Part shown: positions 1 to 37,736 of the stretch, piece by piece
Layout of the letters: each line of letters starts with the position of its first letter
Numbering within the stretch: position 1 is the first letter of the stretch
Source of the DNA: an uncultured Synechococcaceae cyanobacterium
Lineage (GTDB): Bacteria; Cyanobacteriota; Cyanobacteriia; PCC-6307; Cyanobiaceae
DNA length: 37,736 nt
Direction of reading: 5' to 3'
Assembly: GCA_903907855.1 (NCBI GenBank)
Contig: CAIVPT010000148.1
Coordinates: 1 to 37,736, forward strand
Position numbers and translations under genes: made by a program
Notes under the pieces: generated by a model
Database searches by the model: none
Told to the model about the DNA's origin: nothing
The model's input: only the letters and a program-made list of their open reading frames with translations

Positions 1-99
1 CACCCGGTTGATCACCTTCGGCAGGGCATCGGGATCCTCCAGGGAGAAGCCCGAGAGCAATTCCGACAGCAGATGCAGCGACCAGGGAACGCCCGTCAT
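1..99 (-). CDS. 5' portion of a CDS running off the left edge (MTGVPWSLHLLSELLSGFSLEDPDALPKVINRV...), function unknown
   Basis: ATG (cat 97-99) overlaps the TGA of the FIST gene (ATGA overlap); open to the window edge. Confidence 0.6.
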   Translation of the reverse strand, partial: MTGVPWSLHLLSELLSGFSLEDPDALPKVINRV

Positions 100-1364
100 G
101 CCACCGCCAGCGCCACCAGGGTCTGGTTGTGGAAGCCGCCGTAGGGGCACGGGCCGAGCAGGGCCTGGATCCGCGCCATCTCCCCATCCTCCGCCTGGGA
201 CTCCTCGAATGCCCCCGCAGCGCTCCCATCCGCGGATGCCAGGGCGGCGGCCCCCTCCTGCAGAACGGCCCGGCGGGCCACGCAGTCGAACAGCAACAGA
301 CCTTGGGGTGGTGCCCCGCCCAGGCCGTCGCAGGCGCCGCGGCACGCTTCCTCGGTGGCCGCCAGCACCGAACCAGCGTCCCCCTGCATCAGGTACGCCA
401 GACCCCCCTGGGGCATCTCGGCGATGGTCAGCAGCGAGCGACTGGCCAGATCCGCCCCGGAGACAAAACGGATCTCGATGCGCCCGCGACGGCGCAGGCC
501 CAGGGGCCGGGTGGTGGCGAAGCGGGCGAAGGCCTCCCCACCACGCCGCACCTCCGCTGGCGCCTTGAAGGCATCGAGGTACACATCCAATGCGGGCCGG
601 TCGTCGAGGGTCGTGACCCGGTTGCCGCGGCTGCCGGTGACCAGCATCGGCGCCCCCATCGGCTCCCAGCAGTGGGAGACCCCGATTCCCAGGGGTGCGT
701 CCGAGCTGATCGCCGCCGCCACCACCGCCTGCCGCAGCACCTGCGGCCCATGGATCTGGACCGTGCCCCGCATCGCCATGTCGTCGCCTGCACACCCGCC
801 CACCAGCGGCACGTCTACCCCAGCCACGTCGTAGGCCCCGCGCACCACCTCCATCTGGTCGCCCCCCAGCCCATCGGCCAACAGCACAAGCACCGTGTGG
901 CGGCGACGCTGCACCTCCCGCAGGCATCCTGCCGCCTGGCTGGCGGCGTGGCGCAGTCCGCTGCCGTCGGCATCCCCCCAACCGGTGGCCACGGAGATCC
1001 CCTCGCCCCCCAGGGCCCACAGCACCAGCCCGCCGATGCCGGAATGGCCCGGGGCCAGCTCGCCGGCGGTGGAGCAGCCGATGAGGAGGGCGGAGCCGAT
1101 CCGCTCGTTGATCCGGGCGGCCAGCATCTCGAGCGGATGGCTGGGCGAGGCAAACAGCAGCACCAGCTTCGGGGCGCCCTTGTCCAGCACCGCCGCCAGG
1201 GCCTCCTCCACCGCCGCCGCCGGATCCCGTTGCGTGGAGTGCCCCACAGCCACCCAGCGCTGCCCAGCCTGGTGGTTGCCGGGTGGGCCGTTGGCTGGGG
1301 ACTCGGCTGGGGATTCGGAGGAGAGAAGCGGCATGGGCGGTTTCGCTTTCGCAAATCGACCCAA
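96..1364 (-). CDS. FIST N/C domain signal-transduction protein
   Basis: 422 aa ORF; FIST-like motifs (LLFASPSHP, IGCSTAGEL, PLVGGCAGDD, C-terminal GLLLFDCVARR). Confidence 0.8.
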   Translation of the reverse strand: MGRFAKAKPPMPLLSSESPAESPANGPPGNHQAGQRWVAVGHSTQRDPAAAVEEALAAVLDKGAPKLVLLFASPSHPLEMLAARINERIGSALLIGCSTAGELAPGHSGIGGLVLWALGGEGISVATGWGDADGSGLRHAASQAAGCLREVQRRRHTVLVLLADGLGGDQMEVVRGAYDVAGVDVPLVGGCAGDDMAMRGTVQIHGPQVLRQAVVAAAISSDAPLGIGVSHCWEPMGAPMLVTGSRGNRVTTLDDRPALDVYLDAFKAPAEVRRGGEAFARFATTRPLGLRRRGRIEIRFVSGADLASRSLLTIAEMPQGGLAYLMQGDAGSVLAATEEACRGACDGLGGAPPQGLLLFDCVARRAVLQEGAAALASADGSAAGAFEESQAEDGEMARIQALLGPCPYGGFHNQTLVALAVA

Positions 1365-1462
1365 TATCTCCGAAGACCTTCACGCAGTCTGTTCAGCTTG
1401 GCTGTTCACCTGACAATCCGCCGCCGCGCCGCTAAATCCAGGGAGCCCCGCTCCGCCCCGGC

Positions 1463-2017
1463 ATGATCCCCAGGAGCCTTCCCCGGCCTGCCCTGCGGAC
1501 CGCCCTACGGCCCGGCCCGCCCCTGGCCTCGCTGCTTGCCGGCGCCGCCAGCGCCCTGTGCGCCCTGCTGGCCCCGGTGGGCGCCGCCCGCGCTGAAGTG
1601 CTCTATCAGCTGGAGAGCTTCTGCAGCCTCAACGGCACCGATGCGGTGCCCTGCCGCATCGAGGCGATCAACGCCCCGGAGTCCACCGAATACCGCCACT
1701 CCCTCGGGGGGCGGGAGGTGCGCTTCCGCGTCGTTGATGCCCCCACCACCCGCATCGAGCTGTGGGACGGCGAGCGCAACCGCTGGCGCTCGGCCCGCAA
1801 CGCCTCGGCCTTCTTCGCCCTCAATGCCGTCTGCCTCGACGGCACCCGCTTCTGCGCCATCAACCCCAACTACCTCAACAGCATCCGCCAGGACCTGGGC
1901 CCTGCCGCCGATGGCCGCAGTGTGCTGGAGGTGCACTTCGGCGAGGACGGGCGGATTGATGCCAGCTGCTACGACGCCGGCTGCCCCGATCAGGGCCGGC
2001 TGCCCACGTCACCCTGA
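1463..2017 (+). CDS. Secreted hypothetical protein with N-terminal signal sequence
   Basis: 184 aa ORF; hydrophobic leader ending ...ARAEV; Cys-containing mature part. Confidence 0.7.
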   Translation: MIPRSLPRPALRTALRPGPPLASLLAGAASALCALLAPVGAARAEVLYQLESFCSLNGTDAVPCRIEAINAPESTEYRHSLGGREVRFRVVDAPTTRIELWDGERNRWRSARNASAFFALNAVCLDGTRFCAINPNYLNSIRQDLGPAADGRSVLEVHFGEDGRIDASCYDAGCPDQGRLPTSP

Positions 2018-2024
2018 GCGCCCG

Positions 2025-2909
2025 ATGCTCCATCTCGCCCTTGTGATCGGCGTGGGGCTGGGGGGTGTGCCCCTGCCCGCCGAGTCCCTCCCGTTCTCCC
2101 CGGTCCCCTTCTCCCTCCAGCCTTCCGCCCCCGTCACGCTGGTGGCCCGCGACCGCGGGGGGCGCGGCCACCAGCGCAGCGGCTTCGGCGGCGGCCACGC
2201 CAGCCTCGATCGCGGCAACCGGCGCCCCGACGGCGGTTGGAGTCGCCGGGTTGGCGATGGGGACCGGGCGCGCCGCCAGTTCGACCGCGCCCGCCGCGAC
2301 ATCGCCCGCCGCGACATCGATCGCCGCGACCTGGAGCGCCGCGGCCGCCGCTGGGCCAACGATGGCCTCGCCGACATCGATCGCGACCGCGTGCGGCGCA
2401 GCTTCGAGCGGGCCGACCGTCAGTGGGACCGGGCCCGTCGGGAGGTGCGCAACCTCGACCTCGACAACCTCGATCGGCGTGTCGATCGCGCCCGCCACTG
2501 GGATGACCACTGGCCCGGTTGGGTCCGCCCCGGCTGGGCCGTGGCCCGACCCTGGCGGACCGGCTGGTACGGCGACTGGAATCGACCGCCCTGGCGCTGG
2601 TGGGGGGGACGCTCGCTCGCCTGGGGCGTGACGAGCCTGGCCACCGCAGCGGCGATCAACGCCGCGGTGGACGACGCGATCGCCGCCAGCCGCCCCACCA
2701 TCACGGTGGCCGATGCGGGGTACAGCCTCTTTGTGAACAGCGTCGCCCCGAGCGGGGAGGAGGAGGTGCGCTTCACCGCCGCCACCGGCGACACGCGCTT
2801 CGAGGCCCAGGCCGACTGCAGCAAGGGGGAACTGAACGGCCGCGAGCCCGCCAGTGCCGCCCAGGCGGAGCTGGTGAATGCGGCCTGCCAGGTGGCCTAC
2901 GGCCGCTGA
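2025..2909 (+). CDS. Secreted hypothetical protein with Arg/Asp-rich periodic segment and Trp/Gly-rich segment
   Basis: In-frame ATG at 2025 inside ORF 1536..2909; leader MLHLALVIGVGLGGVPLPAESL; RRDIARRDIDRRDLERRGRR. Confidence 0.6.
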   Translation: MLHLALVIGVGLGGVPLPAESLPFSPVPFSLQPSAPVTLVARDRGGRGHQRSGFGGGHASLDRGNRRPDGGWSRRVGDGDRARRQFDRARRDIARRDIDRRDLERRGRRWANDGLADIDRDRVRRSFERADRQWDRARREVRNLDLDNLDRRVDRARHWDDHWPGWVRPGWAVARPWRTGWYGDWNRPPWRWWGGRSLAWGVTSLATAAAINAAVDDAIAASRPTITVADAGYSLFVNSVAPSGEEEVRFTAATGDTRFEAQADCSKGELNGREPASAAQAELVNAACQVAYGR

Positions 2910-4387
2910 GGGCGGCCGCCGCGCAGCCGCAGGCCCGCCCCCAGCAGCGCCAGACCCAGCAACGGCAACTCCCCCCAGCGGGCATAGGGCGTCAGGGAAG
3001 TCCGCTGATAGAGGGTCATCACCGCGCTGGCGCTGCGACCGGCCGGCAGCCGTTCTCGCAGTTGGCCCCTGGCATCCACCACCAGGCTCGGACCGGTGTT
3101 GGCGGCGCTGACCAGCCAGCGCCCGCTCTCGATCGCCCGCAGCTGCGCCAGGGCCGCGAACTGGCCCTGCAGCAGGGCGGGATAGGGGTCGAGGTTGGCG
3201 CTCGCCAGCAGCCAACGGGCGCCGTGCCGGCTGGCACTGGCCAGGGCGCTGCCATCGGAGAGCTCGTAGCAGATCGCCACGCCCACCGGCCCCGCCGGCC
3301 GCTCCAGCAGCCGTGAGGCGGGCCCCGGCTCCACCCCGCCCACCGCCGAGAGGCCGCTCCAGCGCAGCAGCCCCGCCAGCGGCACCCATTCCCCCAGGGG
3401 CACCACCCGGTGCTTGTCGATCCAGCCCTGCGGCTCCTGGGCCCCAACCGCGAAGCGCAGGAGGCTGCTGCGCAGTTCATCCCCCTCCTGGCGGAAGCCG
3501 CCACTGAGCACCTCCACGGGCGCCGGCGCGGGCAGCCGCTGGCCGCTGCTCAGGGCCCCCTCCGGAAGGATGAGGCTGCTCACGGAGTCCGTCGCAGCCA
3601 GATGGGCCTGGGCCTGCCCGAGCTGGCGGAGCAGCCGCCGCTGTTCCTCGGCGCTGAACTTCTGGCGGGTGGGGATGGCCGGCTGCAGCACCAGGAGCCG
3701 CTCGCGCGGACCTTCCTCCCTCGCCGACGCCAGGGCCGCCATTCCGCCGAGGTGGCCCCCGAGCACCAGCAGCAGCGCCAGGGCCAGGGCGGCGCGCCGC
3801 CGGGCGGGGGCCACCACCGCCCGCCACAGGGCCCAGCCGATGGCCAGCTGCAGGGCGGCCACCAGGCCGGCCCCCCCCACGGCCGCCAGCCCCGCCAGGG
3901 GGCGGTCGGATGGCAGCGGGGCTGCCCCCAGCCCGATCCAGAAGAGCGGACCGCGCGCCAGGCCCACCTCCGCCAGCCCCCACAGGGTTGCCCCCAGCAA
4001 GGCGGTGGCGGGACGGGCCGCCTCAAGCCGCCGCATCAGCACCAGCCAGAGCAGCACCAGCAGCCCGCCGCAACTGCCCACCAGCAGCCAGACCAGCAGG
4101 CAGATGGGCAGGCTCAGCGGCCCGGGCACCCCGATCCAGTCGAGCGGATGCAACCACAGCAGCCAGCGATGGCTCGCCAACACCGCCGCCAGCCCCCAGA
4201 GGAAGGCGCCGGCCGCCGCCGGCCGGCCGGCCGTGGGCGGAGAACCGGCCAGGGCCCAGAGCCCGGCCAGCGCCGCCCAGAGCAGGGGCAGCCAGCCCAG
4301 AGGCGGCAGCGCCAGGCCCGCCGCCGTGCCGGCCGCCAGGGCCGCCGTCAGGGTGAGGGCCCCGCGCCGCTGACGGTCATTGCCCAT
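2897..4387 (-). CDS. lnt: Apolipoprotein N-acyltransferase
   Basis: Start MGNDRQRRGALTL at 4387; TM helices then nitrilase domain (LILPEGALSS, DKHRVVPLGEWVPL, GVAICYELSDG). Confidence 0.85.
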   Translation of the reverse strand: MGNDRQRRGALTLTAALAAGTAAGLALPPLGWLPLLWAALAGLWALAGSPPTAGRPAAAGAFLWGLAAVLASHRWLLWLHPLDWIGVPGPLSLPICLLVWLLVGSCGGLLVLLWLVLMRRLEAARPATALLGATLWGLAEVGLARGPLFWIGLGAAPLPSDRPLAGLAAVGGAGLVAALQLAIGWALWRAVVAPARRRAALALALLLVLGGHLGGMAALASAREEGPRERLLVLQPAIPTRQKFSAEEQRRLLRQLGQAQAHLAATDSVSSLILPEGALSSGQRLPAPAPVEVLSGGFRQEGDELRSSLLRFAVGAQEPQGWIDKHRVVPLGEWVPLAGLLRWSGLSAVGGVEPGPASRLLERPAGPVGVAICYELSDGSALASASRHGARWLLASANLDPYPALLQGQFAALAQLRAIESGRWLVSAANTGPSLVVDARGQLRERLPAGRSASAVMTLYQRTSLTPYARWGELPLLGLALLGAGLRLRGGRPQRP

Positions 4388-4445
4388 GGCCGTGGTGCGC
4401 AGGACGCGCCACGCTGCCTCTGGTGACACGCAATCCCTCCCGACC

Positions 4446-4820
4446 ATGGACCAGGGCAATCTGCTGCAGATGTTGCTGCTGCGCGGCCTCGGCACCACCT
4501 CCTTGGTGGCCGACCGCCTGCGGTATGTGAGCCAGGAGTGGGTGAGCAGCGGCCGCCTCGACCCCACCCACGCCTCAGCGCTGGTGGAAGACGTGATGCG
4601 CGCCCTGCGGGGCGATTCGCCGGAGGTGGAGCAGCAGGCCGAGCGCCAGCTGGAGCGCAACCGCGACCAGCTGCTGCAGGACCTCGGCCTCGCCCGCCAG
4701 CGGGAGCTCGATGAGCTGCGCGGTCGCCTCGACCGGCTGGAGCGGCAGATGCGCCAGGGCGGCGGCGGAGCGGGCCCCGCGGCCACGGGCCTCTCCGACA
4801 CCGACTTCCCGCCGGACTGA
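4446..4820 (+). CDS. Conserved hypothetical, phasin-like/coiled-coil protein
   Basis: ATG 4446; 124 aa; C-terminal helical coiled coil (ARQRELDELRGRLDRLERQM). Confidence 0.6.
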   Translation: MDQGNLLQMLLLRGLGTTSLVADRLRYVSQEWVSSGRLDPTHASALVEDVMRALRGDSPEVEQQAERQLERNRDQLLQDLGLARQRELDELRGRLDRLERQMRQGGGGAGPAATGLSDTDFPPD

Positions 4821-4852
4821 GACGTCGGACTGAGACGTCGGAGTGAGTCGCC
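4814..4852. repeat. 13-bp tandem repeat, two exact units plus one degenerate (ggactgagacgtc)
   Basis: 4814-4826 and 4827-4839 identical; 4840-4852 matches 10/13; first unit contains the stop of the upstream gene. Confidence 0.9.
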
Positions 4853-4890
4853 GGGCCCTGCCAGAATTCCGCCGTTCCGGTCCTGCCTCG

Positions 4891-5565
4891 ATGCGCGAGA
4901 TCCTGATCAGTTCGGCGGTCTGCGTGGCCTGCCTGCTGGTGGCCCTGGTCAGCCAGCTGGTGTCCCCCTCCACGGTGGTCGCCGCCGCCCCATCCCCATC
5001 CGCCGCCCCAGCCGCTGCCGTGGCTCCCGCCTTCGGCACCCAGACCGCGCTCGCGGGCACCCGTGCGGCGGCCCCTGCGGTGGCCCCGGCTATCGCCTCT
5101 CCGCTCGAGCTCGATCCCGACGAGTCCAACCCCACCCTTTTCACCATGGCCCCCGATAGCCCCGCCCCTGAAACCGATCTGGCGGCGGGTGCCGCCGCCC
5201 TCGGCGGCCCCTTGGAGGCCAGCCCCGAGCGGGTCACCGAGAGCGGCCTGCGCATCACCGATCTGGTGGTGGGGGAGGGGGCCGAGGCGGTGGCCGGTCA
5301 GGCGGTGGTGGTCAACTACCGGGGAACCCTTACCAATGGCCGCGAGTTCGACAGCAGCTACGGCCGGGGCCCGTTCCGCTTTCCCCTCGGCGCCGGTCGG
5401 GTGATCCGGGGCTGGGATGAGGGCGTGGCGGGGATGAAGGTGGGGGGCAAGCGCAAGCTCGTGATCCCTCCCGACCTCGGCTACGGCTCCCGCGGAGCCG
5501 GCGGGGTCATCCCTCCGGATGCCACCTTGATCTTTGAGGTGGAATTGCTGGAGGTGGGTGGCTGA
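4891..5565 (+). CDS. FKBP-type peptidyl-prolyl cis-trans isomerase, membrane-anchored/exported
   Basis: MREILISSAVCVACLLVALV leader; FKBP core VVNYRGTLTNGREFDSSYGRGPFRFPLGAGRVIRGWDEGVAGMKVGGKRKLVIPPDLGYGSRGAGGVIPPDATLIFEVELL. Confidence 0.92.
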   Translation: MREILISSAVCVACLLVALVSQLVSPSTVVAAAPSPSAAPAAAVAPAFGTQTALAGTRAAAPAVAPAIASPLELDPDESNPTLFTMAPDSPAPETDLAAGAAALGGPLEASPERVTESGLRITDLVVGEGAEAVAGQAVVVNYRGTLTNGREFDSSYGRGPFRFPLGAGRVIRGWDEGVAGMKVGGKRKLVIPPDLGYGSRGAGGVIPPDATLIFEVELLEVGG

Positions 5566-5656
5566 TCGGGGCCCATCCGGCCCGGAAGGCGATCGTTAGG
5601 ATGCCGCCGCCGGGCCGACCCCCCACCGGTTCCCCCACCGCATAATTCGACGTTCC

Positions 5657-6256
5657 ATGGCCTTCACGCTGCCCGAATTGCCCTTCGGCCCCTCCGAACT
5701 CGAGCCCCACATCACGGCCAACACCCTCGGGTTCCACCACGGCAAGCACCACGCCGCCTACGTCACCAACCTCAACAAGCTGATCGAAGGTACCGATCTC
5801 GACGGCAAGAGCCTGGAGGAGGTGATCCTGGCCTCCGCCGGCGACGCCAGCAAGGCCGGCATTTTCAACAACGCCGCCCAGGTCTGGAACCACACCTTCT
5901 ACTGGCAGTCGATGAAACCGGCTGGCGGCGGCCAGCCCAGCGGCGCCCTGCTCGACAAGATCAACGCCGATTTCGGCAGCTTTGAAGCCTTCGTGGAGGC
6001 CTTCAAAACCGCCGGTGCCACCCAGTTCGGCAGTGGCTGGGCCTGGCTGGTGCTCGATAACGGCACCCTGAAGGTCACCAAGACCCCCAACGCCGATCTG
6101 CCCCTAGCCCATGGTCAGAAGGCTCTGCTCACCATGGATGTCTGGGAGCACGCCTACTACCTCGATTACCAGAACCGCCGGCCCGATTACATCAGCACCT
6201 TCCTCGACAAGCTGGTGAATTGGGACTTCGCTGCCGCCAATCTGGCCGCTGCCTGA
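5657..6256 (+). CDS. sodB: Superoxide dismutase [Fe]
   Basis: Fe/Mn SOD motifs HHGKHHAAYV, AAQVWNHTFYW, DVWEHAYYLDYQNRRPDY. Confidence 0.95.
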   Translation: MAFTLPELPFGPSELEPHITANTLGFHHGKHHAAYVTNLNKLIEGTDLDGKSLEEVILASAGDASKAGIFNNAAQVWNHTFYWQSMKPAGGGQPSGALLDKINADFGSFEAFVEAFKTAGATQFGSGWAWLVLDNGTLKVTKTPNADLPLAHGQKALLTMDVWEHAYYLDYQNRRPDYISTFLDKLVNWDFAAANLAAA

Positions 6257-6291
6257 TGCGGGTCTGATCCCGGCCCGATCCGGCTCCCCTC

Positions 6292-6321
6292 GGGGTGAGG
6301 CTCCGTGCCTCGCCCCGTTTT
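6292..6321 (+). terminator. Rho-independent terminator downstream of sodB
   Basis: ggggtgaggc-tccgt-gcctcgcccc-gtttt: 10-bp stem with one G.T wobble, then T run. Confidence 0.75.
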
Positions 6322-6394
6322 CCCACACCAGCAGGCAGACCGTCTTCCCTTCCCCGCCTAGGCTGGGATCTGCTGCTGACGAGCCGCCTTGCCG

Positions 6395-6661
6395 ATGGAT
6401 CTGTTGGTTGATGTCCTGCTGCTGTTGGCGGCGGTGATGCTGTTTGATCGCAGCAACACCGACCGCGACGAAGTGTGGCAGCTCTGCCTGCGCATCCTGG
6501 CGGTGATGTCCGTGTTGTCCGTGATCACCAGCGACCGCGGCTTGCCGTTGGCCGTGCTGTTGCTGGGCTTCGCCCTCTGGCTCCCCGGCGCTGCCCGGGT
6601 GGAGCGGGCCCTTGATGCGGCTCTCCACAACCTGCCCGGGCGACGGGAGCCGCCGGCATGA
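6395..6661 (+). CDS. Small membrane protein, hypothetical
   Basis: ATG 6395 in ORF 6389..6661; MDLLVDVLLLLAAVMLFDRSNTDRDEVWQLCLRILAVMSVLSV... Confidence 0.6.
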   Translation: MDLLVDVLLLLAAVMLFDRSNTDRDEVWQLCLRILAVMSVLSVITSDRGLPLAVLLLGFALWLPGAARVERALDAALHNLPGRREPPA

Positions 6662-6741
6662 ACCACGACGGTCCGGATCTGATCGAGTTGATTTTCGTGG
6701 CCTTCGTGCTTGCAGGCATCTCTTACAGCCTCACGCACTAG
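6658..6741 (+). CDS. 27-aa predicted single-TM microprotein [27 protein letters not shown]
   Basis: ATG overlaps the preceding TGA (ATGA); hydrophobic core [14 protein letters not shown]; absent from ORF track because of length. Confidence 0.5.
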
Positions 6742-7846
6742 GGCCAGCCCCTGGGAGAATCGCCTCCGGGGGGATCCACATGGCGTCGCCGTAGGAAAAG
6801 AAGCGGTAGCCAGAGGTGATCGCCTCCCCATACAGGTCAAGCAGGCGCCGCCGGCCGATCAAGGCGCTCACCAGCAGCAGCAGCGAGCTGCGCGGCAGGT
6901 GGAAATTTGTCAGCAGCCCCTGAACTTGGGTGAAGCGGAAGCCCGGCTGGATCACGAGGTTCACCGGTCCGGTGTGCGCCACCAGCTGGCCCCCGTTCCG
7001 TGCCGCCACCCCCTCCAGGCTGCGCACCGTGGTGGTGCCGATGGCGATCAGGCGGCCGCCGCGGTTCCGGCAGGCCTCCACGGCCGCCACCAGCTCCGGG
7101 CTCACCTCCACCCATTCGCTGTGCAGCTCCAGGCTGCGCAGATCCTCCTGTTCCACCGGCCGGAAGGTGCCCAGGCCCACGTGCAGCGTCACCGTGGCCA
7201 GACAGACGCCTCGCTCCTGCAGGGCGGCGAGCAGCGCATCGCTCAGGTGCAGGCCGGCGGTGGGGGCGGCCACTGCTCCGGGGCGCGCGGCGTAACGGGT
7301 CTGGTAGCGCTCGGCGTCGCTGGCGTCGTGGGCGTGGATATAGGGGGGTAGTGGGATGGCGCCGTAGCGCACCAGCAGGGGCTCCAGGCGGGCCGCGTCG
7401 AGGCAGTCGGCCGGGAAGGCGATGCGATGGCCGCCTGTCGCTGGATCGCGCTCCAGCACCTGCAGCGACAGCGGCGGTTCTCCGGCCGCCTCCACGGTGA
7501 GCCATTCGCCGGGGCGCAGCCGTTTGGCGGGACGGGCCAGGCAGAGCCAGTGGCCGGCTTCGCCGCAGGGTTCGAGCACGAGCACCTCCACCGCTCCGCC
7601 ACTGGCCCGTCGCGCCGCCAGCCGGGCGCGCAACACGCGGGTGTCGTTGACCACCAGCAGGTCGCCGGCACGCAGTTCGTTCTGCAGATCCCACACCGTC
7701 AGGTGGCGGGCGTCGGTGGGGGCCCCGGGGGGCTCCACCGCCAGCAAGCGGGCGGCGTGGCGAGGCTCCACCGGCCGCTGGGCGATGCGCCCGTCGTCGA
7801 GCGGGAAGTCGTAGCTGGAGAGGCGCAGATCCGCTGGGTCGATCAC
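6731..7846 (-). CDS. queA: S-adenosylmethionine:tRNA ribosyltransferase-isomerase
   Basis: [74 protein letters not shown]. Confidence 0.95.
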
Positions 7847-7859
7847 GGCCGAGGCTCGC

Positions 7860-9224
7860 TCAGAGGGCGAGGCTCTCGGGGGCGGTTTCGATCAGCTCCG
7901 CCAGATCCTTGAGGAAGGCGGCGGCGTGGGTGCCGTAGATCACGCGGTGGTCGCAGGTGAGGTTCACCTGCATCTGGCGCTTCACCGAAATCGAGCCATC
8001 CTTGCCGGCCACCACGGTGGGACGCGACGCCGCCACCGCCAGGATCGCCCCGGTGCCCGGCGGCAGGATCGCATCGAAGCGATCGACGCCGAACATGCCC
8101 AGGTTGGAGAGGGTGAAAGTGCCGGTGCTGTACTCCTCCGGCTTGAGCTGCTTGCTGCGGGCCCGGCTCACGAGATCGGCCCAGCTGCGGGAGAGGGCGT
8201 AGAGGTCGGTGCGGTCGGCGTTGGCGAGCACCGGTGTGATCAGGCCCCCTTCCTCCATGGCCACGGCCACGGCCACGTTCACCGCTTGCGGATAGGCCAT
8301 GGCATCACCGACGGTGGCGGCGTTGACCTGGGGATGGCGGGCCAGCACCACCCCCACCGCCTTGGCGAGCAGGGCCGTCATCGTGACCCCCTTCTCCTTC
8401 ACTTTCTTGTAGAGGGCATCGAGGCGATCGGTGGTGATCGTGTAGCCCACCCGGAAGCAGGGCACCGCCAGGCTGGCGTTCATGTTGCGCACCACCGCCT
8501 GCTGCAGGGTGTTGAACGGCACCGTCTCGCCCGGGCGTCCGAAGGTCTGACCCTGGGGAGCCGCGGCCGTCGGGGCGCCCGCCGCCGCGGGGCCGGCCAG
8601 CACGGGAGCACTGCCCTCCGCCACCCGCGGCAGGGAAACGGCGCGGCCGGCGGCCTGTTCCACGTCTTCCGCCTGGATGCGGCCATTCGGACCGCTGCCC
8701 CGCAGGCCCGTCAACGCCACCCCGAGCTGGCTGGCCAGCTTGCGGGCGCGGGGGGTGGCCACGATGCGTCCGTCTGCGGAGGCGGACGCCGAGGCCACAG
8801 CGGCCACCGGTGCCGCGGGCACGGAGGCTGCAGGTGCTGCGGGAGCTGGTGCTGCAGGCGCCGGTGCGGCGGCCACCGGGGCCGGGGCCGCGGTCGGGGG
8901 AGCACTGACAGGGGCTGCCGCAGGAGCGGGGACGGCCGCCGCCGGGGCCGGCGCGGAGGCCTGAACCTCGGCAATCTCCGCCTCGCTCTCCACGATCAGG
9001 CCGATCGTTTCGCCCACGGGGGCCGTGCCACCGGCGGGCATGAGCACGGCGGCCAGAAAGCCCTCGTTGAACGACTCCACGTCCATGTCGGCCTTGTCGG
9101 ACTCGACCACAAGCACCGACTCGCCGCGCTCCACCCGGTCACCCGGCTGCTTGAGCCACTCCACGATCTTGCCCTCCGTCATCGTGGAGCTGAGGGCGGG
9201 CATGAAGATTTCGTGGGTGGCCAA
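7860..9224 (-). CDS. Pyruvate dehydrogenase E2 (dihydrolipoamide acetyltransferase)
   Basis: Lipoyl domain [13 protein letters not shown], Pro/Ala linker, peripheral subunit-binding domain, catalytic domain ending [23 protein letters not shown]. Confidence 0.93.
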
Positions 9225-9313
9225 AGCTCCGGACGGCGAAGGGCGAATAGGGGGCTGACCGGCGTTAGCCCCGGATGCCAGCGAGCTTAGATCCGTGCCG
9301 CCAGGGGGCCGGC

Positions 9314-9751
9314 TCAGCCCCCCTCAATCGCTTCAATCACCCCATCGCGCACCAGAATCGCCACCTGCAGCTTCTCCACCAGGTTGTCGCCGACAGCCAC
9401 CTCGCAGGTGCTCTCGATCTGGCCCTGGTCGACGATCTGATCCATCTCCAGCTCGCGCACCTGGCGCTGCTGTTCGAGCACCTGGCGCTTCTGCTCCTCG
9501 AATTCCGCCCGCTTCGCCCCCACCTGCTGCTGCACGGAGCCCACCTGCTCCTGCACCCGCGGATCGAGGGGGTTGGCGCTCTGGCGGCGGATCTCCTCGA
9601 TCACCCGCTGGCCCTCCTGCTCGAGCTGGGCCAGCTGCTGATCCAGGTTGCTGACGGCGTTGCTGAGCTCCCGCTCGGCATCCTCCTTCCAGCGGGGGGT
9701 GACCACGGCGCGCACCGTGATCGTGCGCTTGATCGTGAGGCTGCCTGTCAT
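9314..9751 (-). CDS. YlqD-family protein
   Basis: 145 aa; SLTIKRTITVRAVVTPRWKEDAERELSNAVSNLDQQLAQLEQEGQRVIEEIRRQ with coiled coil. Confidence 0.7.
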   Translation of the reverse strand: MTGSLTIKRTITVRAVVTPRWKEDAERELSNAVSNLDQQLAQLEQEGQRVIEEIRRQSANPLDPRVQEQVGSVQQQVGAKRAEFEEQKRQVLEQQRQVRELEMDQIVDQGQIESTCEVAVGDNLVEKLQVAILVRDGVIEAIEGG

Positions 9752-9797
9752 GGAACGGAAAGGGCAACGCCCAGGCTGTCAGGGGCAGGCGCTTCGG

Positions 9798-11762
9798 TCA
9801 ACCGTTGCCGTAGAGGGCGGCCACTGGGCCGCTGTCGCGGACGAGGATCGCGTCGCGGCGCAGTTTCAGCGTTTGGGTGAGCAGGCCGTTCTCGAGGGTG
9901 AAGGCCTCCACCAACGCCACTCCCCCCAGCCGTTCGTCGGGCCGTGAGCCGGCGCGCTCCGCCAGCAGCCGATTGAACTCCCGCGTCAGGGCCCGCAGCA
10001 GGGCCGGATCAGCGGGCGCCCCCGGTGCGGGGGCCGGGAAGCCGCCGGTACCGGCGAAGGCGGCCAGCGCCTCGGCCCGGGGCACCAGCAGGAGTCCCAG
10101 CTGCTTGCGGTCCTGCCCGATCACCATCAGCTGCTCCACCAGCGGGCTGGCGGCCAGCGCATCCTCCAGCGGGCCCGGCTCGATGTTCTCGCCGCTGCTG
10201 AGCACGATCGTGTCTTTGGCACGGCCGGTGAGCACCAGGGTGCCGTCGGCGAGCAGGAGCCCCAGGTCGCCGGTGTCGAACCAGCCGTCTGCATCCAGCA
10301 CCTTGGCGGTGGCCTCCGGCTTGCCGTGGTAGCCCCCCATCACCTGGGGACCCCGGGCCAGCACCAGCCCCCGCTCGCCGATGGCGCGGGGGGCGCGGCT
10401 CTCCGGATCCACGATCCGCAGCTCCGTTTCCGCCACCGGCTGGCCGGCGCTGCCGCGGCGGTTGCACCAGGGCCGACGGCAGGTGAGCACCGGGCTGGTC
10501 TCCGTGAGGCCATAGCCCACCAGCAGTTCGATGCCGATCGCCTCAAAGAAGCTGTCGACATGCAGCGCCAGGGCGCCGCCGCCGCTGATCGCCGTGTGCA
10601 GAGCACCGCCGCTGAGCTGGTGGCGCACCTTCGGCCAGAGGGCGGCGCTTGCCAGCCGGTGCAGGGGCCAGCGCCCGGCCGCCCCCAGGGCCGCCCTCAG
10701 CCGGGCGGGCAGCGGTTCCGGGCGCAGGGTGAGGTCGAGGGCGGTGCGCCGGCAGCGGTGATACGCCTGGCTGATGGCCAGGGCGCTACGCAGCAGACGC
10801 TGCCGCCCCGCCGGCATCTCCTTGAGCGCATCCTCGAAGCCGGCCAGCAGGGCCTCCCACAGGCGCGGCACGCTGATCAGGTACTGCGGCCGCACCTGCT
10901 GCAGGTCCCCCCGCAGGCGCTTGAGGGTTGTGTAGGTCTGTGTGCAGCCGCAGGAGAGCAGGAAGTACTCGGCACTGCGCTCATAGGAATGCCAGATCGG
11001 CAACACGCTCAGCACCCGCTCGCCGGGGCTGGGGGCGACGGCCACCCCCAGGCTGCGCACCTGGTGCAGCAGGTTGGCGTGGGTCAGGGGCACGCCCTTC
11101 GGCTGGCCGGTGGTGCCGGAGGTGTACAGCAACGTCGCCAGCCGGCCGCTGCCCCCCCCTGCCGCCGCCGCCGCCGGAGCGTTGGCGCCCCGCTCCTGCA
11201 GCTGCTCCCAGCTCAGGCAAACCAGCCCCGCCGGCTGGGGTGCCTCCCCCTCCAACACCACGAGGAACCGCAGCGCCGCCAGGGCCTCTGGATCGAGCTC
11301 CAACCGTGTGAACAGCTCCGCCGACTCCACCACCAGCGCCACGGCGCCCGAGTCGGAGAGGATGTAGCGCAGCTCCTCCACGGGGGCGGCCCCACCGCGC
11401 ACGGCATCGGCGGCGCCGGTCCGCAGGATGCCCTGGTCGGCCTGCAGCCAGCGCGGGCCATTCTCGGCAAACAGGGCCACCACCTCCCCGGGTCTGAGGC
11501 CGAGGTCGGCGAAGGCTGCCGCCGCCCGCTCGATCGCCTGATGGAGCTCCCGATAGCTGAGACGCTGCGGTGGCCGGGCGTGGGGGGCATCGAGGGCGAG
11601 CCGATCACCGTGCTGGCGGGCCAGCTCCGGCCACAGCCCCTCCAGGCCGTCGAGGTCACTCCAGTCGTGGCGCTGGGCGAGGGCCTCTCGGTCGCGATCA
11701 CTGCCATTCCAGTGGATCTCGGCAACAGGCATGGCGGGCTGGGGAGGAATCGCTGGGGCCAA
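9798..11762 (-). CDS. AMP-dependent synthetase; long-chain acyl-ACP/acyl-CoA synthetase
   Basis: AMP-binding motif LLYTSGTTGQPKGVPLTHAN, YGLTETSPVL, DGWFDTGDLG, TGRAKDTIVLSSGENIEP; start may be internal (11732). Confidence 0.9.
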   Translation of the reverse strand: MAPAIPPQPAMPVAEIHWNGSDRDREALAQRHDWSDLDGLEGLWPELARQHGDRLALDAPHARPPQRLSYRELHQAIERAAAAFADLGLRPGEVVALFAENGPRWLQADQGILRTGAADAVRGGAAPVEELRYILSDSGAVALVVESAELFTRLELDPEALAALRFLVVLEGEAPQPAGLVCLSWEQLQERGANAPAAAAAGGGSGRLATLLYTSGTTGQPKGVPLTHANLLHQVRSLGVAVAPSPGERVLSVLPIWHSYERSAEYFLLSCGCTQTYTTLKRLRGDLQQVRPQYLISVPRLWEALLAGFEDALKEMPAGRQRLLRSALAISQAYHRCRRTALDLTLRPEPLPARLRAALGAAGRWPLHRLASAALWPKVRHQLSGGALHTAISGGGALALHVDSFFEAIGIELLVGYGLTETSPVLTCRRPWCNRRGSAGQPVAETELRIVDPESRAPRAIGERGLVLARGPQVMGGYHGKPEATAKVLDADGWFDTGDLGLLLADGTLVLTGRAKDTIVLSSGENIEPGPLEDALAASPLVEQLMVIGQDRKQLGLLLVPRAEALAAFAGTGGFPAPAPGAPADPALLRALTREFNRLLAERAGSRPDERLGGVALVEAFTLENGLLTQTLKLRRDAILVRDSGPVAALYGNG

Positions 11763-11765
11763 TGG

Positions 11766-12467
11766 TTACCACCCTTCCAGCCGTTCTGCCGGTTCCGCCG
11801 GGCGCAGGGCCAGATGGAAGCGATCGGCCAAGGCCTGCCGCAGCAGGGGGCGCACCGCCGCCACGGCCAACCCCGGGTGCCAGTCCACCAACCGGCCCAC
11901 CGGCCGGTCGGCAATGCCGCAGGGCACGATCGCCCCGAAGCCATCGAGCGGGCAGTCGACGTTGAGGGCCAGGCCGTGGAGAGAGATCCAGCGCTTCGCC
12001 CCCACCCCGATCGCCGCCACCTTGCGCCCCTCCAGCCACACACCCGTGCGCCCGGGCCAGCGCTCGCCCTGCAGCCCCAGGGCCATGAGCACGTCGAGCA
12101 CCGCCCCCTCCAGCTCCCGCAGGTAGTGGTGCAGATCGGCCCCGCGCGGTCGCAGGTCAAGCACCGGATAGGCCACCAACTGGCCGGGGAGGTGGTGGGT
12201 CACCTCGCCACCGCGGTCGATGCGGAACAGGGGGTGGGGGGGCTGGTCGGGATCGAAGCGCAGAAAGGCCGGATCAGCTCCCCGCCCCAGGGTGTAGCAG
12301 GCCTCATGCTCCAGCAGCAGCAACGCCTCGGCGGCCTCGGCCGTTGCGCCATCGCAGCGCGCCAGCAGCCGGGCCTGCAGCTGGCGCTGCCACTGCCAGG
12401 CACGGGCGAACGGCACCGGGGCCGGTGGTTCAAAAAGAATTGCGGAGCTGCGGCTGGCCATGGGCAT
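11766..12467 (-). CDS. lipB: Octanoyltransferase
   Basis: [70 protein letters not shown]. Confidence 0.93.
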
Positions 12468-12507
12468 CGCTCTCTAGCTTGAAGCCAGATCCCCGCGGTG
12501 AGGTTTG

Positions 12508-13092
12508 ATGAAACTGGTGATCCACGGCCGCAATCTCGAAGTCACGCCAGCAATCCGCGACTACACAGAAACCAAGCTCAGCCGCGCCATCAGCAACTTC
12601 GGGGACATGGTCCGCGAAGCGGACGTGCATCTGTCGGTGGCCCGCAATCCCCGTGTGCCCCAGCAGATCGCTGAGGTCACGATGTATGCCAATGGCACGG
12701 TGATCCGCGCCCAGGAGCGCAGCGAAAACCTTTACGCCAGCATCGATCTGGTGGCCAGCAAGCTCAGCCGCCAGCTCAATCGCTACAAGGAGCGTGTGCA
12801 CGAGCGCAGCCACGGTCCGGTCCATCGCTCCGCCCGTGATGAGGAGGCCGGCGCGGTCGCCCTGCCGCCGCCCGGCAGCAGCCTCACCGACGGCAAGGAG
12901 CCGGGCGTTCCCCATCCCGGCGTGCGGCGCAAGTATTTCGCCATGCCGCCGATGAGCCTCGATGAGGCCCTGCACCAGCTGGAGCTGATCGATCACGATT
13001 TCTTCGTCTTCCGCAACGCGGACGGCGGCCAGATCCAGGTGGTCTACCGCCGGAACCACGGCGGTTTCGGCGTGATCCAACCCCGGGAGTGA
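12508..13092 (+). CDS. hpf: Long-form ribosome hibernation-promoting factor (LrtA-type)
   Basis: MKLVIHGRNLEVTPAIRDYTETKLSRAISNF; C-terminal domain KYFAMPPMSLDEALHQLELIDHDFFVFRNADGGQIQVVYRRNHGGFGVI. Confidence 0.93.
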   Translation: MKLVIHGRNLEVTPAIRDYTETKLSRAISNFGDMVREADVHLSVARNPRVPQQIAEVTMYANGTVIRAQERSENLYASIDLVASKLSRQLNRYKERVHERSHGPVHRSARDEEAGAVALPPPGSSLTDGKEPGVPHPGVRRKYFAMPPMSLDEALHQLELIDHDFFVFRNADGGQIQVVYRRNHGGFGVIQPRE

Positions 13093-13790
13093 GCCAAGCC
13101 CCCGCCGACCTGGCCCCCCTCATCGACCACGCCCTGCTCGATCCCCACCACGGGATCGACGCCTTGGTGCGCTGCTGTGAGGAGGCGCGCCATTTCGGCT
13201 TCGCCGGCGTGTGCGTGGCCTCCCGCTGGGTGGCGGCGGCACGGGAGCGGTTGCCTGTGGGGGGTGCGGTGCGGCTGGTGTCGGTGGTGGGCTTTCCGTT
13301 TGGGGCTGTGCCGGCGGCGGTGAAGCGGGCCGAAGCCGAGGCTGCGGCCGCCGCTGGCGCCGACGAATTCGATGTGGTGCCCGACTTCGGCGCCCTCGCC
13401 GACCGGCAGAGCGCCGCGCTGCTCGACGACCTCTCGGCGATCACCGATCTGGGCCTGCCGGTGAAGGTGATCCTGGAGGTGGGGCGCCTCGATCCGGAGG
13501 CCCTGGCGCTGCTGGTGGAGGTGAGCATCGACGCCGGCGCCCGTTTCCTCAAGACCGGCAGCGGGTTTGGTGGGGCGGTGACGCCCGCCCAGGTGGAGCG
13601 GCTGCGCGCCCTGGCCCGGGGCCGGGCGGCGATCAAGGCGTCGGGGGGGATCCGGGAGCTGGAGCCGGCTCTGGCCCTGGTGGAGGCCGGTGCGGTGCGC
13701 CTGGGCACCAGCCGGGGGGTGTCGCTGATGGAGGCGTTGCGCCGCGGCCCCTCCCCGGCGCCCGAGGCCCCCGCCCCGGGCGGCCCCTGA
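13089..13790 (+). CDS. deoC: Deoxyribose-phosphate aldolase
   Basis: GVCVASRWV, VVGFPFG, ADEFDVVPDFGAL, VKVILEVG, GARFLKTGSGFGGA, IKASGGIR; GTG start overlapping TGA of hpf. Confidence 0.9.
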   Translation: MSQAPADLAPLIDHALLDPHHGIDALVRCCEEARHFGFAGVCVASRWVAAARERLPVGGAVRLVSVVGFPFGAVPAAVKRAEAEAAAAAGADEFDVVPDFGALADRQSAALLDDLSAITDLGLPVKVILEVGRLDPEALALLVEVSIDAGARFLKTGSGFGGAVTPAQVERLRALARGRAAIKASGGIRELEPALALVEAGAVRLGTSRGVSLMEALRRGPSPAPEAPAPGGP

Positions 13791-13799
13791 GGCTCCCCG

Positions 13800-14639
13800 G
13801 TGTCTGAGCGGCGCCTGGAGGGGTTGGTGCTGGCCAGCCGGCCCCTGGGGGAGAACGACCGGCTGCTCTCGTTGCTCACCCGCGAGGAGGGGCTGGTGCG
13901 CCTGGCCGCGCCCGGCGCGCGCCGACCCCGCAGCAGCCTGGCGGCGGCGGCGCCCCTGGCCCACCTGCAGGTGCAGGTGGGGGGCCGCAGCGGGCTGCGG
14001 CGCGTGCGCCAGATGCGGCTTGTGCGCACCTACGGAGCCCTGGCCGCGCGGTTGGAAACGCTGGCGGCTGCCCAGGCCCTTGCGGAGCTGTGCCTGGCCC
14101 TGGCCCCGGAGGAGTTGCCCGCGCCGGAGATGCTGGCGGATCTCCTGCTGCAGCTCGGCCGCCTGCAGTCCCTGGCCTGCCCGCCGGCCCCCCCCGCGGC
14201 CGATGGCCCGGAGCGGCGACGTCCGGCGGCGGAGGCGGATCCGGAGGCCCTGGCCTGTGCCGTGCTTGGGGCGGTGCACCTCCTGGCCCTGGGGGGCTAT
14301 GCCCTGCCCCTCCAGCTCTGCGCCCGCAGCGGAGCGCCCCTCGACCCTCCCCTGGGCAACTGGGACTGGCGCTGCAGCCTGCTGCCGGCGGAAGGGTTGG
14401 TGATCGGGGCCGTCCCTGGCGCCCGCATGCTGCTGAACGCCTCCGAGCTGGCCCTGCTGCAGCGCCTCACCCGGCCGGCGCCGCCCCGCCGCCGGGATGG
14501 CGCCCTGATGGGCCCGCCGGCGGCCTGGCTGCGGCTGCTGGCGGTGGTGGAGCAGTGGTGCCGCGAGCACCTCACCCGCGCTCCCCGCGCCTTCCGGCTG
14601 CTGCGCGTCGGCTTCGAGCCAGAGCCGCCGCCCCGCTGA
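13800..14639 (+). CDS. recO: DNA repair protein RecO
   Basis: LEGLVLASRPLGENDRLLSLLTREEGLVRLAAPGARRPRSSLAAA; GTG start. Confidence 0.88.
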   Translation: MSERRLEGLVLASRPLGENDRLLSLLTREEGLVRLAAPGARRPRSSLAAAAPLAHLQVQVGGRSGLRRVRQMRLVRTYGALAARLETLAAAQALAELCLALAPEELPAPEMLADLLLQLGRLQSLACPPAPPAADGPERRRPAAEADPEALACAVLGAVHLLALGGYALPLQLCARSGAPLDPPLGNWDWRCSLLPAEGLVIGAVPGARMLLNASELALLQRLTRPAPPRRRDGALMGPPAAWLRLLAVVEQWCREHLTRAPRAFRLLRVGFEPEPPPR

Positions 14640-14725
14640 TCGGGCCGGCGCCGTTTCAGACTGCCGGCAAGCCCGCACACGCCCATGCCCCCCCACCGAC
14701 TGGCCCGCCTCCGGTTGCTCCAGCG

Positions 14726-16096
14726 ATGAGTCCTTCCGCTGGTGCGCCGCCGGAGAGCCCGCCGCCGGCCACGCCGGAATCGGGCCTGGCCGCTGTTCTG
14801 GGGCTGCCAGGCTTCCGGCGCCTCTGGCTCGGCCAGATCTTCTCCCAGCTGGCCGACAAGTTTTACATCGTGCTGATGGTCTTCCTCATCGCCCAGTACT
14901 GGGTGGGGGACAACCACAGCGCCGATCCGGCCCTGGTGGACGCGGCCGCGGCCATGCGGATCGACCTGGAGACCCGGGCCCAGGTGATCACCCTCATGGC
15001 CACCGGCATCTACGTGGCCAATACGATCCCGGCGATCCTGCTGGGGACCGTGGCGGGGGTGTGGGCCGATCGCTGGCCCAAGCGCAACGTGATGGTGGCC
15101 TCCAACGCGCTGCGGGCCGTTTTGCTGCTGCTCGCCCCTCTCTCGTTGCTGCCGGGGCCCGTATGGCTTGGCCTCAGCTGGGGCTACTGGGCCCTGGTGG
15201 CGATGACCTTCCTGGAGTCGGTGCTCACCCAGTTCTTTGCCCCCGCGGAGCAGGCGGCGATTCCCCTGCTGGTGCCCTCCCACCGGCTCCTGGCGGCGAA
15301 CTCCCTGTACCAGGCCACCAGCATGGGGGCCACGATCGTCGGTTTTGCCCTGGGGGATCCGGTGCTGCGCTTGCTCCGTTCAGGGCTGGCCCGGCTCGGG
15401 TTGCCGGGGGGCGAATTCGTGCTCCTGCCCATTTGTTACGGCATGGCCGCGCTGATGATCGCCGGGATCGTGCTCAAGGAGCCGGTTCGACCCGTCCGTA
15501 CCGTTTCGGTGTGGGAGGAGATCGGCGAGGGGCTGCAGGTGCTCAAGGAGCGCCGCAGCGTCCGCGGCGCCATGCTCCAGCTGGTGCTGCTGTACAGCCT
15601 GCTGGCGGCCCTGTACGTGCTCTCGATCAACCTGGCGGCCACCATCGATTCGCTCGGCCCCACCCGCTTCGGGGTGCTGCTCGCCCTCAGCGGCCTCGGG
15701 CTGGCCCTGGGGGCCCTGGCGATGGCCCAGATCGGCGAACGCTTCAACCGCCGCATCCTCGGTGCCTCCGGCCTGGGACTGGTGGCCTTCTGCCTGGCGC
15801 TGTTGGCCCAGGTGCGGGGCCACCTGCTGCCCACCCTCGTGCTCTGCGCCCTGCTGGGGGTCGGCGCCGCCCTGCTGGCCATCCCCGCCCAGACCACCAT
15901 TCAGGAGGACACGCCCGAGGATCAACGGGGCAAGGTGTTCGGGCTGCAGAACAACCTGATCAACATCGCCCTCAGCCTGCCGTTGGTGCTGGCCGGAGCC
16001 CTGGTCAGCCGCTACGGGTTGCTGCCGGTGCTCTGGGGCCTGGCAGCCATCTCTTTGATCGCCGCGTTGATCGAGCAGCCCTGGCGTCGCTGCTAA
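14726..16096 (+). CDS. Major facilitator superfamily transporter
   Basis: In-frame ATG 14726; multiple TM helices, FRRLWLGQIFSQLADKFYIV, GTVAGVWADRWPKRNVMVASN. Confidence 0.85.
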   Translation: MSPSAGAPPESPPPATPESGLAAVLGLPGFRRLWLGQIFSQLADKFYIVLMVFLIAQYWVGDNHSADPALVDAAAAMRIDLETRAQVITLMATGIYVANTIPAILLGTVAGVWADRWPKRNVMVASNALRAVLLLLAPLSLLPGPVWLGLSWGYWALVAMTFLESVLTQFFAPAEQAAIPLLVPSHRLLAANSLYQATSMGATIVGFALGDPVLRLLRSGLARLGLPGGEFVLLPICYGMAALMIAGIVLKEPVRPVRTVSVWEEIGEGLQVLKERRSVRGAMLQLVLLYSLLAALYVLSINLAATIDSLGPTRFGVLLALSGLGLALGALAMAQIGERFNRRILGASGLGLVAFCLALLAQVRGHLLPTLVLCALLGVGAALLAIPAQTTIQEDTPEDQRGKVFGLQNNLINIALSLPLVLAGALVSRYGLLPVLWGLAAISLIAALIEQPWRRC

Positions 16097-16122
16097 CTTG
16101 CCCTGTCGGATGCGACTGCACC

Positions 16123-17325
16123 GTGGCTCACGTGGCCTGGCTGGGCAAGAAGTCGCCCTTCTGCGGCAACGTCACCTATGGCCTGAGCACCACCGAGGCG
16201 CTCCGCCAGCGCGGCCACGCCGTGAGCTTCATCCACTTCGACACCCCCGCGACCGGCCTCGGGCTGCTGGAGCCCGCCCGCCAGGAGCCGCTCCGGTCGC
16301 CTGCCGAGCTGGAGGCTGCCCGGGGGAGCGACCCGGATGTGGCGCTCTCCTACCTGGTGAAATCGCAGGTGTACACCATTCCCTCCCCCGGAGCCCAGCG
16401 GGAGTTGCGGGAATCCCTGGAGCGGCTGCGGCCCGATCTGGTGCACGCCAGCCTCACCCTCTCCCCCCTCGATTTCCGCCTCCCCGATCTCTGCCAGCAG
16501 CTCGGCCTGCCCCTGGTGGCCACCTTCCACCCAGCATTCGATGCCGGTCTGCGCAACCTGGCCGCGGGCACCCAGCAGCTCACGTACCAGCTCTACGCCC
16601 CCTCCCTGGCCCGCTACGACCGGGTGATCGTCTTCTCCGATCTGCAGGCGGGGATGCTTGAGCGGCTCGGCGTGCGGCCGGAGCGGATCGCCGTGATCCC
16701 CAACGGCGTTGATGAGCAGGTGTGGCGCCCGTGTGGGGTGGTGCCCTCGGCCGATTACCTGGAGCTGGCGGCCCGTTTCGCCGGCCGGCGGGTGTTTCTC
16801 TACATGGGTCGCATCACCACCGAGAAGAACGTGGAGGCGCTGCTGCGGGCCTGGCGGCTGGCGCGTCCGGAGGGTTGCGTGCTGGTGATCGTGGGCGACG
16901 GTCCGCTGCGGGGACTGCTGCAGAACAACGCCGAGCCGGATGTGGTGTGGTGGGGGATCGAGAGGAGCCTCGAGCGTCGGGTCGCCCTGCTGCAGCTGGC
17001 GGAGGTTTTTCTGCTTCCCTCCCTCGTGGAGGGGCTTTCCCTGGCGTTGCTGGAGGCGATGGCCTCCGGTACGGCCTGCGTCGCCACCGACGCCGGGGCC
17101 GACGGCCAGGTGCTGGAGGGGGGGGCAGGGATCGTGATCCGCACCCAGGGGGTCACCACCCAGCTGCGCACCTTGCTGCCGGTGCTCCACGACCAGCCGG
17201 TGCTCACCGCCGAGCTGGGGCGGCGCGCGCGTCTGCGGGTGCAGGAGCGCTACACGCTGCGATGCAACATCGATGCCCTTGAGCGTCTGTATGGGGAGGT
17301 GATGCACCAGCCGGTGGCCGCCTGA
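16123..17325 (+). CDS. Glycosyltransferase, GT4 family (group 1)
   Basis: GTG start VAHVAWLGKKSPFCGNVTYGLSTTEAL; RIAVIPNGVDEQVW, FLYMGRITTEKNVEALLRAW, LPSLVEGLSLALLEAMASGTACVAT. Confidence 0.88.
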   Translation: MAHVAWLGKKSPFCGNVTYGLSTTEALRQRGHAVSFIHFDTPATGLGLLEPARQEPLRSPAELEAARGSDPDVALSYLVKSQVYTIPSPGAQRELRESLERLRPDLVHASLTLSPLDFRLPDLCQQLGLPLVATFHPAFDAGLRNLAAGTQQLTYQLYAPSLARYDRVIVFSDLQAGMLERLGVRPERIAVIPNGVDEQVWRPCGVVPSADYLELAARFAGRRVFLYMGRITTEKNVEALLRAWRLARPEGCVLVIVGDGPLRGLLQNNAEPDVVWWGIERSLERRVALLQLAEVFLLPSLVEGLSLALLEAMASGTACVATDAGADGQVLEGGAGIVIRTQGVTTQLRTLLPVLHDQPVLTAELGRRARLRVQERYTLRCNIDALERLYGEVMHQPVAA

Positions 17326-17374
17326 GAGCCGCGCCCGTCGCCCATTCGTTCTTGCCGGCCCGGTGGCGGCGTCC

Positions 17375-19204
17375 TCAGTAGCGCTCCGGCACAGGATCCC
17401 GCCAGGTGATGCGTACACCGGCTGCCCGCAGGGCCGCGGCCCTCTGCTCCAGGCGCTCGCGGTCGAGCCGCCACAGGCGGTAAAGGCCGGATTGGGCCAG
17501 GGTCTGGGGCTCCAGGCCCCGCCAGAAGGGCAGGGCGGCGGTGCCCTGGTCGATCACCACCAGCACCGTGGGCCTCTGCGCCGCCGGGCTCCCCCGCTGG
17601 CCCACCCGGCTTTCGCCCGAGAGCCGGTCCGCCAGGTTCACCAGGCCCAGCGGCTCGTTGCCCTCGTAGATCACCACCCGGCGGCTGTAGTAATGCAGCG
17701 AGGGCTTGAGGATCCCCACCATCGCCAGGCTCTCCCCGGGGCGCAGCTCGCCGGCCGCGGCCGCCGCCATCGTGCGCACCGGCAGGCCGCGCAGCCGGTC
17801 CCCCAGGCTCCAGGAGGGAAGGAGGGCCAGGGCCACGAACGCCACCAGGGGGAACTGCAGGGCCACCAGCCAGGCGCCGCTGGCCCTTGGCCGGTTGCCC
17901 AGGGGTAGCAGGCCGAGCAGGGCCGCCAGCAGGAAGCAGGCCGCCGCGATCGGCAGACGACCTGACGCCAGCAGCTCGGCGGGCAGGGTGGGCATCTCCG
18001 GGTCTTGGATGCGGGGCACCCACAGGGGCGCGGCCAGGAAGACGGCCCCCAGCAGCAGGGTGAGCCCCCCGGTGAGGGCGCGGGCCAGGCTGGCCGCCCG
18101 GTCGGGCGGATGGCTGCGGGCCGCCAGGGCGATCAGCAGGCCCGCGGCGGGGGTGGCCGGCAGCCAGTAGCTCGGCAGCTTGGTGGCGGCGGCCGTGAAG
18201 AACAGAAACACCGCCAGCAGCCAACAGGCGGCGAAGCGGCCCAGGGAGTCGGGGGGCGCCAGCGGCAGGACCGGCCGCCGCAGATGGGGACGCACCCGCC
18301 CGATCGAGCGGGCCAGACCGAGCAGCAGCAGCGGTGTGGCCGGAAGCGCCGCCACCAGGAGCACGGGCACGAAATACCACCAAGGCTGCAGGTGCCGGTT
18401 CACCACCGAGGTGAAGCGCTGCAGGTTGTGGTAGCCGAAGAACGAGTCCCAGAACGGCTGGCCCTCCCGCACCAGGGCCAGGGCGTACCAGGGGAGGGCC
18501 AGCGCTGCAGTGAGTCCCAGGCCGGCGACGGGGCGCAGGCGGGCCATCAGGGAGCGCCAGTCGGCCTGCAGCCAGGCGAACAGCGCAAGGCCCAGCCCCA
18601 GCAACACCACCGCCACCGGCCCCTTGGCCAACACCGCCAGGGCGAGCACCACCCAGCCATGCCACCAATCGCCCGCCGGCGCCGCCGGGCCGGCGGCGTA
18701 GCGGCGCCAGGACAGCAGCAAGCTCACCGCCACCAGGCCGCTGAACAGGGCATCGCTCACCGGTATGCGCCCCCACAGCAGCACGAGGGGGGAGAGGGCG
18801 AAGGCAAGGGCTGCCCCCAGGGCCGAGGGCCAGCGCGGCCCCAGGCCGGCGCCTTCCCGGCCCAGGGGCCAGCGCATCACCGTGTCGGCCAGCACGAGCA
18901 TCACCAGCACCGTGCTCAGGGCGGAGGGCAGGCCTGCGGCCCAGGTGCCCAGAGGATTCCAGCGGGCCTGGCCGGGAAGGGCGTAGAGCAGCCCCATCAG
19001 CCAGTACACCAGCGGGGGCTTGTCGTAGCGAGGCAGTCCGTTCACCTGGGGGATCAACCAGTCGCCGCTCTCGGCCATCGCCCGGGCCGAGGCCGCGAAT
19101 AAGGGCGGGGTCTCGTCCACCAGTCCGTCAAGGCCGAGCCGCCACACAAACAGCCCCAGGCCGAGCAGCAGGGTGATCAGCAGCACCCGCCCGCGCGCGT
19201 TCAT
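17375..19204 (-). CDS. ArnT-like membrane glycosyltransferase (GT39/GT83 type)
   Basis: MNARGRVLLITLLLGLGLFVWRLGLDGLVDETPPLFAASARAMAESGDWLIPQVNGLPRYDKPPLVYWL. Confidence 0.82.
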   Translation of the reverse strand: MNARGRVLLITLLLGLGLFVWRLGLDGLVDETPPLFAASARAMAESGDWLIPQVNGLPRYDKPPLVYWLMGLLYALPGQARWNPLGTWAAGLPSALSTVLVMLVLADTVMRWPLGREGAGLGPRWPSALGAALAFALSPLVLLWGRIPVSDALFSGLVAVSLLLSWRRYAAGPAAPAGDWWHGWVVLALAVLAKGPVAVVLLGLGLALFAWLQADWRSLMARLRPVAGLGLTAALALPWYALALVREGQPFWDSFFGYHNLQRFTSVVNRHLQPWWYFVPVLLVAALPATPLLLLGLARSIGRVRPHLRRPVLPLAPPDSLGRFAACWLLAVFLFFTAAATKLPSYWLPATPAAGLLIALAARSHPPDRAASLARALTGGLTLLLGAVFLAAPLWVPRIQDPEMPTLPAELLASGRLPIAAACFLLAALLGLLPLGNRPRASGAWLVALQFPLVAFVALALLPSWSLGDRLRGLPVRTMAAAAAGELRPGESLAMVGILKPSLHYYSRRVVIYEGNEPLGLVNLADRLSGESRVGQRGSPAAQRPTVLVVIDQGTAALPFWRGLEPQTLAQSGLYRLWRLDRERLEQRAAALRAAGVRITWRDPVPERY

Positions 19205-20169
19205 CCGGCCGCCTCCGCTTCCGCCGCCATCCGGCCCCGCCCCCAGAGCACCTCGCGCCGGTTGATCAGCAGCACCGACGCCAGGGCCAGGGCCACCCCC
19301 AACCACTGCAGCGGTCGCAGCCGCTCGGCGAGCAGCAGCTGGCCGCACAGCAGGGCGAACACGGGCGTGAGAAAGGTCAGCGAGGTGAAGCCGGTGAGGT
19401 CGCCGCTGCTGGCGAACCAGAAGAACAACCCGTAGGCCACCGCGCTCCCGAACAGGGAGGCGTAGGCCATCAGGGCCCAGTCACCGCCGCTCCAGTGAGG
19501 GGCGAAGGGGGGGGCGCTCGGGTCCAGCAGGGGTGCCAACAGCGTGGCCGCCAGCAGGGGCAGGCCGCCGATCACCATGTGCCAGCCCGTGACCATCAGG
19601 GGATCGCTGTGGCGGCTGGCGAAGCGGCAGAGCACGGTGCCCAGCGCCATCGCCGCGGCCGCCCCCAGCATCCACAGCTCCCCATGGCTCCAGGCGAGTG
19701 GCTCCACCACGGCGGGCCCCTGCAGCCACCAATGGCGCAGCAGCTGCGCCGGCAGCCCCAGGCAGAGGATCCCCGCCAGCCCCAGCAGCAGCCCCACCCA
19801 TCCCACCGGATTGATCGCCTCCCCGAAGAGGGTGCGGGCCAGCAGGGCCACCAACAGGGGCTGGGAATCGATCAGCACCGAGCCGAGGCCGGCGCCGGTC
19901 TGGAGCAGTCCGCGGGCCAGCAACCCCTGGAACAGGGCCCCATCGACCAGGGCGAACAGCAGCAGCCAGGCGCGGTCGCGCGGATCGATGGCCGCCGGAC
20001 GTCGCAGGGCGACCGCCACCACCAGCAGCACCAGGCCCGCCGGCACCAGCCGCAGGCTGGCCACCAGCAGCGGCGATCCCCCATCAAGCAGGGGGCGCAT
20101 GGCCGCCATCGCCGTGCCCCACAGGGCGAAGGGCAGGAGCATCAGGGGCCAGCGCAGGGCCTGGGGCAT
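19201..20169 (-). CDS. EamA/DMT-family transporter
   Basis: MPQALRWPLMLLPFALWGTAMAAMRPLLDGGSPLLVASLRLVPAGL; paired EamA repeats. Confidence 0.85.
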   Translation of the reverse strand: MPQALRWPLMLLPFALWGTAMAAMRPLLDGGSPLLVASLRLVPAGLVLLVVAVALRRPAAIDPRDRAWLLLFALVDGALFQGLLARGLLQTGAGLGSVLIDSQPLLVALLARTLFGEAINPVGWVGLLLGLAGILCLGLPAQLLRHWWLQGPAVVEPLAWSHGELWMLGAAAAMALGTVLCRFASRHSDPLMVTGWHMVIGGLPLLAATLLAPLLDPSAPPFAPHWSGGDWALMAYASLFGSAVAYGLFFWFASSGDLTGFTSLTFLTPVFALLCGQLLLAERLRPLQWLGVALALASVLLINRREVLWGRGRMAAEAEAAG

Positions 20170-20232
20170 CGGCGTGGCCAGATCGGTCTCTCTTTTTAAG
20201 ATCCGGTCAATCCATTCACGCACCTGTAGCTG

Positions 20233-21045
20233 ATGCCCTGGCCCTGGCGTCGAAAGAGTCGCCACTCTCTGGCGCGCCTTGTTGTGGAGGGTCCGATCGC
20301 CGGCCCCACCCGCACCCGCGTCCTGAAGGCACTCGAGCAGGTGGCCCAGCGGGAGTGCCCGGCCCTGCTGCTGCGCATCGACAGCCCGGGCGGCACCGTG
20401 GGCGACAGCCAGGAGATCCACGCCGCCATTCGCCGCTTGCGCGAGAAGGGCTGCCGGGTGGTGGCCAGCTTCGGCAATATCTCCGCCTCCGGGGGCGTCT
20501 ACATCGGGGTGGCGGCCGAAAAGATCGTCGCCAACCCCGGCACGATCACCGGTTCGATCGGGGTGATCCTCCGCGGCAACGATCTCTCCCGCCTGCTGGA
20601 GCGGATCGGCATCCGCTTCGAGACCGTCAAGAGCGGCCTGTACAAAGACATCCTCTCGCCCGACCGCGCCCTCACGGAGGCCGAGCGGGCGTTGCTGCAG
20701 GAGCTGATCGATTCCAGCTACGGCCAGTTCGTGACGGCGGTGGCGGAAGGGCGTGGCCTCGACGAGGGGGCGGTGCGCGCCTTCGCCGATGGCCGGGTGT
20801 TCACCGGCGCCCAGGCCCTGGCCCTGGGGCTGGTGGACGAGCTGGGGGATGAGGAGGCCGCCCGACGACTGGCGGCTTCGCTGGCGGGGCTCGACCCGGA
20901 GAAAACCAGGTTGGTGACCTTCGGCCGCCCCCCCCAGCGCTTCGCCCGCCTGCTGCCCGGTCGCAACCTGCTGGGGCGCCTGCATGAGGCCCTGAGCCTG
21001 GAGCTCGCCTGGAGCGGCCAGCCCCTCTGGCTGTGGCGCCCATGA
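20233..21045 (+). CDS. sppA: Signal peptide peptidase SppA (short, single-domain form)
   Basis: LLLRIDSPGGTVGDSQEIHAAI, VVASFGNISASGGVYIGVAAEKIVANPGTITGSIGVI. Confidence 0.93.
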   Translation: MPWPWRRKSRHSLARLVVEGPIAGPTRTRVLKALEQVAQRECPALLLRIDSPGGTVGDSQEIHAAIRRLREKGCRVVASFGNISASGGVYIGVAAEKIVANPGTITGSIGVILRGNDLSRLLERIGIRFETVKSGLYKDILSPDRALTEAERALLQELIDSSYGQFVTAVAEGRGLDEGAVRAFADGRVFTGAQALALGLVDELGDEEAARRLAASLAGLDPEKTRLVTFGRPPQRFARLLPGRNLLGRLHEALSLELAWSGQPLWLWRP

Positions 21046-21473
21046 GCGAACCCATGCAGCTGCGGGCCCTGCGCGGCGCCACCACCGCCAGTGCCAACAC
21101 CGTGGAGGCGATCGGCGAGGCGGTGGCCGAACTGATCGACGCCCTGGTGCTTCACAACCACCTGGAGGGGGAGCGGGTGCTCTCGGTCACGTTTTCGGTG
21201 ACCGCCGACCTGGATGCCTGTTTCCCCGCGGCGATCGCCCGGCGCCGCGATGGGTGGGGGGCGGTGGCCCTGCTCGACTGCCAGCAGATGGCGGTGGCGG
21301 GGGATCTGCCGCGTTGCATCCGGCTGCTGGCCCACGCCTGGCTGGAGGCCCATCAGAGCGTGGTCCATCCCTACCTGCGCGGCGCCGCCGCCCTGCGTCC
21401 CGATCGGGCCCGCCCGATCGGGATGACCGGCCTGGAGCCCCCTGCCCCCCCCGCCGCCGGGTCCGGCCGGTGA
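21042..21473 (+). CDS. aroH: Chorismate mutase, AroH class
   Basis: LRALRGATTASANTVEAIGEAVAELIDAL, SVTFSVTADLDACFPA, HPYLRGAAALRPD. Confidence 0.93.
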   Translation: MSEPMQLRALRGATTASANTVEAIGEAVAELIDALVLHNHLEGERVLSVTFSVTADLDACFPAAIARRRDGWGAVALLDCQQMAVAGDLPRCIRLLAHAWLEAHQSVVHPYLRGAAALRPDRARPIGMTGLEPPAPPAAGSGR

Positions 21474-21545
21474 TCCGGCCGGCCACCGACCCCTTGGGGA
21501 TCCCCTGGGCCTTCTGAGAATCCAGGAACTCCTCCCCGGCATCCC

Positions 21546-22142
21546 ATGCCCCCCCTCATGCGTCCTCGGGCCGTTGCCACGGTCCTCGGAACCGCTGCCT
21601 GCCTCGCCGGCGTCTCCCTCGCCAGCGTCTGCCTGTCCACCGCCAGCCCGGAGCCCGCCCGGGCCCAGGGCACCCCCGGCCTGCTGGAGTTCCGCTGGGA
21701 CAACGACAAGAACTATCGCAAGCTCTATTTCTTCATGACGGAAACGGCCCGTCTGAAGCGGTCGGAGTATTACCTGATTCTGCGACCCAAGGATCGCAAG
21801 ACCGCCATCCTCAAGCTGAGCGTCACCATCCCCAGCTATTTCGACACCGAGATCAAGGCCAAGAATGTCAAGCTCTGTGAGATGAGCGAGGGCGGCATGC
21901 TGGCCCGCACCCGTTGCAAGAGCACGATTCCGGCCACCATCGAGGTGGCCGCCAACGGCAAGGCGATCGAGATCTTCCCGGAGCGCCCCATCTCCGACAA
22001 AGGCACGATCGGGGTGTACATGAACATCTTCAACCCCTTCAATGCCGGCATGTATCAGTTCAATGCCCTCGCCCAGGCCCCCGGTGACATTCCCGTTTCC
22101 GGTGTGCTGGGCAGCTGGCTGATCCAGATCGATCCCAACTGA
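21546..22142 (+). CDS. DUF2808-type secreted protein
   Basis: Signal sequence; LEFRWDNDKNYRKLYFFMTETARLKRSEYYLILRPKDRKTAILKLSVTIPSYFD; cyanobacterial family. Confidence 0.8.
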   Translation: MPPLMRPRAVATVLGTAACLAGVSLASVCLSTASPEPARAQGTPGLLEFRWDNDKNYRKLYFFMTETARLKRSEYYLILRPKDRKTAILKLSVTIPSYFDTEIKAKNVKLCEMSEGGMLARTRCKSTIPATIEVAANGKAIEIFPERPISDKGTIGVYMNIFNPFNAGMYQFNALAQAPGDIPVSGVLGSWLIQIDPN

Positions 22143-22158
22143 TCCAGACCGATCCCAT
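22119..22158. repeat. 20-bp tandem duplication (ctgatccagatcgatcccaa / ctgatccagaccgatcccat)
   Basis: Two adjacent 20-bp units, 18/20 identical, spanning the DUF2808 stop codon. Confidence 0.9.
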
Positions 22159-22168
22159 CGGATTCCAA

Positions 22169-22216
22169 GGGGCCAACAGAGCCTCCGGCCGCGGGGCCAA
22201 CGGAGCTTCCGGCCGC
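22169..22216. repeat. 24-bp tandem duplication (ggggccaacagagcctccggccgc / ggggccaacggagcttccggccgc)
   Basis: Two adjacent 24-bp units, 22/24 identical, upstream of rpmH. Confidence 0.9.
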
Positions 22217-22300
22217 TCCTGCCCCCCTCCGTAGGGAGAGCCAGCCACCCCGACTGATAGGGTGGCAAACCGTCAGAAACGCAGGAACGGACAGGCTGTT

Positions 22301-22438
22301 ATGACCAAGCGCACCCTGGAAGGCACCAGTCGCAAGCGCAAGCGTGTGTCCGGATTTCGGGTGCGAATGCGCACCCACACCGGCCGTCGCCTGATCCGCG
22401 CCCGCCGCCGTCGCGGCCGCTCCCGGCTGGCGGTCTGA
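22301..22438 (+). CDS. rpmH: 50S ribosomal protein L34
   Basis: [45 protein letters not shown]; below ORF-track length cutoff. Confidence 0.95.
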
Positions 22439-22449
22439 GCCCCTGCCCC

Positions 22450-22830
22450 GTGGTCCTGCCCCAGCGCCATCGGCTACGGGGGCGCCGAGTTTTTGAGCGT
22501 CTCCATCGCCGCGCCCGTCGCCTGCATGGCACGGCCCTGGTGCTGCGGGTGCTCCCCGCCTCTGCCGAGCTGCTCTCCCCGCCCGACCGCGCCGCCGCCC
22601 CTTCGCCTTGGCGCTGTGGGGTTGTGGTGAGCGGCAAGGTCAGTCGCCGGGCGGTGGTTCGTAACCGCCTGCGCCGCAGCATTCACAACCACCTGTTGGC
22701 CCATCCTCCCCAGGTGGCCGAACCGCTCTGGCTGCTCCTGAGCCTCCGGCCGGGATGCGCTGAGCTGCCCGCGGACGTCCTGCTGGGAGAATGCAGCGAT
22801 CTGTTGCGCCGGGCAGGCCTTCTCCCATGA
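22450..22830 (+). CDS. rnpA: Ribonuclease P protein component
   Basis: LPQRHRLRGRRVFERLHRRARRLHG, VSGKVSRRAVVRNRLRRSIH; position after rpmH; GTG start. Confidence 0.92.
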   Translation: MVLPQRHRLRGRRVFERLHRRARRLHGTALVLRVLPASAELLSPPDRAAAPSPWRCGVVVSGKVSRRAVVRNRLRRSIHNHLLAHPPQVAEPLWLLLSLRPGCAELPADVLLGECSDLLRRAGLLP

Positions 22831-23297
22831 CCGAATCCGTGAGCCCGTCCACCAAGGGGTCGATCCAGGAAACCGTTTTCTACGAAGGTGGCCCCGCCCG
22901 CGGCGATCTCATCGTGGGAGTGGTCCTGGCGATCACGATCCTCGGTTTGCCCCTGGCGGTGGCTTCCTTCGTGCGGGCTCTATGGCTCCGCTACCGCATC
23001 ACCAGCCGGCGCATTGAGGTGAACGGCGGCTGGCTTGGCCGCGACCGCACCCAGGTGGTGTACTCCCAGATCCGCGAGGTGCGCTCGGTGCCCCGCGCCT
23101 TCGGCGCCTGGGGCGACATGGTGCTCGTGCTCTCCGACGGCAGCCGGCTGGAGATGCGTTCGGTGCCCAATTTCCGGGCCGTGGAGGCCTGGATCGAGGA
23201 GCACCGCCAGGGCCGCAGCGGTGGCAAGGGCGCCGCGACCACCGGCTCTTCCCGCTCCTCCCAAGGCTTTGCCCCTGAAGAGCGCGCCAGCGCCTGA
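22827..23297 (+). CDS. PH-domain (bPH2/YdbS-like) membrane protein
   Basis: Two TM helices then [51 protein letters not shown]. Confidence 0.8.
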
Positions 23298-23386
23298 TCC
23301 GCAGTCCGGCATCCCGCCCGTCGCCGGCCACGGCTCTCGGGCACAGTGGGTGCCGGTTCCCACCCCCTCCCCCCAGAATCCGCGCC

Positions 23387-24517
23387 GTGATCGGCTACAT
23401 CTCCGACAACCTGCTGCTCCCGATCCTCGACTTCTTCTACGGATTGGTGCCCAGCTACGGGCTGGCGATCGTCGCCCTCACGCTGGTGATCCGCCTGGCC
23501 CTCTATCCCCTCAGCGCCGGCTCGATCCGCAGCGCCCGGCGCATGCGCATCGCCCAGCCGGTGATGCAGGAGCGCCAGGCGGAGATCCGCAGCAAGTACG
23601 CCAGCAACCCCCAGAAGCAGCAGGAAGAGCTGGGCAAGTTGATGAAGGAGTTCGGCAGCCCCCTGTCGGGCTGCCTGCCCCTGCTGGTGCAGATGCCCAT
23701 CCTCTTCGCCCTGTTCGCCACGCTGCGGGGCAGCCCGTTCGCGGACGTGCCCTACACCTTCAACGTCAAGGTGCTGCCGGCCGACCAGATCGCCACGGTG
23801 GAGCCCAAGCCGTTCAACACCCCCAGCCACTCGATCTTCGTCACCGCCACCAATCACGTGCCGGTGATCGGCACCCTGGAGCAGGGCACCCGCCTTGGCG
23901 TGGGCGACCAGCAGCAGGCTTCGCTCCATACCCGCAGCGGTGACAGCTTCGCCAGCGTGCTGGGCGGCGTGGAGAACGGAGAGAGCTTCCAGCCCAACTG
24001 GAGCGTCACCAAGGGTGAAGGGGTCGTGGCCGTCGATGCGGATGGCACGATCAAGGCCCTGGCCCCCGGCGATGCCACCGTGGAGGCCCGCGTTCCCGGT
24101 CTGGCGGCCCGCAGCGGCTTCCTGTTCATCCAGGCCCTCGGCCAGGTGGGCTTCATGACCGATGGAGCGGTGAACTGGGATATCGCCGTGCTGGTGGCCG
24201 CCTTCGGCGCCACCCTCTTTATCAGCCAGATCCTCTCGGGGATGGGCATGCCCGCCAATCCCCAGCAGGCCACCGCCAACCGCATCACCCCGGTGATGAT
24301 CACGGCGATGTTCCTGTTCTTCCCACTGCCCGCCGGCGTGTTGCTCTACATGGTGGTGGCCAACGTCTTCCAGGGCCTGCAGACCTTCATCCTCAGCCGC
24401 GAAACCCTGCCTGAGAACCTGCAGCAGATCCTCGACAAGCAACGCACCAGCCAGATCGTCACCGCCGATGCCACGGGCACGGCCCGGATGCCCTTCGAAC
24501 CGAAAGGCCGCAAGTGA
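23387..24517 (+). CDS. yidC: Membrane protein insertase YidC/Oxa1/Alb3
   Basis: [87 protein letters not shown] start. Confidence 0.93.
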
Positions 24518-25053
24518 GCCTTTCATCAGCCTCGGCTGGCGTCCCTCGGCTGCGGCCGGTGCCGCTGCCGGAGCTGCGGCTTCAGGCTGAGGGACGCCGC
24601 TGGAACGTAGATCAATCCATCTCCGGCCTCCCCTCCCTCACCCCCGTGCGGGGCGAAATCCGGGCCATTCACCATGGCAACGCCCTCGAGGTCGAGGGTG
24701 TCGCCGACACGATCGTGACCCTCTGCTGCGATCGCTGCCTGCAACCCTTCAACCACCCCCTGCACACGGAGGCCCGCGAGCTGCTCGAGCTGGCCGGCGC
24801 CTCCGATGCCGGAGATGGCGGGCCCATCCCTGCAGAGGCCGCCGGGGAGTTCGTCCTGGGCGACGACCTCGATGACCGCATCGATGCCAGCGGCCGCTTC
24901 GATCCGGAGCAGTGGTTGTTTGAGCAGCTCAGCCTGCGTCTGCCGCTGGTGAGCCGCTGTGGAAGCGATTGTCCCGGTCCCCCCAGCTGGGGGGATGGGC
25001 CCACCGGCGCCGATCCCCGCTGGGCGGCGTTGCGCTCCCTGCGGCCCGGATGA
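24514..25053 (+). CDS. YceD/DUF177 family protein
   Basis: [16 protein letters not shown]...[44 protein letters not shown]. Confidence 0.85.
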
Positions 25054-26537
25054 GCGCCCCGCCGCCCCTCGCCGACCAGCTGGATCTGCTGATCCGCGCC
25101 CGCACCCCCCTCCTGTGGATCCGCAGCCTGGAGGAGGAACGGGTGGAGTCCCTGTTGGTGCGGGCGGCGGAGCGGCTGGGGGGCCGCACCCTGCTCCGCT
25201 GGGACTTCATCGGTGGCCTCAGTGGCGCCCCCAACCGGGAGGGGGAGGCGGCCCGCAACCCCCTGGCCGCGCTGGAGGCCTTCGCGCCCCTGTCGCCGGA
25301 GCAGGGAGCCATCCTGCTGCTCAAGGATTTCCACCGCTATGCCGACGACTCCGGCGTCTGCCGACGGCTGCGCAATCTTTCGGTGGCCTTGCGCGAGGTG
25401 CCCCGCACCGTGGTGATCAGTGCCCCCGATTGGCAATTGCCCCGGGAGTTGGAGGAATGCGTGACCCTGCTGGAGCTGCCCCTGCCCGATGCCCCGGAGA
25501 TCAGCGCCCTGCTGGGTTCGATTGCCACCGCCAGCGGTCGCCCCCTGGGATCCGAGGTGCTCGAACCCCTCACCGCCGCCTGCCACGGCCTGAGTGAACA
25601 GCGGGTGCGCCAGCTGGCCGCCCGTGCCCTGGCCCGCCGGGGCGCGCTCGGCCTCGACGATCTGGCGGAGGTGCTGGAGGAGAAGCGCCGGGCGATCGCC
25701 CGCAGCGAGCTGCTGGAGTACTGCCCCACGGAGGCCACCCCAGCCGACATCGGCGGACTCGACGCCCTCAAGCACTGGCTGGAGCAGCGCCACCGGGCCT
25801 TCAGCGAGGAGGCCCAGCGCTATGGCCTGCCCCTGCCCCGGGGCGTGCTGCTGGTGGGCCCGCAGGGCACCGGCAAATCGCTCACCGCCAAGGCGATCGC
25901 CCACAGCTGGTCGATGCCGCTGTTGCGCCTGGACGTGGGGCGCCTGTTCGCCGGCCTGGTGGGCGCCAGCGAGGCCCGCACCCGCGAGATGATCCAGCGG
26001 GCCGAGGCGATGGCCCCGTGCGTCCTGTGGATCGATGAGATCGACAAGGGTTTCGGCGGCGATTCCCGCAGCGATGGCGGCACCACCCAACGGGTGCTGG
26101 CCAGCCTGCTCACCTGGATGGCGGAGAAGAGCAGCGCGGTGTTTGTGGTGGCCACCGCCAACGCGGTGGAGCGCCTGCCCGCGGAGCTGCTCCGCAAGGG
26201 ACGCTTCGACGAGATCTTTCTGTTGGAGCTGCCCGACCGCGAGGAGCGGCGGGCCATCCTCGATCTGCAGCTCCGCCGCCGGCGTCCCGCCCATGCCATC
26301 CCCCTTGATGTGTTGGTGGATCGCACCGCCGGCTTCTCCGGCGCCGAGCTCGAGCAGACGGTGATTGAGGCGATGCACCTGGCCTTCGGCGAGGCCCGGG
26401 AGCTGGCGGAAGCCGATCTGGTCGCCGCCGCCAGCCAGGTGGTGCCCCTCTCGCGCACCGCCCGCGAGCAGCTGGAGGCGCTGCGCGCCTGGTCCGCCAG
26501 CGGCCGGGCCCGGCCCGCTTCGGGGGCGCACATGTGA
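25050..26537 (+). CDS. ycf46: AAA+ ATPase, Ycf46-like
   Basis: Walker A VGPQGTGKSLTAKAIA, Walker B VLWIDEIDKGFGG; N-terminal LIRARTPLLWIRSLEEERVE. Confidence 0.88.
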   Translation: MSAPPPLADQLDLLIRARTPLLWIRSLEEERVESLLVRAAERLGGRTLLRWDFIGGLSGAPNREGEAARNPLAALEAFAPLSPEQGAILLLKDFHRYADDSGVCRRLRNLSVALREVPRTVVISAPDWQLPRELEECVTLLELPLPDAPEISALLGSIATASGRPLGSEVLEPLTAACHGLSEQRVRQLAARALARRGALGLDDLAEVLEEKRRAIARSELLEYCPTEATPADIGGLDALKHWLEQRHRAFSEEAQRYGLPLPRGVLLVGPQGTGKSLTAKAIAHSWSMPLLRLDVGRLFAGLVGASEARTREMIQRAEAMAPCVLWIDEIDKGFGGDSRSDGGTTQRVLASLLTWMAEKSSAVFVVATANAVERLPAELLRKGRFDEIFLLELPDREERRAILDLQLRRRRPAHAIPLDVLVDRTAGFSGAELEQTVIEAMHLAFGEARELAEADLVAAASQVVPLSRTAREQLEALRAWSASGRARPASGAHM

Positions 26538-26623
26538 AGGCCTTTAACGAAGCACCACAACGCGTGAAGAGCCTTGGCCTCTGCGGGGGCGCGGCCCCAA
26601 TGGCCTCCCTACCGTCCGGCCAG

Positions 26624-26812
26624 ATGCCTTCCTGGCCCGTGCTTCCCACTCCGAATTCCCGCGGTGAACTCCCCACCCAGCTGGCGGTGGCCTGCCTTGG
26701 TGCCGGCGTGATCACCACCCTGGCGGTGGCCCAGGGGCAGAACCCCCTCACTGCCCTTGGCATCACCCTGTTCTCGGCCGTGGCGGCCGTGGCCGTCGGC
26801 CAGGTGCTGTGA
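26624..26812 (+). CDS. Small hydrophobic hypothetical protein
   Basis: ATG 26624 in ORF 26534..26812; LPTQLAVACLGAGVITTLAVAQGQNPLTALGITLFSAVAAVAVGQVL; start uncertain. Confidence 0.5.
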   Translation: MPSWPVLPTPNSRGELPTQLAVACLGAGVITTLAVAQGQNPLTALGITLFSAVAAVAVGQVL

Positions 26813-27990
26813 GCGCTCTGCGGGCCCAGCTGCCCGCCCTGGCCAACAAGACCTACTTCAACTACGGCGGCCAGGGGCCCCTGCCCACCGCGTCCCTGGA
26901 GGCGATCGTCGACACCTGGCGGCGCATCCAGGAACTTGGCCCCTTCACCGAGGACGTCTGGCCCCTGCTGGGCGCCCTCAGTGGTGGCCTGCGCTCCCGG
27001 CTGGCCCAGTGGTTCGGGGTCTCCCCGGCGCGGGTGGCCTTCACCGAGAACGTCACCAGCGGCTGTGTGTTGCCGCTCTGGGGGCTGCCCTGGAGTGAGG
27101 GCGAGGAGATCCTGCTGGGGGATGCGGAGCATCCGGGGGTGGTGGCGGCCTGCCGCGAGCTGGCCCGCCGCGAGGGGCTAACGATCACCTCCCTGCCCGT
27201 GCGCGATCTGCCGGGCGATGCCGCCCAGGTTGGGGCGGGCACTTTGGAGGCCCTGGAGCGGGTGCTGAGCCCCCGCACCCGGCTGGTGGTGTTGTCCCAT
27301 CTCCTCTGGAACACGGGTCGCGTGCTGCCGATCGAGGCGGTGGCCCAACGTCTGGCGGACCATCCGCGCCATCCCTGGCTGCTGGTGGATGCGGCCCAGT
27401 CCTTCGGCAGCCTGCCGGTGGCGGGCGCCGCCGGCGCGGCCGACATTTATGCCGTCACCGGCCATAAGTGGTGCTGCGGGCCCGAAGGCCTGGGGGCCAT
27501 GGCGCTCTCCGAGCGGCTGCTGGAGGAGGCCCGGCCCACGCTGATCGGCTGGCGCACGTTGCGGGATGAGAACAGCGGCGGCGGCGCGTACCACCGTGAT
27601 GGACGCCGCTTCGAAGTGGCCACCTCGTGCACACCGCTGCTGGCGGGCCTGGACACATCGTTGCAGCTGCTGGAGGCTGAGGGCGACGCCCCGGCCCGGC
27701 TGGCGGCGATCCGCGCGCGCAGCCAACGGCTCTGGGAGGGTCTGCAGGCCCTGCCCTCCGCCCGCTGCCTTCTGCCGGTGCCGCCCCCGGCCGGGCTGGT
27801 GAGCTTCACCCTGCACCGTCGCGATGGCAGCGCCGTGGATCCCGGGCCCGTGGTGCGTGCCCTTGGTCAGCAGGGGATCTGGCTGCGTTCGTTGCCCGAC
27901 CCGCTCTGCCTGCGGGCCTGCACCCATCTGACCACCGAGGAGGAGGAGCTGGATCGCCTCCTCGCCGCCCTGTCCGAGATCGAGGTGTGA
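26809..27990 (+). CDS. PLP-dependent class V aminotransferase family (cysteine desulfurase / cystine lyase C-DES-like)
   Basis: NKTYFNYGGQGPLP, LLVDAAQSFGSLPV, YAVTGHKWCCGPEGLGAM; GTG start. Confidence 0.85.
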   Translation: MSALRAQLPALANKTYFNYGGQGPLPTASLEAIVDTWRRIQELGPFTEDVWPLLGALSGGLRSRLAQWFGVSPARVAFTENVTSGCVLPLWGLPWSEGEEILLGDAEHPGVVAACRELARREGLTITSLPVRDLPGDAAQVGAGTLEALERVLSPRTRLVVLSHLLWNTGRVLPIEAVAQRLADHPRHPWLLVDAAQSFGSLPVAGAAGAADIYAVTGHKWCCGPEGLGAMALSERLLEEARPTLIGWRTLRDENSGGGAYHRDGRRFEVATSCTPLLAGLDTSLQLLEAEGDAPARLAAIRARSQRLWEGLQALPSARCLLPVPPPAGLVSFTLHRRDGSAVDPGPVVRALGQQGIWLRSLPDPLCLRACTHLTTEEEELDRLLAALSEIEV

Positions 27991-28006
27991 TGGGGAGGCC
28001 CACGGG

Positions 28007-28042
28007 CGGCTGATGGTCCCCGGTCGGCTGATGGCCTCCGGG
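28007..28042. repeat. 18-bp imperfect tandem duplication (cggctgatggtccccggt / cggctgatggcctccggg)
   Basis: 15/18 identical adjacent units in the convergent spacer. Confidence 0.75.
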
Positions 28043-28054
28043 GCCCGGCCAATG

Positions 28055-28822
28055 TCAGATCGGTTCGGAGGAGATGGCCTCGTCGATCGGGGGCTCATGG
28101 GAGAGGAGGTTTTTATACACCAAGCCGGCCAGCAAGGCGCCGGCGATCGGCGCCAACCAGAACAGCCACAGCTGGCCCACCAGCTCCGCTCCGGCCCAGA
28201 CGGCCACGCCGGTGCTGCGGGCAGGATTCACCGAGGTGTTGGTGACCGGGATGCTGATCAGGTGGATCAGGGTGAGGGCCAGGCCGATCGGCACGCCTGC
28301 GAAGCCGCGGGGGGCCAGATTGTCGGTTGCCCCCAGAATCACGATCAGGAAGAAGAAGGTGAGTAGCAGCTCGGTGACCAGCGCAGCCCAGAGTCCGTAA
28401 TCGCCGGGGGAATGGTTGGCGTACCCGTTGGTGGCGAGCGGATTGCTGCCGGCTAGAGAGAAGCCGTTGCGGCCGCTGGCGATCAAGAAGAGCACGCCAC
28501 CGCCGATGATCGCGCCCAGCACCTGGGCCATGATGTAAGGGAGTAGCTGGGAGCCTGGGAAGCGGCCGCTGGCCCAGAGGCCGAAGCTCACGGCAGGATT
28601 GAGATGGCAGCCGGAGATGTGGCCGATCGCATAGGCCATGGTCAGCACCGTCAGGCCGAAGGCGAGGGCGACACCGAGGAAGCCGAGGCCGAAGGGATTG
28701 CCGGCGTCGTTGTAGGGAAAGGCGGCGGCGAGCACGGCACTGCCGCAGCCTCCGAACACAAGCCAAAAAGTGCCAAAAAGTTCCGCGAGAAACTTCTTCG
28801 AGAGAGGAATACTTGTTGCCAT
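28055..28822 (-). CDS. aqpZ: Aquaporin Z / MIP family channel
   Basis: [12 protein letters not shown] and [12 protein letters not shown] dual NPA motifs; start [29 protein letters not shown]. Confidence 0.93.
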
Positions 28823-29127
28823 CTCAGGAGGCAAGAGGACGGATTGATTGTGCCAAAGATCTCGGCGGAGATCATCCTTTTTGTTGCACAATGCACACTT
28901 TAGGCTCCTTTTGCCAAGAGCGGCAAGTCCTGCCAATACCGGCCATTGACCTGCAGTCGTGGTCGCTCCGGGAAACGGAGGCAAAGCAAAAGAATCGTGG
29001 TTTTGGGGTGCAACCGTGTTGTCAATTCCTCGCCTCTGCATAGCTTGGACCCATGGGTCGTGTGCCGAGGGGATCTGGCTGTTCCAGGGCCACCTCAGCG
29101 CCCCCTTCACCCCCTGTGCTGGGATTC

Positions 29128-29940
29128 ATGACGCACTTCTCCCGACCCGCCGGTTGCCGCGCCCTGCTGCTGGCCTCGGCCGCCGGCCTCAGCTTCGCCG
29201 TCGCCGGCAATGCCACCCTCGCCGCCAGCTCCGAGACGATGCTGCGCACTGCCGAGAGCGCCTGCCTCGATGCCGCCGTCCAGCAGGGCTGGCGCCGCGA
29301 TCTGGCCAAGGTGGTCTCCAGTCGCAGCCTCGATGCCGATCGCGTCGAGGTGATCTTCGATGTCAGCCGCGACGGCACCAACACCGCCCGCCTCACCTGT
29401 CCCTACAGCGCCCGACAGGGGGTGATGGGGCAGATCGGCGCCGTGGGCTCCAAGCTCGGGGCCAACGCCGACCAGAACGACTTCGGCAAGGATTTCACCA
29501 AGTCGATGAGCACCGCCGGCAATGCCGGTGGGCCGGTGGATCGCTCCCGGGCCTGGTGGCTGCTGTTGCCGGTGGGCCTGGCCGCCCTCTGCTGGGCCGC
29601 CCTGCGGGGCCGTGACCAACAGGCCTACGACGCCCTCCCCCAGCAGGGCCATGGGAGGGTCGGCGGGTCCGCTTACGGCGCGGCTGCCGGCCACCCCACC
29701 GCCGACGCTTCCCTGGCCCTGGCCCGCAGCCGCGATGGCCATGTCGACAGCCCGGTGAACGTGCACGAGCTGGCGGATGACTCCTCCCTGGTGCGCCGCC
29801 GCTTCCGCAACGGCGACACCATCTCCCTGACCGGCCGCCGCGCCGAGGAGTGGCTGGAGGTGGATGGTGGCGGCTGGGTGCGCGAGGCCGATGTGCGCTT
29901 TGAGCGCGCCGGCATCGCCGCCGGGCAGCGCACCGTCTGA
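29128..29940 (+). CDS. Secreted/membrane hypothetical protein with C-terminal SH3-like segment
   Basis: Signal sequence; VIFDVSRDGTNTARLTCPYSAR; TM SRAWWLLLPVGLAALCWAALR; C-terminal FRNGDTISLTGRRAEEWLEVDGGGWVREADV. Confidence 0.6.
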   Translation: MTHFSRPAGCRALLLASAAGLSFAVAGNATLAASSETMLRTAESACLDAAVQQGWRRDLAKVVSSRSLDADRVEVIFDVSRDGTNTARLTCPYSARQGVMGQIGAVGSKLGANADQNDFGKDFTKSMSTAGNAGGPVDRSRAWWLLLPVGLAALCWAALRGRDQQAYDALPQQGHGRVGGSAYGAAAGHPTADASLALARSRDGHVDSPVNVHELADDSSLVRRRFRNGDTISLTGRRAEEWLEVDGGGWVREADVRFERAGIAAGQRTV

Positions 29941-29949
29941 GGCCGATCT

Positions 29950-29997
29950 GCCCTGCGGGCCGCTCCCCTCAGCGGGGGCGGGCCCGCAGGGCCTTTT
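29950..29997 (+). terminator. Rho-independent terminator whose right arm lies in the murE 3' coding end
   Basis: gccctgcgggcc (29950-29961) and ggcccgcagggc (29981-29992) are perfect reverse complements, followed by ctttt. Confidence 0.75.
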
Positions 29998-31468
29998 CGG
30001 CCTCCTCGCGGTCGTCGAAGTGGATGCGGGAAGTGCCGATGATCTGGTAGTCCTCATGGCCCTTGCCCGCAATCAGCACCAGATCGGAGGGTCCGGCGGC
30101 GGCGATGGCCTCGGCGATCGCCCGGGCCCGGTCTCCCTCCACCTGCAGGGTGGTGCCCGCCGGGATGCCGGCCACCACGTCGTCGAGGATCCGCTCGGGA
30201 TCCTCGGTGCGGGGGTTGTCGGAGGTAACCACCACCCCATCGGCGAGGCGGGCGGCGATCGCCCCCATCTGGGGCCGTTTGCTGCGGTCGCGGTCGCCGC
30301 CGCAGCCGAACACGCAGATCAGGCGCCCCTCGGTGAAGGGCCGGCAGGCCGCCAGGGCGTTCTCCAGGCCATCGGGGGTGTGGGCGTAGTCGACAAGCAC
30401 GGCCGGGGCCCCGAGGCCTTCGGGCCCCGGTACCCGCTCCATCCGCCCGGGCACGCCGCGGAAGCTCTCCAGGCCCGCCAGCACCTGGGCCAGGGGCAGC
30501 TCCTGCTGCACCAGGGCCCCCACCGCCTGCAGCAGGTTCATCAGGTTGAAGCGGCCCACCAGCGGCGAGCGGAACGGCCCGCTGCCCCGCGGTGTGATCA
30601 ACGTGCCGCTCACCCCGCCGGCGGCCATGGCCAGATCGGTGATGTGCAACTCCGCCTCGGGATCCTCCAGGGAGCTGCGCCAGCAGGGGCGACCGGCCTC
30701 CACCAGCCGCTCCGCCAGAACGCGGCCCCAGGGGTCGTCCCCGTTCACCACTGCGCCCCCCGCCAGCAGCGGTTCGGCGAAGAGCTTCGCCTTGGCCTCG
30801 AAGTAGGCCTCCATCGACGGGTGGTAATCGAGGTGGTCCTGGGTGAGGTTGGTGAACACCGCTCCGGCGAAGCGGCAGCCCGCCACCCGGCCCTGGTCGA
30901 GGGCGTGGGAGCTCACCTCCATCGCCGCGAGCCCGGCGCCGGCCTCCACGGCCTGGGCCAGCTGGGCCTGCAGCTGGTCGGCGAAGGCGGTGGTGTGGGA
31001 CGCGGTGACGCTGTGGCCGGGCCAGCGGTTCTGCAGCGTGCCGAACAGGGCCGCGGAATGGCCGGCCGCCGCCGCCAGGTGCTCGATCAGGTGGGTGGTG
31101 GTGGTCTTGCCGTTGGTACCCGTTACCCCCAGCAGGGCCAGGCGCTGGCTCGGCTGTTGCCAGAATTCCGCCGCCAGCTGTCCCGCCCAGAGCGCCAGGG
31201 GCTCTTCGGCCACGATCACGGCGTCGTCCGGGCCGGGGGGCATGGCGGCGGCGGCCTCCGGGCCGATCACGGCCACACAGGCTCCGGCCGCGAGCACCTC
31301 CGGCCAGAATGAGCCGCCGTCTACCCGGGTGCCGGGCAGGCCGACGAACAGGGTGCCCGGCCCCACCCGCCGCGAATCGCAGCTGATGCTGCGCACCTCC
31401 GGGTTGGCCAGGGCGGGGGGCACGGGGAGTCCCACCTGGCGGAGCAGGGGATGCAGCAGCGGCGACAT
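29969..31468 (-). CDS. murE: UDP-N-acetylmuramoyl-tripeptide synthetase
   Basis: [95 protein letters not shown]. Confidence 0.95.
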
Positions 31469-31475
31469 GGGGGAA

Positions 31476-31520
31476 CCGGGTTGCGGAGTCCCGGGGTGCG
31501 GAGGCCCGGGGTGCGGTCGC
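31476..31520. repeat. 15-bp tandem repeat, three units (ccggggtgcggnnnc)
   Basis: ccgggttgcggagtc / ccggggtgcggaggc / ccggggtgcggtcgc, directly upstream of the murE start. Confidence 0.85.
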
Positions 31521-31565
31521 CGCCCTTTCTAAGGCCAAAGTGCGCCCGGATTGCCTTCACAGGCC

Positions 31566-31868
31566 TTACCAGGCGCCGTGGCGCTCCAGCCACTGCCGCA
31601 GCCGCTCCCCCTCCAGGCGGGGGGGCACCCGCGGCAGGGGGCGTGCGGCGTGGGGGTTGGCCTGGGGCCTGGCGCCTGGGTCCGTACCAGCGATTTCCTC
31701 ACTGCGGGCGAGCACCGGCACCTCCAGTCCCCAGCGGGCCTGCAGGGCCGGGTCGAGGTCCACGTCGACGGCGGTGAACGGCACGGACGGCTCCAGCGCC
31801 CGCAGCCGCTCCTCCAGGCCTTCGCACAGGCAGCAGCCGGAGCGTGTGAACAGGAGCAGGGGGGGCAT
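31566..31868 (-). CDS. Glutaredoxin-like (DUF836-type) protein
   Basis: LLLFTRSGCCLCEGLEERLRAL; C-x-x-C motif, VDVDLDPALQARWGLEVPVL. Confidence 0.8.
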   Translation of the reverse strand: MPPLLLFTRSGCCLCEGLEERLRALEPSVPFTAVDVDLDPALQARWGLEVPVLARSEEIAGTDPGARPQANPHAARPLPRVPPRLEGERLRQWLERHGAW

Positions 31869-32092
31869 CAATCGGGCACCGGATCGCAGCCGCAGGGGGT
31901 GAAGGGATGGCAGCGGCCGAGGCGGCACAGGGTGAGCCAGCCGCCGCGCCAGGGACCATGCCGGCGGATCGCCTCCTGGCCGTAGGCGCTGCAGCTGGGG
32001 ATGAAGCGGCAGCGGGGCCCGAGCAGGGGGGAGATCCAGCGGCGGTAGGCGCTGATCAGGGCGAGCAGCAGGGCGGCCACCGCCGCATTCAC
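31868..32092 (-). CDS. yidD: Membrane protein insertion efficiency factor YidD
   Basis: [56 protein letters not shown] start; ATGA overlap with next gene. Confidence 0.92.
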
Positions 32093-32245
32093 GCGTTCCC
32101 CCAGCGTGGCGGGGGCGGGCGGAGCGCCGGCCGGGGGGAAGGATCGGCCGCCCTCTAGGATCGTGGATCGGTCCGGCACGACCGCCGTGCAAGGGGTATC
32201 CCCAGCATGGCGCGCCGCGGGCCTTTTGTTCCCCGCATCGTTTTC

Positions 32246-32854
32246 ATGTCTCGCTACCGCGGCCCTCGCCTGAGGATCACGCGGCGCTTGGGAGACCTTC
32301 CCGGTCTCACCCGTAAGTCCGCCAAGCGGGCTTATCCCCCCGGTCAGCACGGCCAAGCCCGTCGCAAGCGCTCCGAATACGCGATCCGTCTCGAAGAAAA
32401 GCAGAAACTGCGCTTCAACTACGGCATTTCTGAACGTCAGCTCGTTCGCTACGTCAAGAAAGCCCGTGCCCAGGAGGGTTCCACCGGAACCAACCTGCTC
32501 AAGCTGCTCGAGAGCCGTCTCGACAACGTCTGTTTCCGCCTCGGCTTCGGCCCCACCGTTCCTGGTGCCCGCCAGCTGGTGAACCACGGCCACGTCACCG
32601 TCAACGGACGGGTGGTCGACATCCCCAGCTACCAGTGCAAAGCCGGTGATGTGGTGGCGATCCGCGAGCGCAAGGCCTCCAAGAAGTTGGCCGAAACCAA
32701 CATGGAGTTCCCGGGCCTCTCCAACATTCCTCCCCACCTGGAGTTCGACAAGGCCAAGATGACCGCCAAGGTCACCGGCCGGATCGAGCGCGAATGGGTG
32801 GCGCTCGAAATCAACGAACTGCTGGTGGTGGAGTTCTACAGCCGCAAGGTGTGA
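32246..32854 (+). CDS. rpsD: 30S ribosomal protein S4
   Basis: [70 protein letters not shown]. Confidence 0.97.
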
Positions 32855-32903
32855 ACCCTTGGGGCGGCAGCCCTCCCGCCGCCTCTTGCCATCAACAAAC
32901 CAT

Positions 32904-32932
32904 GGCCTCCGCTGCGGCGGGGGCCTTTTTTT
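32904..32932 (+). terminator. Rho-independent terminator of rpsD
   Basis: ggcctccgc-tgcg-gcgggggcc (9-bp stem, one wobble) followed by ttttttt. Confidence 0.9.
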
Positions 32933-33093
32933 GGCCTGGCCCTGGGGGCATCTCCGCACCTGGGCAGGATCTGCGCGCACATATGTGCGGGAATTTTTCC
33001 ACGAAAAGATGCCAGGTATGCCTGGAGATGTGGGGGATTATTCTGATTTGGCGTTGCTGCGTGGGTCTAGGTTGAATCAGCCCCATTGGTGTC

Positions 33094-33723
33094 ATGCAAC
33101 GATCCTTTCTTCGCGCACTCTTTGTGGGTTGCGGCGCTTCCTTGCTCGCCTTGCCAGGTGGTGATGCGCGGGCGGTGGCGACCATCTTCGCGAAGCAGGA
33201 TGGTGCCAATGTCGTGTTCACTGGTTCGGGAAGCCTGAATCTCACGGAGTTGGATTTCCTGCAGGTCAGTCCGCTTTGGTATAACTATTTCAGTACACGG
33301 CCAAGCGATGCCGAGTTTCAGGTGGGTGCGGTTCCCGGCAGTACCTTAGGCCTCTATTCCTGTGCGTTTGGCGCTTGTATTACAGGCCCATCAAGTTTTG
33401 GTAATGCCTCTGAGCGTTACAGCTTCCCCGATCTCGGTTCCGGCGATGCTTTTGGCTTCTGGGATTTTGAGGGTCAGCGGGGAATCGTCGTGCCTTTCGA
33501 CTATGTTTCGGGATCTGAGTTGAGCGGTAGTAGTACGTTTTTAAACCGTACATTGGCCCGTATGGGCGTCAAGCTTGGTACCTCCGTCTACAGCTGGGGG
33601 AGTGGCGATACTGCGGACAGCATCGTCTTCACCACGGAGGCTCCCGCCCCTCTGCCCCTGTTCGGCGCGGCTTCTGCGCTGGTCTGGAGCCGCCGGTTGC
33701 GTCGTCGCTTCTCCCAGGGGTAA
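33094..33723 (+). CDS. Exported protein with PEP-CTERM-like C-terminal sorting signal
   Basis: N-terminal signal sequence; C-terminus TEAPAPLPLFGAASALVWSRRLRRRFSQG (Pro-rich motif, TM helix, Arg cluster). Confidence 0.7.
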   Translation: MQRSFLRALFVGCGASLLALPGGDARAVATIFAKQDGANVVFTGSGSLNLTELDFLQVSPLWYNYFSTRPSDAEFQVGAVPGSTLGLYSCAFGACITGPSSFGNASERYSFPDLGSGDAFGFWDFEGQRGIVVPFDYVSGSELSGSSTFLNRTLARMGVKLGTSVYSWGSGDTADSIVFTTEAPAPLPLFGAASALVWSRRLRRRFSQG

Positions 33724-33787
33724 CCATCCCCCCCATTCCGACTCGCCATGGCGCCAGCGAGCCCGGGCCACGGCCGCGCACTGGCGT

Positions 33788-34115
33788 TCACGCTCCGGCG
33801 GCTTGGCGCAGCAGCGGCCCCGGCCAGTCGATGATCGCCCGATCTGCTGTCAGCAGGGTGGCGCCCCGCGCCAGGGCTATCTCCACCAGCCAGAGCCGCC
33901 CAGGGACCATCGATCGGGGCCAGCACATCCCCGTGGATCTCCACGGCCGGATGGAGTCCGCAGGGACTGGGACGACGGACGGAGGCGCAGGGGTGCAGCT
34001 CCGCCACAGGCTGGCCGTTCTTGGTGATCACCAACACCTCACCCGTGGCGGCCACCTGGTCCATCAACCCCAGGCAGCGGGCCTTGAACTGGGAGGCGCT
34101 GATCGTGGCCGCCAT
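33788..34115 (-). pseudogene. Remnant toxin-antitoxin module: Phd/YefM-like antitoxin joined to a C-terminal fragment of a VapC-like PIN toxin in another frame
   Basis: Antitoxin MAATISASQFKARCLGLMDQVAATGEVLVITKNGQPVAELHP...VEIHGDVLAPID (start 34115); PIN tail ...RLWLVEIALARGATLLTADRAIIDWPGPLLRQAAGA* (33788-33910), different frame. Confidence 0.65.
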
Positions 34116-34211
34116 GGCTGTCCCCACAGGGTGCGGGCCTAAGTCCAGCTGGATGATGACCATGGTCAGGACCAGGGCCAACTCGGTATCAGGGACAACT
34201 CGGTGGTGCCC

Positions 34212-35402
34212 TCAAGGCTTCACGACGGTCGCCTCGAGGAAGCTGTGGGGCCGCTCGGCGGTGGCGAGGTAGTAAATCACCACCAACTCGCCCCGCTCGT
34301 TCACGGCCATCTGCGGGTAGCCCATGTCGAGGTTGGAGGGGTTGGCGCGCAGGAGTAGGGGCGGACCCCAGCTGCGGCCCTCGTCGTCGCTGAGGCGCAG
34401 CACCATCGCCCGCTGGCTGCGGTTGGCGTAGGTGGCCGCCAGTCGTCCATCGCGCAGCCGCACCAGGGCCGCGGGGTTGCCGTTGTGGGCGCCGGTCTGG
34501 CCCACCCGGCTGAGGAAGCGCCAGTTGCGGCCGCCGTCGCCAGAGGCGTAGGCGTCGATCCAGTTGGGGGTGTCTTCGGGGGCGCGGGGATCCCGGCGCC
34601 GCAGGGCCACCACCAACCGCCCGTCGCCCAGATCCACCAGCGAGGGCATGACGGCCCGATTCGGGTCGCTCCAGGGCACCACCCAGCTCACGAAGGCGAA
34701 GCTGCGGCCGCCGTCGCGGGTCTCGGCCACGAACGTCTTGTCCAGGCGTTTGCTGTGGCGTCCCAGCTGCGGATCGCGGGCCGAGAGCAGGAACTGGGCC
34801 GAGGCCGCTCCGGTGACGCGGACGCTGGTCCGGGAGGTGAGGATCAGGCCCCGCAGCTCCGGAGCGCCCTCGAGGCCCGCGAAGCGGAAGGGACCCTCCC
34901 AGCTCCGGCCCCGGTTGTGGGAAACAAAGAAGCGGCCAAGACGGTCCTGCGGCGTGCCCGTGCCATCGGCCACCACGCGGATTGCCAGATCGGGATCATC
35001 GAAAAGGATCGGCTTCAGGAGAGGCATCGGCGCACCCTCCCGGCCCACGTAGGGGGAGGGGGTTTCCTGGTGCCAGCTGCGGCCGCCGTCGAGGGAGCGG
35101 GCCAGGCGCTGCACCTGGGGATGGCCCACCTTGTGGCCCTCCTTCTCCTGCCACGGGCCATCGTGGAAGCCCACCAGAAGTTCGCGGCCGCCATCCCAGC
35201 TCCAGATCCCGTTGTTGGCGGGCCAGGCGAGGAAGCGGCCGGGTTCCGCGGCCACGGTGACCCTCGCCAGCACGGTGGGAGCGGATCGGGCGGGTAGGAC
35301 CAGCCCCAGCTCCAGCCCCAGCGCCAGGGACAGCGACGCCAGCACGGGCAGGAGCGGCCGCCCCCAGTTGGCCGGCACGGGCTGGGCTTTCAACACGCCC
35401 AT
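34212..35402 (-). CDS. Secreted exo-alpha-sialidase-like (BNR/Asp-box) protein
   Basis: Signal peptide MGVLKAQPVPANWGRPLLPVLASLSLALGL...ARSA; Asp-boxes SLDGGRSW, SHNRGRSW, TRDGGRSF, SGDGGRNW, SDDEGRSW. Confidence 0.75.
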   Translation of the reverse strand: MGVLKAQPVPANWGRPLLPVLASLSLALGLELGLVLPARSAPTVLARVTVAAEPGRFLAWPANNGIWSWDGGRELLVGFHDGPWQEKEGHKVGHPQVQRLARSLDGGRSWHQETPSPYVGREGAPMPLLKPILFDDPDLAIRVVADGTGTPQDRLGRFFVSHNRGRSWEGPFRFAGLEGAPELRGLILTSRTSVRVTGAASAQFLLSARDPQLGRHSKRLDKTFVAETRDGGRSFAFVSWVVPWSDPNRAVMPSLVDLGDGRLVVALRRRDPRAPEDTPNWIDAYASGDGGRNWRFLSRVGQTGAHNGNPAALVRLRDGRLAATYANRSQRAMVLRLSDDEGRSWGPPLLLRANPSNLDMGYPQMAVNERGELVVIYYLATAERPHSFLEATVVKP

Positions 35403-35700
35403 CGAGGTGGGGGTCGACGTAAGGGTCTTCTTTGAGGGCAAAGTCCATGGTGTCGGCATAGATTTCTGGCTTGCCATCGCCGATGCCTTCAAGCCTGTTG
35501 CCAAGCAGTGTGGTCGCGGTGATTGTTTCATCTGTGCTGCACTGCTGATGGGAGTGGTAGGTGCCGATGGTGATAGATGGAAGCGGGGCTCCGCCATTCT
35601 CGTCGCTAACCTGAAACTCGCAGGAGAACTCGATGCTAAGGCTAAGCGCGCACCCATACCTGCCAATGGCTCTGAGCAATGCAGAGATTGCATCAAGCGA
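35403..35700 (-). pseudogene. Orphan coding fragment of unknown function
   Basis: Frame reads SLDAISALLRAIGRYGCALSLSIEFSCEFQVSDENGGAPLPSITIGTYHSHQQCSTDETITATTLLGNRLEGIGDGKPEIYADTMDFALKEDPYVDPHLDG with normal composition, no good start, and loses protein-like character at the sialidase-like gene start. Confidence 0.35.
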
Positions 35701-35959
35701 TCAGTGCAGGGATGAGGAAGATCGCTACTAACATGGCTATCCGGCAAGGGGGGGATTGATCGCAGACTTGCTGGTGCGTGAGGTGATCGCTGCCAGCGGG
35801 CAGGCGTGCGTACAAGAAGCTGGCGGGTGCCCAGCCGGATGGGGGGCTTGAGGGCGGCTGGATTGGGGTCGCGATTTACTGCGGAAAAGGTTGGCACTGT
35901 CCCGCCAGGGAAGGATGCCAGCCATAGGCCAGGAGCCAGAAGGCTGACGGACGCCTGCG

Positions 35960-36862
35960 CTATCCCCCGATCAATGTCTCCAGCGCGGCGGTCAGGTCGC
36001 TCTGGCGCATCAGGGCCTCGCCCACCAACACCGCATCCGCGCCGGCGCTCTGCACCCGGTCGAGGTCGTCGCGCGTGAACAGGCCCGATTCGCTTACCAC
36101 CAGTGCCCCCCGGGCGCGCAGCTCCGCACCGAAGCGCTGCAGCAGGGCCTCGGTGGTGGCCAGATCCACCGCAAACGTGCTCAGGTCGCGGTTGTTGATG
36201 CCGATCAGGGGGCGCTCGTTGGCACCCGTCAGCGTGTCGAGGGCCAGCACCCGTTCCAGTTCGGCTTCGTCGTGCACCTCGATCAGCACCGCCAGCCCCA
36301 GGCCCCGGGCCACCTTGAGCAGGTAGGCCAGATCGCTGTCGGTGAGAATTGCGGCGATCAGCAATGCGGCGTCGGCGCCGGTGGCCCGGGCCTGATAGAG
36401 CTGATAGGGGCTGAGAATGAAGTCTTTGCACAACAGCGGCAGCTCCACCGCCAGCCGCACATTGGCCAGCACGTCGTAGCCCCCCTGGAAGAAACGGCGG
36501 TCGGTGAGCACCGACAGGCAGCTGGCGCCACCGGCGGCGTAGGCCTGGGCGATCGCCACCGCATCGAAATCCTCCCGCAGCACCCCCTTGCTGGGGCTTG
36601 CCTTCTTCACCTCCGCAATCACCGCCGGCTTGCGACAGGCCGCCCGCAGGGCAGCCACAAAATCCCGGCAGGGGGGGAGTTCCGCCACCTGCTGGCGCAG
36701 CTTCTCGAGGCTCACCCGCTCGCGCGCGGCGTTCACCTCCCGGTCCTTCTCCCAGACGATCTCCTCCAGGATGTGTCGCGGTTTGCCCTCCTCATGGGGG
36801 ATGCCGTACTCCAGGTGGGCCACCTTCACGGAGGGGTTGGGCGGACGGCGGCGGATTTCCAT
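35960..36862 (-). CDS. trpC: Indole-3-glycerol phosphate synthase
   Basis: [75 protein letters not shown]. Confidence 0.96.
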
Positions 36863-36906
36863 GGGGCTTGGCGGTGGCGGTGAGAGGGAGCGGAAGCGGC
36901 AGGGGT

Positions 36907-37736
36907 TCAGGCCAGGGCGGCTGCGGCCTGGCGGTAGGCCACCTCCACCACCTCGCTGAGGGTGGGGTGGGTGTGCACCTCGGTGGCCAGCTGGCGCACC
37001 CCCTGGCGACGGGCCACGGCGTTGGCGACCTCCTGGATCAGATCCGCCGCGTGCAGGCCAAAGATGTGGGCCCCCAGCACCTCGCCGGTGTCCTTGCGAA
37101 AGAGCAGCTTCATCAGCCCATCGCCCTCCAGCTCCGCCAGCGCCTTCGAATTGGCCTTGAAGTAGCTGCGCACGCTGCCTAGCTCGAAGCCCTCCTGCGC
37201 CGCCAGCTCCTTGGCCTCGGCCTCGCTCAGCCCCACCGAACTGATCTCCGGGTGGGTGAAGGTGGCCGCCGGTATCGAGCGGTAATCGATGCGGCGGGCG
37301 TGGCCAAGGATGTTGTCCACCGCCACCGTGCCCTGGGCCGCCGCCGTGTGGGCGAGCATCATCTTGCCGGTCACGTCGCCCACCGCCCAGAGGTGGGGCA
37401 CCACCGGCGCCCCGGGCTCGGCGCTGGCCAGCACCCGCATCGCCTCGTCCACCGGCAGAAAGCCGCGCTGGGGGGTGACCCCCACCGAGGCCAGGTTGAG
37501 ATCGGCGCTCACCGGCACCCGGCCGGTGGCCACCAGCACCGCATCCACCTCCAGGGTTTCCACCGGCTCGCGGGTTTTCATATCCACCAGCTCGATGCGC
37601 ACGGGGCTGCCCGGCGACACCGATTTCGCCAGCACGCCGGCGCGGGCGTCGATGTCGCGGCCGTCGATCAGCTTGCGGGCCGCCAGCTTGGCGATGTCGG
37701 GATCGAAGGTGGGCATCACCCGATCCAGGGCCTCGA
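36907..37736 (-). CDS. lpd: Dihydrolipoamide dehydrogenase (E3), C-terminal part, 5' end beyond the right edge
   Basis: [75 protein letters not shown]. Confidence 0.92.

What the first reader, a model, noticed from the sequence alone, without database searches (positions are those of the whole stretch)
33788..34115. Collapsed toxin-antitoxin module: antitoxin joined to the tail of a PIN toxin
On the minus strand a Phd/YefM-like antitoxin (MAATISASQFKARCLGLMDQVAATGEVLVITKNGQPVAEL...GLHPAVEIHGDVLAPID) is followed immediately, in a different frame, by a typical VapC C-terminus (RLWLVEIALARGATLLTADRAIIDWPGPLLRQAAGA*). The N-terminal part of the PIN domain is missing, which fits an internal deletion that disarmed the toxin and left most of the antitoxin. 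The antitoxin could still be expressed and act as an orphan anti-addiction factor.
Basis: partly seen in the sequence, partly recalled or inferred. Interest (0 to 1): 0.6.

Follow-up and report, generated by a model that had tools for sequence, protein, structure and literature searches.

The report
Toxin-antitoxin pair with deleted toxin
In this freshwater cyanobacterium a toxin-antitoxin gene pair has recently lost three quarters of its toxin through small deletions, leaving the antitoxin and its control site behind; this is a clear but ordinary case of such a gene pair falling apart.

Summary
A sister genome (G230/L089, 93% identical flank) carries the intact module at the same place: a 76-aa Phd/YefM antitoxin overlapping a 133-aa PIN (VapC-like) toxin. 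Against it the window lacks 301 bp in two pieces: 217 bp (2-nt overlap; antitoxin stop and toxin residues 1-72) and an in-frame 84 bp between two GCCCTGG repeats (28 more residues). Left are antitoxin residues 1-75 and 33 toxin residues, so the 'tail' is two fused toxin fragments. Three of four likely PIN acidic residues are gone. The GACCATGGTC operator-like palindromes upstream are intact; the perfect site is unique in the genome. Of 18 evaluable loci 13 are intact; 5, at least 4 independent losses, lack the toxin. In three of the other four toxin-less loci the antitoxin is also damaged, and in all four the palindromes are lost or weakened. This favours recent pseudogenisation over a retained anti-addiction role, which remains possible but unsupported. 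Orphan antitoxins are common in the literature. Interest is low.

The parts
34145..34179 (-). Operator-like tandem palindromes: GGCCCTGGTC (degenerate) and GACCATGGTC (perfect; TGACCATGGTCA at 34157-34168), 12 bp apart, about 50-64 nt before the antitoxin start
   Evidence: the same palindrome, usually two copies 12 bp apart, lies upstream of all 13 intact modules checked; TGACCATGGTCA occurs once in the whole genome; identical in the sister genome
33891..34115 (-). Phd/YefM-type antitoxin, residues 1-75 of the ancestral 76
   Evidence: TIGR01552, PF02604; 97% identical to the intact module's antitoxin in G230
33588..33890 (-). Run-on of the antitoxin frame after loss of its stop codon (about 100 unrelated residues, stop at 33588; overlaps the toxin remnant out of frame and the convergent gene 33094-33723 in antisense)
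   Evidence: (ORF 33588-34181) compared with the stop at L089:3229-3231
33887..33893 (-). Deletion junction 1: antitoxin ...GCTCTGG joined to toxin codon 73; 217 bp lost (antitoxin stop and toxin residues 1-72)
   Evidence: comparison with L089:3227-3443
33871..33889 (-). Internal toxin fragment CTGGTGGAGATAGCCCTGG (LVEIAL, toxin residues 73-78)
   Evidence: matches L089:3444-3462 with one difference
33871..33877 (-). Deletion junction 2: 84 bp (28 codons, in frame) lost between two GCCCTGG direct repeats (L089:3456 and 3540)
33788..33870 (-). C-terminal PIN toxin remnant (toxin residues 107-133 and stop)
   Evidence: 2 substitutions in the 90 nt from 33877 to 33788 against the intact toxin of G230

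Best explanation
This is a recently broken Phd/YefM-PIN (VapBC-like) type II toxin-antitoxin module in a Synechococcaceae chromosome, downstream of trpC and a BNR-repeat gene. After the split from the sister lineage G230, deletions between short repeats removed 301 bp: the antitoxin stop codon and toxin residues 1-72, plus 28 further toxin residues. No PIN nuclease can be made. The operator-like palindromes and the antitoxin reading frame survive, so a 175-aa antitoxin with a chance 100-residue tail is probably still made at some level and may repress its own promoter. Without a toxin it is expected to decay. Shown: the deletions, the intact ancestral arrangement, the preserved palindromes, the decay of the antitoxin in other toxin-less lineages. 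Inferred: expression, autorepression, lack of present function.
For: An intact module at the same site in G230/L089 with a 93% identical flank, the window missing 301 bp within otherwise continuous synteny. Breakpoints resolved to two gaps of 217 and 84 bp, with GG and GCCCTGG overlaps. 13 intact modules of the same build in the family sample, with toxins hitting PF01850 at E=2e-12 and 1.2e-11 for the two scanned. Toxin alignment with invariant D5, E45, D95/D98, D116, of which only D116 remains in the window. No intact toxin of this subfamily found in the window's genome (E<=1e-25; own-genome PIN loci at best 35-40% over 35-40 aa). In other toxin-less loci the antitoxin is broken (G227, G143, G236) and the palindromes are lost or weakened (those and G105). 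Window-lineage change F52C at a conserved antitoxin position.
Against: The antitoxin is little diverged from the intact copy (5 substitutions in 225 nt; dN 0.012, dS 0.054), so selection on it cannot be excluded; the numbers are too small to test. Only one genome of this lineage was available, a draft of 320 contigs, so fixation of the deletion is unknown.
Confidence: 0.88

Rival explanations
1. Orphan antitoxin kept by selection as an anti-addiction (immunity) factor: the remaining antitoxin neutralises the same toxin when it arrives on mobile DNA or by recombination from relatives.
For: Antitoxin residues 1-75 and the palindromes are preserved; intact modules with 86-97% identical antitoxins exist in the genus. 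Orphan antitoxins have been proposed as anti-addiction modules (PMC7192599, PMC10790755).
Against: The stop codon is lost, giving a 100-residue foreign tail. F52C lies in the C-terminal half, where toxin binding is expected, at a position that is F in the aligned relatives. In three of the four other toxin-less loci the antitoxin has decayed, not what retained immunity predicts. No PLSDB plasmid carries similar DNA, so no mobile source was seen.
Confidence: 0.07
2. The run-on antitoxin is kept as a DNA-binding regulator, of its own promoter or of other genes.
For: The N-terminal (DNA-binding) part is unchanged from G230 at the amino-acid level and the operator palindromes are intact.
Against: The perfect 12-mer palindrome occurs only once in the genome, at this locus, so no other target is apparent, and autoregulation of a toxin-less gene has no obvious benefit.
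Confidence: 0.03
3. Assembly artefact: the deletion does not exist in the organism.
For: Draft assembly of 320 contigs.
Against: The junctions share only 2 and 7 nt with the alternative sequence, too little for an assembler to join by mistake, and the region carries lineage-specific substitutions on both sides.
Confidence: 0.02

Closest known systems
Phd/YefM antitoxin + PIN (VapC-like) type II toxin-antitoxin modules
   Same: Antitoxin matches TIGR01552/PF02604; the intact relatives' toxins that were scanned match PF01850; antitoxin first, short overlap with the toxin, palindromic operator-like sites upstream
   Different: In the window 100 of the toxin's 133 codons, with the start and three of four likely catalytic acids, plus the antitoxin stop, are deleted
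Orphan antitoxins, as catalogued in Klebsiella pneumoniae (PMC7192599) and Escherichia coli (PMC10790755)
   Same: An antitoxin homologue persists without a functional toxin in the context of the original module; remnants of a degraded locus are a named explanation there
   Different: Here the ancestral state, two breakpoints and the stop-codon loss are resolved against a close relative; the product (175 aa) would exceed the 150-aa limit used in those surveys

Membership tests
Phd/YefM antitoxin family | Match to curated family models | tested here: met
   TIGR01552 27.9 bits, cut-off 20.8. PF02604 27.8 bits, just below gathering 29.8, E=2e-6; G230's intact antitoxin scores 29.8
Phd/YefM antitoxin family | Own stop codon after a short C-terminal toxin-binding segment, as in the intact relatives | tested here: not met
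   Stop deleted; frame reads on to 33588
Functional type II Phd-PIN (VapBC-like) module | Complete PIN toxin with its conserved acidic residues | tested here: not met
   Residues 1-72 and 28 more missing; D5, E45 and D95/D98 absent, D116 present
Functional type II Phd-PIN (VapBC-like) module | Palindromic operator-like site upstream of the antitoxin | tested here: met
   GACCATGGTC-type palindromes, usually in tandem, upstream of all intact relatives checked; binding itself not tested
Functional type II Phd-PIN (VapBC-like) module | Toxin inhibits growth and antitoxin neutralises it | not testable with these tools
   Needs expression experiments
Orphan antitoxin / decayed module | Antitoxin in the syntenic context of an intact module, without a functional toxin | tested here: met
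   G230 comparison; no subfamily toxin elsewhere in the genome
Anti-addiction antitoxin | Retained antitoxin neutralises a toxin encoded in trans | not testable with these tools
   No matching toxin in the own genome and no plasmid match

The most novel reading that the evidence does not exclude
The antitoxin, now a 175-aa run-on protein, is retained as an immunity factor against the same module circulating among freshwater Synechococcaceae, so that this family shows repeated one-sided loss of toxins with selectively kept antitoxins.
Probability: 0.07. Interest if true: 0.4.

Novelty: new member of a known kind. Interest (0 to 1): 0.2.

Why it matters
It gives a base-resolved example of how a chromosomal toxin-antitoxin module dies: here the toxin is lost by short-repeat deletions while the operator-like site and antitoxin linger. 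It also places this within a bacterial family where the module has been lost repeatedly. It is mainly useful as an annotation caution: the 175-aa ORF would be called an antitoxin although no toxin remains.

Tried and rejected
A plasmid search with the locus DNA (distant blastn) found nothing. The phage collection was not searched. The first assumption of one deletion joining the antitoxin end to the 'FIVATAL' region was rejected once the G230 sequence showed that LVEIAL is toxin residues 73-78, so two gaps are needed. A compact conserved fusion gene was rejected because no relative shows the arrangement. A dN/dS comparison of the antitoxin with the flanking BNR-repeat gene was uninformative: 5 substitutions, similar ratios. 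A PDB sequence search with the intact toxin gave no hit. Promoter and terminator scans gave nothing. Structure prediction was not run because it would not separate the hypotheses.

Full report
Observation. From ATG 34115 there is a Phd/YefM-type antitoxin (TIGR01552 above cut-off; PF02604 E=2e-6, slightly under the gathering score). In another frame it is followed by a 36-aa stretch that has no family hit of its own but matches the C-termini of PIN toxins in six related genomes. The window is a contig of a 3.0-Mb, 320-contig genome. The named relatives carrying the antitoxin are Synechococcus and other Synechococcaceae/cyanobacterial records, several of them MAGs.

The ancestral state. The closest relative, G230 (its locus matches L089 = CANEWU010000002.1, MAG Synechococcaceae bacterium CE-Jul18-108), has the same neighbouring genes, the upstream side 93% identical in DNA and the downstream side 84%, and an intact module at exactly this place: a 76-aa antitoxin whose end overlaps the start of a 133-aa PIN protein (PF01850 E=2e-12). 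Acidic residues D5, E45, D95, D98 and D116 are among the invariant columns in nine aligned intact toxins; which of them are catalytic is inferred from knowledge of the PIN fold.

The deletion. Against L089 the window lacks 301 bp. The window reads GGCGGCTCTGG | CTGGTGGAGATAGCCCTGG | CGCGGGGCGCC. The first block ends antitoxin codon 75 (plus one base). The middle 19 nt is toxin codons 73-78 plus one base. The last block is the toxin from codon 107 onward. The simplest account is two deletions: 217 bp with a 2-nt (GG) overlap, which takes the antitoxin stop and toxin residues 1-72; and 84 bp, in frame, between two GCCCTGG repeats. A single complex event is not excluded. What remains is antitoxin 1-75 and 33 of 133 toxin residues, with only the last acidic residue (D116).

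The antitoxin lost its stop codon. Its frame now continues for about 100 residues, through the toxin remnant in the wrong frame and in antisense through the end of the convergent gene 33094-33723, to a stop at 33588 (175 aa from 34115). No relative examined has this arrangement.

The operator. Upstream of the antitoxin lies GACCATGGTC with a degenerate copy 12 bp before it. The same palindrome, usually as a tandem pair with 12-bp spacing, lies upstream of all 13 intact modules checked (window-wide rate about 0.003 perfect copies per 130 bp). The 12-mer TGACCATGGTCA occurs once in the window's genome, at this locus. Since Phd-type antitoxins autoregulate through palindromes (established knowledge of the family), this is most likely the module's operator, and it is identical in the window and in G230.

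Survey. In up to 400 family genomes plus the genus, 19 loci of this antitoxin subfamily were found, one of them cut by a contig end. Of the 18 evaluable, 13 have a full toxin. Five do not: the window; G105 (antitoxin intact, palindrome weakened to 2 mismatches, followed by a HepT/MntA-like pair); G143 and G236 (same genus, 96% alike; antitoxin start and palindromes lost, toxin internally deleted against intact G171); and G227 (27-nt deletion in the antitoxin, palindromes gone, toxin essentially gone). That is at least four independent losses if G143 and G236 share one. In three of the four other toxin-less loci the antitoxin is broken too, and in all four the palindromes are lost or weakened; the window looks like the freshest of the series. 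One reverse case exists: G221 keeps a full toxin ORF and the palindromes but has lost about the first 37 codons of the antitoxin.

Function. The best explanation is a recently pseudogenised module whose antitoxin may still be made. The anti-addiction idea remains untested. The genome has no intact toxin of this subfamily to neutralise and no similar plasmid DNA was found. The window-lineage replacements are F52C, at a position that is F in the aligned relatives, and a change to G at the variable residue 70; the changes assigned to the sister lineage are synonymous. That hints at relaxed constraint, but the counts are too small to test. Orphan antitoxins are common in published surveys, which list degraded modules, anti-addiction and regulation as explanations (PMC7192599; PMC10790755).

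Verdict. The functional suggestion is unsupported. Ordinary biology, low interest.

Noticed in passing
L129 (G221 C27), locus positions about 1340-1896: Reverse case at the trpC-adjacent locus: about 135 bp with antitoxin codons 1-37 deleted against G215, palindromes and the complete PIN toxin ORF retained, and only the C-terminal half of the antitoxin left without an obvious ATG/GTG/TTG start. How the cell tolerates the toxin is unexplained.
   Followed up: partly
L098/L102 (G105): Intact antitoxin of this subfamily whose PIN toxin is gone and which is followed by a HepT-like / nucleotidyltransferase (MntA-like) pair, a different toxin-antitoxin type.
   Followed up: partly
window 33900-36862; L089, L115, L078, L129: The module appears to sit directly after trpC in G215, G221 and G227, but in the window and G230 a BNR-repeat (sialidase-like) gene lies between trpC and the module, so that gene was gained or lost at this site.
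   Followed up: partly
window 34168-34206: Imperfect tandem duplication of ACCGAGTTGtCCCTGAT/ACCGAGTTGgCCCTGGT just upstream of the operator-like site, absent in the sister genome.
   Followed up: no
whole genome G000: Rich in toxin-antitoxin parts: 18 PIN-domain and 14 Phd/YefM matches, several clustered on contig C108.
   Followed up: no
window 33094-33723 (+): Secreted-looking ORF with no Pfam or NCBIfam hit; its C-terminus (APAPLPLFGAASALVWSRRLRRR) resembles a PEP-CTERM-like sorting signal.
   Followed up: no
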